Of a stretch of 64,000 nucleotides of DNA, positions 1-64,000 are shown one piece after another. The stretch's first letter is position 1. Each line of letters opens with the position of its first letter. The notes under the pieces were generated by a model. It saw only the letters and a program-made list of their open reading frames with translations, ran no database searches and was not told the DNA's origin. This stretch comes from Streptomyces asoensis (GTDB taxonomy: Bacteria > Actinomycetota > Actinomycetes > Streptomycetales > Streptomycetaceae): positions 434,001 through 498,000 of the forward strand of contig NZ_CP049838.1 in the NCBI RefSeq assembly GCF_013085465.1, in the 5' to 3' direction. Position numbers and translations under genes: made by a program.

Positions 1-1
1 C

Positions 2-1309
2 CTGCATCACACCGGCCGGTTCACCATGGCCGACGCACTCGGCAGACGGCTGCCCGGCCGCGCGGTGCGCATCACCGCGTGTGTCGTCACCCTCGCCTCG
101 CTGGTGCCGATGATGGTCGTACAACTGGCCGGGGTGGGCCAGTTGCTGGCGTACGTCCTCGGTTTCTCCGACAGCGCGATGCGGACCGGCTGCATCGTCG
201 GGGCGGGCACCCTGATGATCAGCTACGCGGCCATCGGGGGCATGCGGGGTACCGCCCTGATCCAGATCCTCAAGACGGTGATCCTGCTCGGGTCCGGACT
301 GATCGTCGCCGGACTCATCCTGCACACCTTCGGCTGGAGCCCCCGGACCCTGTTCCAGACCGCCGCCCACGGCAGTGGCGCCGAGGAGAACTTCCTGCGC
401 TACGGCCTTCAGTTCGCCAACGGGCCGCACCGCGGCCTCGACATGGTGAGCACCCAGTGCGCCATCGTGCTGGGCGGCGCCTGTCTGCCGCACGTCACGA
501 TGCGGATGTACACCGCCGGCAGCGCTCCCCAGGTGCGCCGCGCGATGTCCTGGGCGATCTCGACGGTCACCCTGTTCATCGCCGTGATCACCGTCATCGG
601 CGTGGGCGCCACGGCCCTCATCGGGCGCGCGGGCGTCGCCGGAGCCGACCCGCGCGGCAACACCGCCTACCTGCTCGGTTCGCGCGCCGCGTTCGGGATG
701 CATCTCTCCCGCCCGGAGAGCCTGCTGTTCGCCACCGTCACGACGGCGATCTTCCTGACTCTGCTGGCCTCCGTGGCGAGCATGACGCTGGCCTGCGCCA
801 ACTCCCTGGCCCACGACATCGCCGCCGCCCGCCCCAACGTCTCGCCGCTGCGCGAGATGGCCCTGGCGCGGCTGGCCGCCCTGGCCGTCGGCCTCCCCGT
901 CATCCTGCTCGCCGTCATGGCCCAGCACCGCAGCCTCCAGCCCCTCGCCACCGTCTCCTTCTGCCTCGGCGCGTCGGCCATCGCCCCCGCCCTCGTCTAC
1001 AGCCTCTTCTGGCGGCGCTTCACACGCGCCGGCCTGCTGTGCACGCTCATCGGCGGATCGGTCAGCGTCCTCGTCCTGATGACCGGCACCAACCTCGTCT
1101 CCGGCTCTCCCGGATCGGCGTTCCCGGAAGTCGACTTCAACTGGTTCCCCTTCACGACCACAGCTCTCGTCTCGGTACCGGCGGGCTTCCTCTGCGGCCT
1201 GCTCGGCACCGTCCTGTCCGGCAGGAAGGCGACCGCACGCGAACGCGATCGCTACGCCGCCATCGAAGCCGTCCTCCTCGCCGGACCGCCAAGTCCCAGG
1301 AGCCGCTGA
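2..1309 (+). CDS. Sodium:solute symporter family permease, 3' part
   Basis: The reading frame is open from base 2, so the gene begins left of the window; the ATG at 26 is internal (the preceding codons read L-H-H-T-G-R-F-T, a typical loop of this family). About ten strongly hydrophobic segments follow, with the Gly-rich helix and 'SYAAIGGMRGTA' loop typical of the SSS family (acetate/pantothenate/proline Na+ symporters). It would sit in the cytoplasmic membrane and import a small organic substrate with Na+. The substrate cannot be told from this part. The C-terminus ends in a short basic cytoplasmic tail. Closest by look to ActP-type monocarboxylate symporters, but this is a family-level guess. 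Confidence 0.85.
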   Translation: MHHTGRFTMADALGRRLPGRAVRITACVVTLASLVPMMVVQLAGVGQLLAYVLGFSDSAMRTGCIVGAGTLMISYAAIGGMRGTALIQILKTVILLGSGLIVAGLILHTFGWSPRTLFQTAAHGSGAEENFLRYGLQFANGPHRGLDMVSTQCAIVLGGACLPHVTMRMYTAGSAPQVRRAMSWAISTVTLFIAVITVIGVGATALIGRAGVAGADPRGNTAYLLGSRAAFGMHLSRPESLLFATVTTAIFLTLLASVASMTLACANSLAHDIAAARPNVSPLREMALARLAALAVGLPVILLAVMAQHRSLQPLATVSFCLGASAIAPALVYSLFWRRFTRAGLLCTLIGGSVSVLVLMTGTNLVSGSPGSAFPEVDFNWFPFTTTALVSVPAGFLCGLLGTVLSGRKATARERDRYAAIEAVLLAGPPSPRSR

Positions 1310-1592
1310 ACCCGGCCCGGCCTGGACCGCCGTGAACCGCCCGGCCTGAACCGGACCGGCTGGACCGACCCGGACCGGACCGGCCCGGCCCGACGGCCTC
1401 GACATGTCCGACGGCCGGGACATGGGCCGCAGGGTGAGCAGCGGGCCGAAGGCCAGGCGCAGCCGTGTCCCCGAGCCGAGCATGATCGTTACTCCCGTTG
1501 CCGAACGGCCACCACGTGGTGAGCGCATCGGCATCCACTCATGTGTGCTCCGTCCGAGGCGCGCACACCGTCAGCGGAGAGGAACTGCTCTG

Positions 1593-2174
1593 GTGAGCGG
1601 CTGGATCACCGTCGGTCTCGGAACCGCCGCCGCGCTCTGCCCCCTGCCGGGCGCCGGCGGACCCGCGGTCGTCGTCCACACCACCCCCACCACCACGCAC
1701 GTGGTGATGTGTTCCGCCGACGGCTGGGTCGAGATCGGCGCCCCCTCCCGGCAGCGCCCCGCCGCCCCTTCGTCGCCTCCGCCCGCATCACGGCCACCGC
1801 GCACGCCGGTCCCTTCGACACGGGCGGAACAGGCAGCACAGGCGCCTCGCCCTGTCGGCGCCCCACCGGCTCCGTCCCCGTCGGGAGCCCCGCTCCCCCG
1901 GCCCGTCGAACACCGGGTGCCCGCGTCGGAACCGCTGCCCGAGGCCGACGCCGTCGTCGCCGACCCGCCCGCCCCCGCACCTGCCCTCGCACCCGCCCCG
2001 GCGCCCCGTGCCGCGCCCTTCCGCTGGGTGCCCCGCTTCCACTACGGCGGCGGCTCGGCACGTCCGGCACCCGCCGGCCTGTCCACCACGATGACCACCG
2101 TCGTGATCACCACCCCGGCCGTCCTGGCCGCCGCCGCGCTACGCCCGGGCTCCCGACGCCGAAACCGCGGCTGA
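1593..2174 (+). CDS. Proline-rich hypothetical protein with two hydrophobic ends
   Basis: The open frame extends up to 1404, but GTG 1593 is preferred because GGAGAGGA lies at 1576-1583 and the protein then starts with a hydrophobic stretch (VSGWITVGLGTAAALCPLPG). 193 aa: N-terminal hydrophobic segment, a short conserved-looking part ending in MCSADGWVEIG, a long Pro/Ala-rich linker (about residues 55-150), and a second hydrophobic segment before a basic C-terminus. I do not recognise a family. The layout suggests an envelope-spanning or wall-associated protein. Followed 82 bp later by the DUF4239 membrane gene on the same strand, so possibly co-transcribed. Confidence 0.45.
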   Translation: MSGWITVGLGTAAALCPLPGAGGPAVVVHTTPTTTHVVMCSADGWVEIGAPSRQRPAAPSSPPPASRPPRTPVPSTRAEQAAQAPRPVGAPPAPSPSGAPLPRPVEHRVPASEPLPEADAVVADPPAPAPALAPAPAPRAAPFRWVPRFHYGGGSARPAPAGLSTTMTTVVITTPAVLAAAALRPGSRRRNRG

Positions 2175-2256
2175 CCCGCCCACGGGCCGCCCTTCACCTC
2201 GTCCACTCGGCTTGCTCATCTGCTCATCTGCTCACCTCTCATCCTGGAGTCCTGCT

Positions 2257-3018
2257 GTGCCGGAATGGCTGATCTACACCCTGGCCTGCGCGCTGGTCTG
2301 CGCCTTCGTGGTCGCCGCCACCGTGATGCGTCACCGCCGCGTGGCGGACGACGAGGACACCTCGCAGACGCCCGACGTGCTCGAGTACATGGTGATGATG
2401 GTCGGCGTCGTCTACGCCATCGTCCTGGGCCTGGCGATCGCCGGCGTCTGGGAGGCACGCGGCGCCGCCGAGGACACCGTGCAGCGCGAGGCCCAGGCGC
2501 TGTACGAGATCGACCAGCGCCTGGATGTCTACCCCGCCGCCTTCCACACCCAGGTTCAACAGCACATCGACGCCTACGCCCGGCACGCCGTGACCACCGA
2601 GTGGCCGGCCATGGAGGACGACGGTCCGATCGACGCCACCGGGGGCCGACTGCTGACCCGCATCCGCAGCGACATCGCGCACCACACGCCCACCGACGAA
2701 CTCCAGGCCCAGGCCTACCAGCCGCTCCTCGACCAGGTCGCCGCCGCCGACGACGCGCGCCACCAGCGCCTCGACAGCGCCGGCAGCACCCTGCCGGGGG
2801 TGGTCTGGTTCGGCCTGATCGCCGGCGGGATCGTCACGCTCGGTCTGCTCTACGCGCTCCAGATCCGCCGCTCCGCCCGGGAGTTGATGCTGGCCACCGC
2901 GTTCAGCGCCCTGGTGGTCTTCCTGCTCTTCATGGTCTGGAGCTTCGACGCTCCCTTCGGCCACTCCGGCACCGACTCGGCTCAGCCGCTGCACGAGTTG
3001 TACGCGAGCACGACCTGA
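2257..3018 (+). CDS. DUF4239 (bestrophin-like) membrane protein
   Basis: GTG 2257 has CTGGAG about 7 nt upstream and opens directly into a membrane helix (VPEWLIYTLACALVCAFVVAA), so it is chosen over the ATG at 2212. 253 aa with helices at about 5-25, 45-65, 185-205 and 215-235, and a charged helical middle of about 110 residues. This pattern (two N-terminal helices, cytosolic helical domain, two C-terminal helices, motif VVYAIVLGLAIAGVW) fits the DUF4239 / bestrophin-like family of unknown function. The last codons and the stop are part of a 15-bp tandem duplication (3007-3036). Confidence 0.75.
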   Translation: MPEWLIYTLACALVCAFVVAATVMRHRRVADDEDTSQTPDVLEYMVMMVGVVYAIVLGLAIAGVWEARGAAEDTVQREAQALYEIDQRLDVYPAAFHTQVQQHIDAYARHAVTTEWPAMEDDGPIDATGGRLLTRIRSDIAHHTPTDELQAQAYQPLLDQVAAADDARHQRLDSAGSTLPGVVWFGLIAGGIVTLGLLYALQIRRSARELMLATAFSALVVFLLFMVWSFDAPFGHSGTDSAQPLHELYASTT

Positions 3019-3036
3019 GGCAGCACGACCTGAGGC
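3007..3036. repeat. 15-bp perfect tandem duplication across a stop codon
   Basis: AGCACGACCTGAGGC occurs twice head to tail at 3007-3021 and 3022-3036. The first copy contains the TGA stop of the DUF4239 gene (3016-3018), so the second copy lies in the 3' untranslated part. Likely a replication slippage product. Confidence 0.85.
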
Positions 3037-3048
3037 AGAAGGCTCGCA

Positions 3049-3077
3049 CCCGTATCCGTACCCGGATCATTTACGGG
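3049..3077. terminator. Possible terminator between convergent genes
   Basis: A hairpin can form from CCCGT at 3049 to ACGGG at 3077, with an inner perfect stem ATCCG-tacc-CGGAT. It lies between the convergent DUF4239 and LysR genes and overlaps the LysR stop codon. There is no T tract, so this is a weak call. Confidence 0.3.
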
Positions 3078-3982
3078 ACCGGGGACAGCCCTCGGGCAGG
3101 ATCGAGCTTGGTGAATGCTTGTCGGCTGTGCACGATCAACTCGCGCACGGCAGGGTTGTGCGTGCTCTTCCAGATCAGGGCGAGCACCGCCGGTGTTTCG
3201 ATGTCGTCGATGACGCGGGCCGTGAGCCGTTCACGGTAGCCGGCGGCCATCGACTCGCTGAGGACCGCGACACCCAGTCCGCGGGAAGCGAGGTCGGCGA
3301 TGGCATCCGCCGCGCCGGCTTGCAGCGCGACCGCGGGTTGCAGGCTCTGTGCGGCGCAGGCACGGTCGAACACCGCGCGCAGGCCGGTGCCGGGTGGCAT
3401 GCAGACGATCGGATGGGCGACCAGGTCGCGCAGAGTGACCCGGCGTTGTCCTGCCAAGGGGTGTCCCGTGGGAACAGCTGCGACGAGCCGCTCACTGATG
3501 ACCGTCAGCGAGTCCAGCCCGTCCGGGGCGGCGCCTGCGGTACCGATGAGGGCCAGATCGATGACGTCGGCGCGCACTCCCTCGATGAGCCTGTCGGAGT
3601 TGTCCTCCAGCAGCGAGATCTCCACACCCCGATGAACCCGGTGAAACGCGGCGAGGGCGTCGAACAGCGGGGTGAGGGTGCAGCCGATGACCATCCCGAC
3701 CGTGAGTCGGCCCCGGATCAGGTCGGTCACCTGCCCCACTGCCTGGCCGACCGCCTCAGCTGCGGCAAGTGCGGTGCGGGCGTGTTCGAGCGCGGCACTT
3801 CCCGCGACGGTCAGGGTGACGGTGCGCCCCGACCGGTCGAACAGCTCGGCTCCGAGTTCACGTTCCAGCCGGCGGATCTGGGCGCTGACGCCGGACTGGC
3901 TGATGTGGACTCGCCCGGCCGCCCGGGTGAAGTTCTGCTCTTCGGCGACCGCGACGAAGTACTCCAGCTGCCTCAGGTCCAT
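3071..3982 (-). CDS. LysR-family transcriptional regulator
   Basis: 303 aa starting at ATG 3982 (MDLRQLEYFVAVAEEQNFTR); the frame extends further upstream but this start matches the family exactly. Winged HTH in residues 1-60 (FTRAAGRVHISQSGVSAQIRRLE), then the periplasmic-binding-like effector domain (VGMVIGCTL... HRGVEISLLEDNSDRLIEG). Typical length. It is divergent from a SnoaL-like gene 98 bp away, which LysR proteins usually control together with themselves. The effector is unknown. Confidence 0.9.
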   Translation of the reverse strand: MDLRQLEYFVAVAEEQNFTRAAGRVHISQSGVSAQIRRLERELGAELFDRSGRTVTLTVAGSAALEHARTALAAAEAVGQAVGQVTDLIRGRLTVGMVIGCTLTPLFDALAAFHRVHRGVEISLLEDNSDRLIEGVRADVIDLALIGTAGAAPDGLDSLTVISERLVAAVPTGHPLAGQRRVTLRDLVAHPIVCMPPGTGLRAVFDRACAAQSLQPAVALQAGAADAIADLASRGLGVAVLSESMAAGYRERLTARVIDDIETPAVLALIWKSTHNPAVRELIVHSRQAFTKLDPARGLSPVP

Positions 3983-4004
3983 GACTGTGGATTCTAGCTT
4001 CCAG

Positions 4005-4020
4005 CCAATCCATCTGTTGG
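4005..4020. promoter_or_regulatory. Candidate LysR operator
   Basis: CCAA-N8-TTGG (4005-4020) is an inverted repeat in the 98-bp gap between the divergent LysR gene (start 3982) and the SnoaL-like gene (start 4081). Position fits a LysR recognition site; the arms are only 4 bp, so it may be chance. Confidence 0.3.
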
Positions 4021-4080
4021 ACTTCTGATCGGTGGGCGGCAAGGCTGGGGAGCATCGAAGCCGGACGTCAGGAGGAACCC

Positions 4081-4446
4081 ATGCAGGAGTACGAGAAGGC
4101 CGTGCGGCCCGAGGACATCACTCGCTTGTTCGTCGAACGATCCAACGCGGGTGACGCGGCCGGGGTCGCCGCGCTCTACGAAGAGGATGCGGTGCTGGCC
4201 TACCCGCCCGGGGAGCTGACGGTGGGGCGGGACGCGATCCGTGCGGTATGGGAGAAGGTGCTGGCCAACCGTCCCCGCTTCGAACCGGAACCGCCGCTGC
4301 CGACGCTGATCAGCGGCGACATCGCCCTGACCTCGACCCCGCCGAGGGACGGATCCGGCGCCCGGGCACAGGTCGTCCGACGCCAGCCTGACGGAAGCTG
4401 GCTGCGTGTGCTCGACCAGCCCGAGTTCGCCCCGCCCACCCGCTGA
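4081..4446 (+). CDS. SnoaL-like / ketosteroid-isomerase-fold protein
   Basis: 121 aa, ATG 4081 with GGAGGAA just upstream. The pattern FVERSNAGDAAGVAALYEEDAVLAYPPGELTVGRDAIRAVWEKVL is the classic N-terminal half of NTF2-fold DUF4440/SnoaL proteins: helix, 'Y-x-x-D-A', then 'G-R-x-A-I'. The C-terminus WLRVLDQPEFAPP fits the last strand. Such proteins are small-molecule-binding or isomerase-like; the substrate is unknown. Divergent from and probably controlled by the adjacent LysR regulator. Confidence 0.75.
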   Translation: MQEYEKAVRPEDITRLFVERSNAGDAAGVAALYEEDAVLAYPPGELTVGRDAIRAVWEKVLANRPRFEPEPPLPTLISGDIALTSTPPRDGSGARAQVVRRQPDGSWLRVLDQPEFAPPTR

Positions 4447-4469
4447 CCGGCGGTCACCCCGCGCTCGTC

Positions 4470-4830
4470 GTCCGTGGCGAGAAGTCGAGCCGGTCGTCAT
4501 CGCCGAGGTCGACGGCGAACGCGCGGGCTGCGTGTTCCTGGTCGCCGACGACCAACCGGGGGTGGCCAAGCTGCGAGTCCTGCTCGTCACCCCGGGCGTC
4601 CGGGGCCTCGGTCTGGACACCCGCCTCGTCGAGGAGTCCCCGACCTTCGCCCGCGAGCCGGCTACCAGCGCGTGACGCTGTGGACCACCGACAACCTCGT
4701 GTCCGCCCGCAGGATCCACGAACACTTCGGCTTCACCCTCGCCGACGAGGAGCCCCCTCACCGTTTCGGCCACGACCTCGTCGGTCAGAACTGGACCCTC
4801 GACCTCCACGAAGGCCTTGCGGAGGGTTGA
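4470..4830 (+). pseudogene. Broken GNAT N-acetyltransferase (C-terminal remnant)
   Basis: Two overlapping frames together spell the end of an acetyltransferase. The first reads VIAEVDGERAGCVFLVADDQPGVAKLRVLLVTPGVRGLG... and stops at 4675; the second resumes with AGYQRVTLWTTDNLVSARRIHEHFGFTLADEEPPHRFGHDLVGQNWTLDL and stops at 4830. Loss of one G near 4657 (GAGCCGGC for an expected GAGGCCGGC) explains the shift. The N-terminal half is missing. The C-terminal wording resembles the GNAT half of MarR-GNAT fusion proteins. Sequencing error cannot be excluded for the indel, but the missing 5' half argues for real decay. Confidence 0.8.
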
Positions 4831-4858
4831 CGACTCTGCCGTCGGCCCGAGACCGGCG

Positions 4859-5503
4859 CTACTCCGGCCTGCGGACCATGAAACTGCCGACGGTGCCTTC
4901 GGCCGGACCTTGCAGCAGCCGTGCGGTGACAACCAGCCCGGTCTGCTCCAGCAGTTCGGAGATCCGGTCCGCCGGCAGCCGATAGGACTCGAAGGGTGCG
5001 GGGTGGTCGCCATAGGCAAGCGTCCGACTCAGGTGCTCGCCCTTCCCCACACGGCAGACGAGCATCAGGTAGCCCCCGGGCGCAAGGGTGCGGTGGAATT
5101 CGGCGAACACAACCCGCAGCAACTCCGGCGGCGTGTGGTGCGTGGAGTAATAGGCCAGAATGCCGCCGAGTTCGTGATCCCCGAGCTCCAGCGCGGTCAT
5201 GGAACCCACTGTGAACCGCAGGTCCGGATGAGCCTTTCGGGCCAGTTCGATCATCTTCGGCGACACATCGACACCGAAGGCCGAGAGTCCCAGACCAGCC
5301 AGGTGCGCTGTCACCTTGCCGGGGCCGCACCCCACGTCTGCAACCGGCCCACGGCCGGAGTCCCTGACGAGTTCGGCGAACGCGGCCAGCATCGCGCGCG
5401 ACACCGGATCCAACTCCGCAGGGGGCTTGACGCTTGCTGCGTAGTCGGCGGCGACGGTGTCGTACGACTCACGGACCGCAGAGAGGTAGGAGGTATCAGG
5501 CAC
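4859..5503 (-). CDS. Class I SAM-dependent methyltransferase
   Basis: 214 aa, GTG start at 5503. Motif I is VADVGCGPGKVTAHLAGLG (about residues 54-72), followed by the acidic strand-2 residue in FGVDVSPKMIELAR, then GSMTALELGD, and the post-motif LAPGGYLMLV. This is a complete Rossmann methyltransferase of the Methyltransf_11/25 type. Substrate not predictable. Stands alone between a broken acetyltransferase and a repeat patch. Confidence 0.85.
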   Translation of the reverse strand: MPDTSYLSAVRESYDTVAADYAASVKPPAELDPVSRAMLAAFAELVRDSGRGPVADVGCGPGKVTAHLAGLGLSAFGVDVSPKMIELARKAHPDLRFTVGSMTALELGDHELGGILAYYSTHHTPPELLRVVFAEFHRTLAPGGYLMLVCRVGKGEHLSRTLAYGDHPAPFESYRLPADRISELLEQTGLVVTARLLQGPAEGTVGSFMVRRPE

Positions 5504-5553
5504 ACCGCAAACCTAAAGGGGACCACTGACCTCGGCAGCCGAATTCCCCTTGG

Positions 5554-5608
5554 TGATCCGCGAGTTGTCGTTACTGATCCACGGGTTGTCGTCGCTGATC
5601 CACGGGCG
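5554..5608. repeat. 21-bp tandem repeat, about 2.6 copies
   Basis: A unit starting TGATCC-C/A-CG-A/G-G (21 bp) is repeated at 5554-5574, 5575-5595 and, partially, from 5596. It lies in the 116-bp gap between two minus-strand genes. Could be slippage or closely spaced protein-binding sites. Confidence 0.75.
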
Positions 5609-5619
5609 ACCCCGCGCCA

Positions 5620-6264
5620 CTACCCCGTCAGCTCCGCCAGCCACGGATGTCCGGGGTGCACACGGTCCAGCCACTCACTGAGGCGATCCCGCCGCGCCCG
5701 GCCCAGCAGCGGCAGCATCCCGTCGAAGTCCGCCTGATCCTTGGGCCGCGTCGCCTTCGCTTTGAACAGCAGCACCAACTCCGGTACCAGGTAGGGGATC
5801 CCGTCCACCGTCCGCTCGATGATCGCGTCGTACGGCAGCCGCAGACTCTCGTCCCGCCGACAGATCCATGTCCTGCCCTCGTGCGGCTCACGAAAGACAT
5901 CGAACAGGAACCGACCGCTTGCCGGATCCCGGAGCCAGGTCTGATGCGTGGCCGCCAGCGCCTCAGCTCCCGCCCCGGCCCAGACCCGTCCCGAACCCAC
6001 CGCGTCCCACGCGTACTCGGGGAAGCGGTCTCCAATCTCCGGGAATCCCGCCGCGGGCACCGCGATCTCCAGATCGCCGTGCGGCCGCGACTGCTCCCCG
6101 CGAAACAGATCCAGCGCCCACCCCGCGGCGATGCACCAGGGCGTACCCACCCCACCCAACCGCTCCGCGACCTGCTCCGGCCCCCAGGCCTCCGCCCACC
6201 GGGCATGCAGTTCGTCCGCATCGGGCACAGCGCCGCCGGGCGGCAGGGGTTCGGTCATCGGCAC
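5620..6264 (-). CDS. Nucleotidyltransferase-fold protein (aminoglycoside adenylyltransferase-like domain)
   Basis: 214 aa. GTPWCIAAGWALDLFRGEQSRPHGDLEIAVPAAGF carries the 'GGWALD...R.HGDxEI' signature of nucleotidyltransferase-like proteins related to the aminoglycoside-2''-adenylyltransferase family. The C-terminal half ends in the usual helical RPKDQADFDGMLPLLGRARRDRLSEWL. Here the first Gly of the usual GGW is Ala (AGW) and the second acidic residue is Glu. Many members have no proven resistance role, so resistance should not be assumed. ATG 6264 or 6258 are both possible starts. Confidence 0.75.
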   Translation of the reverse strand: MPMTEPLPPGGAVPDADELHARWAEAWGPEQVAERLGGVGTPWCIAAGWALDLFRGEQSRPHGDLEIAVPAAGFPEIGDRFPEYAWDAVGSGRVWAGAGAEALAATHQTWLRDPASGRFLFDVFREPHEGRTWICRRDESLRLPYDAIIERTVDGIPYLVPELVLLFKAKATRPKDQADFDGMLPLLGRARRDRLSEWLDRVHPGHPWLAELTG

Positions 6265-6444
6265 AACTTACTTCTACCAGCCGCTTGGTGGGGTCCTTGT
6301 CCGGACACCGAACGCAGGCCCCGACGCTGAAGCTCACCGACAGGGTAGGCGTGGACGACCCGTTGAGGTCGCGCAAATTGACCCATGATCCCGACCTCAA
6401 AATGCACCCCGTCACCGGTCGCTCGGCTCTCTAGAGTCGTAGCC

Positions 6445-7005
6445 ATGACGAAGAAGAACGAGACCACGCAGACCACGCAGACCACGCAGACCGCTCAGAC
6501 CGCTCAGACCGCTCAGACCGCGAACTTCGCCCCGATCCTCACCCGCGCCGCCGACGCCGAGACGACTCGTGATCCCAGCAGTGTCATGACGCTTCTCGCG
6601 GACTCCGGCCACACCGGCGGGCGGCTCACCAGCTACCGGTCGACATTCGCCGAAGGCGCGGTCGGAGCACCCGCCCACCTGCACACCAAGGCGTCCGAGG
6701 CGTTCTTCGTGATCGACGGCGCGCTCCAGGTGCTGGTGGGCGAGGAGATCAGCGTCCTGGAGGCGGGCGACTTCCTCGTCGTGCCGCCGCACACCCCGCA
6801 CGCCTTCGCCGCGGCGCCCGGCAGGACGGCCGACGTACTGTTCGTCTTCACCCCGGGCGCCGACCGCTTCGACTACTTGCGGCTCCTCGGCCGGGTGATG
6901 CGCGGCGAGGCCGACCCGCAGGAGATCAAGGACTCCTCGGAGCGGTTCGACAACCACTACGTCGACAGCCCGGCATGGCGCGAGGTACTCGCCGCGCGCG
7001 GCTGA
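6445..7005 (+). CDS. Cupin-domain protein with repetitive N-terminus
   Basis: 186 aa from ATG 6445 (MTKKNE). Residues 7-24 are six tandem tripeptides (TTQ then TAQ), encoded by a 9-bp repeat. From about residue 55 there is a cupin: APAHLHTKASEAFFVIDGALQVLVG supplies the H-x-H...E metal set (with L between the His), and DFLVVPPHTPHAFAA the second motif with its His. Likely a small metal-binding beta-barrel enzyme or sensor of unknown substrate. The N-terminal repeat is probably unstructured. Confidence 0.8.
   Translation: MTKKNETTQTTQTTQTAQTAQTAQTANFAPILTRAADAETTRDPSSVMTLLADSGHTGGRLTSYRSTFAEGAVGAPAHLHTKASEAFFVIDGALQVLVGEEISVLEAGDFLVVPPHTPHAFAAAPGRTADVLFVFTPGADRFDYLRLLGRVMRGEADPQEIKDSSERFDNHYVDSPAWREVLAARG
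6463..6516 (+). repeat. 9-bp coding tandem repeat (6 units)
   Basis: Three copies of ACCACGCAG are followed by three of ACCGCTCAG, coding (TTQ)3(TAQ)3 at the N-terminus of the cupin protein. The repeat number should be prone to slippage without disturbing the frame. Confidence 0.9.
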
Positions 7006-7063
7006 GGCGCTGACGACGTGACGTCGCATGACCCACCTGCACATGCGTCCAAGGCCAGTCGGT

Positions 7064-7093
7064 CAGTGCCAGTGCCAGTGCCAGTGTCAGTGG
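7064..7093. repeat. Hexamer tandem repeat CAGTGN, 5 units
   Basis: CAGTGC three times, then CAGTGT and CAGTGG, directly upstream of the SMI1/KNR4 gene (ATG 7113). It takes the place of the expected promoter-proximal region. Confidence 0.85.
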
Positions 7094-7112
7094 TGGCGGA
7101 TACGGTCTGCAC

Positions 7113-7799
7113 ATGGTTGATCAGTGGGCGGGGACACGCGATCGTGTCGTGGCGCTGGGAGTTCAGTCGGCGAGCAGTGAAGTGTTCGGCTCGCGCGGGC
7201 ACCGGTGGGTCCTGGACGAACCACTCACTGAGGCCGAGCTCACTGAACTCGAAGAGCAGATAGGTGTCAGGCTGCCGGAGGAGTACCGGACCTTCCTCCT
7301 CCACGTCGCCGCAGGCGGTGCCGGCCCCGCTCACGGCCTATTTCCCGTGCGACGGGTGCAGGGCCGCTGGCGTTGGGAAGGCGACGGCGCCGACCTGGCC
7401 GAGATCTCCATGCTCGCTGAGCCGTTCCCTGAGCGGGGCCCGGACCCCAAGACCGTCGAGGAACTCCTCGCCCAGCGCCCCGAGGAAGAGGACTTCGACG
7501 AGATCGAGAACTTCGACGACGCCATGGAAGCCTGGGATGAGCAGTGGGACGCCCTCATGTTCGCTCCCGAGCGCACCGTCGGCGCCATCGTGATCTGCCA
7601 CCTCGGCTGCGCCCTGCGAGAGTGGCTGATCATCAGTGGCAGTCACCGAGGGACGGTCTGGTCCGACGGCCGGGTGGACGACGTCGACCTCGCGCCACTC
7701 CTGGACGACGACAAGAAGCCGGTGACTTTCGCCCGCTGGTACACCGGCTGGCTGGAGAGGGCCGAACACACGGCACTGCCGACGTCGTCGGGCGTCTGA
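7113..7799 (+). CDS. SMI1/KNR4 (SUKH-1) family protein
   Basis: 228 aa. The signature LTEAELTELEEQIGVRLPEEYRTFLLHVAAGGAGPAHGLFPV (residues 38-80) is the classic start of SUKH proteins. The C-terminus has ALREWLIISGSHRGTVWSDGRVDDVDLAPL, also typical. The middle is very acidic. SUKH proteins are often immunity proteins against polymorphic or contact-dependent toxins, but many standalone Streptomyces copies have no known partner; no toxin gene is adjacent here. Confidence 0.88.
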   Translation: MVDQWAGTRDRVVALGVQSASSEVFGSRGHRWVLDEPLTEAELTELEEQIGVRLPEEYRTFLLHVAAGGAGPAHGLFPVRRVQGRWRWEGDGADLAEISMLAEPFPERGPDPKTVEELLAQRPEEEDFDEIENFDDAMEAWDEQWDALMFAPERTVGAIVICHLGCALREWLIISGSHRGTVWSDGRVDDVDLAPLLDDDKKPVTFARWYTGWLERAEHTALPTSSGV

Positions 7800-7880
7800 C
7801 GCACTCCTCGGCCGTCGGTGGCGACGGCTGAGCTTCACTGCGTCGGCGGCGTCGGGCGGGTACCCCGCTGGGGTGCCGGG

Positions 7881-8108
7881 TCAGGCGAGGGGCTCGTGGT
7901 TGACCCAGATCGCCTTGTACGGGCGGCGGGCCTGCCAGCTGTCGATGAACTCGCCGATACCGGGGAGGGCGAAGGCGGTGTCGAGGGCGTCGAGGTCGGC
8001 CAGGCCGAGCTGGACGACGGCGGAAGCGACGGCCACCGGGGCGTGGTCGTCGCCGGGGACGCGCAGGTGGTGGCGGGCGGCGAAGGACTGGAAGGGCGTC
8101 CGCGGCAA
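7881..8108 (-). pseudogene. Unidentified C-terminal fragment abutting a LysR remnant
   Basis: A 75-codon minus-strand frame beginning at a TTG (8108) with no clear ribosome site reads as ordinary protein (HLRVPGDDHAPVAVASAVVQLGLADLDALD ... PYKAIWVNHEPLA). It looks like the 3' end of a larger gene whose 5' part was lost where the plus-strand LysR fragment begins (about 8110). I do not recognise the family. It may also be a complete small protein. Confidence 0.4.
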
Positions 8109-8110
8109 CG

Positions 8111-8367
8111 GGGTGCCCGGTATCGAGCCCGTCGCCGGGTTCGGTCCCGAGGTCGCCGACGGTGCCGAGCTGACGCATATGGTCCTGCTGGGACGAGCGA
8201 TCGCGGTGCTGCCGCGATCGCTGGCCCGGCCACAGCATCCGGGGCTCGTTCATGTTCCGGTGGCCGACGCGCCGCGTAGTGCGCTGGTCCTCGCCTGGGG
8301 GCAGGAGGACCGGCGGCGACTGGTCGCGGACTTCGTCGCCTCAGCGGTGGAGGCGGCGCAGGGCTGA
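8111..8367 (+). pseudogene. LysR-family regulator, 3' fragment only
   Basis: The frame ending at 8367 reads GPEVADGAELTHMVLLGRAIAVLPRSLARPQHPGLVHVPVADAPRSALVLAWGQEDRRRLVADFVASA, the typical last ~75 residues of the effector domain of LysR regulators. There is no HTH or N-terminal domain upstream; opposite-strand sequence from another gene meets it at about 8110. A deletion has fused two gene ends. Confidence 0.75.
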
Positions 8368-8394
8368 GGCCGTACCGCCACCACTCCGGCACTT

Positions 8395-8740
8395 CCTCCC
8401 GGTTCGGCGGGAGGCCGCCAACCGTCCAGCCCGTTCGAGCCGCGGTGGGAACAGGCTCAGTGGCTCTTCCGGATGTGGCGGCGGAGCCGCCGGTACGTGC
8501 TCACGGTCGAGGCCGGCTGCTGTGCGTCGGCCACACGGTGCTTGCGGTGAGGACCTGCACCCGCTCGGTGCCAGCGGTGGGCTCGGTCGGCGGCTATACG
8601 GAAGGTGAGGCACTGCCACCCGGCCCGGTAGGACGAACGGGCCACGCGGCCTGCCACCTTCGGCACGACGCGGGTGCCGGACCGGAGCCCGCCGCTGGTG
8701 TTGAACATGACATGATCAGCAGCATGACCGAATTCTCAGT
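8395..8740. other. Gene-free stretch
   Basis: About 350 bp between the LysR remnant and the HEAT-repeat gene. I see no convincing coding sequence, RNA or element; short frames on both strands lack protein-like composition. Confidence 0.5.
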
Positions 8741-10123
8741 ATGGAAGGGCGGCAACCGCCCCGTCCGGTGAGGTGGTTGGACGAGGCCGTGGCCTCCGGC
8801 ACCGCCACGACGCCCGCCCATCATTCCCGTAGCGCGATACTCGACGCGGTACGCGCCGACCGCACCGGTGCTGTCGCCGTCCGGTTGCTTCAGCTCGCTC
8901 ACGCCGACGATCCGTTCGTACGCCGTGAGGTCATGGCCCTCCTCCACAGCCTCGCCCCGGACGGGCCCTGGCCCGAGGCCGCCGAGGTGGCGCTGGCCCG
9001 GCTCAGCGACGCTGACGAACAGGTGCGCCGTCGAGCCGCGCGACTCGTCGTCCGTACGGGGCGCCAGGATGTCGCGCTCAACGCCCTCGGCGAACTCACC
9101 GACCCCGTGGTGCGCAGCGTCCTCGCCGACTCGCTCGGGGGCTTCGTGTCACACCTGCGAGCCGACTCCTTGCCGTCCGTCCGTTTCCTCGCTCACCTGG
9201 AGACCCTGCGGGCCGCCCCTCCCCAGCAGTGGCACGCCCTCGACAGGGCCCTGCTCGCAGATGCCCTGGAGGCTGCGCGTCACCTGAGGAGCGTCGGGCG
9301 GCGCTGGGGGTCGGTACTGTTCCGGCTGGGGCGCGAGCGCCACACGTACGCCCTCGCAGCGCGCCTCCTCGCCGGTCCCGGCACCTCGGACATCGGCGCC
9401 GAACTCGCCCGCGAGGCGTGTCACGACTGGAGGGCAGCTGCGGTCGAGCTGCTGCCCCTGCTCGCCCGTCAATGCGGGCAAGTGGTCAGCCCGGCCGCGG
9501 CGAAGGCTCTCACCACGGCCTCGATCTCGGAGGCCGCCATGCGCACACACGGCGCCCTGGCCGCCACGGTCCCCTTCACTCCGTATCCCAAGGTCCGTGG
9601 GTCCAGCGGCAATCCGCCCCCGTCCTTCAGTTGCCCATCCGCCGCTGCGCTCCTTGCGGCCAGGCCCGTGGGAATCGGCCGACTCGCACACGCCCCCGAG
9701 ATCTTCGGGGCCCTGCTGGACGCGGGCCCGCTGACCTTCCGGCAGGCCGCCCAGCTCTACAACCTCACCTTCCAGCGCCCGGGTCGGATGCAGGCCGGGT
9801 GCGCCCCGGTGTGGCTGCGGCACGCGGGCCCCACCGCCCTCCCCCGGCTCCTCGCCCTCATGACCCCGCATCTGAGTGAGTACACGGTCGGTGAGTACTA
9901 CCTGGAGGGCCTCGCACGGATGGGCCGTCAGGCGTTGCCGGCACTGCCGGCCGTGACAGCGCTGATCGACCGGCGTACCCGCATCCCCGTCAACGACTCG
10001 ACACGGGATGCCGAGACGATGCTTGACGAGCGCCTGCTGGCAGCCGCGCTCGACGCCCGCCATGCGATCGATCCTCACGGAAGCCACTCCGCGACCACCA
10101 GCCCACCCCTCGGACCTCGGTGA
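8741..10123 (+). CDS. HEAT-repeat protein
   Basis: 460 aa. Residues about 40-130 show helical HEAT repeats (DDPFVRREVMALLHSLAPDGPWPEAAEVALARLSDADEQVRRRAARLVVRTG), and further alpha-alpha repeats run to the C-terminus (HAGPTALPRLLALM, GRQALPALPAVTALID). Such alpha-solenoids mediate protein contacts. No catalytic motif seen. The start is uncertain: ATG 8741 has no good Shine-Dalgarno, and GTG 8768 is also possible. It belongs to a group of Streptomyces HEAT proteins of unknown function. Confidence 0.7.
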   Translation: MEGRQPPRPVRWLDEAVASGTATTPAHHSRSAILDAVRADRTGAVAVRLLQLAHADDPFVRREVMALLHSLAPDGPWPEAAEVALARLSDADEQVRRRAARLVVRTGRQDVALNALGELTDPVVRSVLADSLGGFVSHLRADSLPSVRFLAHLETLRAAPPQQWHALDRALLADALEAARHLRSVGRRWGSVLFRLGRERHTYALAARLLAGPGTSDIGAELAREACHDWRAAAVELLPLLARQCGQVVSPAAAKALTTASISEAAMRTHGALAATVPFTPYPKVRGSSGNPPPSFSCPSAAALLAARPVGIGRLAHAPEIFGALLDAGPLTFRQAAQLYNLTFQRPGRMQAGCAPVWLRHAGPTALPRLLALMTPHLSEYTVGEYYLEGLARMGRQALPALPAVTALIDRRTRIPVNDSTRDAETMLDERLLAAALDARHAIDPHGSHSATTSPPLGPR

Positions 10124-10209
10124 CACGAACCCAGCGGTCACCGATGGTCTTGATGCTGTTGGGCTGCGTGGCCTACCGCACCTTGCTCGGGGCCGGGGCG
10201 CTCGGCGGA

Positions 10210-10890
10210 TCAGTCCTCGGACAGGAGCCAGCCGATGTGCAGTTCTCTCGCACCCGGGCGGAATGTCCGCATGAGCTCGGCGCGCTCGGGGTCGTCTTCT
10301 GGAAGGTTGTCGGCGAGGAGGGCCTGCGCGGCGAGTGTCTGGGGCCGGGCGCCGAGCGCGGCGCGCAGGTGGAGTGAGCGGCGCAGCATCGCGAGCCGTT
10401 CGGCGGGCTCCTTGTGCGGTGCGAGGTGCCGGATGATGTAGGACTCGAAGTAGCCGTCGCCGGACTTCGTCGCGATCTCGAGAGCTGTCTCGTAGCGTGG
10501 GAGGGCGCCGGCCGGGTCCTGGTCGATGTTGTCCAGCAGGACGGCCCAGTGGTACACGGCCCAACCGCGCAACTTCTCGTCGCCGCTCTCGACCGCCGCG
10601 CGGTAGCCGGCCTCGGCCACGGCGCGGTCGTCGGCGCGGGGGTCGCGCCGGAACAGCAGGCGACTGTAGGCCAGTCGCCCGGTGAGCAGGTGCGCGGTCG
10701 GCGATGCGGGATCGAGCGCCGCGACCGCTTTCTCGGCCTCCTCATGACCCTCGATCCGGAAGAACCAGCGGTCGACGGCGATCTCCGCGCGCAGCTCGGG
10801 TTCGGCATCCGGGCCCAAGGCGGCGAGTGCGGCGTCCCACTCCCCGAGCAGGTGAAGGCGGCGGGCTATGTAGGTGTCATCAGATAACAT
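10210..10890 (-). CDS. TPR-like helical-repeat protein
   Basis: 226 aa from ATG 10890. Paired helices such as GEWDAALAALGPDAEPELRAEIAVDRWFF and AEAGYRAAVESGDEKLRGWAVYHWAVLLDNID, then ALPRYETALEIATKSGDGYFESYIIRHLA, resemble degenerate tetratricopeptide repeats. No catalytic residues are evident. It is divergent from a CGNR zinc-finger gene, and its start codon lies inside a palindrome that may control both. Confidence 0.7.
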   Translation of the reverse strand: MLSDDTYIARRLHLLGEWDAALAALGPDAEPELRAEIAVDRWFFRIEGHEEAEKAVAALDPASPTAHLLTGRLAYSRLLFRRDPRADDRAVAEAGYRAAVESGDEKLRGWAVYHWAVLLDNIDQDPAGALPRYETALEIATKSGDGYFESYIIRHLAPHKEPAERLAMLRRSLHLRAALGARPQTLAAQALLADNLPEDDPERAELMRTFRPGARELHIGWLLSED

Positions 10891-10898
10891 GGCACCTA
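10871..10898. promoter_or_regulatory. Palindrome over the TPR gene start
   Basis: TAGGTGTCAT (10871-10880) is matched by ATGGCACCTA (10889-10898) as an inverted repeat with one mismatch and an 8-bp spacer; the similarity continues outward (CTATG... / ...CACTAG). The ATG of the minus-strand TPR gene is within the right arm. A further GATGTAGGTGG half-site lies at 10912-10922 just before the CGNR start. A regulator bound here could control both divergent genes. Confidence 0.5.
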
Positions 10899-10927
10899 CA
10901 CTAGGAAGCGGCGATGTAGGTGGTCAA

Positions 10928-11446
10928 GTGCAATACGGTGACTACATGGGGAACGTGGCGCGGTTGGCCGTCGAGCTGGCCAATACCGGGACCCTCGACC
11001 AGCACGGCGAACTGGTCGCCAAGTTCTTCGCAGAGCACGAGGTCACACCGCCGCCGGGCGGCGACTACGGCGAGCTGCCGGACCTCGTGCGCGCGGCCCT
11101 GGCACAGTCGGTCGACGGCGCCGCCCCCGAAGCCGTGCACCGCCTGCTGCGCGACTATCCGCCGGAAATGCACCTGTCCGACCACGACGGCCTCGGCGGC
11201 TGGCACATCCACTTCAGCCGCAACGGCACCCCGGCCAAGCGCTGGGCCGGCCAGCTGATCGCCGCCAAGCTCGCCCTGGTCGCGGCCGGGGATCCGGCGG
11301 TCACGCTGGGGCGGTGTGCCGCGGCCGGATGCGGAAACTACTTCGTGGACCAGTCACGGAACCGGACGCGCCGTTTCTGCTCCAACGCGTGCGCGAGCCG
11401 GACGACGGTCGCGGCCCATCGGGCCCGGGCGGCGAAAAACTCCTAG
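10928..11446 (+). CDS. CGNR zinc-finger (ABATE-type) putative transcription factor
   Basis: 172 aa if started at GTG 10928 (MQYGDYMGNVARLAVELANTG), which has AGGTGG about 6 nt upstream and matches the usual opening of this family; the open frame extends to 10874. The N-terminal two thirds is the ABATE-like domain (ELANTG ... LLRDYPPEMHLSDHDGLGGWHIHF). The C-terminus has the zinc-finger pattern LGRCAAAGCGNYFVDQSRNRTRRFCSNACASRTTVAAHRAR with four Cys. These are thought to be stress-linked transcription regulators in actinobacteria. Confidence 0.88.
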   Translation: MQYGDYMGNVARLAVELANTGTLDQHGELVAKFFAEHEVTPPPGGDYGELPDLVRAALAQSVDGAAPEAVHRLLRDYPPEMHLSDHDGLGGWHIHFSRNGTPAKRWAGQLIAAKLALVAAGDPAVTLGRCAAAGCGNYFVDQSRNRTRRFCSNACASRTTVAAHRARAAKNS

Positions 11447-11636
11447 CAGAGTCTGTGATGGTCGGTGGCCTTCGCCGCCGTCGCCGCCCCGCTGTGCCTG
11501 CTTCTACCCGGCCGCGTCAAGCACTGGCCCCCGCCGACAAAGCCGAAACAGCCGCTGCCGCCGAGGTCTGGGAACTTCGGGCGATCATCACCCGGCGCGC
11601 CGGACCGTTGTCGATGTGCTCGGCGCATGGAAAAGC

Positions 11637-11665
11637 GAAGGGGCCCGGCGATGCCGGGCCCCTTC
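11637..11665 (-). terminator. Intrinsic terminator of the tRNA gene
   Basis: A perfect 13-bp stem (GAAGGGGCCCGGC / GCCGGGCCCCTTC) with a 3-nt loop. On the minus strand it begins 6 nt after the tRNA 3' end and is followed by GCTTTTCC, giving a short T run. Strong rho-independent terminator. Confidence 0.9.
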
Positions 11666-11671
11666 TTCTCG

Positions 11672-11745
11672 TAGCGGGGACAGGATTTGAACCTGCGACC
11701 TCTGGGTTATGAGCCCAGCGAGCTACCGAGCTGCTCCACCCCGCG
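11672..11745 (-). tRNA. Initiator tRNA-fMet (CAT anticodon)
   Basis: The minus strand folds as a 74-nt cloverleaf: acceptor CGCGGGG / CCCCGCT, D arm with AGCTCGGTAGCT, anticodon stem CTGGG-CTCATAA-CCCAG, T arm with GGTTCAAATCC. The three consecutive G:C pairs in the anticodon stem and the unpaired C1:U72 position mark it as the initiator rather than the elongator. CCA is not encoded. Followed by a perfect hairpin terminator. Confidence 0.97.
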
Positions 11746-11799
11746 TCGTTGCCACCACTCTACACAGTGGTCCACGGGGCGATGCGGTGGGGGGCCGGC

Positions 11800-12003
11800 T
11801 CAGCCGCGGACGATGTTCTCGGCCTGCGGGCCCTTCTGCCCCTGGGTCACGTCGAAGGTGACCGGCTCTCCCTCCACCAGTTCCCGGTAGCCGTTGCCGG
11901 AGATGTTGGAGTAGTGGGCGAAAACGTCCGGTCCGCCGCCGTCCTGGGCGATGAAGCCGAAGCCCTTTTCGGAGTTGAACCACTTCACGGTGCCGCTGGC
12001 CAT
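11800..12003 (-). CDS. Cold-shock domain protein (CspA family)
   Basis: 67 aa, ATG 12003 with AAGGACGA upstream. [20 protein letters not shown] has the RNP1 motif (KGFGFI), and DVFAHYSNI the RNP2-like motif. Ends QKGPQAENI as usual. Binds single-stranded RNA/DNA and acts as an RNA chaperone in the cytoplasm. Here the usual FVHYS is FAHYS. A long upstream gap (over 400 bp to the next gene) fits the long leaders often seen for csp genes. Confidence 0.97.
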
Positions 12004-12453
12004 GCTGCTCGTCCTTCGATTCTTGCCGGGAGGCCCCGGCTGGTCCATGTGCGGGGCCGTCCACGACCGGAAGGCACCCGGCGTTCGTTCTACCCCGTCG
12101 ACGGAGCGGTTATCCGACTTCCTTGGCGGACGCAGCGCTTCCGCTGCCGGAGCCTGGTGCGGCGTGGTTCTCGCCCTCGCGGGCTGGGTGCCACCGATGC
12201 TCCGATTGCGCTCCGTGCCCTGTCTGGCCCAGGTCCGCCTCCGCAGCCTCGGGCAGTGCGGCGCACGGCCCTCGCCCGTGTCCGGGGGCCGCGGCTTTCG
12301 CGCGGCCGCGCGTTCTCGAGCCGGGTGCACAGGGCGCCGTGGCGGCCGCGGTCTCTGGCCGGTGGGGTTGCCGGATGGGCGTACCGCATTCCTTGACGAA
12401 CTCTGGAAGGAACGGAGGGACATGATCGTCGGCTGTCGGGCAACGAGGGGGAG
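12004..12453. other. Divergent intergenic region (csp leader side)
   Basis: 450 bp between the minus-strand csp gene and the plus-strand FMN protein. It must carry the promoters and probably the csp 5' leader. No convincing gene or named RNA motif is visible. Confidence 0.4.
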
Positions 12454-14037
12454 GTGACACGTATCGGACTGGTGGTCCTCGTTCTGTTCGTCGCGCTCGC
12501 GGCGGCCGCGGCCGCGGTGGGGAGTTCGCCGTGGTGGTGGTTCGCCGCAGCGCCGCTGCTCGTGATGGGCCTGCTGGGCGTAGGGGACCTGATACAGCGC
12601 CGGCACTCCGTGCTGCGCAACTATCCCGTCCTCGGGCATGCCCGCTTCCTCCTGGAGAAGATCCGCCCGGAACTACAGCAGTACTTCATCGAGCGGAACT
12701 TCGACGGCCGCCCCTTCGACCGGGACACACGCACCATCGTCTACGAGCGGGCGAAGGGGACCGACGCCGAGCAGCCGTACGGCACCGAGCGGGACGTCTA
12801 CCGCCCCGGCTACGAGTTCCTGGTGCCGTCGATGGCGCCCTGTGCGGTGCCGGAGACCGCACCGCGGGTGCGGATCGGCGGACCCGACTGCGGCCGTCCG
12901 TACGACATGGCGCTGCTGAACGTGTCGGCGATGAGTTTCGGCTCGCTCTCCGCGAACGCGATCCTCGCGCTCAACGGCGGTGCCGCGGCCGGGGGTTTCG
13001 CCCACGACACCGGCGAGGGCGGACTGTCGGAGTACCACCTGCGGCCGGGCGGTGACCTCGTCTGGGAGATCGGTACCGGCTACTTCGGCTGCCGGACCGA
13101 CGAAGGCGACTTCGACCCGGCGGAGTTCGCCGACAAGGCCGCGCACGAGCACGTGAAGTGCGTGTCGCTCAAGCTCTCGCAGGGCGCGAAGCCCGGCATC
13201 GGCGGAGTCCTGCCCGGAGCGAAGGTCAACGCCGAGATCGCGCGGGTGCGGGACGTGCCCGAAGGTCGGACGGTGATGTCACCGCCCTACCACCGGGTGT
13301 TCTCCACGCCGCGCGAACTCGTGCGCTTCATCGCCAGGATGCGGGAACTGTCCGGTGGAAAGCCGACCGGTTTCAAACTCTGCGTGGGCTCGCGCCGACA
13401 GTTCCTCGCCGTGTGCAAGGCGATGCTGGCGGAGGGCACCGCCCCGGACTTCATCGTGGTGGACGGGGCGGAGGGCGGGACCGGGGCGGCGCCCCTGGAG
13501 TTCGCCGACCATGTCGGCACCCCGCTCACCGAGGGGCTCCTGACCGTGCACAACGCCCTCGTCGGCGCGGGTCTGCGCGACCGCGTCAGGATCGGGGCGA
13601 GCGGCAAGATCGCCACCGGCACGGACCTGGTCAAGCGCATGGTGCAGGGCGCCGACTACGGCAACGCCGCACGGGCGATGATGTTCGCCGTCGGCTGCAT
13701 CCAGGCGCAGCGGTGCCATACGAACACCTGCCCCACCGGCGTCACCACGCAGGACCCCCGGCGGGCCCGCGCGCTCCACGTCGGCGACAAGACACTCCGG
13801 GTCCAGCGCCTGCAAAAGGCGACGGTGGCGAGCGCGCTGGAGATCATGGCGGCCATGGGCGTCACCGATCCCGCACAGCTGCGTCCCCACATGCTGCGTC
13901 GGCGCATCGACCCCCGCACCGAACGTTCCTTCGAGGAACTCTACGAGTGGCTGGCGCCCGGGCAGTTGCTCGCCGAGCCGCCCGTCTCCTGGGCGGCCGA
14001 CTGGGCCGCCGCCGACCCCGACCGCTTCACCGTCTGA
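12454..14037 (+). CDS. Glutamate-synthase-like FMN-binding protein
   Basis: 527 aa, GTG 12454 preceded by GAGGGGGAG. One or two N-terminal membrane helices ([33 protein letters not shown]) anchor a long cytoplasmic TIM-barrel domain: [71 protein letters not shown] and [21 protein letters not shown] are the FMN/Fe-S signature blocks of the GltB synthase domain. It lacks the amidotransferase and GXGXG domains of true glutamate synthase. Thirteen bases upstream of poxB, so the two are an operon. Confidence 0.88.
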
Positions 14038-14050
14038 TCTGGAGGATCCC

Positions 14051-15814
14051 GTGGCCCGAACTGTCGCGCGCGTCATCGTGGACGCCCTGAGCGAACTTGG
14101 CGTGCGCCAGGTCTTCGGCGTCGTAGGCGACGCGCTCAACCCGCTGACCGACGCCATCCGCACCACCGAGGGCCTGGAGTGGGTGGGCTGTCGGCACGAG
14201 GAGGCCGCGGCCTTCGCCGCGAGCGCCCAGTCGCAGCTCAGCGGCACCCTGGGCGTGTGCATGGGCACCGTCGGCCCCGGCTCGGTGCACCTGCTCAACG
14301 GGCTGTACGACGCGGCCAAGAGCCGTACCCCGGTGCTGGCGATCGCCGGACAGGTTCCGCTCGCCGAACTCGGCAGCGACTACTTCCAGGAGGTCGACAA
14401 CGACGCGCTCTTCAGCGACGTGGCCGTCTTCCGGGCCACGATCACCTCGGGCGACCAGCTGCCGCAGATGCTGGAGACGGCGGTGCGCACCGCGCTGGGC
14501 CGCAAGGGTGTCGCCGTGCTGACCGTCCCCGGCGACCTGGGGGAACGGGAGCTGAGCGCGGACCGGCCGGCCCGGTTCTCGCTGAACGCCCCGGTGAGCC
14601 GACCGGACGAGTCCGCCGTCCGGCGAGCCGCCGAGCTGCTCGACCGGGCGCGGCGGGTCACGCTGCTCGTCGGACGAGGCGCCCGCGCCGCGCGAGAGGA
14701 CGTACTGGCCCTGGCCGACAGGCTGGCCGCGCCGATGGTGCTCACGCTGAAGGCGAAGGAGGGCTTCGAGGGCGACGCCAATCCCTTCCAGGTCGGCCAG
14801 ACCGGGCTGATCGGCAACCCCGCGGCCGCGTCGGCCCTCCAGGACGCGGACACGCTCCTGCTGCTGGGCACCGACTTCCCCTACCGGGACTGGTATCCGG
14901 AGGGCCGAACCGTCATCCAGGTGGACACCGAGGCCGCCCACATCGGACGCCGGGTGCCCGTGGAGCTGGGGCTCGTCGGTGACACGGGCGCGACCGTCCG
15001 GGACCTCCTGGCCCAGCTCGCCGCCACGCCCGCCCGGAGCGAGGGCGCGCGTGACCGCTCGCACCTGGAGGACGCCCGCAAGCGCTTCGAGCGGTGGCGC
15101 GAGGGCCAGGCGCGGCTCGCCGACCCGGCGCACGACAAGGGTCTGGTGGGCCGCCTCCGTTCCGCGCTGGACAACCGGGCCGGCGACATCCGTCCGGAGG
15201 CGCTGGCCGCCGTGGTGGACCGCCTCGCCGACGATGACACCGTCTTCACCTCCGACACGGGCATGGCCACCGTATGGCTCTCGCGTTTCGTCGAGATGCG
15301 CGGCGAGCGGCAGCTGATCGGCTCCTACAACCTGGGCTCCATGGCCAACGCCATGCCCCAGGCCCTCGGCGCCCAGTGCCTGGACCGGAACCGCCAGGTC
15401 GTGGCCTTCTGCGGCGACGGCGGACTGAGCATGCTCCTGGGCGACCTCATGACACTCAGGACGAGTCGGCTCCCCGTCAAGCTCGTGGTCTTCGACAACC
15501 GCCGGCTGGGCATGGTCAAGCTCGAACAGGAACAGGCCGGACTCCCGGAGTTCGGCACCGTGCTGGACAACCCCGACTTCGCGGCCGTCGCCACGGCCAT
15601 GGGCATCACCGGCATCCGGGTGACCGACCCGGCCGAACTGGAGAAGTCCGTACGCCGAGCCTTCAGCACCCCCGGGCCCGTCCTGCTCGACGTGCTCACC
15701 AACCCGGACGAGATCGCCGTCCCGGCCAAGCCGACCGTCGCACAGGGCTGGGGCTTCGCGGTGGCCAAGGTGAAGGAGGTCGTGCGCAGCCAGGGGGACA
15801 CGGACACGCACTGA
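14051..15814 (+). CDS. poxB: Pyruvate:quinone oxidoreductase / ThDP-dependent pyruvate oxidase-like enzyme
   Basis: 587 aa, GTG 14051 with TCTGGAGGA upstream. Three domains: Pyr domain with the catalytic Glu in CRHEEAAAFAAS (about residue 51), a middle FAD-type domain (VTLLVGRGARAAREDVLALADRLAAPMVLTLKAKE), and the PP domain with the ThDP-Mg motif GDGGLSMLLGDLMTLRTSRLPVKLVVFDN. PoxB decarboxylates pyruvate to acetate and passes electrons to quinone at the membrane. The ending (QGWGFAVAKVKEVV) resembles the membrane-active tail of PoxB. Acetolactate synthase is less likely given GSYNLGSMANAMPQALGAQ. Confidence 0.88.
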   Translation: MARTVARVIVDALSELGVRQVFGVVGDALNPLTDAIRTTEGLEWVGCRHEEAAAFAASAQSQLSGTLGVCMGTVGPGSVHLLNGLYDAAKSRTPVLAIAGQVPLAELGSDYFQEVDNDALFSDVAVFRATITSGDQLPQMLETAVRTALGRKGVAVLTVPGDLGERELSADRPARFSLNAPVSRPDESAVRRAAELLDRARRVTLLVGRGARAAREDVLALADRLAAPMVLTLKAKEGFEGDANPFQVGQTGLIGNPAAASALQDADTLLLLGTDFPYRDWYPEGRTVIQVDTEAAHIGRRVPVELGLVGDTGATVRDLLAQLAATPARSEGARDRSHLEDARKRFERWREGQARLADPAHDKGLVGRLRSALDNRAGDIRPEALAAVVDRLADDDTVFTSDTGMATVWLSRFVEMRGERQLIGSYNLGSMANAMPQALGAQCLDRNRQVVAFCGDGGLSMLLGDLMTLRTSRLPVKLVVFDNRRLGMVKLEQEQAGLPEFGTVLDNPDFAAVATAMGITGIRVTDPAELEKSVRRAFSTPGPVLLDVLTNPDEIAVPAKPTVAQGWGFAVAKVKEVVRSQGDTDTH

Positions 15815-15956
15815 TCGGTGCACGGTGCGCGGGATCTCCGACGTCGGTGGCGCAGAGGGTGGTGTCCTCGCGACGCTCCGAGGTCTCGCGGCACAGTGGG
15901 ACGGCACCGATCCGATCCGGAGGTTCGGCCGAGCCGCCCCGACGAAGGAGTTCACC

Positions 15957-16437
15957 ATGGAATACCCCGACCTGTCGGCCCTGCCTGCCGAGCTGCGGGA
16001 AGCCGTCACCGAGCGCGGTTCGCTGAACGTCTTCCGCATGATCATGCACTCGCCCTGGCTCGCCCCCGGCCTCCTGAAGCCGGCCGACGCGATCTTGCAG
16101 GCCAACTCTCTCCCGGACGAGTGGCGCGAGCTCGCCATCGTGCGGGTCGGCCACGTCCACCAGGCGCCGTACGAGGTCCACCACCACGAGAACATCGGCC
16201 GCCTGGTCGGCCTGAGCCAGGCCGCGATCGCCGCTGCCAGAGGCGTCGATCCTCCGCTGCACGGACCGTCTGCTCGCCCAGCACACCCTGAGCGACGCCG
16301 AGCGTGTGGAGGCACTGGAGTTCCTCACCGTGGGCCAGCTCTCCGACCTCGTCATCACGGTCGGCTTCTACCAGCTCGTCAGCAACTTCCTGAACACCTT
16401 CGGCGTGACGACCGAGGGCGAGACCAGCCCGTACTGA
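15957..16437 (+). pseudogene. Carboxymuconolactone decarboxylase (AhpD-like) family gene, frameshifted
   Basis: ATG 15957 has GAAGGAG upstream. The first frame gives RMIMHSPWLAPGLLKPADAIL ... WRELAIVRVGHVHQAPYEVHHHENIGRLVGLS, the core of the CMD/AhpD fold, but without the usual Cys-x-x-Cys. The natural C-terminus (DRLLAQHTLSDAERVEALEFLTVGQLSDLVITVGFYQLVSNFLNTFGV) is in another frame ending at 16437. The change of frame is near 16238-16241. As written the product would run out of frame. Either recent inactivation or a sequencing indel; the damaged stretch to its right favours real decay. Confidence 0.8.
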
Positions 16438-16482
16438 GCCGCCTCCGCACTCGAGGAGTCCCCGGCGACCTCGTACGGCAGG

Positions 16483-16590
16483 TCAGTCCTGCTCGCGCCC
16501 CAGCACGTACAGGTGCGGCAGGTTGACGACGATCGCCTCCTGGGTGCTGCGGGCGATGACCACCAAGAGGTGATCCCGCTGGGGGCGCGC
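16483..16590 (-). pseudogene. Unidentified 3' gene fragment next to the C run
   Basis: On the minus strand about 35 codons ending at 16483 read as natural protein (DHLLVVIARSTQEAIVVNLPHLYVLGREQD). It stops making sense at the homopolymer starting at 16597. The family cannot be settled from so short a tail. Confidence 0.4.
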
Positions 16591-16596
16591 ACCCTC

Positions 16597-16618
16597 CCCC
16601 CCCCCCCCCCCCCCCCCC
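16597..16618. repeat. Homopolymer run of 22 C
   Basis: Twenty-two consecutive C lie exactly between the unidentified minus-strand fragment and the FMN reductase remnant. This is very rare in genomic DNA, even at high GC. Length may be inaccurate; it could be a slippery junction or an assembly scar. Confidence 0.9.
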
Positions 16619-16817
16619 GAGGCGCTGCTCGGCGCGGACTTCGGGCATCCGGCGATCGTCGCAGCCTCGGATCTGTTCGCGCGGGCGGAGGGGGTGGTGA
16701 TCGGCACGCCCGTGTACAAGGCCGCCTACTCGGGCCTGTTGAAGTCTGCTCGACCTGCTCCCGCAGTACGCGCTGACCGGCAAGACCGTGCTGCCGCTGG
16801 CCACCGGCGGCAGCACG
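16619..16817 (+). pseudogene. NADPH-dependent FMN reductase (SsuE-like), front fragment
   Basis: Reads EALLGADFGHPAIVAASDLFARAEGVVIGTPVYKAAYSGLLK then, after a 2-nt loss near 16747, LDLLPQYALTGKTVLPLATGGS. This is the middle of a flavodoxin-fold NAD(P)H:FMN reductase. It is cut at the left by the C run and at the right by a threonine aldolase fragment; the rest of the reductase resumes at 17099. Confidence 0.8.
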
Positions 16818-17098
16818 AGGCGGTCGTCGTCATCGACCAGGACGCCGTCCGGCACATGAAGCACCTGCGCAAGCTGTCCATGCAGCTCGCCTCCAAGATG
16901 CGCTTCGTGTCGGTGCAGTTGGAGGCCCTGCTGGCCAAGGACCTGTGGCTGCGCAACGCCCGCCACGCCAACGAGATGGCCCAGCGGCTCGCCGAGGGCG
17001 TGCGGGCCGTGCACGGCGTGGAGATTCTGTACCCCGTGCAGGCCAACGGCGTGTTCGCGCGGCTCCCGCACGAGGTGAGCGAGCGGCTCCAGAAGAAC
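16818..17098 (+). pseudogene. Low-specificity threonine aldolase, internal fragment
   Basis: EAVVVIDQDAVRHMKHLRKLSMQLASKMRF ... LLAKDLWLRNARHANEMAQRLAEGVRAVHGVEILYPVQANGVFARLPHEVSERLQ is the C-terminal domain region of PLP-dependent L-threonine aldolase / beta-eliminating lyase. The catalytic-Lys domain and both gene ends are missing. It is spliced into the FMN reductase remnant at the codon after its ATGGS motif. Confidence 0.8.
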
Positions 17099-17317
17099 CC
17101 ACGTGCTGGCCATCGACTACGCCCTGCGCCCGGTCCTCAGTTCCATGGGCGCGGCGCACATCGTGCCCGGGTGGTTCACGCTCGACCGGGACATCGCCGC
17201 GGAAGTCGGCGCGTCGCTCCTCGCGCCCGCTGCCGCGGTGGCACTGGAGCAGGTCACGGACCAGTTCTCTCCGCCTCGCTGGGCGGCCGCACGGACACCC
17301 TCGCCGCCACGGGCTGA
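17099..17317 (+). pseudogene. NADPH-dependent FMN reductase (SsuE-like), rear fragment
   Basis: HVLAIDYALRPVLSSMGAAHIVPGWFTLDRDIAAEVG directly continues the ATGGS of the front fragment at 16817. After a further shift near 17270 it ends FSASLGGRTDTLAATG at 17317. Together the two pieces form one reductase gene split by about 280 bp of foreign coding sequence. Confidence 0.8.
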
Positions 17318-17377
17318 GGCGCCGGCTCTCGGTGCCGCCGGCCCTTGTCCGGGGCACCCGACCCGCTCCGTGGTGGA

Positions 17378-17475
17378 TTTCCGTGGTCAGCACGGAGGCG
17401 CTCCGTCGCCGGCCGGGAGAGGCTGTGACCCACAGCGACGGGCCCGGCAGGACCCGCCGGGCCGATCGCGGTCCA
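17378..17475. repeat. ~100-bp imperfect direct repeat, copy A, with palindrome
   Basis: This stretch matches 20862-20960 over about 100 bp with a few substitutions and small indels. It begins with the palindrome TCCGTGGTCAGCACGGA (17380-17396; arms TCCGTG/CACGGA). It lies just upstream of the DUF1801 gene (ATG 17498), as copy B lies upstream of the FMN-binding protein gene (ATG 21008). Probably a duplicated control region. Confidence 0.75.
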
Positions 17476-17497
17476 CGCCTTGATCACGGGAGCAACC

Positions 17498-17950
17498 ATG
17501 ACCAGCACCGGAAGCAGCACGTACGAGGGATTCACGGCCGAGGAGCGGGCCGCGATGAAGGAGCACGCCGAGGGGCAGAAGAAGGCTGCGCGCCGCGGCT
17601 CGCCCGCGGACAAGGCGGCGGAGGCGGAGCGGGACGTACTCGCGAAGATCGCCGAGATGCAGGACTCCGACCGGATCATGGCCGAGCGCGTCCATGCCGT
17701 CATCACGGCCCACGCCCCGGCCCTCGCGCCGAAGCTCTGGTACGGGATGCCCGCCTACGCACTGGACGGCAAGGTCGTCTGCTTCTTCCAGAGCGCGGCG
17801 AAGTTCAAGTCCCGCTATGCGACGCTCGGGTTCAGCGACCCGGCGAAGCTCGACGAGGGCACGATGTGGGCGACCGCTTTCGCCCTGACCGAGGTGACGG
17901 CCGAAGCGGAGGCGCGGATCATCGCACTGGTGAAGCAGGCGGTGAGCTGA
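17498..17950 (+). CDS. DUF1801 (YdhG-like) protein
   Basis: 150 aa from ATG 17498 (MTSTGSSTYEGFTAEERAAMKEHAEGQK), with GGGAGCAACC before it. The charged N-terminal helix is followed by LKA-type core HAVITAHAPALAPKLWYGMPAYALDGKVVCFFQSAAKFKSRYATLGFSDPAKLDEGTMW, the signature of DUF1801/YdhG proteins, and ends VTAEAEARIIALVKQAVS. Role unknown; relatives are small cytosolic proteins. It is separated by a gap of 98 bp from the convergent LuxR-type gene. Confidence 0.85.
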   Translation: MTSTGSSTYEGFTAEERAAMKEHAEGQKKAARRGSPADKAAEAERDVLAKIAEMQDSDRIMAERVHAVITAHAPALAPKLWYGMPAYALDGKVVCFFQSAAKFKSRYATLGFSDPAKLDEGTMWATAFALTEVTAEAEARIIALVKQAVS

Positions 17951-18048
17951 TGGCGCACCGGCCGGTGAACGGGCGGGCCGGCGGGGTGAGATCGGCTCCG
18001 CCCCCGCCCGGCCACGCCGCTCGCGTACCGGACGCATGGGTGAAGCGG

Positions 18049-20841
18049 CTACCGGACGGCCATGGGGGCGAGACCGAGGTCGGCAAGCGCGGCCATACCG
18101 ACGGCGGCATGTTCGCCCCCGGCGAGCACCAGCGTGCGCGCTGACTGATAGGGGCAGCCGGCCGCGTCGAAGGCCGCGGCGGCGGCGAGTTGCGGCGCCG
18201 GGTCGCCGTCGAGCAGGGCTGCCGCGCGGTCCACCTGCGCGGTGGCGATCGGATTGCCGGCGACCACGGTCCGGGCGGCGTCGATCCTGGCCCGGGCGTC
18301 CGGGTGCCCGGCGAGCACCGCGGTCTCCGCCCGGAGCGCCACGTACCAGTGGAGCCAGACCCAGGACACCCACTTCCACACCTGATCCGGCTCCGGCGCG
18401 ACCCGCTCCGACGCCGCATCCGCGTCCCCGTTGTGGAGCAGCACCATGGCGTCGAAGACCGCGCCGTAGCCGTGGCGGTGCTCCGGTGCGTTGCCCGCCC
18501 GGTCGACGATCGCGCGCCAGGTGTCCCGGCCGTCGAGGTCGCCGCGCAAGCCGTGCACCATGGCGACCGAGGCGGCGGCGGGGCCGAGGGAGAACGACCG
18601 CTGACGGCCGCTCCGCTCCCACGCGTCGAGGAACCGCACACTGCCGGTGAGCACCTGGTCGCCGTGGCCGGCGAACGCGTCCGCGACCAGCAGCCAGGAC
18701 GTGGCGTGGTGCCCCACCTCGGCCAGCAGCGGGTGGTCGGCGAGCTGTCTGCCCCACCGGCGGGCTTCCGGCAGCCGGCCCACGCCGACGGCGGTTCCGG
18801 CGGCCATGGCGAGGGCGTCCATGAGCTCGTGCGCACCGGCCGGGGTACGCGGTGCCGAGTCCAGGACGTCGATCCGGCGCTGGGCGGCAACCGCGGCGGC
18901 GAAGGCCTCACCGGTCCAGCTCCGCGCCCCGGAGAGCGCGTCGAGGGCGGCCGACTCCGCCACCGGGTCGCCCGCGCACCGGGCGAGGTCGACAGCACGT
19001 TCGGCGCGTACGACCGTCTCCTCCACGGTGTTGACCAGGTCGCCCTGGACGGCGCCGAACGCGTCCGCGACCACCGCCGCCTCGGCCAGCGCGATGGCCG
19101 CCCCGGCAGCCGGGGCATCGCCGGCCAGCTCGTGCGCCGCCGCGAGCAGGGCGGTCACCTCTTCCCTGGAGGGAACCTGCGTGAACGTACTGGAGAAGCG
19201 GTACGCGTTGGTGGCGGCGGCCGCCAGGTCGCGGCCCGCACCGGCGGTGTCCCCGGCCCGGCGCGCGGCGTCCCCTGCGGCACGGTGCAGCCGGAACATG
19301 TCGTCTCCGAGCCTTCGGCACCCGGCCACGGCGGCGGCCTGCCGCAGTGCCGCGGCCCGGCCTGCGTCGTCGGAGAGCCCGGCCGCCTGCTCGTACCGCT
19401 GCTGGGACTCGCCGAGCAGGTTGCGGAAGAAGGCCAGCTCGGCCAGGGACAGGGCGAGACGACGCGCGTCCGCGCGCCGCTCCGGCCGGTCGGCGGCCCA
19501 GGTGAGGGCGGCCCGAAGGTCGTCCGCCACGGCCTCGAACCGGGCGCGCCAGTCCGCACCCGACGCTCCCATGAGGACACTCGCGGCTGTCGAGCACCAG
19601 TCCACGTGGCGGGATCGGACATGATCAAGCTCGTCGGCGTCACCGAGCCGCTCCGTCCCGTACTGGCGGATGGTCTCCAGCGCGTGGTACCGGGTGCCGG
19701 TGGCTGACGACGTCACGGCGAGGAGGCTCTGCTCGGCGAGCCTGCCGAGCCCGTCGACGACGGCGGCCGGATCCAGTGGAGCGAACCCGGCGACCTCGGC
19801 GGCCGCCTCGGCGGTGAACGGCGCGGCGAACACCGACACCCGGCGCAGCAATGCCTGGCTCTGCGGCTCCAGCAGGCCATGGCTCCAGTCCAGCACCGCC
19901 CGCACCGACCGGTGCCGGTCGTCGGCGCGGGGTCCGCCGGTGAGGATCCGCAGCTGATCGGAGAGGCCTGCCATGAGGCCGTCCGGTCCGAGGGTGGCCC
20001 ACCGCGCCGCAGCCAGCTCGATCGCCAACGCCATGCCGCCGAGCCGTTCGCAGATGGTCACGACCTCCTCGTTCGCCGCCGGACCGGGTGGCCGGCCGAC
20101 CGCCGACGCGCGGTCCATGAACAGGGCCACCGCCTCCGAGTCGTCACCGCCGGCCCGCGACAGCGGCGGGACCTGGAAGACCCGCTCGAACGGCACCATC
20201 AGCCTGGCCCGGCTGGTCACGAGCACCGTCAACCGCGGACAGGCTGCCAACAGCCGCTCCACGAACGGCGCCACCGCGTCGCTCACCCGCTCGCAGTTGT
20301 CCAACACCAGCAGCGTCCGACGATCTGTCAGCGCGGCGAGCACGGCGTCGTCGATGCCGCGCCCCGGTTGCTCGCCCACCCCCACGGCCGCCGCGACGAC
20401 CGCGCCCACCCGACCCGGTTCGGTGACCGGGACCAGGTCGACGAACCACACCCCGTCGGCGAAGTCGTCGGCCATGTCCGCCGCCACCGCCAGCGCGAGG
20501 CGCGTCTTGCCCACCCCACCCGGGCCGACCACGGTCACCAGTCGGTGCGCTTTCACCGCCTCGGCCAACTGCCCACGCTCTGCCACCCGGCCGACGAACG
20601 CCGTCAGTGGTGTCGGCAGGGCGGGTACCGGGCGCGACGGCTCGGTACGGGCGGAATCGGCCGCGTGCCGGGCGAGTGCCCGCCGGTCCGGCAGTTGGAG
20701 CTTGCGCAGCAGCGAGGAGACATGCGACTCGACGGTGCGTACCGAGATGACCAACCGCGCGGCGATCTCGGCGTTGCTGAGGTGCTCCCCCAGCAGTGCG
20801 AGCACCTGGGCTTCCCGGGCGGATACCTCTGGACTGGTCAC
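18049..20841 (-). CDS. LuxR-type HTH / NB-ARC ATPase regulator (930 aa)
   Basis: GTG 20841 is chosen because the family starts MTSPEVSAREAQVLALL. The LuxR HTH is unusually at the N-terminus (residues 5-62: LSNAEIAARLVISVRTVESHVSSLLRKL). Then AFVGRVAERGQLAEA and an NB-ARC/AAA ATPase with Walker A GPGGVGKT (106-113), Walker B LLVLDNCE and the sensor VLVTSRARL. The remaining ~550 residues are alpha-helical, TPR-like. Such proteins act as ATP-dependent large activators. It reads away from the copy B repeat, which could bind it. Lacks the adjacent enzyme genes that would reveal its target. Confidence 0.88.
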   Translation of the reverse strand: MTSPEVSAREAQVLALLGEHLSNAEIAARLVISVRTVESHVSSLLRKLQLPDRRALARHAADSARTEPSRPVPALPTPLTAFVGRVAERGQLAEAVKAHRLVTVVGPGGVGKTRLALAVAADMADDFADGVWFVDLVPVTEPGRVGAVVAAAVGVGEQPGRGIDDAVLAALTDRRTLLVLDNCERVSDAVAPFVERLLAACPRLTVLVTSRARLMVPFERVFQVPPLSRAGGDDSEAVALFMDRASAVGRPPGPAANEEVVTICERLGGMALAIELAAARWATLGPDGLMAGLSDQLRILTGGPRADDRHRSVRAVLDWSHGLLEPQSQALLRRVSVFAAPFTAEAAAEVAGFAPLDPAAVVDGLGRLAEQSLLAVTSSATGTRYHALETIRQYGTERLGDADELDHVRSRHVDWCSTAASVLMGASGADWRARFEAVADDLRAALTWAADRPERRADARRLALSLAELAFFRNLLGESQQRYEQAAGLSDDAGRAAALRQAAAVAGCRRLGDDMFRLHRAAGDAARRAGDTAGAGRDLAAAATNAYRFSSTFTQVPSREEVTALLAAAHELAGDAPAAGAAIALAEAAVVADAFGAVQGDLVNTVEETVVRAERAVDLARCAGDPVAESAALDALSGARSWTGEAFAAAVAAQRRIDVLDSAPRTPAGAHELMDALAMAAGTAVGVGRLPEARRWGRQLADHPLLAEVGHHATSWLLVADAFAGHGDQVLTGSVRFLDAWERSGRQRSFSLGPAAASVAMVHGLRGDLDGRDTWRAIVDRAGNAPEHRHGYGAVFDAMVLLHNGDADAASERVAPEPDQVWKWVSWVWLHWYVALRAETAVLAGHPDARARIDAARTVVAGNPIATAQVDRAAALLDGDPAPQLAAAAAFDAAGCPYQSARTLVLAGGEHAAVGMAALADLGLAPMAVR

Positions 20842-20861
20842 CGCCCCATTATCCGTGGCGA

Positions 20862-20960
20862 CTTCCGTGGTCAGCACGGAGGCGACCCGCATCCGGGCCG
20901 GGAGAGTCTGTGACCACAGCGATCGGGCCCGGCGGGCTTCCCGGGGCGATCGTGACCCAC
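20862..20960. repeat. ~100-bp imperfect direct repeat, copy B, with palindrome
   Basis: Second copy of the 17378-17475 sequence, in the same orientation. The palindrome TCCGTGGTCAGCACGGA is identical (20864-20880). It sits between the divergent LuxR-type gene and the gene starting at 21008, so it is a good operator candidate. Confidence 0.75.
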
Positions 20961-21007
20961 GACCGCACTTCTGCCGATCGTGACCACGACGGACTTCCGG
21001 AGGACCG

Positions 21008-21460
21008 ATGGACGCCGAACCCCGCTCCCACGCTCAGCGTCGCCACGACACCGAACACCGGCTCACCCACGACGTCGATGTCTGGGTGGCCAGTGCCTCG
21101 GCGGACGGCGCGCCGTACCTGGTCCCGCTGTCCTTCGACTGGGACGGCGAGGCGCTGTTGGCGGCCACCCCGACGAACAGCCCCACCGGCAGGAACCTGG
21201 CCACCACCCGTGTCGTTCGGCTGGCGCTCGGCCGCACCCGCGACGTCACCATGATCGACGGCGACGTCGAGGTCCTCGAGCTCGACGGGCTGCCGCCGGA
21301 GCGATGCGACCGGTTCGCCGACCGCACGGGTTTCGATCCGCGTGTGTCGGCCACCTCGTATCGCTGGTTCCGGATCGTCCCGCGCCGTATCCAGTCCTGG
21401 CGCGAGGAGAACGAGCTGTCCGACCGCGAGCTGATGCGCGACGGCCGGTGGCTGATCTGA
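21008..21460 (+). CDS. Pyridoxamine 5'-phosphate oxidase-fold (FMN/F420-binding) protein
   Basis: 150 aa, ATG 21008 with GGAGGACCG upstream. Split-barrel pattern: LTHDVDVWVASASADGAPYLVPLSFDWDGEALLAATPTNSPTGRNLATTRVVRLALGRTRDVTMIDGDVEVLE. The C-terminus SYRWFRIVPRRIQSWREENELSDRELMRDGRWL is typical of pyridoxamine-oxidase-like proteins in Streptomyces. Cofactor could be FMN or F420. Divergent from the LuxR-type gene and preceded by the copy B repeat. Confidence 0.85.
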   Translation: MDAEPRSHAQRRHDTEHRLTHDVDVWVASASADGAPYLVPLSFDWDGEALLAATPTNSPTGRNLATTRVVRLALGRTRDVTMIDGDVEVLELDGLPPERCDRFADRTGFDPRVSATSYRWFRIVPRRIQSWREENELSDRELMRDGRWLI

Positions 21461-21551
21461 CGCTCCGGCCGGACGCCAACTCGACTTCGACACATGCCAC
21501 GACCACTGGAAGCAAGGCCGAACTGCATCCGCTCCCCCGGTCGAGAGCGAA

Positions 21552-21716
21552 GTGGAGTTGCCGGTACGCAGCCGCGTACCGGCACTGGTGCCCCGTGCCC
21601 GGGTGGCCCGGGGTCGTTACGTGTGCGGTGACCACCGGGCCAAGGGCTCGGTCCAGGGGGCAATGGCCTCGGGTGCACGCGCCGTCAGGGAGGTGCTGCA
21701 CGACCTCGGCGGGTAG
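21552..21716 (+). pseudogene. FAD-dependent oxidoreductase, C-terminal stub
   Basis: In frame to a TAG at 21714-21716: VELPVRSRVPALVPRARVARGRYVCGDHRAKGSVQGAMASGARAVREVLHDLGG. The YVCGDHRAxGSVQGAxASG block is the FAD-closing end of amine-oxidase/protoporphyrinogen-oxidase-like flavoproteins. No Rossmann start or middle exists upstream, where the neighbouring gene ends at 21460. Remnant of a deleted gene. Confidence 0.75.
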
Positions 21717-21856
21717 CGCCGCCGCCGAAGGTCCGAAGAGCAGGGCGTGGGTACGCCGACCGGCATCGTCGTGCGGTCGTGGTCGTGCGGTCGTGCCTCC
21801 GGCCCCGAACGGCCGGGGGCGCGGAACGCACGTGACGTCCCACCGCCGCCACGATC

Positions 21857-22759
21857 TCAGACAGGCGCCGCCTCGTCGTCGAGCGGGATGCCCAGCCGAC
21901 CGGCCACGGTGGTGAGGGCCGTTCCCAGTGGGAGCGCGACCCGGGTGAGGGCGTGCCGGTCGCCCCGGGTCGGGTCCCGGTTGACGATCAGCACAGGCGT
22001 CCCGGCCTGACCCGCCTGACGGACGAACCGAAGTCCGGACATCACCGTCAGTGAGGAACCCAGGACCAGCAGCGAGGCCGCCTCGCGGACCAGCGTGCGG
22101 CAGTGCTCGACGCGCGGCGGCGGAACGGCTTCGCCGAAGAACACCACGTCCGGTTTGAGGATGCCGCCGCAGACCGTGCAGGGCACCACGCGGAAGTCCC
22201 CGACCTGTGCGTCGGTGAGGTCGGCGTCACCGTCCGGGTTGATCGCGGCTGCCACGGGCTCGAAGCCCGCATTTGCCTCCGCCAGCCGTCGGGCGAGCTC
22301 GTGGCGCGGGCTGGAGGCACCGCAGGACAGGCAGACGACCCGGCCCAGGTTTCCGTGGAGTTCCACGACGCCTTCGCTGCCGGCGACCTGATGCAGGCCG
22401 TCGACGTTCTGCGTGATGACACCCGAGAGCAGGCCGTGCCGCGCGAACGCGGCCACGGCCCGGTGCCCGGCATTGGGGCGGGCGCGCCCGAAGGTGCGCC
22501 ATCCGAGGTGGCTGCGCGCCCAGTACCGGCGCCTGGCCCGGGCGTCGCCGGTGAAGTCCTGGTAGGTCATCGGGGTGTGCCGGCTCAGGCTCCCGCCCTC
22601 GCCCCGGTAGTCGGGGATGCCCGACTCCGTGGAGATGCCCGCCCCGCTGAGCACCAGCACACCGCCGGCGGTCAGCGTGTCGACGACCTGCTCCAGACTG
22701 GTCGTGCCCGGCGGCAGGTCCTCGGCAGGGGTCCAGCTCAGAGTGGGGCGCATGCGCAT
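21857..22759 (-). CDS. Sir2-family NAD-dependent protein deacetylase
   Basis: 300 aa. NAD pocket VLSGAGISTESGIPDYRG (about residues 37-54), TQNVDGLHQVAGS, the catalytic His in VELHGNLGRVVC, and the zinc set CLSCG...CTVCGG, then KPDVVFFGEAVP, LVLGSSLTVMSG and LIVNRDPT. A complete class II/III bacterial sirtuin removing acyl groups from lysines with NAD+. No acetyltransferase neighbour hints at a dedicated target. Confidence 0.95.
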   Translation of the reverse strand: MRMRPTLSWTPAEDLPPGTTSLEQVVDTLTAGGVLVLSGAGISTESGIPDYRGEGGSLSRHTPMTYQDFTGDARARRRYWARSHLGWRTFGRARPNAGHRAVAAFARHGLLSGVITQNVDGLHQVAGSEGVVELHGNLGRVVCLSCGASSPRHELARRLAEANAGFEPVAAAINPDGDADLTDAQVGDFRVVPCTVCGGILKPDVVFFGEAVPPPRVEHCRTLVREAASLLVLGSSLTVMSGLRFVRQAGQAGTPVLIVNRDPTRGDRHALTRVALPLGTALTTVAGRLGIPLDDEAAPV

Positions 22760-23120
22760 GCCGCCAGGGTACGGAACAGGCTGCCTTCAGTGTCCGTGAA
22801 TGGGCCTGAGGGCCGGGATCCCGCTGGACTTCCGTCACGGCACCCCCGGGCGGCAGCCCGCCGGGCGCGGTCCTTGGGATGCACCGCTCACGAGCGGGGA
22901 CCCAGGTTCGCAGGACGCGAGATGGGTCACAGCATGATCCCGCGCAGTGGCCTCCGGAGCGGGCCTACGGTCCTGCCCACGCCGCGTTTACATGCAGCAT
23001 GCAGCGAAGTGCGCACGGTCCGTAAGGGGGACATGTCCGCCTATCGTCGCTCTTTGGCCTGCCGCCGGCGCCGTCGAGCAGACCCGTCCCTGCCCCCGAC
23101 GAAAGTAGGCGAGCGAAGCT
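22760..23120. other. Divergent intergenic region
   Basis: 361 bp between sirtuin and MFS genes. It contains ATGCAGCATGCA near 22992 (two overlapping ATGCA repeats) and GC-rich inverted repeats near 22850, which could be regulatory, but no gene. Confidence 0.4.
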
Positions 23121-24479
23121 TTGTCGACTGCCACAGTCGCCACTCCCCCGACCTCCCTCCCGACCGTCCCGAAGAACGCCACCGTCACGGACCCCGCCCT
23201 CGTGAAACGCGCCGTGAAGGCCGCCGCGCTGGGCAACGCGATGGAATGGTTCGACTTCGGCGTCTACAGCTACATCGCGGTCACCCTGGGCAAGGTCTTC
23301 TTCCCGTCCGGGAACCCGACCGCCCAGCTGCTCTCCACCTTCGGCGCCTTCGCCGCCGCCTTCCTGGTCCGACCGCTCGGCGGCATGGTCTTCGGGCCGC
23401 TCGGCGACCGCGTCGGCCGTCAGAAGGTGCTGGCCGTCACCATGATCATGATGGCCGCGGGCACCTTCGCCATCGGCCTCATCCCGTCGTACGCGTCGAT
23501 CGGCGTCGGAGCCCCGGTGCTCCTGCTGGCCGCCCGCCTGGTGCAGGGCTTCTCCACCGGCGGCGAGTACGCGGGCGCCTCCACGTTCATCGCCGAGTAC
23601 GCGCCCGACAAGCGGCGCGGCTTCCTCGGCAGCTGGCTGGAGTTCGGCACGCTCGCCGGGTACATCGGCGGCGCCGGCCTGGTCACGCTGATGACCGCGC
23701 TGCTGTCCACGGAGGACCTGCTGAGCTGGGGCTGGCGGATCCCGTTCCTGATCGCGGGTCCGATGGGCATCATCGGCCTCTACCTGCGGATGCGGCTGGA
23801 GGAGACCCCGGCCTTCACGGCCGAGCTCGAGAAGGCCGAGTCGAACCGCCCGAAGGTGCCGCTGCGCCAGATGATCGTGGGCCAGTGGCGGGCACTGCTG
23901 CTCTGTGTCGGCCTGGTGCTCGTCTTCAACGTCACCGACTACATGCTGCTGTCGTACATGCCGAGCTATCTGACCAGTGAGCTCCACTACGACGAGACGC
24001 ACGGCCTGCTCGTCGTCCTCGGCGTGATGGCCGTGATGATGATCGTCCAGCCCTTCGCGGGAGCCCTGTCCGACCGTGTGGGTCGCCGACCGGTGATCGC
24101 CGCGGGCTGTGCGGGCTTCCTGTTGCTGTCCGTCCCCGCCGTGCTGCTGATCCGTCAGGGCAGCCTGCTCGCGGTCGCGCTCGGCATGGGCGCGTTGGGC
24201 CTGCTGCTGGTCTGCTTCACGGCGGCGATGCCGGCCGCGTTGCCTGCGCTGTTCCCGACGAAGGTCCGCTACGGATCGCTGTCGATCGGCTTCAACGTCT
24301 CCGTCTCGATCTTCGGCGGCACCACCCCGCTGGTGGTGACGGCCCTGATCGGGGCGACCGGGAACATGATGATGCCCGCCTACTACATGATGGCCGCGGC
24401 CGTGATCGGCGGTGTGGCGGTGTGGTTCATGGCTGAGTCCGCGGGGCGCCCGCTGCCGGGCTCGGCACCCTCGCTGTAG
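23121..24479 (+). CDS. MFS metabolite:H+ symporter (ProP-like)
   Basis: 452 aa, TTG start at 23121 after GGCGAGCG. Twelve membrane spans. AAALGNAMEWFDFGVYSYIAV, the loop GPLGDRVGRQKVL between spans 2 and 3, and GFSTGGEYAGASTFIAEYAPDKRRGFLGSWLEFG are the metabolite:H+ symporter subfamily signatures, as in ProP (proline/betaine) and related osmolyte or organic acid porters. Paralogous to 32158-33690, with a 33-nt identical block. Substrate not decidable by sequence. Confidence 0.9.
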   Translation: MSTATVATPPTSLPTVPKNATVTDPALVKRAVKAAALGNAMEWFDFGVYSYIAVTLGKVFFPSGNPTAQLLSTFGAFAAAFLVRPLGGMVFGPLGDRVGRQKVLAVTMIMMAAGTFAIGLIPSYASIGVGAPVLLLAARLVQGFSTGGEYAGASTFIAEYAPDKRRGFLGSWLEFGTLAGYIGGAGLVTLMTALLSTEDLLSWGWRIPFLIAGPMGIIGLYLRMRLEETPAFTAELEKAESNRPKVPLRQMIVGQWRALLLCVGLVLVFNVTDYMLLSYMPSYLTSELHYDETHGLLVVLGVMAVMMIVQPFAGALSDRVGRRPVIAAGCAGFLLLSVPAVLLIRQGSLLAVALGMGALGLLLVCFTAAMPAALPALFPTKVRYGSLSIGFNVSVSIFGGTTPLVVTALIGATGNMMMPAYYMMAAAVIGGVAVWFMAESAGRPLPGSAPSL

Positions 24480-24674
24480 GGCTGAGGACGTCCGGACCGC
24501 TCGCCCGGGACACGGGGCACGAGCCGCCGGGGTCGTGACGGTCCGCCAGCCGGATCGGCGAGGCAGCCGCGCAGCCTCTCCCGAGCCAAGTATTCGCCAG
24601 AGACGTTTGTTCGAACGCGGATGGTGCACACGAGAAGCTGACACTGTCTTTACACGACGAAGCGGAGAGACATC

Positions 24675-24953
24675 ATGGGCATCATCGCGTGGATCGTGAT
24701 CGGTCTGCTCGCCGGCATCATCGCCAAGGCCTTGATGCCGGGCAAGGACCCCGGCGGCATCATCATCACCATGCTCATCGGCATCGCCGGCGGTCTGCTC
24801 GGCGGCTGGCTCGGCAAGGTGCTCTTCGGCGTCGACTCCATCGACGGGTTCTTCGACCTCTCCACCTGGATCGCCGCGATCGTGGGCTCCTTCATCCTGC
24901 TCGCTCTCTACCGCCTCGTCACGGGCAACCGGCATTCGCACCGCCACGCGTGA
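24675..24953 (+). CDS. GlsB/YeaQ/YmgE family stress-response membrane protein
   Basis: 92 aa, ATG 24675 with CGGAGAGA upstream. Glycine-rich transglycosylase-associated pattern: MGIIAWIVIGLLAGIIAKALMPGKDPGG, ITMLIGIAGGLLGGWLGKVLFG, then a final helix SFILLALYRLV. Three membrane helices and a His-rich basic tail. Usually induced by general or osmotic stress; molecular role unknown. Confidence 0.93.
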   Translation: MGIIAWIVIGLLAGIIAKALMPGKDPGGIIITMLIGIAGGLLGGWLGKVLFGVDSIDGFFDLSTWIAAIVGSFILLALYRLVTGNRHSHRHA

Positions 24954-24984
24954 ACCGCCGACGTCGTAGACGGCAAGGCATCCG

Positions 24985-25020
24985 GACGGCTCCTACCCTG
25001 CACACAGGGTGGGAGCCGTC
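24985..25020 (+). terminator. Strong hairpin after glsB-like gene
   Basis: GACGGCTCCTACCCTG / CAGGGTGGGAGCCGTC, a 16-bp stem with one G:T pair and a CACA loop, 32 bp after the stop. No T tract, as often in high-GC hosts. Confidence 0.75.
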
Positions 25021-25163
25021 GGCGTTGACGCGCCTGTCGGTCGGGCTTCGGCGGGCCCTGTGACCCAGAGTGCTGCGTGAGGATGTGACAGTCCCTACCG
25101 GCCTTCGGGGGAACTTCGGGGCTCCGCCGCTCTCCGGCGGTCGGCGAGTGGTACGGGCATGAG

Positions 25164-26264
25164 ATGTCCACACCCCCCGATCAGCCCGCCTCGCCGCTCG
25201 AACGCCGAAGCAGCGGGGAGCCGCACGTGCCGGGTCTGTTGCGGACCGCGGCTGCGTACGCATGGCGGATCATCGCCGTCGGTGTCGTCGTCCGCGTCGC
25301 CTTCTCCGTGCTCGGGCAGTTTCACCGGGTCGCCGTCGCCGTCTTTCTGGGGCTTGTCATCACCGCCGTGCTCCGCCCGGTGGCCGGCCTCCTTGCGCGC
25401 TTCATGCCCCGGCCGCTCGCGGTCGCCGCCGCGATCGTCGGCGGCGCCGTCCTCGTCATCGGCGCGCTGGCCCTGGTGGGTGAGACCGCGGCGGATCAGC
25501 GGAGTGGGCTGGAGAAGGAGTTCGTCACGGGAATCGACCGGATCGAACGTCAGCTGGAGGAACCGCCCTTCCGCCTTCCTCCGGACGCGTTCGACGATCT
25601 CCAGTCCCGGATCGGCAAGCTCCTGTCGAGCCACCGTTCCACCCTCATCAGTACGGCGCTCAGCGGTGCGAGCCGGCTGCTCGAGGTACTGACCGTGCTC
25701 GCACTGGCCGTGTTCTGCGCGGTCTTCTTCACGTATTCCGGCGACCGGCAATGGCAGTGGGTGTGCGACCAGCTCCAGGACGGGGCACGGCGGCAGGTCA
25801 CGGTCGCGGGCCGGGCCGCCTGGCGGACCTTCACCGGCTACACGCACGGCATCCTGCTGGTGGCCGCGACCAACGCGGTCCTCGTGGGCATCGCGCTGTT
25901 CGCTCTGGGGGTGCCGCTGGCGGTGCCGTTGGCGCTGCTGGAGTTCCTGGCCGCGTTCATTCCTCTGATCGGCTCGCCGATCGCCCTGGCGATCGCGGCC
26001 GTCGTCGCGCTCGCTTCGAAGGGAGCGGTCATCGCCCTGGTGGTCGTGGCCCTGATCGTCGTCATCGGACAGATCGAGGGCCACCTTCTGCACCCCCTCG
26101 TGATGAGCTGGGCCGTCCGGTTGCACCCGGTGGTGGTCGCACTGGCGGTCGTCGGCGGAGCGGTCGCGGCGGGGGTGATCGGCGCCGTGGTCGCCGTACC
26201 GCTGGTGGCCGTGGTGTGGTCCGTGTACCAGGCCCTGCGAGGTCGCGCCGACGGCCCGGAATGA
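25164..26264 (+). CDS. AI-2E family (UPF0118) membrane transporter
   Basis: 366 aa. N-terminal helices (IIAVGVVVRVAFSVLGQFHRVAVAVFLGLVITAVLRPVAGLLAR), a mid-protein soluble helical part (about 95-155), then the conserved GYTHGILLVAATNAVLVGIALFALGVPLAVPLALLEFLAAFIPLIGSPIAL, GQIEGHLLHPLVMSWAVRLHPVVVALAVVGG. All landmarks of AI-2 exporter/TqsA-like permeases, roughly eight spans. In actinobacteria the cargo is unknown; some relatives are Na+(Li+)/H+ antiporters. Confidence 0.92.
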   Translation: MSTPPDQPASPLERRSSGEPHVPGLLRTAAAYAWRIIAVGVVVRVAFSVLGQFHRVAVAVFLGLVITAVLRPVAGLLARFMPRPLAVAAAIVGGAVLVIGALALVGETAADQRSGLEKEFVTGIDRIERQLEEPPFRLPPDAFDDLQSRIGKLLSSHRSTLISTALSGASRLLEVLTVLALAVFCAVFFTYSGDRQWQWVCDQLQDGARRQVTVAGRAAWRTFTGYTHGILLVAATNAVLVGIALFALGVPLAVPLALLEFLAAFIPLIGSPIALAIAAVVALASKGAVIALVVVALIVVIGQIEGHLLHPLVMSWAVRLHPVVVALAVVGGAVAAGVIGAVVAVPLVAVVWSVYQALRGRADGPE

Positions 26265-26415
26265 GGCGAGGATCGTGCGGATACCGCCGCACTGCTGCGG
26301 CTCGCCGGCAGGTGGGCGCCGTCCGCCGGCGAGCCGAGGCGACCGTGGCTTCCGCAGGGGCCGCCGGCCGGGAGTCCGAGGTCACGCGACGAGCCGCGGT
26401 CAGGAGCGGACCAGG

Positions 26416-26916
26416 TCAGGAGCGGACGATACGGCGCACGTTGTCCACAGCGCCGCAGCCGGCCTTCAGCTGACGCCCCCTCTCCTCCAGGAACGCCTCG
26501 CCCAGCTCCTCCCGTCGCTCCATGGCGACATTCTCGCGGGCGCCGTTGAGGATCGTGCGCTCCTCCTCGTCGGTGTGGTGGGCGATGGCCTCCACGAGCT
26601 CCTCGAGCTTCTCGTCCCACTCCTCGGAGCCGACCTCGTCGACCTCCAGGAGCTCGAGGAGTGCCTTGTTGCCCTCCTCGTGCTCCTCCTCGCCGTGCTC
26701 GACCTCTTCGTCCTCGATGTTCTTGAAGCGCTTGAGGGCGGGGTACACCTTCGCCTCTTCCGCCAGCGCGTGCGCGATCAACAGATCGGCGAACTCCCTC
26801 AGGGCGGCTGCCCGGTCAGCCTCGACGCTGCGCATCAGACGGAACAGATCCTCCATTCTTCGGTGATCCTGGAGAATGAGTGCAACGACGTCTCGCGTGT
26901 CAGACATGTCAGCCAT
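26416..26916 (-). CDS. Hemerythrin HHE-domain protein
   Basis: 166 aa, ATG 26916 (or 26907). Four-helix bundle with ligand pattern DHRRMEDLFRLM, HALAEEAKVYPALKRF, HGEEEHEEGNKALLELL and AIAHHTDEEERTIL, i.e. the His/Glu set of a non-heme di-iron site. Residues after 80 are very acidic. Likely binds O2 or NO or senses iron/redox. Encoded alone, convergent with the permease gene. Confidence 0.92.
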   Translation of the reverse strand: MADMSDTRDVVALILQDHRRMEDLFRLMRSVEADRAAALREFADLLIAHALAEEAKVYPALKRFKNIEDEEVEHGEEEHEEGNKALLELLEVDEVGSEEWDEKLEELVEAIAHHTDEEERTILNGARENVAMERREELGEAFLEERGRQLKAGCGAVDNVRRIVRS

Positions 26917-27068
26917 GGGAACGGGCTTCACTTTCGTACGAGGAACCTGGGGCAGGACCGAGTACCCCCGCGCGCCGTCTTCATTGATCCCTGCGATCCC
27001 CGCGCTGCGGCGGCTCACACTCGCGGAAGCGACGAGACGATGCGGGCTCGGCGCCGCTCCCCGGCCGA

Positions 27069-28262
27069 TCAGACGAAGGCACTCTGCCCGGTGATCGCCT
27101 TGCCGACGATCAGTGTGTTCATCTCCCGGGTGCCTTCGAACGAGTAGATGGCCTCCGCATCCGCGAAGAAGCGCGCCACGTCGTACTCCAGGACGATCCC
27201 GTTGCCCCCGAAGATCTCCCGGGACCAGGCCACGACCTCGCGCATGCGGGCGGTGACGTGGGCCTTGGCCAGGGACGAGTGCTCGTCCCGGAACACCCCG
27301 GCGTCCTGCAACCCGGCGAGCCGATGCAGCATGCCCCAGCTCGAAGTGATGTTGCCCAGGCTCTTCACCAAGAGGTCCTGCACGAGCTGGAAACCCGCGA
27401 GCGGACGGCCGAACTGCTGCCTCTGCGTGGCATAGCGCAGGGCCAGCTCGTACGCGCCGACCATGACACCGAGGGCCTGCCAGGCGACTCCACTGCGCGT
27501 GGCGCGCAGGACTTCCGCGACGTCGCGGAAGGAAGACGCGTTCTGAAGCCGATCGCTCTCCGGCACCCGGACGTCGGTGAGGGTGACGTCCGCGTTCTCG
27601 ACGATGCGCAGCGACGTCTTGTGGGCGATCTTCTCCGCCTTGAATCCGGGCGTGCCCTTGTCGACGACGAATCCCTTGACCTGGTCGTCATCGACGTCGC
27701 GGGCCCAGACGACGATGTGGTCGGCGAAGGTGGCGTTGCCGATCCAGCGCTTGGCGCCGTTGAGCACCCACGTGTCGCCGTCCCGCCGGGCGGTGGTGTG
27801 CATGCCGGCCGCGATGTCGGAGCCGTCGAGCGGCTCCGTGAGGGCGAACGCCCCGATGGCGTCCATCCTCGCCATGCCGGGCAGCCAGCGGTCGCGCTGG
27901 GCCTGGTCGCCGCAGGCGTGGATCGCGTACATGGCGAGTCCGTTGTGGACGCCGAAGAAGGTGGCGACCGAAGCGTCGACACGGCTCATCTCCATCGCCA
28001 TCATCCCGGTCAACAGATGACTGGCGACGGGGCCGTGGTCGCCGTAGCCCTCGTACGACAGTCCGACCAGTCCACTCTCTCGGAAACGACCGATCAGCTC
28101 CATGGGGAAGGTCCCGTCGGCCCAGTGCTCGGCCACCAGGGGCTGCACCTCGTCGCGCATGAACGCCCTTGTCCTGAGCAGAACCTTGCGCTCCTCCTCC
28201 GTGAGAGCGGCCTCGAAGTCGTAGAAGTCGGCCACGTTCTGCTGTTCCGTGAGTGAAGTCAT
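27069..28262 (-). CDS. Acyl-CoA dehydrogenase (glutaryl-CoA-dehydrogenase-like)
   Basis: 397 aa. GAFALTEPLDGSDIAAGMHTTARRDGDTWVLNGAKRWIGNATFADHIVVWARD is the FAD/substrate-binding block; FGRPLAGFQLVQDLLVKSLGNI and the C-terminal EAIYSFEGTREMNTLIVGKAITG complete the fold. The YEGTR-type catalytic Glu appears as FEGTREMN, as in glutaryl-CoA and isovaleryl-type enzymes. Expected to oxidise a short or dicarboxylic acyl-CoA with an ETF acceptor. No ETF or CoA-ligase gene adjoins it. Confidence 0.93.
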   Translation of the reverse strand: MTSLTEQQNVADFYDFEAALTEEERKVLLRTRAFMRDEVQPLVAEHWADGTFPMELIGRFRESGLVGLSYEGYGDHGPVASHLLTGMMAMEMSRVDASVATFFGVHNGLAMYAIHACGDQAQRDRWLPGMARMDAIGAFALTEPLDGSDIAAGMHTTARRDGDTWVLNGAKRWIGNATFADHIVVWARDVDDDQVKGFVVDKGTPGFKAEKIAHKTSLRIVENADVTLTDVRVPESDRLQNASSFRDVAEVLRATRSGVAWQALGVMVGAYELALRYATQRQQFGRPLAGFQLVQDLLVKSLGNITSSWGMLHRLAGLQDAGVFRDEHSSLAKAHVTARMREVVAWSREIFGGNGIVLEYDVARFFADAEAIYSFEGTREMNTLIVGKAITGQSAFV

Positions 28263-28340
28263 GGGGCCCTTCTTCCACGGTTGTGCCGAGCGATGCGCGC
28301 TGCGGACGTCGTCGCCAGAGAGGCAGGCGCTTCGATCTGC

Positions 28341-29015
28341 TCAACCTCGCCGACGAGGGCCATGGGCGGCCGGGTCTGCTTCCCTCCGTGTCCGCGCACG
28401 GTCGTAGGACACTGCGCCCAGCCCCACCAGGACGGCCGCCCCGAGCCCGTACAGCGGCAGCCACCGGGTCGTGGTGGATGCCAGACAGTCGGCAACGGCG
28501 TCATGTCTTTGGATGTCCTGCGCATGAGCCAGGGCCGCGCTGTCCCGACTGGCGAGGTTTCCCAACGAGGCCTCGGTCCGGAGGCTCTCGTACGTGCCGA
28601 GCTCCCGACATTCGCCGCGGGTGCCCGGCATCGGAAGGAGCCACGTCGAGCGCTGCAACGCCGGGGCCAACGCGATCGCGACGCACAGGCCCACCACCAG
28701 CGAGTATGCGACCAGATTCTGCGCATACGCGCTGCCGAGGCCGGGCGTCCACGGTGGCAGGCGGTAGAAGGAGACGATCACCGCGAGAAGTGTCACTCCG
28801 ATGTATGCCGCGAACCACTCCCAGGAGCCCTCCGCGAGTGCGAACGTCAGGACGGCGGCAAGCCCGATGCCGATGACCCCTGCCTGGCCGGGGGCGTCGG
28901 CGCCATGGACGCCTGGGCTGACCGACGTGGATGTCCGGGCGTGTTGAGCATCGAGGTCGCCCACGGTCTTTCCTCCCTCGTCCGAGGCCACCAGTGTTCG
29001 CGCATATCGCCCCAT
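28341..29015 (-). CDS. Hypothetical membrane protein
   Basis: 224 aa. Helices at about 45-62 (VIGIGLAAVLTFALAEG), 67-83 (FAAYIGVTLLAVIVSFY), 97-117 (LVAYSLVVGLCVAIALAPAL) and 186-204 (WLPLYGLGAAVLVGLGAVS), with an extracytoplasmic loop containing two Cys between helices 3 and 4 and a basic C-terminal tail. Not a family I recognise; topology suggests a small signalling or structural membrane protein. Confidence 0.6.
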   Translation of the reverse strand: MGRYARTLVASDEGGKTVGDLDAQHARTSTSVSPGVHGADAPGQAGVIGIGLAAVLTFALAEGSWEWFAAYIGVTLLAVIVSFYRLPPWTPGLGSAYAQNLVAYSLVVGLCVAIALAPALQRSTWLLPMPGTRGECRELGTYESLRTEASLGNLASRDSAALAHAQDIQRHDAVADCLASTTTRWLPLYGLGAAVLVGLGAVSYDRARTRREADPAAHGPRRRG

Positions 29016-29559
29016 TGACCCGACACCAGGCGGTCGGCCCGGCCCCGGAGCCGCCCGATTGGCGGATCTTGCCGGGGCGGCTCCTTGGCGATACGTGCTT
29101 GCCGGAGCGGGTTCCGGGTGGTGTGAGGAGCCGGGGCCGGAGAGCGGCGACCCTCATGTTGCTATGCCGTCAAATCGGGACTGGCGAAGGCCGTACAGCC
29201 TGGCTCGCCTGTTCGAACGGGTGGGGTAGGGCGTTGGTCGACGTGGCGAGTCCTGGCGCGCGTGTCCGAAGGCCTACAACCGTCACCGTCGGTATGGGAT
29301 CAGAGCGCCAGCAGTCTGCCAGCCACGACAGCAAGCGGCCCCGTGACCAGCAGCGGCCAAGGGCCTCGGTGTGCGCAGCCGACCGGTCGGTGCGGGAAGT
29401 GCCGGCGGCTCTCGACCGGGAAACGCGACAGCGCGAGTGTCCGGGCCCTACCCACGGACAGGGCTCGCGCTTCCTGCGGTCGGTCCTGGCATCCCGATGA
29501 TCCTGACCAGTGAATGCCCGCTGGTCCGGGCACGGCCACTCGTGCGACTGCCCGTCCCG
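29016..29559. other. Gene-free stretch of 544 bp
   Basis: Short frames exist on both strands but none has the composition of a real protein, and no RNA or mobile element was recognised. Possibly an eroded gene. Confidence 0.4.
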
Positions 29560-30348
29560 TTACCGGGGCGGCACCGCAGTGAGGAAGTCCAGGACGAGCG
29601 GGCTTGCGACGGCCCGGAATTCCTCGAAGTAGGCGTGCCGCGCTCCGGGGATCATGTGAAGCCGGGCGCCGGGAATGCGGTTCGCGAGCAGGGGCGCGTT
29701 GGCGGCGGGGTTGAGCAGGTCGTCGCTGCCGTGCACGACCATCGTGGGTGCGCTGATGCCGGGCAGGAGGTGCCACGCGTCGTGCTGGTTGCTGGCCACC
29801 AGGTGGCGACGTTGGGCGTACGGGGGCATGGCCGGGTCGCCGAGTGTCCGGTGGGGGCCGGAATGTGTCGCCAGCCAGCCCGGGGTGTACATCAGTTCGA
29901 GCAAGGCCTGTCGCGCCGCACCCGGTTGAGGTTGTACCAACGACCTGCGCACGTCGTTGTCGCGTTCGACTGCGTGCGGGCCGCCGGGCGAGGTGCAGCC
30001 GAGCACCAGGGAGCGCACGCGGTGCGGATGGCGGGCCGCGAGCTGCTGACCTACGCGTCCCCCCATGGACGTGCCGTAGACGTCGGCCCGGTCGATGCCG
30101 AGCTCGTCGAGCACCGCGATCACATCCTGCGCGAAGATCTCGGTGCTGTAGGGGCTGTCGGGCTTGTCGCTCTCCCCCGTGCCGCGGTAGTCGACCGTGA
30201 GGGTGCTGCGTTCGGCATGGAAATCGTCGCGTACCCCGTCCCACCAGTGGTGGTTGTTCGCCTGACCCGCCAGCAGAACGAGCGGCGCTCCCTCGCCTCG
30301 GACCTGGTAGGCGATACGGACCCCGTCAGGCGTCGTCGTGTGCTGCAT
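29560..30348 (-). CDS. Alpha/beta hydrolase
   Basis: 262 aa. Oxyanion region LVLLAGQANNHHWWDGV, nucleophile elbow GTSMGGRVG (Ser about 95), acid in TMVVHGSDDLLNPAAN and His in MIPGARHAYFEEF. DYRGTGESDKP is typical of the MhpC/3-oxoadipate enol-lactonase-like group. Substrate unknown. A 39-codon frame ends 10 nt upstream and may be co-translated. Confidence 0.93.
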   Translation of the reverse strand: MQHTTTPDGVRIAYQVRGEGAPLVLLAGQANNHHWWDGVRDDFHAERSTLTVDYRGTGESDKPDSPYSTEIFAQDVIAVLDELGIDRADVYGTSMGGRVGQQLAARHPHRVRSLVLGCTSPGGPHAVERDNDVRRSLVQPQPGAARQALLELMYTPGWLATHSGPHRTLGDPAMPPYAQRRHLVASNQHDAWHLLPGISAPTMVVHGSDDLLNPAANAPLLANRIPGARLHMIPGARHAYFEEFRAVASPLVLDFLTAVPPR

Positions 30349-30358
30349 CGGCCCTTCT

Positions 30359-30478
30359 TCACTCGTCGTACAGCTGCTGCGAGGACTCTATGACCAGCGC
30401 GTAGCCCTCGGCGGTACGGGCGACCGCAAGCGCCCACGCGCGGCATTTCCCGTACCTGCCGACGAACGCCTCGGCCAC
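30359..30478 (-). CDS. Possible small protein upstream of the hydrolase
   Basis: 39 aa if started at GTG 30478: VAEAFVGRYGKCRAWALAVARTAEGYALVIESSQQLYDE. Third codon positions are strongly G/C, and the composition is protein-like, so it is either a real small gene or the end of an eroded one. It ends 10 nt before the hydrolase gene. No family recognised and no clear ribosome site. Confidence 0.35.
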   Translation of the reverse strand: MAEAFVGRYGKCRAWALAVARTAEGYALVIESSQQLYDE

Positions 30479-30587
30479 GAAACCGATCGCACCACCGAAG
30501 GCGAACCGATGATCACGATCGTGAACTAAATCGCATACGCGGGGTTCAGCTTGCGGGCAGGGGTGGTGCGCATGTTCGGATGAGTCG

Positions 30588-31850
30588 ATGCGCACCCCCC
30601 ACCGCATGGATCCGGATCCGCATCACCGTCCCTACGACCGCTCGGAAGCGCCGCACAATCCCTACGAGGAGCTCGGCGCCCTCGACGACGGCCCTCTGGA
30701 CGAGTTCCTCGGCGAGGGCACCGCCGAGGAATGGGCAGAGCAGGAGCAGGAGCAGGAACCGGAGCAGGAACCGGAGTGGACCCCGCCCGTCCACCGCCGC
30801 GGCGGCCGACGCCGGCGGCGGGGCCGTTTCGCCGGTCTGCCGCTCGCGGCGAAGGCGGTGGTGAGCCTGGTCGTCCTCGCCGCCTTCGTCACTCTCGCCG
30901 ACCGCTGGGCGCTGCTGTACGCCGAGCACAAGGCCGCGGACACCCTCAAGGACCAGTTGGACCTGGCCGCGGCGCCCGAGGTGGAGATCGGCGGCTTCCC
31001 CTTCCTCACCCAACTCGCCGACAAGCGGCTGGACTCGGTGCAGGTGACCGTGCCGGACGTGTCGGCCGACCGGGTGTCGCTGGCGAAGGTGTCGGCCACG
31101 GCCCATGACATCCGGTTGGACGCCGACGGGCTCACCTCCGTGCGCGGCGCCCACGTCCCCCGGCTCGACGGCGACGTCCTGCTGTCCTTCGCCGACCTCA
31201 ACCGCGAACTCGGCGCTTCCCAGGTGATGTTCACCGGTGACGGCCGTGACCGGGTCCGGGCCCGCGGCATCCTGCCGGTCGCCGGGCACGACCTGCGACT
31301 GCGCGCCGAGGCCACGATCCAGCGGCAGGGCGAGCGGGGCATCGGCACGCAGATCGGCGGCATACGCCTGGACATCGGGGACCTGGCCACCTACCGCCCC
31401 GGCACGCGCGCCTCGGACGGCCTCCACCTCACGCCCAAGGCGTCCGCCGACCTCGCCCGGGAGACCCGTAAGGCAAAGGCGCTGCTGTCGGTCCCGGCGA
31501 TCGTGCAGCGACTGGGGGTGCCCAAGGCGACCGTGCGCGAGGCCTTGAGCGACGACGGCAAGCTGGCCGAACTGACCGGCTCCCCGCGCTTCGCCCGCCA
31601 GGCCCAGACCCTCAACCTCATCGACCTGGCACTGGACAACCCCGAGGTCCTCCGCGGTCTGGGCCTCGACCCCGACCTCCTCAACGCCCTGTCCCAGCTC
31701 ACCCGTCCGGCCCTCGCCGGCCGGCTTTCCCTGGCCTTCGAGCTGCCGGAGCCGAAGCAGGGGGACATGCGGCTGCGGTACGTCCGCGTGGAGAAGGACG
31801 GCATCCGGGTGCGGCTCAGCGGCTCGGGGCTGACCCTGGGCAGCTCGTGA
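30588..31850 (+). CDS. LmeA-like phospholipid-binding protein (DUF2993)
   Basis: 420 aa, ATG 30588 with GGATGAG upstream. A disordered acidic N-terminus with an EQ-rich repeat (about 52-62), a basic patch, one membrane helix (about 88-106: AVVSLVVLAAFVTLADRWA), then the extracytoplasmic domain: EVEIGGFPFLTQLADKRLDSVQVTVPDV ... GLTSVRGAHVPRLDGDVLLSFADLNRELG. LmeA in mycobacteria acts in lipoglycan maturation and lipid binding; the Streptomyces role is not established. Length is longer than usual because of the N-terminal extension. Confidence 0.88.
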   Translation: MRTPHRMDPDPHHRPYDRSEAPHNPYEELGALDDGPLDEFLGEGTAEEWAEQEQEQEPEQEPEWTPPVHRRGGRRRRRGRFAGLPLAAKAVVSLVVLAAFVTLADRWALLYAEHKAADTLKDQLDLAAAPEVEIGGFPFLTQLADKRLDSVQVTVPDVSADRVSLAKVSATAHDIRLDADGLTSVRGAHVPRLDGDVLLSFADLNRELGASQVMFTGDGRDRVRARGILPVAGHDLRLRAEATIQRQGERGIGTQIGGIRLDIGDLATYRPGTRASDGLHLTPKASADLARETRKAKALLSVPAIVQRLGVPKATVREALSDDGKLAELTGSPRFARQAQTLNLIDLALDNPEVLRGLGLDPDLLNALSQLTRPALAGRLSLAFELPEPKQGDMRLRYVRVEKDGIRVRLSGSGLTLGSS

Positions 31851-32157
31851 TCCGCGTTCCAGTGCGATCGTGAACAGGGGTACCTGCGGGTGCTTCTGTT
31901 CTCCACGTCACCCAAGACGCAGGTGTGCAGGACCGTTTCGCGGGCATGCGGGGTGTGGCAGCTGTGATGCCGGGGGGCGGCTCTGCCTGGGGAGGTCTGC
32001 GCCGCCCCCACCCCCCTGTCGAACGTGGGAGGTCGGTGTGTCCGTCGTCCTTGCGTGAGCCGCGCGAATGAGGGCAGAAGCCACTATTAGCGCAGCAAAC
32101 ACCTGGTGCCTCACTCTGCACCCAGGTCACCTCACGCAAGACGAGTAAGGAACTTCA
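31851..32157. other. Intergenic region, probable promoter of the MFS gene
   Basis: 307 bp without a gene. An AT-richer patch CACTATTAGCG near 32079 is a possible -10 region for the following transporter. Confidence 0.35.
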
Positions 32158-33690
32158 GTGGCTGACCTACTGACCGACGGGCAGCCCGACCCAGCGCGGT
32201 CCGGGCCGCCCGACATCACCAGTCTGCCCACACAGGTCCGTCAGGACCTGACGCGCAGGCTGAGGCGGAACAAGCGTCCCTTCCGCGACGAGGACGTCCA
32301 GGTCGTCGAACCACCACTGCTCCGACGTGCGGTCAGCGCCTCGGCACTCGGTAACTGCATGGAATGGTTCGACTTCGGCGTCTACAGCTACCTTGCCGCC
32401 ACCATCGGAAAGGTCTTCTTCCCCGGAGCGTCTCCCGCCGCCCAGGTGGTCTCGTCCTTCGCCACCTTCGCGGCCGCGTTCGTCGTACGCCCGCTCGGCG
32501 GCCTCGTCTTCGGGCCGCTCGGGGACCGCCTCGGCCGGCAGAAGGTACTCGCCACCACCATGATCATGATGGCGGTCGGCACGTTCGCCATCGGTCTCAT
32601 CCCCAGTTACGCCACAATCGGCATCGCCGCCCCGATCCTGCTGTTGCTCGCCCGCATGGTGCAGGGCTTCTCCACCGGCGGCGAGTACGGGGGCGCCACG
32701 ACCTTCGTCGCCGAGTACTCGCCCGACCGTCGTCGCGGCTTCCTCTCCAGCTGGCTCGACTTCGGCACCTTCGTCGGCTACGCGCTGGGCTCCGCCCTGG
32801 TCACCACGCTCAATCTCGCCCTCAGCGACACGCAGATGCTCTCGTGGGGCTGGCGGATCCCGTTCCTGATCGCGGGCCCGCTCGGGGCGATCGGCCTCTA
32901 CATGCGTCTCAAGCTCGAGGAGTCGCCCGCGTTCCAGCAACAGCTCGACGAACACGAGGAGAGCCTCGCCAAGGAATCGGCGGGTACCGAGTTCAAGACC
33001 ATCGTCAAGGACCACTGGCGGGCCCTGCTCATCTGCATGGGACTGGTACTGCTCTACAACGTCACCAACTACATGGTCACGGGTTTCCTGCCCACCTATC
33101 AGACGGAGACCCTCGGCCGCTCCAGCAGTTCGGCGGACGTCCTCGTGCTCGTGGGCATGGTGTGGATCGTGCTGCTGATCACCTTCCTCGGCAGGCTCAG
33201 CGACCACGTCGGCCGACGCCCCCTCTACGGCTTCGCGGCGGCGGGAATGATCCTGCTCGCCATCCCCTCCTTCCTGTTGATCAAGATGGACGGAACCTGG
33301 CCGCCGGTCTTCGGTGTGCTGATCCTGTCCACCCTGCTGGCGTGCTTCGCCGCGCCGAGTGCCGCGACGCTGCCCGCGCTGTTCCCGACGGCCGTCCGCT
33401 ACGCGGCCATGGGCATCGGCTTCAACTTCGCGGTGGCCGCGTTCGGCGGTACGACCCCACTGGTCACGGAGGCGCTGGTGAGCATCACCGGAAACGACAT
33501 GATGCCCGCGTTCTACCTCATGGCCGCCGGCGCCATCGGGCTGTTCACGGTCCGCTTCCTGCCGGAGAGCGCCCAGGTGTCCCTCCACGGCTCCCAGCCG
33601 ATGGTGGGATCGAAGAAGGAGCGCCGGGAACTGATCGTCACCTCGCAGGAGCTGTACCGGGTCGGCCGCGAGACGTCCGACCACCGCTGA
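32158..33690 (+). CDS. MFS metabolite:H+ symporter (ProP-like), second copy
   Basis: 510 aa, GTG 32158. Hydrophilic N-terminal extension of about 55 residues, then twelve spans with the same signatures as the gene at 23121: ASALGNCMEWFDFGVYSYLAAT, GPLGDRLGRQKVLATTMIMMAVG, GFSTGGEYGGATTFVAEYSPDRRRGFLSSWLDFG. Differs by longer N- and C-terminal tails, which in ProP-type osmoporters serve osmosensing. Probably imports proline/betaine-type solutes or an organic acid. Confidence 0.9.
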   Translation: MADLLTDGQPDPARSGPPDITSLPTQVRQDLTRRLRRNKRPFRDEDVQVVEPPLLRRAVSASALGNCMEWFDFGVYSYLAATIGKVFFPGASPAAQVVSSFATFAAAFVVRPLGGLVFGPLGDRLGRQKVLATTMIMMAVGTFAIGLIPSYATIGIAAPILLLLARMVQGFSTGGEYGGATTFVAEYSPDRRRGFLSSWLDFGTFVGYALGSALVTTLNLALSDTQMLSWGWRIPFLIAGPLGAIGLYMRLKLEESPAFQQQLDEHEESLAKESAGTEFKTIVKDHWRALLICMGLVLLYNVTNYMVTGFLPTYQTETLGRSSSSADVLVLVGMVWIVLLITFLGRLSDHVGRRPLYGFAAAGMILLAIPSFLLIKMDGTWPPVFGVLILSTLLACFAAPSAATLPALFPTAVRYAAMGIGFNFAVAAFGGTTPLVTEALVSITGNDMMPAFYLMAAGAIGLFTVRFLPESAQVSLHGSQPMVGSKKERRELIVTSQELYRVGRETSDHR

Positions 33691-33699
33691 CCCTCACTC

Positions 33700-33745
33700 G
33701 ACGCCGACGCCCGGTCTCCTGCGCAGGAGACCGGGCGTCGGCGTC
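33700..33745 (+). terminator. Perfect 46-nt palindrome (terminator)
   Basis: A 23-bp perfect inverted repeat beginning GACGCCGACGCCCGG and mirrored to CCGGGCGTCGGCGTC, centred at 33722/33723. It lies 10 bp after the MFS stop. Very stable hairpin with no T tract. The right arm is immediately followed by a regulator gene remnant. Confidence 0.85.
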
Positions 33746-34057
33746 GTCACCGGGCGGGTCGGCGAACTCGTCACCCGCAGCGAGGAGTTCCGCAGCGCCT
33801 GGGCCAGGCCCGACGTGCGCCTGCACCACACCGGCCGCAAGTCCTTCCACCATCCCGCCGTCGGCGTGATCACCCTCGACTTCGACGCCATGGAACTGTC
33901 CGCCCAGCCCGGCCTGACCCTCACCGCCTCCAGCAACGCCCCCGCCACCCCGACCCACGACAGCCTGCGGCTCGTCGCCACCTGGGCCGCCACCGAACGG
34001 CCTCACCTCACCGGTACCGACGCGAACGAGGGTCACTCGCGTCGGCGCCAGCGATAG
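33746..34057 (+). pseudogene. XRE-family regulator, MmyB-like C-terminal remnant
   Basis: The frame ending at 34057 reads TGRVGELVTRSEEFRSAWARPDVRLHHTGRKSFHHPAVGVITLDFDAMELSAQPGLTLTASSNAPATPTHDSLRLVATWAA, the ligand-binding C-terminal domain of MmyB-like transcription regulators. The N-terminal HTH and most of the ligand domain are absent; the preceding sequence is the MFS terminator palindrome. So a deletion joined them. A short product from an internal GTG (33815) is possible. Confidence 0.75.
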
Positions 34058-34109
34058 CGCAACGAAAGTCACCCGTGGCGGGACACCCGAGATACGGGGT
34101 GCCGCGCGA

Positions 34110-34970
34110 TCACATAGGGCGGGACTCGCGCGGTGGGGTCATGACCCAGCGGATGGTCCGGGTCAGGGCCTGCCCGGTGGGCCGTACGGCGAGATCCTCG
34201 ACGACCGGCACCCGGGGCAGCCACAGCATGCCCCGGGCCCAGGGCGGGAGCAGCACGACGGCGTTCGCAGCCAGCCCGCCGTAGAAGGGCCGTACCGCAA
34301 GGGGCAGGGGAGGCTGGAACAGCAGGAATCGGGCGGCGGCGCGGGCCTCGGACGTGGCCCTGAGTTCGTACCGGTAGGCGGTCAGACGCTCGGACAGCTC
34401 GCGGCGGTCACGCGGTGGGTCGCTCACCCCCAGCGCCTCGGCGACCCGCGCGGTGTCGGCGACGTAGGCGTCGTAGCCGGCGGCGTCCAGCGGGCGGGCT
34501 CCGAAGCGTTCGTGGGCGCGCAGGAAGCTGTCCGTCTCGGCTGCGTGCACCCAGCCGAGCAGGTGCGGATCGGCCGCGTGGTACGGCACGCCCTCGGCCG
34601 TCGTCCCGCGGATCCGCTCATGGATGCTTCGGACGTTGTCGACCGCCCGCTGAGCGTCCGCGGCCGTGCCGTAGGTCGTCACAGCCAGGAAGGTGCTGGT
34701 GCGTTGCAGTCGGCCCCACGGGTCGCCGCGGTATCCGGAGTGCCCGGCCACCGCCGCCATGGCGAGCGGATGCAGGGACTGCAACAGCAGCGCGCTCAGC
34801 CCACCGATGAACATCGATGCGTCACCGTGGACGGTGCGGATCGGGCGGTCCGGTGCGAACCAGCGCGGGCCGGGAGTGTGGTGGATTCGCTCACGCGTCG
34901 CAGGTCCGTCGGGTCCGGCGACGCGGCGGAACAGGGCCCGGCCCAGTTGCTCACGGACTACGGTCAGCAC
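34110..34970 (-). CDS. Oxygenase MpaB-family protein (DUF2236)
   Basis: 286 aa from GTG 34970, which has GGAGAGGGGAGG 6 nt upstream; the open frame runs further to 35168. Landmarks: RTVHGDASMFIGGLSALLLQSLHPLAMAAVAGHSGYRGDPWGRLQRTSTFLAVTTYGTAADAQRAV and HAADPHLLGWVHAAETDSFLRAHERFG. The conserved H-P...H and H-x-H-like residues fit the heme-type MpaB/DUF2236 fold, related to latex-clearing and cyclodipeptide oxygenases. Substrate unknown. Confidence 0.9.
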   Translation of the reverse strand: MLTVVREQLGRALFRRVAGPDGPATRERIHHTPGPRWFAPDRPIRTVHGDASMFIGGLSALLLQSLHPLAMAAVAGHSGYRGDPWGRLQRTSTFLAVTTYGTAADAQRAVDNVRSIHERIRGTTAEGVPYHAADPHLLGWVHAAETDSFLRAHERFGARPLDAAGYDAYVADTARVAEALGVSDPPRDRRELSERLTAYRYELRATSEARAAARFLLFQPPLPLAVRPFYGGLAANAVVLLPPWARGMLWLPRVPVVEDLAVRPTGQALTRTIRWVMTPPRESRPM

Positions 34971-35231
34971 GGTCGGCCTCCCCTCTCCTGCTGTCCAGTG
35001 TCCGCGATGCCCGTCCGAATCCGGACATGGCGGCGGATTGAGCGATCGCCGGGCGCGAGCCATGGCCTCGGGGAAACGCGTTCGCACCAGCCCCTGCGGG
35101 GGCGCCCACTGCTGCCGGCCGACGAGGACCGGCGCACCGTGGGCTCGGGCAGCCACGCCCAAGCGCACAGGGCGCCCGCCACGGTGCCCCCGGCACGAAC
35201 GTCACTGGTACCGGCAACGAGAATCCACAGA

Positions 35232-35267
35232 CCACAACGACAGCAACGACAGCAACGACAGCAACAG
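35232..35267. repeat. 9-bp tandem repeat CAGCAACGA (about 4 units)
   Basis: Units at 35241, 35250 and 35259 with a diverged copy before them. They lie directly upstream of the Shine-Dalgarno (AGGGGAG) of the gene starting at 35278, so they are in its leader. Confidence 0.8.
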
Positions 35268-35277
35268 GGGAGTACCC

Positions 35278-35544
35278 GTGAACAGACCGGCCCCGCGCTG
35301 GGCCACGGCCCTGTACTCGGTATCCGCGACCTGCGCCGCCATAGGTGCCCTGCTATGGGTGCGCGGCCGGAGCAGCGAGCCTCCCAGGGTCTACGGATCG
35401 TTCCTCGCGGCCGACGGCTACACCGCGTCGGCCTGGCAGGTGTGGTCACAGGCCGTGCCCGAGGAACGCCTTGGCGTGTATCTGATCACGGCCGGACTGG
35501 TACTGGCTGTGGCGGTCCGTCTGTGTGCCGTCCGGCGTGGCTGA
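35278..35544 (+). CDS. Small two-helix membrane protein
   Basis: 88 aa, GTG 35278 after AGGGGAG. Helix 1 about residues 8-26 (WATALYSVSATCAAIGALLWV) and helix 2 about 65-84 (LGVYLITAGLVLAVAVRL), with a 35-residue extracytoplasmic loop rich in aromatics. No family recognised. Its leader holds a 9-bp tandem repeat. Confidence 0.6.
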   Translation: MNRPAPRWATALYSVSATCAAIGALLWVRGRSSEPPRVYGSFLAADGYTASAWQVWSQAVPEERLGVYLITAGLVLAVAVRLCAVRRG

Positions 35545-35596
35545 GCAGCACCGGCCGCGTAACCACGGCCGCGGAGATCAGCCGGACACGTCCTCC

Positions 35597-36151
35597 TCAC
35601 TCCGTGGGTTCGACGGGTTGCTGTGCGGCGGGATGCTGCGCAGCCATGCGTCGACAGTGCGCTCGCGCCTCCTCGAGGCCTTCCCGCTCACCGCCGCCCT
35701 GGCCGACCGGGAGCAGATCCCCGGCGGCAACGAGAGCGGACCAGTACACGGAAGGGTCGCCGGTGGCCGTGACCTGGTTTCCCTTGGCCAGGGAAAGGTA
35801 GGCCCGGGCCAGGTCTCCGGTCCGAAGCCACCGGTGCAGACTGTGACCGAGCCCGCTACGGACAGCGCCCATGGCGCCGACCGCTCTGCCGAGCAGGGCA
35901 CGGATCTCCCGCTCGCGCGCGTCCAGTCGGCGGTCGACGACGAAGACGTGCGACCGGTCGAGGAAGAGGGCGAGCGTTTCTTCCTCCTCCGGTTCGAGAT
36001 CGGAGAAGAGGGGCTCCGCCTCGCGCACCCGCCTCTCCGCCTCCTCGCGCGCGATGCCCAGGCCGACGAAGATGGTGACCGCGGCGGCCCGAGGATCACC
36101 GCCCTGCCGCACCAGCTCCTCGAACGCCTTCGCCTCCGACGACAGCTCCAC
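35597..36151 (-). CDS. Hypothetical helical protein
   Basis: 184 aa from GTG 36151 (VELSSEAKAFEELVRQGG), with GGAGG well placed; GTG 36157 is an alternative and the open frame extends much further. Helical and acidic in the first half (GIAREEAERRVREAEPLFSDLEPEEEETLALFLDRSHVF), then LGHSLHRWLRTGDLARAYLSLAKGNQVTATGDPSVYWSALVAAGDLL. No family recognised and no catalytic motif. Divergent from the TmrB-like ATPase 245 bp away. Confidence 0.5.
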   Translation of the reverse strand: MELSSEAKAFEELVRQGGDPRAAAVTIFVGLGIAREEAERRVREAEPLFSDLEPEEEETLALFLDRSHVFVVDRRLDAREREIRALLGRAVGAMGAVRSGLGHSLHRWLRTGDLARAYLSLAKGNQVTATGDPSVYWSALVAAGDLLPVGQGGGEREGLEEARAHCRRMAAQHPAAQQPVEPTE

Positions 36152-36395
36152 CCGCACCCTCCCCGCCTCTCCCCGCCTCTCCCCCGTCAACGTCCCTGCA
36201 CCTCGTCGAGTTTCCACTGCCGACAGTGGTCGATCTTCCGACCGCCGCTCGTGGGGCGAGAGGCCTGGTGATCGAGATATTCGGGATAGGTGACACCTGA
36301 TCTCGATGGTTGACACCATCCTGGGAAACGCCGAACCGTGACGGATTTCTGCCGTGCCCGGTCCCGCGGCCTGCACGGCGCTAGCGTTGGGTGCC

Positions 36396-36923
36396 ATGAT
36401 CGTATGGCTCAATGGCACCCACGGCGCAGGCAAGACGACGACCAGTGCACTCGTGCAGCAACTGATCCCGGATTCAAGGGTGTTCGACGCCGAGAAGGTC
36501 GGCGAGACACTCATGGACATCACACCGGGGCTGCCCGGACCCGGGACGGACAACTTCCAGCACTGGCCGCCGTGGCGGCCACTCGTGGTCGAGACCGCCC
36601 GCCGCGTACTCGACTACACCGGTGGCACTCTGGTGATGCCCATGACCGTCCTGGTCGAGCAGTACTGGCGCGAGATCAGCACGGGTCTCGCCCAACATGC
36701 CATTCCCGTACGGCACTTCGTCCTCCACGCCGACCAAGACACCCTCCGCGGGCGCATCGAGGGGGACACCTTTCTCGGCCCCTCCACGTTCCGCCTCAAA
36801 TACCTCGAGCCCTACGCCGAGGCGGCCCGCACGTGGCTGCACGGCGAGGCCGAGGTCGTCGACACCACGCACCTCACACCCGCCCAGGCCGCCCGCCGGA
36901 TCGCAGAGGCCGTCACGAGTTGA
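36396..36923 (+). CDS. TmrB-like P-loop ATPase
   Basis: 175 aa from ATG 36396. Walker A at the very N-terminus: MIVWLNGTHGAGKTTTSALVQQL (GTHGAGKT, residues 7-14), then FDAEKVGETLMDITPG and a C-terminal kinase-like lid HADQDTLRGRIEGD. Resembles the TmrB (tunicamycin-resistance) and shikimate-kinase-like P-loop group. Substrate and any resistance role are not shown by the sequence. Confidence 0.82.
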   Translation: MIVWLNGTHGAGKTTTSALVQQLIPDSRVFDAEKVGETLMDITPGLPGPGTDNFQHWPPWRPLVVETARRVLDYTGGTLVMPMTVLVEQYWREISTGLAQHAIPVRHFVLHADQDTLRGRIEGDTFLGPSTFRLKYLEPYAEAARTWLHGEAEVVDTTHLTPAQAARRIAEAVTS

Positions 36924-37597
36924 GGTCCGCCCGCCATGCGAAAACAGCCGCAGGCGGCAACAAGGAACGACGTTCCCCAACGGACACGCGCCTTCGCTCG
37001 ACGGCATCCAGGGCCTGACCATCATTCAGTTCCGTACGACCCACGGGTGTCCTGAGGGTCATGGCTTCCAGGACGAGGACGGGACTCCTCGTCAACCAGC
37101 GGGCCGACATGACCACTTGCACGATCAAACGCACCTCGCGCGGTGGGAAGCTCAGCGTGCTGGGGACGGCCGACCTCGATGCGATGCGCGGGCTGTGGGA
37201 GTTCGACCTCCCGGCCGTCGGCACCCCACAGCCGGGCCCCGGCAGCTCGCGGCATCCCAGGTCTGGACGGACTACCCGTGCGAGGGCGTCGACCCCGCGG
37301 AGTACGCGTGCGGCGGGTTCTGATCCGAGCTGTGGGCGCTCGGCGACGGGCGGGTCGGGTTCATGACTCCGTTCGGGGGCCAGGAGGCCCTGGGCGGCGG
37401 GGCGCACCGGAGCGAGCTCGGGCTCGGGCTCGGCACGTTCGACTGGGAGTCCCCGGACCATGTGGTGGCGGCCGGCGGTTCCCTCTGCCCGCCGTGCTCC
37501 GGGGCGCATCGGGTGGCGAATCCGTGGAACCTGCCCAGGCACGAGAACCTCTCAACGCCTCCCGCCCCCTGGGACGGGATCGAGAACGGAGCGGACC
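36924..37597. pseudogene. Eroded region with remnants of an unknown gene
   Basis: Between the ATPase and LysE genes one plus-strand frame looks protein-like on both sides of a stop: QVWTDYPCEGVDPAEYACGGF ends at 37323 and the same frame continues SELWALGDGRVGFMTPFGGQEAL to about 37470. An in-frame TGA therefore interrupts it. A short upstream frame (MTTCTIKRTSRGGKLSVLGTADLDAM, from 37109) may belong to it. Family not recognised. Confidence 0.4.
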
Positions 37598-38287
37598 GTG
37601 TCGGTCGATCTCGCAGGATTTCTCGGTGTGGTGATGGTGGCTTACCTGGTCCCCGGCCCGGACTTTCTGGTGATCGTCCGGGCCGCCACGGTGCGCGCCG
37701 CACTGGGACGGGCGGCGGCGCTGGGGGCTCAGACCGGGTTGTGTCTGCATATGGTCGCCGCCGCCCTGGGCCTGTCCGTGGTGGCCGCCCGCTCGCCCGT
37801 CGCCTTCACGGCGATCAAGCTGGCCGGAGCCGCGTACCTGGTGGCGCTCGGTGTTCGGGCCCTGGTGGCGGCCCGTCGTGTCGCCGTCGGCCGCCGGGGA
37901 GGGAGGCCCGGGCCGGTAGAGGGTGCGGATGACGGCGAGCGTGAACAGGTGTCGACCGGCCGAGCAGACTCGGGTCCCGGCGGGCACGGCACGTGGGGGC
38001 GGAGTTTCCTGGACGCCTTCCTGACCAACGTGCTGAACCCCAAGGCGGCGCTGTTCTTCCTCAGCGTTCTGCCTCAGTTCGTCGATCACGACGGCTCGCT
38101 GACCGGGCAGATCTTTTTCCTCGGGACAGTGGACGTGCTGATCGGCGTCGTCTACTGGCTGGCTCTGGTGGGCGTCGCCGCCAGGCTGCGCGCCCTGTTG
38201 AGCCGGTCGGCGTTCAGGCACCGGTGGGACGTGACCACCGGATGGCTCTTCATCGCCATCGGAGTCGGCGTCGCCGCAGCCAACTGA
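37598..38287 (+). CDS. LysE/RhtB family exporter
   Basis: 229 aa, GTG 37598 with GGAG 6 nt upstream. Opening FLGVVMVAYLVPGPDFLVIVRAATVRAALGRAAALGAQTGLCLHMVAAALGLS is the LysE signature (PGP in helix 1, G-x-x-x-G in helix 2). Helices follow to LNPKAALFFLSVLPQFVD, also diagnostic. The central loop (about 95-130) is longer than usual. Exports amino acids or derivatives by proton exchange. Confidence 0.92.
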   Translation: MSVDLAGFLGVVMVAYLVPGPDFLVIVRAATVRAALGRAAALGAQTGLCLHMVAAALGLSVVAARSPVAFTAIKLAGAAYLVALGVRALVAARRVAVGRRGGRPGPVEGADDGEREQVSTGRADSGPGGHGTWGRSFLDAFLTNVLNPKAALFFLSVLPQFVDHDGSLTGQIFFLGTVDVLIGVVYWLALVGVAARLRALLSRSAFRHRWDVTTGWLFIAIGVGVAAAN

Positions 38288-39179
38288 ACCCTGCTCCCGG
38301 TGGGTCGGTCACATCGTCGATGCCACGAGTTCGGCGAGCAGGCCGCGTACCCGCTGTTCGATCTCGTCGCGGATCGGCCGGACGTCCGTGACGCCCTGGC
38401 CTGCGGGGTCGTCGAGCTGCCAGTCCAGGTACCGCTTGCCGGGGAAGACTGGGCAGGTGTCGCCGCGGCTCGCCGTGCGGGACGACGACATCCGTCGCGC
38501 GAGCGGGACGTCCGTACACGACGGCAACCACGCCCGGCCCGAGCGCGGCGCCGATCAGCTGGGCGGCGATGAACGGGGCGAGGGAGGCAGGGGCGATCCC
38601 GGCGAAGGTGTCGGTGAAGGCGCGGCCGACGGTCACCGCGGGGTTCGCGAAGGAGGTCGAGGACGTGAACCAGTCGGCGGCCCCGATGTAGGAGGCCACG
38701 GCCGCCGGGGCCAGGACGGTACGGCCGATACGCTCCAGGCCGAAGATGAGCAGGATCAGCCCGACCGTGGCGACGACCTCGCCCAGCCATAGGTGCGCGG
38801 ACAACCGGTCGTGGGTGGAGAACCTCACCAACGGCTCGGCGAACATGGCGTCGGCCAGGACCGCCCCGACGATCGCCCCGACGACCTGCGCGGGAACATA
38901 CGCCGCGACCTCCGGCAAGCTGGGGCCGGTGTGACGACGACGTCCGGTGACGTACGCGGCGAGGGGGGCGGCGGGGTTGAAGTGCGCGCCGGAGACCGGC
39001 CCGAGCAGTGTGATCAGCACGGCCAGGCCGAACACGGTGGCGAGCGAGTTGGCGAGCAGCTGCACGCCGACGTCGTGCGACAGCTCGGTGGCCTGGATGC
39101 CCGAGCCGACCACGACCGCCACCAGCAGGCCCGTCCCCACGGCTTCCGCGGCGGCGCGGCGGCCGAGCGGCGCGCTCAC
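38250..39179 (-). CDS. MIP/aquaporin-family channel of an ars locus, with out-of-frame tail
   Basis: 309 aa, GTG 39179 overlapping the arsR stop (GTGA). Two NPA boxes: SGAHFNPAAPLAAYV and SFANPAVTVGRAF; six helices. In actinobacterial ars operons such channels pass arsenite. The normal end should be near VVAVVYGRPARATDVVVPHGEP; from there the frame runs into arsC sequence in the wrong frame (HLPSLPRQAVPGLAARRPRR...) and on to 38250, adding about 75 meaningless residues. Channel core intact, tail abnormal. Confidence 0.85.
   Translation of the reverse strand: MSAPLGRRAAAEAVGTGLLVAVVVGSGIQATELSHDVGVQLLANSLATVFGLAVLITLLGPVSGAHFNPAAPLAAYVTGRRRHTGPSLPEVAAYVPAQVVGAIVGAVLADAMFAEPLVRFSTHDRLSAHLWLGEVVATVGLILLIFGLERIGRTVLAPAAVASYIGAADWFTSSTSFANPAVTVGRAFTDTFAGIAPASLAPFIAAQLIGAALGPGVVAVVYGRPARATDVVVPHGEPRRHLPSLPRQAVPGLAARRPRRPGRHGRPADPRRDRTAGTRPARRTRGIDDVTDPPGAGFSWLRRRRLRWR
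38309..38461 (-). pseudogene. arsC: arsC (arsenate reductase, LMW-phosphatase type), 3' stub
   Basis: Frame ending at 38309: GDTCPVFPGKRYLDWQLDDPAGQGVTDVRPIRDEIEQRVRGLLAELVASTM, the last 50 residues of actinobacterial ArsC. The N-terminal half with the CX5R active site is gone. It is joined to the aquaporin end where both genes would carry a DVVV-coding GACGTCGTCGTC-like stretch, suggesting recombination at microhomology. Confidence 0.8.
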
Positions 39180-39529
39180 GCCGATACCTGGTGGGTCTGC
39201 GGCGTGGCCAGGAACGCGGCGAGCCGGTCCAGGACGCCGGGCGGCACCCGGCAGTACACCCACGTGCCGCGCCGCTCGCAGTCGATGAGTCCGGCCTGGC
39301 GCAGCAGCTTGAGGTGGTGGGAGATCGTCGGCTGGGACAGCTCGAAGGCCGGGTCAGCTCGCAGACGCAGACCTCGCCGCCCTCCCCGCGCGAGGCGATC
39401 ATCGACAGCAGCCGCAGCCGCACCGGGTCCCCCAGCGCCTTGAACACCTTGGCCAGCTGCCCGGCGCGCTCCTCGTCGAGAGGGGCGGCGGCGAGACCCT
39501 GGCAGCAGGCGGTGTCCCTGGCCGATCAC
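39176..39529 (-). pseudogene. arsR: arsR repressor with two opposite 1-nt frameshifts
   Basis: The open frame of 117 codons keeps a normal ArsR C-terminal part (PAFELSQPTISHHLKLLRQAGLIDCERRGTWVYCRVPPGVLDRLAAFL), but residues about 5-57 are nonsense. The true sequence for that part is in the next frame: TACCQGLAAAPLDEERAGQLAKVFKALGDPVRLRLLSMIASRGEGGEVCVCELT, including the metal-binding ExCVCEL motif. One extra base near 39517 and one missing C near 39352 restore it; both are in homopolymer runs. As written the repressor lacks its metal site. Confidence 0.8.
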
Positions 39530-39559
39530 CTCAAGCTCTTGTTTCGATATTCCTCTATG

Positions 39560-39606
39560 TTGACGTTTCTCGATCCAAGGCGCAAGGTTGCATCAACGAA
39601 CGTCAA
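39560..39606. promoter_or_regulatory. Candidate ArsR operator region
   Basis: TTGACGTT (39560-39567) and AACGTCAA (39599-39606) form a perfect inverted pair in the gap between divergent arsR and arsM. The sequence between is AT-richer than the surroundings. Position fits an ArsR-controlled divergent promoter. Confidence 0.45.
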
Positions 39607-39655
39607 TACAGGCCGTTCCGGGGCACCGCCATACCCCTTCACCCAGGAGTGCGTC

Positions 39656-40564
39656 ATGAGCGAACAGACCACCGACCTGCGCGAAACCGTCCGCCGGCGT
39701 TACGCCGCGGCCGCCGTGAGCGTCACCGAGGGCGGCTCCGCCTGCTGCGGCCCCCAGCCGATCGAGGCCGACGAGAACTTCGGCTCCACCCTGTACGCCG
39801 CCGACGAGCGCGACGCCCTGCCGGCCGAGGCGGTGGCCGCCTCCCTCGGCTGCGGCAACCCCACCGCCGTCGCCGAGTTGCGCGAGGGCGAGCGCGTCCT
39901 CGACCTCGGTTCCGGCGGCGGCATCGACGTCCTGCTCTCCGCCCGCCGCGTCGGACCGGCCGGGAAGGCGTACGGGCTGGACATGACCGACGAGATGCTC
40001 GCTCTGGCCCTGGCCAACGCGCAGAAGGCGGGCGCGACGAACGTCGAGTTCCTCAAGGGCACCATCGAGGCCATCCCGCTCCCGGCGAGCACCATCGACG
40101 TGGTGATCTCCAACTGTGTGATCAACCTGTCCGTCGACAAGCCGGCCGTGTTCGCCGAGACCTTCCGCGTACTCAAGCCCGGCGGCCGGATCGGCGTCTC
40201 CGATGTCGTCGCCGACGACGCCCTCACCCCCGACCAGCGGGCGGAGCGCGGTGACTACGTCGCATGCATCGCGGGCGCGCTCTCCTTCGCCGAGTACCGC
40301 GTCGGCCTGGAGGCAGCCGGGTTCACCCATGTCGAGATCACCCCGACCCACTCGGTCTCGGACGGAATGCACTCCGCGATCGTCCGCGCCACCAAGCCGG
40401 TGGCGGCTGAAGTCCCCACCGAGGCAGCGGAGTCGACTGATGCGTGCTGCGGGGTCGACGCCTGCTGCACCCCGGCCGAGTCCGCGGTCGATGCCGCGCT
40501 GACCGTCACCGAGGCCAAGACCGCGTCGGGATGCGCCTGCCAGAAGACACGAACGTCACGATGA
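39656..40564 (+). CDS. arsM: Arsenite S-adenosylmethyltransferase
   Basis: 302 aa, ATG 39656 with CAGGAG upstream. The N-terminal SACCGPQP Cys pair, motif I VLDLGSGGGIDVLLSARRVGP, then LDMTDEMLALA, ISNCVINLSVDKPAVFAETFRVLKPGGRIGVSDVV with the third conserved Cys, and VACIAGALSFAEY with the fourth. C-terminus has an extra Cys-rich tail (DACCGVDACCTP, CACQK) typical of actinobacterial ArsM. Methylates As(III) using SAM and thiols. Intact, divergent from the decayed arsR. Confidence 0.95.
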   Translation: MSEQTTDLRETVRRRYAAAAVSVTEGGSACCGPQPIEADENFGSTLYAADERDALPAEAVAASLGCGNPTAVAELREGERVLDLGSGGGIDVLLSARRVGPAGKAYGLDMTDEMLALALANAQKAGATNVEFLKGTIEAIPLPASTIDVVISNCVINLSVDKPAVFAETFRVLKPGGRIGVSDVVADDALTPDQRAERGDYVACIAGALSFAEYRVGLEAAGFTHVEITPTHSVSDGMHSAIVRATKPVAAEVPTEAAESTDACCGVDACCTPAESAVDAALTVTEAKTASGCACQKTRTSR

Positions 40565-40661
40565 AGAGATCAATGCAGGGCACCCCAACCCCGCGCCTTC
40601 CACCTCACATCGGCGGTGCTTCGGTTTCAGTTGCATTCAGGGTTTGCGGAAACTGATCCAG

Positions 40662-40690
40662 TTGACACCTGGCTATGTGGCGACGATATC
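40662..40690 (+). promoter_or_regulatory. Vegetative-type promoter
   Basis: TTGACA at 40662-40667, a 17-bp spacer and GATATC at 40685-40690. Perfect -35, moderate -10, 37 bp before the GTG at 40727. Likely HrdB-dependent. Confidence 0.6.
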
Positions 40691-40726
40691 GGTAGCTTCA
40701 GCTGCGTACGTAGCGAAAGGACCGAC

Positions 40727-41407
40727 GTGAACCACAGCCCCCTCCCTCCCGCGCTGCCGGACACCGATCGCACCCGTCACCGTCGGCTGCGGGACCAGGG
40801 AAGCCTGGAACGGGCCGCACTCGAAGCGATCCTGGACGCGGGCTTCACCTGTCACCTCGGGGTGGTCGTCGACGGGCACCCGATGGTCGTTCCCACCGTC
40901 TACGGGAACGACGGACGGAGTCTCTATTTCCACGGATCAGTGGCCAGCCGAAGCCTGATCGCCTCGCCCGAGGCCACGGTGTGCGTCACGGTGACGCACA
41001 TCGACGGCCTCGTGCTCGCACGGTCGGTGTTCGAACACGGCGTGAACTACCGCAGCGCGATGATCTACGGCGTCCCGCGCCTGGTCACGGATCCGGAGGA
41101 GAAACTGGAGGGGCTGCGCCGCCTGACCGAACAGGCCGCACCGGCACAGTGGGACTACGCACGCCGACCGAACCGCAAGGAACTGGCGGCGACGGTCCTG
41201 CTCGCCCTCTCGCTCGAGGAGGCGTCGGTCAAGATACGCACGGGCGGGCCGGACGACGGTGACGGACCCGACGCCGCCCTCGGGATCTGGGCGGGAGTCC
41301 TTCCTCTGATCTCGACCTGGGGCGAACCCGAAACAGACCCCCTCCTCCCGGCCGGCGTCGAACCGCCCGACCACATCGCGGCCCGCGGCGGCACTCGTCT
41401 CGGGTGA
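40727..41407 (+). CDS. Pyridoxamine 5'-phosphate oxidase-fold FMN-binding protein (NimA-like)
   Basis: 226 aa, GTG 40727 preceded by GAAAGGA. Reads DRTRHRRLRDQGSLERAALEAILDAGFTCHLGVVVDGHPMVVPTVYGNDGRSLYFHGSVASRSLIA ... VCVTVTHIDGLVLARSVFEHGVNYRSAMIYGVPRLVTD, the split-barrel flavin-binding pattern with the HHxxRR-like and HGS motifs of the 5-nitroimidazole-reductase-like group. Possibly a flavoreductase or heme-utilisation-like protein. Confidence 0.9.
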   Translation: MNHSPLPPALPDTDRTRHRRLRDQGSLERAALEAILDAGFTCHLGVVVDGHPMVVPTVYGNDGRSLYFHGSVASRSLIASPEATVCVTVTHIDGLVLARSVFEHGVNYRSAMIYGVPRLVTDPEEKLEGLRRLTEQAAPAQWDYARRPNRKELAATVLLALSLEEASVKIRTGGPDDGDGPDAALGIWAGVLPLISTWGEPETDPLLPAGVEPPDHIAARGGTRLG

Positions 41408-41468
41408 TCAGCGCGAGGGCGAACACCCCTGGTCGACCGCTTCGCCCCGCGCCAGGGCCTGGGCCTTG

Positions 41469-41915
41469 TCAGCAGGCGTCGTACTTCCAGGCGTCGCCCT
41501 CCAACGCCCACGGCTGCTTCGTCCGATCGAACTTGGGCAGGCCCTCCACCTTGTAGGTGGCGCGACCGAGGTCGCCCGACACGTCGGCCTGCACGTCAGT
41601 TGCCGGGTGGTCGGGCCCGTAGTCCGTCTTCGCCTGCTGCACGACGCCGGCGTACTCGTCCTTGGTGATCTCCTTCGCGCAGCGCGCGGACAACATGGCG
41701 TACGCGGTGTCGGTGTCGGCGGCGAAATAGGCGGCGGTGTAGACGGCGACGGCGGCCATGAGGTCGTCGCCTTCGTGCTCGGCGGGCACGCTGACCGTGG
41801 GCTCGGCGGCGGGTGTCCCGCTGTCGCTCGCGGCCGGGGCGTCGTCGGACGAGGAGCAGGCGGTGAGCGCGGCGAGAAGCAGAGCTGCGGTGGCGATGGT
41901 TGCGCGGGTGCGCAT
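41469..41915 (-). CDS. Secreted lipoprotein of unknown function
   Basis: 148 aa from ATG 41915 with GGGGGGA upstream. Signal peptide MRTRATIATAALLLAALTAC with lipobox LTAC (Cys20), followed by a low-complexity linker (SSSDDAPAASDSGTPAAEPTV). The mature domain has AVYTAAYFAADTDTAYAMLSARCAKEITKDEYAGVVQQAKTDYG ... KVEGLPKFDRTKQPWALEGDAWKYDAC, NTF2-like in look, with two Cys that may pair. Confidence 0.8.
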   Translation of the reverse strand: MRTRATIATAALLLAALTACSSSDDAPAASDSGTPAAEPTVSVPAEHEGDDLMAAVAVYTAAYFAADTDTAYAMLSARCAKEITKDEYAGVVQQAKTDYGPDHPATDVQADVSGDLGRATYKVEGLPKFDRTKQPWALEGDAWKYDAC

Positions 41916-42047
41916 GGTTGTCCCCCCTGGACGATGGTGCCAAAAAGGGCATGGTGTCATGGCCAGGACGGGCGATGGCCGCGCCGGTGGGCTTTGGGCG
42001 GGGCCCTGTGACAAGGCTGCCATGGGGATGTGACAGTCGGGCGCGCG

Positions 42048-42407
42048 TCACCTGCTCCGCCCGCACATCGCACGGCCGTTCGACCGGAGAGTCGCCCCGT
42101 GCATGCAGGTACGTGGCGTGCGCTTGTGGAAGGTCACGGTGATCGTCAACTGCGGTGCGATCCCCAGGACTTCGGGGGTGCCCACCTCGCCGCTCACGGC
42201 GACGTCGACCTCCCCGGCGGAAGAGCTGTGGGCCATGGGAACCTCCGGACCGACCGTCTCGAAGGCGACGCCGAGCTCCGCGAGCGAGGTCATCCGGTGG
42301 AACCGCCGCCCACGCAGTACTCCGACGCCCCCGAGCGACACCGGGCTCTTGGGCATCCGGACGGCGAAGCAGCCGAGCCCGTCGCGCCCCCGCCTTGCCG
42401 GCTTCAT
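42048..42407 (-). CDS. Possible hypothetical protein (low support)
   Basis: A 119-codon frame whose centre reads protein-like (EVDVAVSGEVGTPEVLGIAPQLTITVTFHKRTP), flanked by arginine-rich ends that look like read-through. Start and family are unknown. It may be a broken gene. Confidence 0.3.
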   Translation of the reverse strand: MKPARRGRDGLGCFAVRMPKSPVSLGGVGVLRGRRFHRMTSLAELGVAFETVGPEVPMAHSSSAGEVDVAVSGEVGTPEVLGIAPQLTITVTFHKRTPRTCMHGATLRSNGRAMCGRSR

Positions 42408-42549
42408 GCGGCGCGACCCTCCCTGCGGCCGATCGGCTCAGGCACGGCGCGCCTCGGTTGTGGGGACGGCCGCCGGTGGAGGATCGGTGGGGTGGCGCCC
42501 TCGGGACGGGTCGCCCGGCACCGCCCCACCGTGTGAAGAGGTCCGGCCG

Positions 42550-42648
42550 ATGAAAGCGTTCGACGACCCGCTGTTCCAGCCACTTGCCGACCGGGCACCA
42601 GCACTTGTCAAGGTCCGCACCCCCGGCGTCACGCCGACCGCGACATGA
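42550..42648 (+). CDS. Possible 32-aa leader or gene remnant before a methyltransferase
   Basis: MKAFDDPLFQPLADRAPALVKVRTPGVTPTAT from ATG 42550, with GAAGAGG upstream; its TGA overlaps the methyltransferase ATG by 4 nt (ATGA). This geometry would couple their translation. May be the front of a truncated gene. Confidence 0.35.
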   Translation: MKAFDDPLFQPLADRAPALVKVRTPGVTPTAT

Positions 42649-43469
42649 GCGGCGCTGCGCGCGAGGACGCGCCGGGCGGTGGCCGCTACGGCGAGGCCGT
42701 CTTCCGTCCCGAACAGGCGGGCGAGGGCGAGCGCATCGACTTCGGCGCCCTCGCCTACGACGACACCACCATGGCGCGGCTGCGGGCCCTCGGGGTCGGC
42801 CCGGGGTGGCACTGCCTCGACCTGGGTGCCGGCACGGGCACGGTCTCCCGCAGGCTGCTGGAGGAGGCCGGGGTGACGAGTGTGCTCGCCGTGGACCGCG
42901 ACGTACGTTTCCTCAGCGCGCGGCCCGTGCCCGGGCTCGACGTGCTGGAGGCCGACATCACCGCGCCGGACGCCGTCCCCGGCGTGTTCTCACTCGTCCA
43001 CGCCCGCTTCGTGCTGATGCACCTGCCCGAGCGCGACCGCCTGATCACCGCGTTGGCCGAACTCGTCGCGCCCGGCGGTGTGCTGGTGCTCAGCGACGCG
43101 GTCGACCTGACGAGCGACCGCACGCCCCGCACGCCGTACAGCGCGGTGATGCGGGCGATGTGGCAGGGGCTGCGGGCCACCATCGGCACCGACGTCTCCT
43201 GGGTCCCGTCGTACCCGCACCTGCTGCGTGGGGCGGGGCTCGGATCCGTCGCCGCAGAGATCCATGTGCCGCCGCTGCTGCCGGGCAGTCCCATCAGCCG
43301 CTTCTGGGCGGACACATGGGAGCGGAGCCGGGCCGCGATGCTCGCCACCGGCCTGGTCGACGACGCGGCCGTCGACGAGGCAATCCGGTACCTGGGCTCC
43401 GACGAATGCGCCGCGCTGTCGGCCGGCATGCTCACCGTCTGGGGGTGGAAACCCGAGGAGGGTCCGTGA
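42645..43469 (+). CDS. Class I SAM-dependent methyltransferase
   Basis: 274 aa. Motif I CLDLGAGTGTVSRRLLEEAG (about residues 58-77), acidic VLAVDRDVRFL, VLEADITAPD, and post-motif VAPGGVLVLSDAVDL. ARFVLMHLPERDRLITALAEL is typical of Methyltransf_11/25 small-molecule enzymes. Starts at an ATGA overlap with a tiny upstream frame. Substrate unknown. Confidence 0.88.
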   Translation: MSGAAREDAPGGGRYGEAVFRPEQAGEGERIDFGALAYDDTTMARLRALGVGPGWHCLDLGAGTGTVSRRLLEEAGVTSVLAVDRDVRFLSARPVPGLDVLEADITAPDAVPGVFSLVHARFVLMHLPERDRLITALAELVAPGGVLVLSDAVDLTSDRTPRTPYSAVMRAMWQGLRATIGTDVSWVPSYPHLLRGAGLGSVAAEIHVPPLLPGSPISRFWADTWERSRAAMLATGLVDDAAVDEAIRYLGSDECAALSAGMLTVWGWKPEEGP

Positions 43470-43504
43470 TGAGTCGACGAACGTGCAGTCCGTTCACGAC
43501 CGGA

Positions 43505-44194
43505 TCAGAGGGTGAGCAGTTCCTCGTAGAAGCCGCCGAAGCCGTGTTCGCGGTCGACGAGGTGGATCTCGAGGATCCAGTGGCAGTGACGGCGAGCCTT
43601 GTCGGTGCGCCGCAGCGGGGTGTCGTTGGCGGGCGTGATGTACGACTCCGTGTCCGCGCCGTCGATCTTCTCGTGCGGGAACTCCCCCACCAGATGCCCG
43701 GCGTGCCAGCCGCCCAGCTCCCACCCGAGACCGTCGGCCAAGCGCTCGACCTCGGCGTACAGCGCCTTCCCGGTGATGTCCGGGTGGCTCTCGAAGAACC
43801 GCTTGCCCGCCGAGAAGACCTTCGGCAGGTCGTCCCGCAGCCGCCGCTTCACCGGGTCGTCCCCCAGGACGAAGGTGCGGCCGAAGTCGGCCTCGTACTC
43901 CTCGAAGATCGGTCCGAAGTCGGCGAACACGATGTCGTCCGCGCCGATCACCCGGTCCGGCGGGTTCTCCTTGTACGGCGCCAGCGTGTTCGGGCCGGAG
44001 CGGACGATGCGCTTGTGCCAGTGCCGGGTGGTGCCGAAGAGCTCGTTCGCCAGGTCGCGGACGCGGTCGCTGACCGCCCGCTCCCCCTGGCCGGGTGCCA
44101 CCAGCCCGCGCTTCTCGATCTCCGCGAAGAGCCGTACGGCCTTCGCCTGGGCGTCCAGCAGTCGTGCCGCGCGTGTGGTCTCGTCGTCCGCCAT
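43505..44194 (-). CDS. M24-family metallopeptidase (Xaa-Pro aminopeptidase-like)
   Basis: 229 aa from ATG 44194. Pita-bread domain only: HKRIVRSGPNTLAPY, VFADFGPIFEEYEADFGRTFVLG (the two Asp ligands), GWHAGHLVGEFPHE (His), HCHWILEIHLVD (Glu) and GFGGFYEELL (last Glu). The N-terminal domain of full prolidases is lacking, as in related short M24 proteins in Streptomyces. Convergent with the methyltransferase gene. Confidence 0.88.
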   Translation of the reverse strand: MADDETTRAARLLDAQAKAVRLFAEIEKRGLVAPGQGERAVSDRVRDLANELFGTTRHWHKRIVRSGPNTLAPYKENPPDRVIGADDIVFADFGPIFEEYEADFGRTFVLGDDPVKRRLRDDLPKVFSAGKRFFESHPDITGKALYAEVERLADGLGWELGGWHAGHLVGEFPHEKIDGADTESYITPANDTPLRRTDKARRHCHWILEIHLVDREHGFGGFYEELLTL

Positions 44195-44598
44195 GGAGCC
44201 GACCGTAGGAGCAGGGATCGATCTTCGGCAACCGGAAATCCTTCGACGAAGAGCGGCTTCACGTCGACGGACGCCGCCCGGAATCGGCCGCCGGTGAAGG
44301 CGAGAACACTGCTGCGGCGTTGGCTCCGGTCTGCCACACGCTTCTGGAACTGATACCCCGGAAGAGAACCGATGAGTGTTCCGGCCACTGCGATGAAGCA
44401 CGAGCCAGAACCCGGTCCAACAGACGAGACCGTTGGAGAGTAACAACGATCAAACGCCCCAGCTGGACAAATGCGCAGGCGGGACTCCTGCTCGGATGAG
44501 TGCCGCGTGCAGGTGTGAAACTCCGTCGAGCAGGCTGAGGGGAGCGCGTCAATGCGGGGAATGACCGACCAGCTTCCGTTTGGCAAGCACGTCCGGGT
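44195..44598. other. Gene-free stretch
   Basis: 404 bp between the M24 gene and the end of the trypsin/NTPase gene. Slightly less GC-rich than its surroundings to the eye. No gene, RNA or attachment-like repeat recognised. Confidence 0.4.
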
Positions 44599-47358
44599 CT
44601 ATCGCAAACGCCGGGACCCTGACTTCCTCAGCAAGCGCGTCAGCACCGTATGCAGTGCTTTGCGGCTCTGTGTCTCAGGACGCGTAGCCGTGACTCCGCT
44701 GTCGAAGCTGCTCAGCCCGTGAGCACCCTTCCCAGGCTTTGAAGGCCCGAACCACAGATGAGCTGCGAGGGTGAGGTTGTACAGTCCGACGCTGGTCAGG
44801 ACGGACCACATCAGCCAGGCTGGCAGGAATCCAGGTGGCGGATGGCTGTGGCTCACGTGCGTCCCGCTGACAACGAGGAGCAAAACAGCGAGGGGCGGTG
44901 CCAATACCGTCAGTGGGTTGACGCTGAAGCGAGAGCGTGTATAGAGGGCGGCTACGGTGAGGTGAGTCCCCAGAGTCGCCGGGACGAGCAGCCAGATCCA
45001 TTGCTCTGCCGGAGCGGCTTCCAGAGCCGCGACCAGCGTGACAATCACCGTGATCGCCAGATGCAGGGTGGCTGTGAGGGCAACGACGGCTCGGCGGACC
45101 GGTCCGGCCTTCAGGTTGATCTCGACGGCCGCTCGCGGGACCTCCAGGAGTTGATCGTGGGTCGCTCCCTGCGGGTTGCTGTCCGACAGAGCATCACCGG
45201 CGGCGAGCAGGACATCTATTTGTACGGCCAACTCATCCTCGGCTTCGACGGCAAATCGTCGGGCGCGGGCGAGAATGTCCAGGCCCCAGGTACGGGTCTC
45301 CTGATCACTGCGGGAGTGCGCGACGGTTTGGAGAAGGGCTTCGTGCAGGAGGCGCAGCCACAGGCGGGCATGATCCGGTTTCAGCGCAGTGACGGCCTTC
45401 AGGGCGGGATCGAGGAGTCGTTCGGGCGCGGCGGCCACAGCGCGGTGGGCGCTGGCTGTGGTGTGGGGTTGCTCGCTGGCGCTGCGGGCGATGGCCTGCA
45501 AAGCGTGATGGTGCTGTTCGGCGATGAGGGCCTCATGGGTGAGGAAGTCCTCGACGAAGGTGTGGCCGCTTTCGCTCTCGACTTCGCCGAGGAGGACGGC
45601 GGCGAGTGGTTCGCCGATAGCGCCCCAGTGGCTGTGATCAGTGGCGGGGTAGGCGGTGGCCAGGACGTTCACCCACGAGGCGAGTAGGCGTTTGTCGGGC
45701 GGGGCCGCGGAGCCGAAGCCGTGGTGGTGGGCGTCGAAGGCCGCTGTGACGACTGCTCGGGCCTGGGCGATGTCGCCGGCACCGGCGAGGTACTGGGCTG
45801 TGACCAGGCTGCGGATCAGCGGGGCGTCGAACGTTTGAGGAGGCAGCAGTGCTTCGGCGACCCTGCGCAGGTAGTCCTCCTCGGTGGCGAGGAGCACTTG
45901 CAGCGGGTGGTCGCGGCGGACGGCTTCGGGGTTGGCACAGGTGAGCACGTCGGCCAACGCGCTGATATGACGGTAAATCACGGGGGTGGTGTGGCCGCTC
46001 GATGAGGTGTCATCGCCGAACACACATGGGATGTCGGCGGCTCCGACCTGCTTCCATGTGCTGTCGCCGTGGCCGGCTTGCTGTAGCTGGCGGATGCGTT
46101 CCACGAAGGATGATTTCGCCGTCTCATACACGTCTGTCGGGTTCTCGACGTCCCATACGTCGTGGGGTCGAACAGAGAAGGACTGCTCGACGAGGCCTGC
46201 GTGCAAGATGCGCAGTTCTCGCCGCAACTGTGGCCACCAACTGGCGTGTCTGCGGGCCAGCAGCAGAATGCGGATCGCCGGGCCTCCCTCGCGGGATTCG
46301 GCGACGGCACGGGCCAGGTCGAGGATCTGTGAGCGGCGGGTCTCAGCGAAGTCGACGGCGATCAGCAGGGGGCGGTGGGCGGAGGCCAGCATCCGATAGT
46401 CAGTGTGGCGGGGGTGCTCGGCGAGGAATCCGCCGGCCCATGGCTGCGCCGGAGGCGTCTTGGGTTGTGCCGGGGGCGGGTGGGCGAGGCGTTTGAGAAT
46501 TTCGGTCACCAGGCGGGATTTACCGGTGCCGCCCAGCCCGGTGACCGCGGCGACGTCCAGGCCGTCGCGGCTGTGGCACCACCGTTCGATCCTGCTGATC
46601 AGGTGGGTCATACCTGTCAGTGAGACGACCTGGGCGCGGGGGTCCAGCAGGTAGGTGGAGGACAGCCGCGGCTCAGGCACGCCAGTCAGTAGCGGTTGCA
46701 GGTCGGCGGGCAGCAGTTGGGGACGCATCCCCGTGTGCTCGGCAACCGCCCGGACGAAGCCGTCGTCGGAGAGCAGGTTCACGACAGGGATCGCCAGCAG
46801 TAATCCCTGGAGCCGCGTGGGCACCGACGCGATGACACCGACGAGTACTCCCTCGCAGAACAGGCCGGCCCCGGACATGCCCTGCCAGTCGGCGACGTCG
46901 GCGGGTAGGGCACGACCGATCTCCAGTGCGTACCTCTGTGAGCGCGCCCCGGTGGCGGGTGTGACGTAGCCGTCGACGGTCTTGGCGTCGTCGACGTACG
47001 CCCCTGCGGTACCTGCTCTGCGGCGCATGGACCGAGGAAAGCCGGTCGTGGTGCAGCGAGGCCGGTGCGCCGGGTCGGTTCCGACAAGTTCGCCGAACCG
47101 CACCACCGGCACCGTCTCACCGAAGTTGCGGTGTTCGATCCGCAGCAGGGTGATGTCGCCGGAGGACTGGTCCCAGATGGTGAGGGCTTCAGCGAAATCG
47201 CCACCTTCCAGGTCTCGCACCTGGATGCGGCCTGTGCCGGGCTGGGCGACGTGTCGTGCGGTCAGCACCAGCCCTGGCGCAATCAGGCAGCCGGACCCGT
47301 ACGACTGCGCTGTACGGTTGACGACCTCAACGGCGCGTGATCTGGCTGCCCATGTCAT
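44599..47358 (-). CDS. Trypsin-like protease / STAND NTPase fusion with C-terminal membrane helices
   Basis: 919 aa. Residues 1-200 are a trypsin-fold protease with a full triad: H36 (VLTARHVA), D68 (SSGDITLLRI), S162 (QGMSGAGLF). Walker A GLGGTGKS is at 274-281, Walker B-like LLIAVDFAE at about 330, followed by a long alpha-helical region (WVNVLATAYPATDHSHWGAIGEPLAAVLL...). Four predicted helices lie near the C-terminus (LHLAITVIVTLVAALEA, WLLVPATLGTHLTVAALY, VLAPPLAVLLLVVSG, LMWSVLTSVGLYNLTLAAHLWF). A trypco2-like gene lies 15 bp upstream. Fits the protease-NTPase conflict systems described computationally in multicellular bacteria; presumably a sensor-effector switch triggered by infection or damage. 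Confidence 0.9.
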   Translation of the reverse strand: MTWAARSRAVEVVNRTAQSYGSGCLIAPGLVLTARHVAQPGTGRIQVRDLEGGDFAEALTIWDQSSGDITLLRIEHRNFGETVPVVRFGELVGTDPAHRPRCTTTGFPRSMRRRAGTAGAYVDDAKTVDGYVTPATGARSQRYALEIGRALPADVADWQGMSGAGLFCEGVLVGVIASVPTRLQGLLLAIPVVNLLSDDGFVRAVAEHTGMRPQLLPADLQPLLTGVPEPRLSSTYLLDPRAQVVSLTGMTHLISRIERWCHSRDGLDVAAVTGLGGTGKSRLVTEILKRLAHPPPAQPKTPPAQPWAGGFLAEHPRHTDYRMLASAHRPLLIAVDFAETRRSQILDLARAVAESREGGPAIRILLLARRHASWWPQLRRELRILHAGLVEQSFSVRPHDVWDVENPTDVYETAKSSFVERIRQLQQAGHGDSTWKQVGAADIPCVFGDDTSSSGHTTPVIYRHISALADVLTCANPEAVRRDHPLQVLLATEEDYLRRVAEALLPPQTFDAPLIRSLVTAQYLAGAGDIAQARAVVTAAFDAHHHGFGSAAPPDKRLLASWVNVLATAYPATDHSHWGAIGEPLAAVLLGEVESESGHTFVEDFLTHEALIAEQHHHALQAIARSASEQPHTTASAHRAVAAAPERLLDPALKAVTALKPDHARLWLRLLHEALLQTVAHSRSDQETRTWGLDILARARRFAVEAEDELAVQIDVLLAAGDALSDSNPQGATHDQLLEVPRAAVEINLKAGPVRRAVVALTATLHLAITVIVTLVAALEAAPAEQWIWLLVPATLGTHLTVAALYTRSRFSVNPLTVLAPPLAVLLLVVSGTHVSHSHPPPGFLPAWLMWSVLTSVGLYNLTLAAHLWFGPSKPGKGAHGLSSFDSGVTATRPETQSRKALHTVLTRLLRKSGSRRLR

Positions 47359-47373
47359 CCCGAGCCTCTCTGA

Positions 47374-47700
47374 CTACTCCGCTTCCTCGATCTGGCCGCC
47401 ACGATCTGTGCCCCGGCTGCCGATCAGCAGGTCGTTGCCGTCGCTCGGGGCCACAGCCAAGGTGATCGTCATCCGGTGCGATGCTGTATGAGCCCTCTCG
47501 CCACGAGCGTCGGCGGACACGACGAACGCCTTCACGCCTCCTCCGGCAGAGGTCGTACGGCGAATCTCAACGGCCAAGTCAAGCACGACATCCTTGACGG
47601 TGAAACGAAACGGCAGGCCGTCGCCATCCTGCTGCGCTTGCGCCAGCCCCGCCCTCACCGCGCTGATCGCCTCGGACAGTTCGGCCCCATCCCATTCCAT
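47374..47700 (-). CDS. Trypco2-like (trypsin-co-occurring) domain protein
   Basis: 108 aa from ATG 47700 (MEWDGAELSEAISAVRAGLAQAQQDGDGLPFRFTVKDVVLDLAVEI). An N-terminal amphipathic helix, a beta strand FRFTVKDVVLDLAVEI and the closing TASHRMTITLAV match the small trypco2 domain found next to trypsin-NTPase genes. It ends 15 bp before the 919-aa gene, so both are one transcript. Proposed role: regulatory partner or sensor of the protease-NTPase. Confidence 0.8.
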   Translation of the reverse strand: MEWDGAELSEAISAVRAGLAQAQQDGDGLPFRFTVKDVVLDLAVEIRRTTSAGGGVKAFVVSADARGERAHTASHRMTITLAVAPSDGNDLLIGSRGTDRGGQIEEAE

Positions 47701-47723
47701 GCGTCCCCCACGTCGCTGCGGCA

Positions 47724-47742
47724 GTAGGGACAGTCTGCCTAC
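47724..47742. promoter_or_regulatory. Inverted repeat upstream of the conflict operon
   Basis: GTAGG (47724-47728) and CCTAC (47738-47742) form a short inverted repeat 24-42 bp before the trypco2 start. A possible operator or part of the core promoter; arms of 5 bp are weak evidence. Confidence 0.3.
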
Positions 47743-48040
47743 CCATGGGCCCGAGGGAGAAGAGACCACACATCATCCGGCGCCCTGCCGCGTCGCGGCG
47801 TTTCGACAAGTCTGAACGCCGACATCTCCTTCCGGACCCGCCCGAGAGCTGGAGCCCCTTGCGGCCGAGCCCGTCATCCCGACCATCCGCACCTCCGCCC
47901 AAGGCCGTCGTCGTCCACGACGGCCGCCAGCTCAGCGGGTCCGGCCCGGGCACCGTGCCGCAGCGTGCACGCTGAAGCGACGGCTCGCCGGGACGGCGTT
48001 TCGCCCGTCTTCGGTCCTGCCCGGGTTCTAGGCTCGGCCC
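47743..48040. other. Divergent intergenic region
   Basis: About 300 bp between the conflict operon and the next plus-strand gene. No convincing coding sequence. Confidence 0.35.
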
Positions 48041-48883
48041 GTGGGGCAACCTGAGCAGCGCGCCGAGGGCGCGGGACCGTTCACCACCCGGCTCACCTGG
48101 CACCTTCCCGACGGCGGCACTGCCGTGTGGGAGTCCCGGCTCGCGCGGCGGCGTGGGGTGCTGGCCGTTCGTCCTCGCAGTGCGGCGGCCACTCGTCACA
48201 TCCGTGCGGACGCCGTTTCGATCACCCGGCTGCGCCGGCTCAACGCCATCGCCTCGATCGCCTTCGTCTTCGGCGGGGCCCTCTTCGCGGCCGGCGCGGC
48301 CGTCGCCCAACTCGGCTCCGGCGACGCCACCGAGTGCGCCTCGATCTACTTCGCGGGCGGCCTGTTCTTCACCACCGGCGGGTACGTCTCGCTGCTCCAG
48401 GTGATCAACGCACCCCGCCACGTCATCGGCGGCGAAGGACGGTTGGTCACCCGCCACTGGCGATGGTGGCGCTATGAGCCGACGCGGGTGGACTGGCTGA
48501 GCACGTTCGTCCTCTTCGCGGGCACACTCGTCTTCGCCGTAGACCTGCTGGACTCCTTTCTTCAGGGTCTGACCGTCCAGCAGGTCAACCGGCTGATCTG
48601 GGCGCCCGACGTGATCGGCTGCATTCTCTTCCTGCTCTCCGGCCACCTGGCCTTCGTCGAGATCTGCCACGGACGGCTCTGCGTCCGGCCGCACAACCTC
48701 GGCTGGTGGATCGTCACCGTCAACCAGCTCGGGTCCGTCCTGTTCATGGTCTCGGCGCTCGCTGCCTACACCCGCCCCGCCACCGGCAGCCTGGTCAACT
48801 CCGACATCGCCAACTGGGCCACACTCACCGGCGCCCTGTGCTTCTCCCTCGCAGGCATCCTCCAACTCGGCGAACACTCATAG
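48041..48883 (+). CDS. YrhK-like multi-helix membrane protein
   Basis: 280 aa, GTG 48041. After a 65-residue cytosolic part there are about six helices (IASIAFVFGGALFAAGAAVAQL, IYFAGGLFFTTGGYVSLLQVI, WLSTFVLFAGTLVFAVDLLDSF, LIWAPDVIGCILFLLSGHLAFVEI, WWIVTVNQLGSVLFMVSALAA, ATLTGALCFSLAGILQL), in three similar pairs with the 'F-x-x-G-x-x-x-F-x-x-G' spacing of YrhK-domain proteins. Function unknown. Confidence 0.7.
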   Translation: MGQPEQRAEGAGPFTTRLTWHLPDGGTAVWESRLARRRGVLAVRPRSAAATRHIRADAVSITRLRRLNAIASIAFVFGGALFAAGAAVAQLGSGDATECASIYFAGGLFFTTGGYVSLLQVINAPRHVIGGEGRLVTRHWRWWRYEPTRVDWLSTFVLFAGTLVFAVDLLDSFLQGLTVQQVNRLIWAPDVIGCILFLLSGHLAFVEICHGRLCVRPHNLGWWIVTVNQLGSVLFMVSALAAYTRPATGSLVNSDIANWATLTGALCFSLAGILQLGEHS

Positions 48884-49284
48884 GGCTGTAGGCGAAGTGA
48901 CGCTGAGCAACCGTCTCATCGGCACTGGCGCAGGGCACTTCGCGAAGCCGGCCAGCAGCCGTGGTTCAGAGAAGTGACCAAGCCGAAGCTGACGGCACCT
49001 GAACAGACAGCTCGGGGCACGGGGCACCTCGCGGCTCGGAGCATGACGGAGAAGGAACTCTGCCCGTCCCGTTCCCAGGGGGACGGACCACCTCGAGCAT
49101 GCGGTGCCACTTCGCCATGTCCTCCGCAGCGCCACGATGCCGACCGCCGACGGTCCTGGTCCCGCCGGCGCCGGAGGGTCACACGGGTCACGGCCCGGGC
49201 GGAGTACGGCTATGGCGCCGACCTCCGCCTGGTCGTGCCGGCCTGTACGGCTACGAGAGCGTCACCGCCCGCGTGGAGGCGCGG
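48884..49284. other. Gene-free stretch
   Basis: 401 bp between convergent genes. No feature recognised beyond short spurious frames. Confidence 0.4.
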
Positions 49285-49638
49285 TCAGGCGGGCTGCCAC
49301 AGCTCGATCCGGTTGCCCTCCGGATCGGTGACCCAGCCGAATCGACCGACGCCCTCCATGTCCTGCGTCTCTTCGGTCACGTCCGCTCCCTTGGCGCGCA
49401 ATTGCGCGAGCATCGCTTCCAGGTCGCGGACCCGGAAGTTGAGCATGGTGCGCTGGGCGCGGGATCCGAAGTAGTCGGTCTCGGACTCGAACGTCGCGAA
49501 CACCGTCGGGCCGGCTCCCTGATTCCACAGGCCGTTCTCATCGGCGTCCAGGCCCAGGCAATCGCGATACCAGGCGCTCAGGGCCGCCGGGTCGGTCGCC
49601 CGCAGGAAGTACCCACCGATTCCAAGCACACGTTCCAT
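49285..49638 (-). CDS. Single-domain VOC (glyoxalase-like) protein
   Basis: 117 aa from ATG 49638. YFLRATDPAALSAWYRDCLGLDADENGLWNQGAGPTVFATFE ... MLNFRVRDLEAMLAQLRAKGADV ... GWVTDPEGNRIELWQP is the standard glyoxalase/bleomycin-resistance fold with the C-terminal Glu ligand in RIELW. Could bind or modify a small molecule. Not part of the double-VOC enzyme family at 55711. Confidence 0.9.
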   Translation of the reverse strand: MERVLGIGGYFLRATDPAALSAWYRDCLGLDADENGLWNQGAGPTVFATFESETDYFGSRAQRTMLNFRVRDLEAMLAQLRAKGADVTEETQDMEGVGRFGWVTDPEGNRIELWQPA

Positions 49639-49694
49639 GGCGCCATCTTGCCAGGACGGCGATCGGGCGGGTCGGCACCACACCACCGGCCGCT

Positions 49695-50330
49695 TCACCC
49701 CCGTGTCACGGGTGCGGGCAGGTCCAGAGCGCGGCCGAGGGCCGAGGTGACCGGAGTGGCGTGATCGGGCAGGTGCCGCGCGGCCCAGGCGGCGGCCAGT
49801 CGGAGGAAGTCGACCAGGTCCCGCTCTGCGCCGGCGAGCAGGCGACGCAGGTCGGTGACGGGGACCTCGATCAGCGGACTGTCGTCGTGCTCGGCGTCGA
49901 CCGTCAGTCGGACGACTTCGCCGTGGCGTTCGGCGAGCGGAGAGGGGTCGTGGCCGAAGGAGGCCCAGCCGTCGCCGTCGACGACCTCGAGCCAGTCGCA
50001 CCTCTCCTCCAGCCCGTTGCAGCAGCCCGGCAGCAGGGTCGTGCCGGTGGCGGTGTCCGTGATCCGCAGGCCGCCGGACGCGAAGAGGTGGTCCATGGTC
50101 AGGAGTCCGTGCAGGAAGCCTCCGAGTGGGTCGGCGGGTCGTGGTGGGCGATCGTCGTCCTCGGGGTCGATGTCGTTGCACTCGGCGATGCGCATCACCG
50201 CTGTGCCGACCTCGGCAGGACGGAGTGCGCCGCTGAGCGGCAGGAAGCCGTACGGCCGGGATTCGGCGGCTGGCCAGAGGGTGAAGCCGTCGGAGGCGTG
50301 GATCTCCAGGACGGGCTGTATGACGATCAC
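49695..50330 (-). CDS. Hypothetical cytosolic protein
   Basis: 211 aa if started at GTG 50330 (MIVIQPVLEIHASDGFTLWPAAESRPYGFLPLSG); GTG 50366 is an alternative and neither has a good ribosome site. Notable points are PGCCNGLEERCDWLEVVDGDGWASFGHDPSPLAERHGEVVRLTVD with a CC...C cluster, and HDDSPLIEVPVTDLRRLLAGAERDLVDFLRLAAAWA near the end. It resembles Streptomyces proteins of unknown function. Confidence 0.65.
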   Translation of the reverse strand: MIVIQPVLEIHASDGFTLWPAAESRPYGFLPLSGALRPAEVGTAVMRIAECNDIDPEDDDRPPRPADPLGGFLHGLLTMDHLFASGGLRITDTATGTTLLPGCCNGLEERCDWLEVVDGDGWASFGHDPSPLAERHGEVVRLTVDAEHDDSPLIEVPVTDLRRLLAGAERDLVDFLRLAAAWAARHLPDHATPVTSALGRALDLPAPVTRG

Positions 50331-50395
50331 CCCGGAAAGTCTGGGGTACGCCTGCTCCCACCGCACTGAGATTACTGCGCGACGTCCTTCGGTGG

Positions 50396-51640
50396 TCAGC
50401 CGGTCGTCTCGCTGCCGCCGGTGACCGCGGCGGTCCTGTCCGCCGCCCGGGCCGCGGGTGCGGGGCCGACCGCAGGACTGTTCCGACGGCCGGGGCAGGC
50501 GGCCGCGAGCAGCACGGCCGCAGCGGTCAGTGTCGCCCCGGCCGCGGCCACCGAAGGCAGTGAGCGGCCGTGGGCCAGCAGAAAGCCCCCGAGCCAGCTC
50601 CCGAGCGCGATCCCCACGCAGAAGGCCGAGTTGTTGATGGTCAGGGCCATCGTCGGCGACGTCGTGCCGGCGGTCGTCACGGTCTGGGTGTTGAGCGCCG
50701 GAATCGTGCCGAAGTAGGCGGCTCCGAGGAGGCAGAAGAGGACGGCCACGGCCCATCGGCTGCCGGGCAGCAGGGCGAGCAGCACAAGGCCGGCCGTCGA
50801 CGCGCCCAGGGTGATGAGCACGGCCGCGTACGGGGAGCGGTCGGCTGCCCGGCCGCCCACCGTGTTGCCGACGATGCCGCCCGCGCCGTAGAGCAGAAGC
50901 AGCACGGTGACGGCCTGCGGGCCGAACCCGGCGGCCTGCGTGAGATAGGGCGACGCGTAGGTGTAGAGGGCGAACACCCCTCCGGTGCCGAGCATGATGA
51001 CCAGGGCGACGAGCAGCAGGGGGCCGGGGAGGACGAACGGCCGGGCGGCCCCGGGCACTGTCCGCCGGTCGTCGGGCGTCACCGTTACCGGCGGGGCCTC
51101 GGGCACTGCGCGGCGCATGAGCAGGAGGGTGGCTGCCAGGCTCAGTGCGGCGAGCGCCCAGAAGGTCGCGCGCCAGCCGAAGAGGTTGCCGATCAGAGTG
51201 CCTGCGGGGACGCCGACGACGCTGGACAGACCGATACCGAGAGTGATTTTGGCACCCCATGCGGCCCGTCGGTCGGCGGGCGCCATGTCCCGTGCCGCCG
51301 CCACGAAGGCGGCGATCAGGGTGGAGTGGGCCAGTGCGCTCACCACCCGGCCGACGACCAGCCAGCGGAAGTCCGGGGCGAGTGCGGCCAGCACGTTGCC
51401 GACGATGAACACGGCCATCATGCCCGGCATGAGCAGCGCTCGGCGGAGCCGGCCGGTGGCCGCCGTGAGCAACGGGCCGACGATGACGACCGCGACGGCG
51501 TACACGCTGATCAGCATGCCGACGGAGGTGAGCGAGACGCCGACGTCGTGCCCGATGGCCGGCAGGATGCCGGCGATGACGCTCTCGGCGGTGCCGATGC
51601 AGAAGGTGCAGAGCATCATCGCGAGGACGGGAAGCGGCAT
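50396..51640 (-). CDS. MFS drug/sugar efflux permease (DHA1, AraJ-like)
   Basis: 414 aa, ATG 51640 with CCAAGGAGATCCC. Twelve helices; MLCTFCIGTAESVIAGILPAIGHDVGVSLTSVGMLISVYAVAVVIVGPLL is typical of AraJ/CmlR-type DHA1 exporters, with motif A region TGRLRRALLM and GVPAGTLIGNLFGWRATFW (motif C-like). Possible exporter for the neighbouring cluster. The acyltransferase gene ends 124 bp further upstream on the same strand. Confidence 0.9.
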   Translation of the reverse strand: MPLPVLAMMLCTFCIGTAESVIAGILPAIGHDVGVSLTSVGMLISVYAVAVVIVGPLLTAATGRLRRALLMPGMMAVFIVGNVLAALAPDFRWLVVGRVVSALAHSTLIAAFVAAARDMAPADRRAAWGAKITLGIGLSSVVGVPAGTLIGNLFGWRATFWALAALSLAATLLLMRRAVPEAPPVTVTPDDRRTVPGAARPFVLPGPLLLVALVIMLGTGGVFALYTYASPYLTQAAGFGPQAVTVLLLLYGAGGIVGNTVGGRAADRSPYAAVLITLGASTAGLVLLALLPGSRWAVAVLFCLLGAAYFGTIPALNTQTVTTAGTTSPTMALTINNSAFCVGIALGSWLGGFLLAHGRSLPSVAAAGATLTAAAVLLAAACPGRRNSPAVGPAPAARAADRTAAVTGGSETTG

Positions 51641-51764
51641 GGGATCTCCTTGGTGGCCGTCGCCGCGCGGCGCGGCGCGACCGCCGTTCCGGCACGGGAG
51701 CGATCGCTTCCGTGCCGGACGGGGACGCACCGCGCATCGACGTGTGCGACGGGAACGTGAGGTC

Positions 51765-52970
51765 TCAGGTGGTGCCGATGGTGACGGGCCGGTCGCTGTC
51801 GTCCCGGGGAGAACGCACGGCGGCCGGCGCCTCGGCCGCCCGGGCCGCCCGCGCTCGGCGCGCCCAGGCCCGCACCGCGGGTCGCTCGACGCCGACGTAC
51901 AGCAGCCAGGCCAGCAGCAGGCTCACCGCGGCGACGAGCGCGGCCACGCCGATGGCGGCGGCGAGCGAGTCCGTCTCCCGGAAGCCGAGCCGTTCCTGGG
52001 TGAAGGACAGCAGGACCTGGTGGATCAGGTAGAAGGCGAAGGACACCTCGCCCAGCCACACCCACACGCGTCCGGCCACCGCGGTACCCCGCCCCGACGC
52101 GTCACGTGCCGCCGCGGCGGCGATGAGCAGGGCGAACGGGATCACGACGACCGCGTTCAGTGAGAAGAGGAACGGAACCCGCAGGCTCAGCGCGTACGCC
52201 GCCACCGTGAGCGCCAGCGCGGGCAGCACGCCGAGGCCGATCCACCGGCGGGACAGCACGATCCTGGCCATCAGGATGCCGAGCAGGAAGTCCAGCACCC
52301 GCAGCGGCGGGAAGATGTAGACGAGCCACATCTGGGTGATCGAGTGGCCGTACAGCGGAGAGTTGGCGTGGCTCGGCCCGAACGTCTCCCCGGTGGGCGA
52401 CAGCTGGACGAGCAGCGGCAGCAGCACGATCGCCGTGGCGGTCCCGGCCGCCCACCACCACAGCCGCTCGGCGCGGATCCGCTGCACCGCCCGGTGCAGC
52501 AGCGGGAACAGCAGGTAGAAGACCAGCTCGCAGGAGAGCGACCAACTGGGGTTGTTGACGCTGAAGAACACATCGGCCTTCGGTATCCACGCCTGGAGCA
52601 GCAGGAGGTTGGGGACACCGCGTCCCCAGGTCGCCGAGGCGTAGGCGTACATGGCGAGGGCGAAGAAGAAGGTGACGACATGGTTGGGGTAGACCTTGGC
52701 CAGTCGGCGCCCCCAGAAGGCGCGGGTGGTGTCGTTGTCCCGGGCGGACCAGGCCAGGACGAAGCCGCTGAGGATGAAGAAGAAGGTGACGCCGGCCCAG
52801 CCGCCGTTCTTCAGGGCGGAGGCGAAGGGGCCGTGGCCCTGGCCGGGGGTGGAGTAGGCGTCGAGCAGCGACAGATGGAACAGGAACACCAGGAAGGCGG
52901 CGAAGAACCGCATCCCGGTCAGCGAGGGCAGCCGGGACGAGCGCCCGGGCACGGCGGAGTCAACGGACAC
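51765..52970 (-). CDS. Acyltransferase-3 family membrane O-acyltransferase
   Basis: 401 aa, GTG 52970 with GAGGTGAT upstream. LPSLTGMRFFAAFLVFLFHLSLLD contains the R...H catalytic pattern of acyltransferase-3 (OafA/MdmB-like); GWAGVTFFFILSGFVLAWSARD, RRLAKVYPNHVVTFFFAL and the last FAFYLIHQVLLSF are also diagnostic. About ten helices. Would put acyl groups on a hydroxyl of a secondary metabolite or surface sugar. First tailoring candidate of the cyclitol cluster. Confidence 0.9.
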   Translation of the reverse strand: MSVDSAVPGRSSRLPSLTGMRFFAAFLVFLFHLSLLDAYSTPGQGHGPFASALKNGGWAGVTFFFILSGFVLAWSARDNDTTRAFWGRRLAKVYPNHVVTFFFALAMYAYASATWGRGVPNLLLLQAWIPKADVFFSVNNPSWSLSCELVFYLLFPLLHRAVQRIRAERLWWWAAGTATAIVLLPLLVQLSPTGETFGPSHANSPLYGHSITQMWLVYIFPPLRVLDFLLGILMARIVLSRRWIGLGVLPALALTVAAYALSLRVPFLFSLNAVVVIPFALLIAAAAARDASGRGTAVAGRVWVWLGEVSFAFYLIHQVLLSFTQERLGFRETDSLAAAIGVAALVAAVSLLLAWLLYVGVERPAVRAWARRARAARAAEAPAAVRSPRDDSDRPVTIGTT

Positions 52971-53070
52971 GAGGATCACCTCGAGGTGTGAGGGCGGGAG
53001 GGTGGCAGGGCGGCGGCGGGTGCCAGGGGGGCCGGCGCGGCGGCCTGGTGGCGGCCGCCGGCCGACGTGA

Positions 53071-54735
53071 TCAGGCGGGCCGGATCGACTGGGCGTGCCG
53101 GAACAGTCCGGTGGGGTCCCAGGTGGCCTTGACCTTCTGGAGCCGTCGGTAGCCGTTCTTGTAGTAGAGGTCGTGCCACGGCACGCCGGAGGTGTTCCAT
53201 CGGGGGTCACCGAGGTCGACGTCGGCGTAGTTGACGAAGCAGCCGTCGTTGGTCTCGTTCGGCACCGGCACACCGCCGGTCGCGGCGAACATGTCGCGGT
53301 AGCACTCCCGGACCCAGGTGATGTGGGCGTCGTCGTCCGCCGCGTCGTTCCACAGGGAGACGACCTGGTACTTGAGAACGGAGTCCCGCTGCGGCACGGC
53401 GGTGTCGGCGGAGGCGACACGGTTCACCGCGCCCCCGTACGACGCGATCATGAGCAGCGCGCTCGGGTTGTGGAAGTCGTCGCGGGTCAGGTGGTGGTGG
53501 GCCGCGGCGATCTGGACGTCCGTGTAGGTGCGCCGTGCGTAGACGGACTTGCCCTTGAACCTGACCGTGGGGTCCGGGCCGGTGAAGCCGGGCCACTGGG
53601 TGGCGTGCAGCCAGGGCACCCGCCGGTACTGGCGGACCTGGGGCTGGATGCCGAGACCGGCGCCGACCTCGGATATGTAGTTCTGGAGCAGGCGCTCGGC
53701 GCCGGGAACGCCGGCGTCGATCAGCGAGTCGAGCACCACCGCTCCGTTCGACCTGTGGAACGGCTTGAGCTGGCTGAACAACGCGGTGTACGGGGAGTCG
53801 GGGGCACTGTTGTGGGTGTGCCATTCGCCGTGGTTCCACATCAGACGGCTGAAGCGGGCCTCGGTCAGCTGCTCCCAGGGCCAGGCCACCTCGCTCAGCC
53901 ACACCTCGCGCGGCGGAGTGGGCAACTGTGCGGTCGGATCGTCGCCCCTGGCGTCGTGGGAGCGCAGCCAGTAGCGGGTCACCACGCCGAAGTTGCCGCC
54001 GCCGCCTCCCGTGTGGGCCCACCACAGCTCGCGGTGGGGGTCGTCGGGCTCGCGCGTGGCGGTGACGGCGCGGGCGGTGCCGTCCGCCTGCACGACCACG
54101 ATCTCGATGCCGTACAGGTGGTCGACCGCGAGCCCGTCCCGCCGACTCATGGAGCCGTAGCCCCCGCCCTGGATGTGCCCGCCTGCCGCGACGGTGGGGC
54201 AGTTGCCGGCCGGGAGGTAGACGCCCCAGCCCTTGTAGAGGCGGTCGTAGACCCGGCCGAGGGCGGCGCCGGGCTGCACGGAGAACGCCCGGCGGCGTTC
54301 GTCGTAGGAGATGTCGTCCATGCGGGACAGGTCGAGGACGACCGCGATCTCCTGGTGAGTGGTGAAGTCCTCGTAGCAGTGGCCGCCGCTGCGTACGGCC
54401 AGCCGCCGGCCGGAGTCGACCGCCTGCTGTACGGCCCGTACGACGTCGCCGGTGGAGGTGGCGAGGACGATCTGGTCGGGACTGCCGACCCAGCGCTGGT
54501 TGGTGCCGCGTCGAAGGTCCGCGTAACGCCGGTCCGAGGGACGCACGGTGACGGCGGGCACGGCCGCGGGAGCATCGGCGCGGGCCGTCGCGGCCGCGGT
54601 GGCGGGGCTGATTCCGGCGGCGGTGACGGCGAGGGCGCCGCCCGCGACGGCCGTACCGGACAGGAAGGTCCGCCGGTGCACGGGCTTGCGCACGGTGGTG
54701 GGCGGGCCGGCGGGCGAGGACATGGGTGAAGACAT
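53071..54735 (-). CDS. TAT-exported berberine-bridge-type FAD oxidase
   Basis: 554 aa, ATG 54735 after AAGGAC. Twin-arginine leader: VHRRTFLSGTAVAGGALAVTAAG. FAD_binding_4 domain with bicovalent flavin sites: VRSGGHCYEDF (His) and PAGNCPTVAAGGHIQGGGYG (Cys), then YGIEIVVVQADGTA and WWAHTGGGGGNFGVVTRYWLR. The BBE tail YYKNGYRRLQKVKATWDPTGLFRHAQSI closes the protein. Oxidises alcohols or sugars with O2 outside the cytoplasm. The start region has a repeated MSSP motif. Confidence 0.93.
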   Translation of the reverse strand: MSSPMSSPAGPPTTVRKPVHRRTFLSGTAVAGGALAVTAAGISPATAAATARADAPAAVPAVTVRPSDRRYADLRRGTNQRWVGSPDQIVLATSTGDVVRAVQQAVDSGRRLAVRSGGHCYEDFTTHQEIAVVLDLSRMDDISYDERRRAFSVQPGAALGRVYDRLYKGWGVYLPAGNCPTVAAGGHIQGGGYGSMSRRDGLAVDHLYGIEIVVVQADGTARAVTATREPDDPHRELWWAHTGGGGGNFGVVTRYWLRSHDARGDDPTAQLPTPPREVWLSEVAWPWEQLTEARFSRLMWNHGEWHTHNSAPDSPYTALFSQLKPFHRSNGAVVLDSLIDAGVPGAERLLQNYISEVGAGLGIQPQVRQYRRVPWLHATQWPGFTGPDPTVRFKGKSVYARRTYTDVQIAAAHHHLTRDDFHNPSALLMIASYGGAVNRVASADTAVPQRDSVLKYQVVSLWNDAADDDAHITWVRECYRDMFAATGGVPVPNETNDGCFVNYADVDLGDPRWNTSGVPWHDLYYKNGYRRLQKVKATWDPTGLFRHAQSIRPA

Positions 54736-54833
54736 GGGTGAGTCCTTGGAATGGTGGGACAACGTGTGAGCGGGGGGCGCGCCCGATCGCCGCGGCCGCG
54801 CGGGTGCGCGGGGCGGGGCGCGATCCGGTGGTG

Positions 54834-55598
54834 TCAGCCGGTCGTCGGGGCCTGGGCGCCGACGAGTGTGTCGAGGCGGATGCCGAACCAGTCGAGGATG
54901 CCGACGACGCGGCGGGCCTCCACGAGGTCGAGCGCGGTGGGTCCGGTGACGGCGCGGCGCTCCACGAACGTCCGCAGGGCGGCGGGCGTGAGCGCCACGG
55001 CCGTCCCGGGGAACAGACACTGCTCGGCGTACTCGGCGCCCCGGTCGGGGCCGGCGCAGGGCGCGGTGGACCACAGCAGGTACGGCGCCGGGATGCCGCG
55101 CGCCGATGCGTGGGCCCAGCCCGGGGAACGCAGTTCGCGCCGCAGCATGTCGTACAGGAGGTGGGCTCCGGCGACTCCGGCGCGGAACCGCATGGCCTTG
55201 GCCTCGCAGCCGCCGATCCGGTCGAGGCCGGCGTTGACCAGGGCGTCGACGGCCGGGATGGAGTACTCGACGGCGACCGCGACGGGGCGACCCTGCGGGC
55301 CGGGGGCGGGTGCGGGTGCGGCCGAGGCCTCCGACAGCAGCCCGCGCAGCAGACGTCGGAACTCGGCGGGCCCGTGGACGGGACCGGCGACGACCGTGCC
55401 GTTCGCGGTCAGGTGGCCGGCCGGCGCGCCCTCGGCGGCCGGCGGCAGCACGTCACGGACCGTCTGCGCGGCTTCGGCCCGAGACCGGGCGACCGCCTCC
55501 GGAAGCGTGCGCCGGCAGTCGAGCCAGAGTGTCACGTCGGCCGCCGCTCCGGGCAGCGGCCCGGGCGGACGGGTGGGTAACCTGACGAGCGTTCCCAT
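54834..55598 (-). CDS. Transaldolase-like protein lacking the catalytic core
   Basis: 254 aa, ATG 55598 with AGGGGGAAT. The second half aligns by eye with transaldolases: GVAGAHLLYDMLRRELRSPGWAHASARGIPAPYLLWSTA (compare the AVANARLAY...RPLWASTG region), then EYAEQCLFPGTAVALTPAALRTFVE and LDLVEARRVVGILDWFGIRLDTL. The first half is shortened and I find no NLLVKIPAT-type segment with the Schiff-base Lys. So it is probably not an ordinary transaldolase; it could be a regulator or a repurposed S7P-binding protein. This is an inference from motif wording. Confidence 0.55.
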   Translation of the reverse strand: MGTLVRLPTRPPGPLPGAAADVTLWLDCRRTLPEAVARSRAEAAQTVRDVLPPAAEGAPAGHLTANGTVVAGPVHGPAEFRRLLRGLLSEASAAPAPAPGPQGRPVAVAVEYSIPAVDALVNAGLDRIGGCEAKAMRFRAGVAGAHLLYDMLRRELRSPGWAHASARGIPAPYLLWSTAPCAGPDRGAEYAEQCLFPGTAVALTPAALRTFVERRAVTGPTALDLVEARRVVGILDWFGIRLDTLVGAQAPTTG

Positions 55599-55710
55599 GC
55601 GGATTCCCCCTGGATGGTCGAAAGTCGTAGAGGTGTGCGGCTGTGCCGGTGTGCTCGGCCGGCGCGCCGGACAGAACAGGGCCCGATGCCGAGCAGGAAC
55701 ACGCCTTCGG

Positions 55711-56793
55711 TCAGGGGCGGTCGTGCCAGCGCAGGTCACCGGGTGTCGCGCGGCGCGCCGAGGTCAGCGCCTCGTACGGCAGGGAGCCGTCCGGCATGTT
55801 GATGATCTCCATCTGGATGCCGATCGGGGTGCTGAAGTAGAGCCAGCGGTCGCCGGCGATCGGACCCTGCGTGATCGTCTCCGGCTCGCCCATCAGCGTC
55901 ACGCCCTCCTGCTCGCGCAGATGGGCGGCGGCCGCGTCCACGTCGTCGACGTAGAAGGCCAGATGATGGCCGCCGACGTCGCTGTTGCGCGGGGGCCGCG
56001 ACCGCAGGGCGCCCGTTCCGCTCTGGATCAGTTCACAGTTGGCGGTGGGGCCGGTGCGCAGCAGTGTCCTGCGGGAGTGCTCGGTGCCGGGCGGCCAGTG
56101 CCCGTCCGACCGGTCCGCCGGGTGCTGCGGGCTCTCCACCGGTTCCGCTCCGAGGACGTCCGTGAAGAAGGCGGTGGCGGCGGCGAGATCGGCGACGGTG
56201 TAACTCACGTGCTCCACCCCCAGCAGGCCCAGCGAACGCTCGACGGCGTTGGGGTTGGCGTTGGCGTACGGCGTCTCGGCGGGGACGAAGCCACGGTCGT
56301 CCCGGCGGCCCGGACCGCGCAGCGAGAGCAGCATGCCCCACGGGGTCAGAAACCACCGACGGGTCCCGGCGCGGGCGTCCGACGGGCCGAGGCGGACGGT
56401 GGCCGACCGGCGCAGATGCTCCTCCGCCGTGTCCAGGTCCGCGACCATCAGGGCCAGGTGATGACCGCCCACGTCGTTCGGGCCGGGCGGCGAGGTGATC
56501 TGGCCCGGCGCGGTGTACTCGAAGAGCTCCAGATTGCTGTACGGGCCGAGACGGACCAGGGCGACCTGGGCCCGCGCCCGTGCGTGCACGCCCAGCTTCC
56601 GGGTCATCCAGTCGCCGCCGGGGTCCTCGACCGGCCCCTCCCGGTAACAGAGTTCACCCCCCAGCACGCCGGTGAAGAAGGCGATGGCCTCGTCGAGGTC
56701 CGGGACGGTGAAGGCGTAGTGGTCCACGGCCCGCGCGGTGGGCAGACCGGCGAGCACCGGTGTGGACGAGGCCGCCGTGGATACGTTGAGCAC
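55711..56793 (-). CDS. Double-VOC metalloprotein (CetB-like, putative valiolone epimerase)
   Basis: 360 aa, GTG 56793 with AGGGGGAAT upstream. Two glyoxalase-fold halves: residues about 20-155 (AVDHYAFTVPDLDEAIAFFTGVLGGELCYREG ... NLELFEYTAP ... GGHHLALMVADLDTAEEHL) and 200-345 (GVEHVSYTVADLAAATAFFTDVLGAEPVE ... NCELIQSG ... GGHHLAFYVDDVDAAAAHL ... GIQMEIINMP). Each has the His/His/Glu metal set. In cetoniacytone biosynthesis the VOC enzyme CetB epimerises 2-epi-5-epi-valiolone, and a matching cyclase gene is 1.3 kb away. Heads the minus-strand unit of the cluster. Confidence 0.8.
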   Translation of the reverse strand: MLNVSTAASSTPVLAGLPTARAVDHYAFTVPDLDEAIAFFTGVLGGELCYREGPVEDPGGDWMTRKLGVHARARAQVALVRLGPYSNLELFEYTAPGQITSPPGPNDVGGHHLALMVADLDTAEEHLRRSATVRLGPSDARAGTRRWFLTPWGMLLSLRGPGRRDDRGFVPAETPYANANPNAVERSLGLLGVEHVSYTVADLAAATAFFTDVLGAEPVESPQHPADRSDGHWPPGTEHSRRTLLRTGPTANCELIQSGTGALRSRPPRNSDVGGHHLAFYVDDVDAAAAHLREQEGVTLMGEPETITQGPIAGDRWLYFSTPIGIQMEIINMPDGSLPYEALTSARRATPGDLRWHDRP

Positions 56794-57217
56794 GATTCCC
56801 CCTAGGACGAGTGCGCTCGGTGCTGGGCACCGCGCGGCACACGAATGCTCGGACTCCGGCGCCTGCTCGTGACCAGGTGCCGGACCGATGGCGACAGTAG
56901 GGGAATGTCGTTGCGTGCGCAAGGAACACCTCCCCGCACACAGGTGGGACGTTATGCGATTCACCCCACCCGACCTGCGCCGATGCGGATCGAAGGCGAC
57001 CTGCCGAATGGTCACCGAGTCATGGAGCCATACACCTCCATGTGCAGACATGAAAAAGCCTGCGTACGGGAGGGTTTCCTTGGCTGCTGCCGCCTCGTAC
57101 TCTGGGTACGGCTCGGCTGTCATGGGACGTGACGTGCCTCCCCTCCCCCCGCACGGCGCCCGGAAGGGCTCTACGGCGGCGGGAAGATCCTTCGAGCACC
57201 CTGAAGAAGGCGACATC
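56794..57217. promoter_or_regulatory. Divergent control region of the cyclitol cluster
   Basis: 424 bp between the VOC gene and the MarR gene. Contains the perfect palindrome TTGCGTGCGCAA at 56911-56922. No gene seen. Confidence 0.6.
56911..56922. promoter_or_regulatory. Palindrome TTGCGTGCGCAA, site 1
   Basis: Perfect 12-bp palindrome 118 bp before the VOC start, followed by GGAAC. The same 12-mer followed by TGAAC is at 57898-57909 before the cyclase gene. Candidate MarR operator. Confidence 0.65.
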
Positions 57218-57661
57218 ATGCGAACGCGCAAGGAAGACAGTGTCGAGCTATGGAGTCAACTGTCGGTTCTCGTCGCGGAAGTCGGTACCGCACTGGACAG
57301 GCGACTCTCCGAGGACTTCGAGCTGGGTCTCACCGACTTCCTCTCCCTGCGCGCACTGAGCAACGGTGACCCCGCGGGCATCCGCATGAACGAACTCGCC
57401 CAGCTCCTCGGCCTCAACCAGTCGTCGGCCACCCGTGCCGTCCAGCGCCTGGAGGGCCGCGGGCTGGTCGAGCGGGGGGCCCACGCGACGGACCGCAGAG
57501 GCGTGGTCGTGCGGGTCACGGAGGCCGGCCGGACCATGGTCGCGGACATAGGCAATCTCTTCCGCCGCGAGGTCGGCATGGCGCTGGAAGTCGCGTCCAT
57601 GGACAGCAGGACCAGTTCGGTCGTCGCCAGGCTGCGCTACGCCCCGACCCTCGACCGCTGA
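57218..57661 (+). CDS. MarR-family transcriptional regulator
   Basis: 147 aa, ATG 57218 with GAAGAAGG. Winged HTH: LTDFLSLRALSNGDPAGIRMNELAQLLGLNQSSATRAVQRLEGRGLVERGAHATDRRGVVVRVTEAGRTMV. MarR dimers bind short palindromes; three TTGC-N4-GCAA sites flank this gene, on both the VOC and the cyclase side. Likely the pathway switch, possibly released by an intermediate. Confidence 0.93.
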   Translation: MRTRKEDSVELWSQLSVLVAEVGTALDRRLSEDFELGLTDFLSLRALSNGDPAGIRMNELAQLLGLNQSSATRAVQRLEGRGLVERGAHATDRRGVVVRVTEAGRTMVADIGNLFRREVGMALEVASMDSRTSSVVARLRYAPTLDR

Positions 57662-57679
57662 GCCGTCCGGGCCCATCGC

Positions 57680-57710
57680 GCCCCCTGCCGAACCCCGGCA
57701 GGGGGCTTTT
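57680..57710 (+). terminator. Intrinsic terminator after MarR gene
   Basis: GCCCCCTGCCG-aaccc-CGGCAGGGGGC, a perfect 11-bp stem followed by TTTT. Ends 45 bp before the next inverted repeat. Confidence 0.92.
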
Positions 57711-57754
57711 CGCTGCCCGGCCGCCCGGTCGGCGCGGCCCTGAGCGCCTGATTT

Positions 57755-57909
57755 CTTGCGACAGCAAGCATTGGCTGCATGGTTCCAGCCATCCCGAACG
57801 GTTTCCTGTTCTGGAAAACCCCAGGTAATTACCGGTTTCATCATGGCTCGACAGGCCTCTCCTGGCCGGATACCAACCGAGCGAACCCGAGTAATCCTTG
57901 CGTGCGCAA
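57755..57909. promoter_or_regulatory. Dense inverted-repeat leader of the cyclase operon
   Basis: In order: CTTGC-gaca-GCAAG (57755-57768, a variant of the shared palindrome), TGGCTG...CAGCCA (57772-57791), GGTTTCC-tgttct-GGAAAACC (57800-57820), GGTAATTACC (57824-57833), and the exact TTGCGTGCGCAA (57898-57909). Several regulators or RNA structures may act here. The cyclase ATG is at 58080. Confidence 0.6.
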
Positions 57910-58079
57910 TGAACTCTGTGTCAGGGTCGGTGACGGCGACGGGGGGCAGGCCACGGTGCAGTGGCCGGATCCCGCGCAGGCGGCCCGGAGGGCTTCGCCG
58001 CGCGGATACCAGAACAGACTGCCCCGACCAGATTCGCGACGAACCCGAACCGAGACTCTTCGTCGGAGGCGGAAGCCTG

Positions 58080-59333
58080 ATGCAGCACGAAACGCAGACC
58101 ACACGGAACAACGACGGTCTCTTCGCGGTGGGAAGCCCGGTCACCCACTGGTCGGTCAAGACCAGCAACCCGGTCCAGTACGAGATACGCGCCTGCGAGA
58201 ACCTGCTCGACCCCGAGAACTCCACCATCCTCGAGGACGCCCCGGGCACCGGACGGCGTCGCTTCGTCGTCACCGACCGCGTGGTCGACTCCCTCTACGG
58301 TGAGCGTATCCGCGCCTACTTCGAGCACCACGGTGTCGAGCACCAGGTGCTGGTCCTGGACGACGGCGAGACGCACAAGTCGGTCGGCGCCGTACTGAAG
58401 GTCACCGAGGCCCTCGACGCGTTCGGCGTCGACCGCCGACGTGAACCCGTCATCGCCTTCGGCGGTGGCGTCCTCATGGACATCGTCGGCTTCGCCGCCA
58501 GCCTGTATCGCCGCTCCACGCCGTTCATCCGCATCCCCACCACCCTGATCGGCCTGGTGGACGCGGGAGTCGGCGCCAAGACCGGCGTCAACCACAACGG
58601 GCACAAGAACCGGCTCGGCACCTACTTCCCGGCGGACCGCACGCTGCTCGACCGCTCGTTCCTGGCCACGCTCGACGAACGGCACATCAGCAACGGCCTG
58701 GCCGAGATCCTCAAGATCGCCCTGATCAAGGACGCCCGCCTGTTCGACCTGCTGGAGCAGCACGGCGCCGACGTCCTGCACACCAAGCTTCAGAGCGCGG
58801 CGGCCAGCGGTCCCACCCCGGCCGACGTCCCGGTGGACCAGCGTCTCGCGGCCCGCGGGCTGCACCTCGACCCCGCGACCGAGGTGGTCGAGCGGGCCAT
58901 CCAGGGCATGCTGGAGGAACTCCAGCCCAACCTCTGGGAGAAGGTGCTGGAACGGGTCGTCGACTACGGCCACACCTTCAGCCCGACCATCGAGATGCAT
59001 GCCCTGCCCGCCCTGCTGCACGGCGAAGCCGTGGCCATCGACATGGCTCTGACCACCGTGATGGCCGAGCACCGCGGACTCGTCAGCACCTACCAGCGGG
59101 ACCGCATCCTCGAGGTGATGGCACGGCTCGGCCTGCCGGTCTGGCACCCGCTGTGCACACCGGAGCGGCTCGGCGAGGCTCTGCGGGACACCGTCCGGCA
59201 CCGTGACGGAAAGCAGCGGCTGCCACTGCCCGTCGGCATCGGCAGCGCGGTCTTCGTCAACGACGTCACCGAGGCCGAACTCGGGTCCGCCGCCGAGGCT
59301 CTCGCGGGGCTGGTCGCGGGAGTGTCCCGGTGA
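58080..59333 (+). CDS. Sedoheptulose-7-phosphate cyclase (2-epi-5-epi-valiolone synthase type)
   Basis: 417 aa, ATG 58080 with GGAGGCGGAAG. DHQ-synthase fold: NAD site IAFGGGVLMDIVGFAASLYRRSTPFIRIPTTLIGLVDAGVGAKTGVN, then HKNRLGTYFPADRTLLD as in sugar-phosphate cyclases rather than AroB. Zn ligands E209 (GLAEILK), H298 (VVDYGHTFSPTIE) and H314 (LLHGEAVAID). Turns sedoheptulose 7-phosphate into a valiolone-type cyclitol using NAD+ and a divalent metal. Subclass (EEVS versus EVS or DDGS) is not proven; the CetB-like neighbour favours EEVS. First gene of a coupled three-gene operon. Confidence 0.9.
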   Translation: MQHETQTTRNNDGLFAVGSPVTHWSVKTSNPVQYEIRACENLLDPENSTILEDAPGTGRRRFVVTDRVVDSLYGERIRAYFEHHGVEHQVLVLDDGETHKSVGAVLKVTEALDAFGVDRRREPVIAFGGGVLMDIVGFAASLYRRSTPFIRIPTTLIGLVDAGVGAKTGVNHNGHKNRLGTYFPADRTLLDRSFLATLDERHISNGLAEILKIALIKDARLFDLLEQHGADVLHTKLQSAAASGPTPADVPVDQRLAARGLHLDPATEVVERAIQGMLEELQPNLWEKVLERVVDYGHTFSPTIEMHALPALLHGEAVAIDMALTTVMAEHRGLVSTYQRDRILEVMARLGLPVWHPLCTPERLGEALRDTVRHRDGKQRLPLPVGIGSAVFVNDVTEAELGSAAEALAGLVAGVSR

Positions 59334-60133
59334 CGACCGCCCCCACCGCCCGCCCCGGGGAGGCGGACGTCCGGCCGGCCGGCCCGCCCGACTCCCGCCC
59401 GCACGCCTTCCGTTCGATCGGGACCGTGGCGGGGGCCGCGACGGTGCACGGTGTGCACGGCGCCGCCGGGCGCACGCACTGGAAGTGCTTCGCCGGCCGC
59501 CGTCAGCTCGACTCCCCCACCGAGGCGGTCGAGTGGGCCTCCATCCCCCCGGGCGGACTGAGTGGCGAACACCGCCACACCCGTACCGAGGAGATCTACC
59601 TGATCCTGCAAGGACACGGGGAGTTCCTGTTCAACGGCGTCCCCCATCGCGTCGGACCCGGCTCACTGGCCCTGACCGCGCCCGGAAACGTGCACGGGCT
59701 GCGCAACACGGGGGACACCGACCTCGACTGGTGGGTCGTCGAGACCCTCTCACCCGGCACCGACGCGGTCCTGTCCGGAGCCGATCTCACACCGGGAGTT
59801 CCCGCCATGGGCGACGCAGTGATTTATGACCTCTTCAAGGAGCGCACCGTCTCCACCGACGGCGTCTTCACCGGCCCCTTGCGCCAGATCGAGGCCGTCG
59901 ACCTCGACGCCGGTCAGCGCACCGCCCTGGGCAGGGCCGACGCGGAACTCGCGGTGTTCGTGCACAGCGGCGAGGGCCGGGCCACGGCCGCCGACGGCAC
60001 CGCGGCGGACCTCTCGGCGGACACCTGCGTCACCCTGGGCGCGGACACGCTCACCCGCTTCGAGGCGCGCACTCCGCTGCGGCTGCTGGTCGTCACGCTG
60101 GCCCTGCCCCAGCTGTCCGCGGAGGCGTCGTGA
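59330..60133 (+). CDS. Bicupin protein of the cyclitol operon
   Basis: 267 aa. GTG 59330 overlaps the cyclase stop (GTGA), so translation is coupled. The first cupin carries the metal set GEHRHTRTEEIYLILQGHGEFLFNG (H81, H83, E87 or E88) and PGNVHGL (H122). The second half (FTGPLRQIEAVDLDAGQRTALGRADAELAVFVHSGEGRATA) has the cupin strands without the His ligands. Looks like a phosphosugar isomerase or dioxygenase-type barrel; may process the cyclitol. Confidence 0.8.
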   Translation: MTTAPTARPGEADVRPAGPPDSRPHAFRSIGTVAGAATVHGVHGAAGRTHWKCFAGRRQLDSPTEAVEWASIPPGGLSGEHRHTRTEEIYLILQGHGEFLFNGVPHRVGPGSLALTAPGNVHGLRNTGDTDLDWWVVETLSPGTDAVLSGADLTPGVPAMGDAVIYDLFKERTVSTDGVFTGPLRQIEAVDLDAGQRTALGRADAELAVFVHSGEGRATAADGTAADLSADTCVTLGADTLTRFEARTPLRLLVVTLALPQLSAEAS

Positions 60134-60516
60134 TCATCACCACGACAGGCGAGGCGGTGCGCACGACCATGGACACCGTCTCGGGGGCCGACTGGACGTG
60201 CCTGGTCCGCCGGGGGATGTTGCACAGTGAGTGCGAGTCGGTGGAGCACTGGCTGCTCGCGCCCGCCGCCGTTCTCGCGGCGACCCCGCGGCACGGGGTG
60301 GAGGAGGCCGTCCTGGTGCTCGAGGGTGAGCTCTCCCTGAGCACCACGTCCGGCGAACACAGCGTAAGGGCGGGGCAGTTGGCGCTGCTCCCGCTCGGCT
60401 GCGCGGCACGTCTCACGGCGGGACCCGACCCGGTGCGGCTGATCACCGTGCGAACCCTGGCGGCCGCCGTCACCGACCGGCTGCCGCCGCGCATCCCCGA
60501 GCTGATCCGGTCCTGA
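60130..60516 (+). CDS. Small cupin-fold protein, last gene of the operon
   Basis: 128 aa, GTG 60130 overlapping the previous stop (GTGA). Barrel strands HSECESVEHWLLAPAAVLAATPRHGVEEAVLVLEGELSLSTTSGEHSVRAGQLALLPLGCAARLTAG fit a cupin without a clear HxH metal motif. May be a partner of the bicupin or a ligand sensor. Confidence 0.7.
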   Translation: MIITTTGEAVRTTMDTVSGADWTCLVRRGMLHSECESVEHWLLAPAAVLAATPRHGVEEAVLVLEGELSLSTTSGEHSVRAGQLALLPLGCAARLTAGPDPVRLITVRTLAAAVTDRLPPRIPELIRS

Positions 60517-60521
60517 CCGGC

Positions 60522-60572
60522 TGCTCCCCTGTCCCCCTCCCTCCCCCCTCCTCCCCTCTCCCCCTCGGTCCC
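60522..60572. repeat. Polypyrimidine tract (G-rich on the minus strand)
   Basis: About 50 nt almost entirely C and T, with repeated CCCC/CCCTCC runs. The complementary strand has five or more GGG/GGGG runs within 45 nt, enough for a G-quadruplex. It follows the cyclase operon stop by 6 bp and may affect termination. Confidence 0.7.
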
Positions 60573-60644
60573 TCGCGGCCCCGATCCGGTGGCAATCCGG
60601 ACGGGGCCGCTCCGGTCCGGTCGGCGACCCGGCCGGACCCCGGA

Positions 60645-60685
60645 CCTCGACCTCGAACCTCGAACCTCGAACCTCGAACCTCGAG
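60645..60685. repeat. Heptamer tandem repeat CCTCGAA, about 6 units
   Basis: Perfect CCTCGAA units at 60651, 60658, 60665 and 60672, with diverged CCTCGA and CCTCGAG at the ends. The array ends 12 bp before the ATG at 60698, so it forms the leader. Each unit carries TCGA. Confidence 0.9.
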
Positions 60686-60697
60686 AAAGCGAGCACC

Positions 60698-61615
60698 ATG
60701 CGTGCGGTAGTCCTCACGACATACGGCGGTCCCGAGCAGCTGGAGGTCGCCGACCTCCCGGAACCGGCCGTCCCGGACCCGGACGGCGTTCTCATCCGTA
60801 CCGCTGCGGCCGCCGTCAATCCCGTCGACCTCCAGACCCGCGCCGGTCTGCACAGCGCGCACGGCGCGTTCCACCCGCCGATGGTCCTCGGCTGGGACCT
60901 GGCGGGCACGGTCATCGAAGTGGGCGACCGGGTCACCGGCCTCGGCGTCGGCGACCGGGTGGTGGCGATGTCCGCCCAGATGGCCACCGGCCGTGGGACC
61001 TACGCCGAGACCGTCGCCCTGCCCTCCGGCATCGTGGCCCCCGCACCCGTCTCCGTCCCCCTGACCGCCGCCGCGGGGTTGCCGCTGGCCGGCCTCACCG
61101 CCTGGCAGGCACTCGACGCCCTCGCCCTGCCCGAGGGCGCCACGCTGCTGGTCACCGGTGCCGTCGGCTCGGTCGGCGGGCTCGCGGTGCAGCTCGCCCG
61201 GCTACGCGGGCTGACCGTGGTGGCCCATGTCCGGTCCGTCGAGGACATCGAGCTGGCCCGTGCGCTGGGCGCGGCTCGCGTGGTCGTGGGAGAGGACGCG
61301 TCGGCGCTTCCGGCCGGCGCCGTCGACGGTCTGCTGGAGACGGCGGGTCTGCCGCGGGCCGTCGCCGCGGTGCGGGACGGCGGACGCGTGGTCTCCGTCG
61401 TGCCGACCCGGGTGCCGGAGGCGGAACGGGGTGTCCAGGTGGCCGTCTCGTACGTGGAGCAGGACGGCGAGGGTCTTGCCGCGCTCGGCGCCCTCGTGGA
61501 CCGGGGTGAACTGGAGCTGCGCTCGGCGAAGGAGCTGGGCTTCGAGGAGGCGGGTGAAGCGCACCGCCTCCTCGAAGCCGGCGGCGTGCGGGGCAAGCTC
61601 CTGCTGCTGCCCTGA
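60698..61615 (+). CDS. Zinc-less MDR-family NAD(P)H:quinone oxidoreductase-like enzyme
   Basis: 305 aa. MRAVVLTTYGGPEQLEVADLPEP ... VNPVDLQTRAGLHSAHGAFHPPMVLGWDLAGTVIEVG is the quinone-oxidoreductase GroES-like half; LLVTGAVGSVGGLAVQLARLRG is the cofactor site (AxGxxG-type), pointing to NADPH. Zinc ligands are absent. Could reduce an enone such as a dehydrated cyclitol. Its leader is the heptamer array. Confidence 0.9.
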   Translation: MRAVVLTTYGGPEQLEVADLPEPAVPDPDGVLIRTAAAAVNPVDLQTRAGLHSAHGAFHPPMVLGWDLAGTVIEVGDRVTGLGVGDRVVAMSAQMATGRGTYAETVALPSGIVAPAPVSVPLTAAAGLPLAGLTAWQALDALALPEGATLLVTGAVGSVGGLAVQLARLRGLTVVAHVRSVEDIELARALGAARVVVGEDASALPAGAVDGLLETAGLPRAVAAVRDGGRVVSVVPTRVPEAERGVQVAVSYVEQDGEGLAALGALVDRGELELRSAKELGFEEAGEAHRLLEAGGVRGKLLLLP

Positions 61616-61682
61616 CCGGATGCTCGGCGCCCCCGCCGGGAGGGGCGAGGGCACGGGACCGAAGACCGAGGAAGACGAAGCT

Positions 61683-62180
61683 GTGAGTGAGCCGCACGAC
61701 AGCGACGGCCGTGAGACCGCCACGGAGGACGTCGCCCGGCTGTGGGAACGGGTCGCGACGATGTTCTCGTGGCTGGAGGGACAGCTGGACCGCACCCTGA
61801 CGCGCCGTCACGGTGTGGGTCTGGCCCCGCTGATGACGCTCGGGGTGCTGGTGTGCGAACACCCCGGATCGGTGACGGTCGGAGACGTCGCCCGGCGGCT
61901 GAGCGTCAGCGCTTCGGCGGCGAGCCGGATACTGGCGCAGCTGGAGAGCTCGGGCTGGGCGACCAGGGTGGCCTGGCCCTGCGACCGCAGGATCAGCCGG
62001 ATGGCGGCCACCGAGGCGGGCCGGCGCCTGTGGACCCGGGCCGGTCGGACACTCGACCGCGAACTGGACTTCTCCTTCAGGACGCTGAGGTTCGACGAGC
62101 GGTACGCGCACGTGGTGGCCCGCTTGTGCCGGGCCGAGGACGACAGGCCCGGCCACGCGCGCCACCACGAACCGCCGTAG
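61683..62180 (+). CDS. MarR-family transcriptional regulator
   Basis: 165 aa, GTG 61683 with GAGGAAG. HTH region LMTLGVLVCEHPGSVTVGDVARRLSVSASAASRILAQLESSGWATRVAWPCDRRISRMAATEAGRRLW. Follows the MDR gene by 67 bp on the same strand, so it may be transcribed with it. Distinct from the MarR at 57218. Confidence 0.85.
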   Translation: MSEPHDSDGRETATEDVARLWERVATMFSWLEGQLDRTLTRRHGVGLAPLMTLGVLVCEHPGSVTVGDVARRLSVSASAASRILAQLESSGWATRVAWPCDRRISRMAATEAGRRLWTRAGRTLDRELDFSFRTLRFDERYAHVVARLCRAEDDRPGHARHHEPP

Positions 62181-62216
62181 CGGGCCACGCATGCGACGGG
62201 GCTCGCCGTCGGCGTC

Positions 62217-62825
62217 TCAGGAGGCCGGCTCCGGCCAGATGGCCATGGCGAACTCGGCCACCTGCTGAAGCTCCGCGGTGCTGGCGCCGTCCCGGGCCTG
62301 CTGGGACATGCCCTGGACGACCGCGGCGAAGTACACGGCCAGGGCCCGCGTGTCCGTTCCCTCGGGGAGCGCACCGCCGGCCCTGGCCGCGTTCAGTCGC
62401 TCCTCGAAGGACCGCACGTTCGCCACCCGGCGCTCGCGCAGATCCTCCTTGATGTCGGCCGTCTGGGTGGAGTAGTTGGTCGCCGCGGTGATCACCAGAC
62501 ACCCCGCGGGGTGGTGCGGGTCCGTGTAGGACACCGCCGCCGCCTCCAGCATGTCGGCGAACCCCGTGCGCGTGTCGCTCGCGTCGTCGAGCGCCTTGTT
62601 CATGAACGCGCCGAACGTGTCGCCGTAGCGGTCGACGACCTCGACGAAGAGCGTGCGCTTGTCCCCGAACGCCGCGTACAGGCTCGGCGGCGAGATCCCC
62701 ATGGCGGCGGTCAGGTCGGAGACGGACGTGCCCTCGTAGCCGTGCTGCCAGAAGAGCAGCGTGGCCTGGACGAGTGCCGCGTCCCGGTCGAAACTCCGCG
62801 GTCGCCCGCGCTTCGTCGTCGTCAT
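62217..62825 (-). CDS. TetR-family transcriptional regulator
   Basis: 202 aa. HTH: RPRSFDRDAALVQATLLFWQHGYEGTSVSDLTAAMGISPPSLYAAFGDKRTLFVEVVDRYGDTF. The ligand domain includes HPAGCLVITAATNYSTQTADI, similar to the AcrR/TetR_C_16-like group that controls divergent short-chain dehydrogenases. Divergent from the SDR gene 87 bp away. Confidence 0.93.
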   Translation of the reverse strand: MTTTKRGRPRSFDRDAALVQATLLFWQHGYEGTSVSDLTAAMGISPPSLYAAFGDKRTLFVEVVDRYGDTFGAFMNKALDDASDTRTGFADMLEAAAVSYTDPHHPAGCLVITAATNYSTQTADIKEDLRERRVANVRSFEERLNAARAGGALPEGTDTRALAVYFAAVVQGMSQQARDGASTAELQQVAEFAMAIWPEPAS

Positions 62826-62842
62826 GAACGAATTTTACAACG

Positions 62843-62894
62843 ATCGCTACGGAATTCGTGCTACAGTCAAAACGTAGTCATCGCTACAGAATTC
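62843..62894. promoter_or_regulatory. Direct-repeat operator between TetR and SDR genes
   Basis: ATCGCTACGGAATTC (62843-62857) and ATCGCTACAGAATTC (62880-62894) match in 14 of 15 positions, 37 bp apart. CTAC-N9-GTAG (62861-62877) lies between. Strong candidate for the TetR binding sites. Confidence 0.7.
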
Positions 62895-62912
62895 CGATGC
62901 AGAGGGAAGGTC

Positions 62913-63680
62913 ATGGGAACGCTGACGGGTAAGAAGGCCTTGGTGACGGGCGGCAGCCGGGGGATCGGACGCGCGATCGCCGAGCGGCTCGGGCGGGACG
63001 GGGCGCTCGTGGCCGTCCACTACGGCCGCAACCAGGCGGCCGCCGACGAGGTGGTCGCCGGTATCCGCGCACAGGGCGGTGCCGCGTTCGCGGTCCACGC
63101 CGAGCTGGGCGTCGCCGGGGATGTGGAGACCCTCTGGGCGGCCTACGACCGCCAGGCCCTGGAGCACTCCGACGGCGCCGACCTCGACATCCTGGTCAAC
63201 AACGCGGGCATCACACCGCGCGGCGAGATCGAGGAGACCACCGTCGAGGCGTTCGACGAGGCCGTCGCGGTCAACATGCGCGCACCGTTCTTCCTCGCCC
63301 AGCAGGGGCTCAAGCGCCTGCGAAACGGCGGCCGGATCATCAACATCTCCTCCGGTGCGACCCGGATCGCGCTCACCGACATCATCGCCTACGCCATGAC
63401 CAAGGGGGCCATCGAAGCCTTCACCCTGACCCTCGCCAAGTCGCTCGGCGGTCGCGGCATCACGGTCAACTCGGTGGCCCCCGGCATCATCGACACCGAC
63501 ATCAACGCCTCCTGGCTGCGGGGCAACGAGGCCGCCGAGCAGTCGGCCGCCGAACTCTCCGCCCTCGGCCGCGTGGGACGCCCCGAGGACGTCGCCGACG
63601 TGGTCGCCTTCCTCGCCTCCGACGACGGGCGCTGGGTGACCGGCCAGGTCGTCGACGCCACCGGCGGTTCCCAGCTCTGA
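62913..63680 (+). CDS. Short-chain dehydrogenase/reductase
   Basis: 255 aa, ATG 62913 with AGAGGGAAGG. Cofactor site TGGSRGIG (12-19), NNAG (96-99), catalytic Ser in INISSGA (146-147), Y160 and K164 (YAMTK). NSVAPGIIDTDIN and the end WVTGQVVDATGGSQL are classical for 3-oxoacyl-ACP-reductase-like SDRs. Possibly tailors the cyclitol, though TetR/SDR pairs are common by themselves. Confidence 0.95.
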   Translation: MGTLTGKKALVTGGSRGIGRAIAERLGRDGALVAVHYGRNQAAADEVVAGIRAQGGAAFAVHAELGVAGDVETLWAAYDRQALEHSDGADLDILVNNAGITPRGEIEETTVEAFDEAVAVNMRAPFFLAQQGLKRLRNGGRIINISSGATRIALTDIIAYAMTKGAIEAFTLTLAKSLGGRGITVNSVAPGIIDTDINASWLRGNEAAEQSAAELSALGRVGRPEDVADVVAFLASDDGRWVTGQVVDATGGSQL

Positions 63681-63787
63681 CCCGGTGACCGGCCGGGTGC
63701 CCACCCGGCCGGAACCGGAGCCTGCACGGGTGTCAACGGGGACACCGTGACATCGCGCACGACAGACACTCTGTACAGGGAGGCCCC

Positions 63788-64000
63788 ATGCACGTCGTCA
63801 TCGCCTGGTGGGACGGGACACGAGGTGCCGTATCCGGCACCGCCCGGACGGACCGGTCCGGAGAGGCCGGCTTCGGTCCGGGGGCCGCGGCCTCGTTCGC
63901 CGGCGAGTACCCCGGCCTGAGGGACGGTCAGTGGATCGACGAACCCGTGGCGGGCTGGGAGGGGCTGGCGCTGATCTGGGACTGCGCGGACAGCGCCGAC
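63788..64000 (+). CDS. Partial gene at the right edge
   Basis: ATG 63788 with GGGAGG upstream; 71 codons before the window ends (MHVVIAWWDGTRGAVSG ... FAGEYPGLRDGQWIDEPVAGWEGLALIWDCA). No family recognised from this part. Same strand as the SDR gene, 107 bp away, so perhaps co-transcribed. Confidence 0.6.
   Translation, partial: MHVVIAWWDGTRGAVSGTARTDRSGEAGFGPGAAASFAGEYPGLRDGQWIDEPVAGWEGLALIWDCADSAD

Follow-up and report, generated by a model that had tools for sequence, protein, structure and literature searches.

Gene clusters built around a sedoheptulose-7-phosphate cyclase of the EEVS type have become known above all as sources of glycosidase inhibitors that contain nitrogen, and Streptomyces also makes acylated C7 cyclitols, the rancinamycins. 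The acarbose steps of AcbC, AcbM, AcbO, and AcbL, in the available text of PMC7081202, begin with an EEVS; AcbM phosphorylates, AcbL dehydrates the phosphate, and an isomerisation at C2 and a dehydration that yields an enone would be expected at the locus described here as well. For the validamycin pathway, a paper title in the reference list of PMC12041759 names ValD an epimerase and a large VOC protein. The BE-40644 cluster (PMC5133447, available part) also gives an EEVS-derived product but uses a prenyltransferase, and no gene of the block described below was assigned as one. Streptomyces is also the source of COTC, an oxidised C7 cyclitol that bears an acyl group and no nitrogen; it is described in the available part of PMC2635666, in whose reference list its report dates from 1975. 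In the literature searched, we found neither a gene cluster for COTC, gabosines, or rancinamycins nor a product, activity, or published cluster for the gene set reported here.

The window analysed here is the whole 64,000-nt stretch of Streptomyces asoensis NZ_CP049838.1 from position 434,001 to 498,000 (forward strand), and feature coordinates are those of the window. Its EEVS-type cyclase (58080..59333, + strand) matches the DHQ_synthase (3.7e-33) and DHQS_C (1.3e-25) models and is 55.7% identical to ValA, which was also its best solved structure (4P53, 434 bits), compared with 256 bits for 5TPR (labelled 3-dehydroquinate synthase in the database and presumably a DDGS) and no more than 156 bits for any other dehydroquinate synthase listed. 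The cyclase carries L267, D281, and H360 as in ValA, where 5TPR has E, A, and T, and we take these positions to tell ValA-type from DDGS active sites. Across the 80 named EEVS loci, the ValA active-site columns hold L in 80/80, D in 80/80, and H in 79/80. Fingerprint sites exist for these cyclases (PMC4426668). In a tree whose long branches make the root placement unsure, the cyclase groups with ValA, and a 100/100 branch sets the two apart from three dehydroquinate-synthase-like proteins that this genome also encodes. The earlier note had proposed a sedoheptulose-7-phosphate cyclase at 58080, and the domains, nearest structure, and active-site residues agree with it; a grouping with AroB or aminoDHQ synthase, which it had named as contrary evidence, was not seen as far as this tree reaches. 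We conclude that the cyclase is, by its sequence, of the EEVS class, with 2-epi-5-epi-valiolone as the predicted product.

We compared the surroundings of the cyclase with those of its nine closest named relatives (the window clade). The block of genes is kept in 9/9 of these, whereas the compared flanks differ in 8/9, which indicates that the block is one unit; the near-identical L057 was the only compared clade locus with similarity beyond the block, within the few kb of flank available. All window-clade loci compared have DNA in common that starts at 50505-50864 and stops at 64065-64144, so that the locus, described in the earlier note as cut off on its right side, is in fact hardly truncated, with one further gene at 63788-64141. 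This last gene of the block (an ORF of 117 aa on the + strand; 63788..64000 in the window, ending at 64141 beyond it; 14789-15142 of L004) is kept as DNA in nine named clade members and found no Pfam match at E up to 1. The named neighbours (MFS, acyltransferase-3, VOC, bicupin, small cupin, MDR, FAD/BBE oxidase, SDR, and three regulators) are all present. The ORFs 51765-53420, 53071-55074, and 55711-57231 begin too far upstream, with likelier starts, judged by eye from relatives, at 52970, 54735, and 56790. In Lentzea, Arthrobacter, Paenarthrobacter, Cellulomonas, and Roseibium, the core forms a single run of TetR, SDR, VOC, FAD oxidase, acyltransferase, EEVS, and two cupins (the VOC of the Arthrobacter-type runs was read in L098, L110, and L129), and the build occurs across several actinobacterial families and one alphaproteobacterium. 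Bicupin, acyltransferase, and oxidase occur together in 23 of the 80 named EEVS loci, which fall into seven cyclase groups at 75% identity and are referred to here as loci of this build. Our main reading, to which we assign a probability of roughly 0.6, is that the genes of the block form a complete cluster under joint regulation and direct the synthesis of an acylated C7 cyclitol without nitrogen.

Regulation would involve a MarR-type protein, the proposed cluster regulator (57218..57661, +; PF12802, 6e-13); a second MarR-type protein (61683..62180, +; PF12802, 6e-10) and a TetR-type protein divergent from the SDR (62217..62825, −; PF00440, 5.8e-12) are also encoded. One copy of the palindrome TTGCGTGCGCAA sits in the gap from which the VOC and MarR genes diverge (56911..56922), another about 180 bp before the cyclase (57898..57909), and both are conserved in the clade. 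Across the 10.04 Mb of the genome, these two are the only exact copies; TTGCGNNCGCAA is not rare by count (3 sites versus 2 for the reversed control), and 6 of 100 window shuffles gave two near-matches of TTGCGTGCGCAA. The case for the palindrome as a candidate operator, which we propose, stands on position and conservation and not on count.

In the bicupin (59330..60133, +; PF07883, 3.3e-19), the first cupin domain contains a complete metal site, with H81, H83, E87, E88, and H122 invariant in 45/45. The protein belongs to an EEVS-linked family: in 392 genomes, it adjoins an EEVS in 19/19 matches with E <= 1e-31, whereas two weaker matches near 1e-16 do not. Its partner, a small cupin without the metal histidines (60130..60516, +), was assigned by alignment and by a PF07883 match (3.9e-5, 23.7 bits) below the cut-off of 27.2. 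Among the 80 named loci, a ROK kinase was found in 2/57 with a bicupin versus 18/23 without, and the MDR gene that usually stands beside the kinase in 1/57 versus 17/23. The bicupin therefore nearly excludes the ROK kinase and its neighbouring dehydrogenase-type (MDR) gene, and unlike the acarbose route with its AcbM and AcbL, this build was found to have the cupins and neither of these two genes. With the mutual exclusion of the genes as the sole ground, the cupins could act as a dehydratase, or they could instead isomerise or epimerise. The second cupin, lacking the metal histidines, counts against a dehydratase role. To our knowledge, no reaction has been reported for an EEVS-linked cupin pair.

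The bicovalent FAD oxidase of BBE type (53071..54735, −; PF01565, PF08031) has a Tat signal (HRRTFLSG; TIGR01409, 18.6 bits, cut-off 16.7) and the FAD-linking His and Cys in SGGHCYE and GNCPTV, respectively. Its nearest solved relatives are TamL (7.2e-177), CrmK, and AknOx. Reading the 33 extracted relatives by eye showed a twin-arginine N terminus in 31, with the remaining two unreadable, and among the 33 aligned oxidases the linking His is found in 33 and the Cys in 32, both being present in 23/23 loci of this build. Likewise, AknOx, TamL, NapU, and SfmCy2, which are secreted and/or bicovalent BBE-type enzymes, resemble it in family, FAD-linking His and Cys, and Tat signal, but their substrates, as given in the available parts of PMC11375781 and PMC10054333, are anthracycline sugars, tirandamycin, or alkaloids, unlike the predicted C7 cyclitol. 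The same texts hold precedents for extracellular prodrug maturation by Tat-secreted oxidases (PMC11375781) and for formation of an unsaturated ketone by AknOx (PMC10054333). Because the enzyme is of the bicovalent AknOx/TamL type and carries a Tat signal, the last oxidation is probably extracellular. We know of no C7 cyclitol substrate for such oxidases.

The membrane acyltransferase-3 proposed to acylate the cyclitol (51765..52970, −; PF01757, 1.5e-31) has relatives in 157/392 genomes, the six closest being the set's six window-clade EEVS loci. The MFS exporter of drug-efflux type (50396..51640, −; PF07690, 2.8e-45; NF033135, 260 bits, below the cut-off of 400) lies inside the conserved block, and the same query found no match in the Arthrobacter-type loci. 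The SDR (62913..63680, +; PF13561, 6.6e-52), in the compact core run, is 58-66% identical to the SDRs of compact runs in other genera; its family is generic, with relatives at 78-83% identity in four genomes without an EEVS match. The quinone-reductase-like MDR oxidoreductase (60698..61615, +; PF08240, 1.4e-17) is missing from the block in L059 and so is dispensable. Conservation of flanking genes without the cyclase, raised in the earlier note as a sign against a cluster, was not found for the bicupin and the transaldolase-like gene, both of which are tied to EEVS. This linkage test says less about the acyltransferase and the SDR, whose large families are present elsewhere as well.

The size of these two families is what speaks for a cyclase standing among unrelated genes by chance, with no joint pathway. 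We consider this scarcely credible, given the block kept in nine named relatives, the exact palindrome pair with no further copy in the genome, and the compact runs in other genera and a proteobacterium, a synteny that already contradicts chance grouping. A C7 aminocyclitol, with the aminotransferase and other genes elsewhere in the genome, is unlikely but deserves more weight: Streptomyces genomes are rich in aminotransferases, and EEVS, VOC, and the cupin pair also occur in aminotransferase-bearing loci. These are L091, L092, L114, L115, L118, L127, and L128, which we take to be cetoniacytone-type; they share EEVS, VOC (single-length in the three aligned), bicupin (mostly a partial match), and small cupin with the window but add DegT and GMC oxidoreductase genes not found here. 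GMC had no match in the nine named window-clade loci, and acyltransferase-3 had none in the seven DegT/GMC loci. L118 and L127 also hold a Tat oxidase of the same family with His and Cys, and the oxidase alone is therefore no marker of nitrogen-free products. Similarly, the validamycin locus L133 (S. hygroscopicus NBRC 13472; cyclase 86% identical to ValA, VldE 1047 bits) has an EEVS and a double-length VOC, but for its class-III aminotransferase, pseudoglycosyltransferase, and ROK kinase we found no counterpart here, where cupins, an acyltransferase, and a secreted oxidase are present instead. Against an aminocyclitol, queries of confirmed family from L133 and L127 (class-III and DegT aminotransferases, the only kinds queried, ROK kinase, and ValL/VldE-type pseudoglycosyltransferase) found nothing in the window and 45 kb rightward (E <= 1e-3) and matched in 0/23 loci of this build, in line with the absence of aminotransferase, kinase, and glycosyl-transfer genes that had been claimed.

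The function of the double VOC protein (55711..56790, −; PF00903, 1.6e-20, in two stretches), a proposed 2-epi-5-epi-valiolone epimerase of ValD/CetB type, bears on which cyclitol would be made. Weak matches to glyoxalase and Fos-type resistance models would suit a glyoxalase-like protein that confers resistance to the electrophile made by the producer, in place of an epimerase. We regard this as improbable because the protein can be aligned from end to end with its counterpart at the validamycin locus (45.5% over 378 aa), the pathway whose ValD is termed an epimerase in the title cited above, and because at least 48 of the 57 loci with a bicupin have the VOC as well. By eye, its C-terminal half retains H, E, H, and E, and it is 48% identical over 179 aa to the single-length VOC of L127. 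The double length stated in the earlier note stands, matching the L133 VOC. It is quite possible, if somewhat short of an even chance, that the product belongs to a known class (COTC, gabosines, rancinamycins) and that only the gene assignment is new. We know of no producer of these compounds among the strains of the listed loci. They are nitrogen-free, oxidised C7 cyclitols like the predicted product, although stereochemistry may differ, and COTC, with its acyl ester (PMC2635666, available part), fits an acyltransferase, an oxidase, and an EEVS where no nitrogen genes were found. COTC (4R,5R,6R), however, has three hydroxyls all cis, as in non-epimerised 2-epi-5-epi-valiolone oxidised at C4 (stereochemistry worked by hand), and the proposed VOC epimerase predicts an inverted C2. 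Of the earlier suggestion that the product may be a new oxidised, acylated, non-amino cyclitol, the gene set holds, but newness is not supported here, since such compounds, COTC among them, are already known from Streptomyces (PMC2635666).

Our best reading is that an acylated C7 cyclitol, COTC/gabosine/rancinamycin-like and activated extracellularly, is made without a kinase. EEVS would convert sedoheptulose 7-phosphate to 2-epi-5-epi-valiolone, as its sequence supports, and the double VOC would, by homology, invert C2 to give 5-epi-valiolone. The bicupin and its metal-free partner may replace the kinase/AcbL-type route by dehydrating the unphosphorylated ketone to valienone, which the SDR would reduce to an allylic alcohol unreactive toward the cell's own thiols. 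The acyltransferase-3 would then esterify the cyclitol with an acyl-CoA, the MFS pump export it, and the secreted oxidase, judged from homology and its Tat signal, oxidise an allylic alcohol to an enone or the primary alcohol to an aldehyde outside the cell, so that the reactive compound would form where the producer is unharmed; that acylation comes first, then export, then oxidation is a proposed sequence only. The MarR regulator, acting on the two TTGCGTGCGCAA copies, would switch both transcription units together. More tentatively, we suggest that C7-cyclitol biosynthesis has a widespread branch free of kinase and nitrogen, where the cupin pair dehydrates in place of AcbL and the acylated allylic alcohol stays harmless until the Tat-secreted oxidase makes the electrophile outside. 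The locus represents a further EEVS cluster build, separable by gene content, and gives a chemical prediction (an ester, no nitrogen, and late extracellular oxidation); it may also supply the genetic source so far missing for glyoxalase inhibitors of the COTC/gabosine type. Cupin function, activation of C7 cyclitols outside the cell, and the origin of acylated C7 enones such as COTC are thereby made testable.

Lastly, the transaldolase-like protein (54834..55598, −) of the earlier note matches NF002881 (E 2.6e-8) and has the transaldolase fold, but Pfam yields no transaldolase match, and the segment with the catalytic lysine, presumably that reading KIPAT in L065, is absent from the window protein and eight clade relatives; in L066 and L073, Arg replaces the lysine. 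By its sequence, it is a truncated, weakly constrained pseudo-enzyme, and its gene occurs in 5/392 genomes, each time at an EEVS locus.

The block centers on the cyclase gene at 58080-59333 (forward strand), whose 417-amino acid product carries both dehydroquinate-synthase domains on the ORF, as determined by domain search. When solved structures were ranked against this product, ValA, the 2-epi-5-epi-valiolone synthase (EEVS) of the validamycin pathway (4P53; 434 bits), scored above 5TPR (256 bits) and the dehydroquinate synthases (156 bits or less), and ValA and the window cyclase aligned with 55.7% identity across 384 amino acids. At ValA Leu-267, Asp-281, and His-360, which we take to be the EEVS fingerprint positions, the alignment placed L, D, and H in the window cyclase and E, A, and T in 5TPR. 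The existence of fingerprint residues for the cyclase classes is described in PMC4426668. In a tree, from which we used the unrooted split alone because one outgroup frame (L140) was misread, long branches met, and root placement was unsure, a branch with 100/100 support set the cyclase and ValA apart from three of the genome's own dehydroquinate-synthase-like proteins; the assignment made in the earlier note, for which grouping with AroB or an amino-DHQ synthase was the danger, held against the AroB-like proteins in this tree, which had no amino-DHQ synthase reference. Together, the structure matches, the tree split, and the ValA-type residues rule out an AroB-like identity. Among the 8000 best candidates scored, the best catalogued match was a Streptomyces protein with 97% identity, and an EEVS match at E ≤ 1e-60 was found in 50 of the 392 genomes of the genus set. 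We note that dehydroquinate-synthase-like genes lie at 9706506, 8606021, and 1341509 of the source genome's own contig (G000:C1), with a fourth, at 2110084, above the aroB cut-off. Judged from sequence, the block appears to fall within the EEVS-dependent C7-cyclitol clusters, and its product and enzyme activities are predicted on that basis.

The window spans positions 434001-498000 of a genome assembled as one 10.04-Mb contig. The limits of the block were determined by comparing 44 kb (40001-84000, the window plus its right flank) with the loci of the window clade and counting pieces of 250 bp or more; the clade flanks in this comparison extended a few kb per side, with a contig end close by in L040 and L062. 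The DNA common to the clade begins at 50505-50864 and stops at 64065-64144, and L057, which is near-identical to the window, is the sole clade locus sharing DNA beyond the block within these few-kb flanks. Because similarity stops at these edges, the ends of the block are known and its surroundings probably differ between species. The right side had been thought to be cut off; the last gene is indeed truncated in the window, but just 141 bases are missing. Taken as 50396-64141, the whole block measures 13.7 kb. This gene, at 63788-64141 (14789-15142 of L004, the right flank), encodes a clade-conserved protein of 117 amino acids (MHVVIAWWDG...) that gave no match in a Pfam search and has no assigned function. 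The order in the nine named clade members (L057-L064 and L067) is MFS, acyltransferase, oxidase, transaldolase-like, VOC, MarR, EEVS, bicupin, cupin, MDR, TetR, and SDR, except that L058 is without the transaldolase-like gene and L059 without the MDR gene; the latter block rules out the MDR protein as an essential enzyme.

To place this arrangement among other EEVS loci, genes were counted by tblastn (E ≤ 1e-10, 35% query coverage) in the 80 named loci that ranked best among the 261 confirmed. The bicupin was detected in 57, the small cupin in 53, the oxidase in 33, the acyltransferase in 32, a ROK kinase in 20, and a DegT aminotransferase in 7; the VOC protein was detected in at least 50, a lower bound because the diverged double VOC of the Arthrobacter type (read in L098, L110, and L129) falls under the threshold. 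Bicupin, acyltransferase-3, and FAD/BBE oxidase co-occur in 23 of these 80 loci, representing seven cyclase groups at 75% identity. A compact run, comprising a divergent TetR gene and SDR, VOC, oxidase, acyltransferase, EEVS, bicupin, and cupin genes, recurs in Lentzea, Arthrobacter, Paenarthrobacter, Cellulomonas, and even the alphaproteobacterium Roseibium; no VOC gene was seen in the Roseibium run (L121), and L111 is a short contig beginning within the run. Of the genes reported as missing from the window, those for an aminotransferase, a kinase, and a pseudoglycosyltransferase were also sought in the 23 loci, and none of these loci matched the respective queries in tblastn, the query families having been confirmed as class III and DegT aminotransferases, ROK, and VldE. 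Separately, four loci (L074, L075, L077, and L084) combine the kinase and its adjoining MDR gene with the acyltransferase and oxidase and have no cupins, so that the tailoring pair sits on another core. The chromosome of Streptomyces olivoreticuli ATCC 31159 carries two differently built EEVS loci, L069 and L075.

The distribution of the cupins bears on how the cyclase product would be processed. In the same best 80 of 261 loci, the ROK kinase occurs in 2 of 57 loci with the bicupin versus 18 of 23 without it, and the MDR gene that usually adjoins the kinase in 1 of 57 versus 17 of 23 (Fisher tests, in which the relatedness of loci was ignored). In acarbose biosynthesis, AcbM phosphorylates, AcbO isomerizes, and AcbL dehydrates to give valienone 7-phosphate (PMC7081202), and we take the kinase-adjoining MDR gene to be a putative AcbL counterpart. 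From the near-exclusion of both genes by the bicupin, we infer that the cupin pair would stand in for the kinase/AcbL-type route in a phosphate-free manner. The bicupin family is linked to EEVS loci: a match at E ≤ 1e-15 was present in 21 of 392 genomes, and all 19 with E ≤ 1e-31 directly adjoin an EEVS gene, which sustains the association with the cyclase proposed previously; the two weakest matches (in genomes G081 and G071, ~1e-16) are not beside EEVS. His-81, His-83, Glu-87, Glu-88, and His-122 are invariant in all 45 aligned bicupin sequences, and the small cupin is without the bicupin's histidines.

The nearest solved relatives of the oxidase are TamL, CrmK, AknOx, and 2WDW (labeled hexose oxidase in the database), the last of which is presumably Dbv29. 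The window oxidase passed the Tat signal model, and a twin-arginine N terminus was seen by eye in 31 of 33 extracted relatives, the other two being a fragment (L122) and a sequence with a misplaced start (L073). In the alignment of the window oxidase with 32 relatives, the FAD-binding histidine is present in 33/33 and the cysteine in 32/33 (Ile in L099), and both residues are present in all 23 loci with bicupin, acyltransferase, and oxidase. The FAD cysteine is therefore not missing from the oxidases of loci with a kinase or an aminotransferase, an idea that the alignment rules out. Members of the family also occur in two aminotransferase-bearing loci, L118 and L127, which counts against the oxidase by itself as a mark of nitrogen-free products. 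SfmCy2 and NapU are described as Tat-exported members that act where prodrugs are matured outside the cell, and AknOx as oxidizing twice (PMC11375781, PMC10054333). No second relative was found in the source genome at E ≤ 1e-60.

The earlier note had asked whether neighboring genes are conserved without the cyclase, and two of them speak against an exclusive link. The acyltransferase family occurs in 157 of 392 genomes, although its six closest copies (≥77% identity) are exactly those of the six window-clade EEVS loci, and SDR relatives with 78-83% identity occur in four genomes with no EEVS match (G391, G365, G185, and G080). Two equal-scoring acyltransferase-3 copies (G000:C1, 97838-98986 and 9945315-9946463) mirror each other near the contig ends, which suggests that the contig carries terminal inverted repeats of ~98 kb or more. 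An ordinary transaldolase supplying sedoheptulose 7-phosphate is ruled out, because the catalytic segment of the transaldolase-like protein is missing, the gene is absent from Streptomyces humi (L058), and its dN/dS is raised (0.45-0.69 versus 0.12-0.19 for the cyclase). We note a gradient of decay beside EEVS, from longer forms whose catalytic segment holds a Lys or an Arg (L065, L066, and L073) through the short window-clade form to absence in S. humi.

The absence of nitrogen-gene matches from the 23 loci is consistent with the earlier suggestion of an oxidized, acylated non-amino cyclitol, but the compound class is not new, because COTC from Streptomyces is described as an oxidized and acylated C7 cyclitol without nitrogen (PMC2635666). 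When its stereochemistry was worked out manually, COTC (4R,5R,6R) came out as an all-cis triol, matching 2-epi-5-epi-valiolone ahead of C2 inversion. As the cluster contains a putative C2 epimerase, its product is predicted to have an inverted C2 and thus to be a diastereomer other than COTC. No gene cluster for gabosines, COTC, or rancinamycins was found in the literature searched. In a genome survey, loci of L. flava, L. aerocolonigenes, and L. nigeriaca, species also in our EEVS set, are given as 9% similar to cetoniacytone (PMC9120177), and an Arthrobacter locus is given the same value (PMC9228311); these cetoniacytone-like loci are likely the same as the EEVS loci analyzed here.

With respect to regulation, only two copies of TTGCGTGCGCAA exist in the 10.04-Mb genome, at 56911-56922 and 57898-57909, both inside the cluster. 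Its sequence is conserved across the clade apart from the central pair, which varies, and both sites are retained within one mismatch in eight of the nine named members, L058 retaining one, with a mismatch. The pattern TTGCGNNCGCAA has three places, including both TTGCGTGCGCAA sites; because the reversed control pattern has two, the number of sites alone is not unusual. By eye, the MarR gene is followed by a hairpin that has a short run of T. The TTGCGTGCGCAA pair fits a candidate single MarR operator serving the divergent VOC and EEVS units. Between the SDR gene and the last gene, GGTGTCAACGGGGACACC (63729-63746) is a palindrome conserved in several clade loci and present in one exact copy in the window. 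For the GGTGTC palindrome, an operator role repeated across the cluster was rejected on the ground of its single exact copy in the window. The TetR-SDR intergenic region (62826-62912) is AT-rich, and the CGCTAC(G/A)GAATTC elements repeated in it may serve as a TetR operator.
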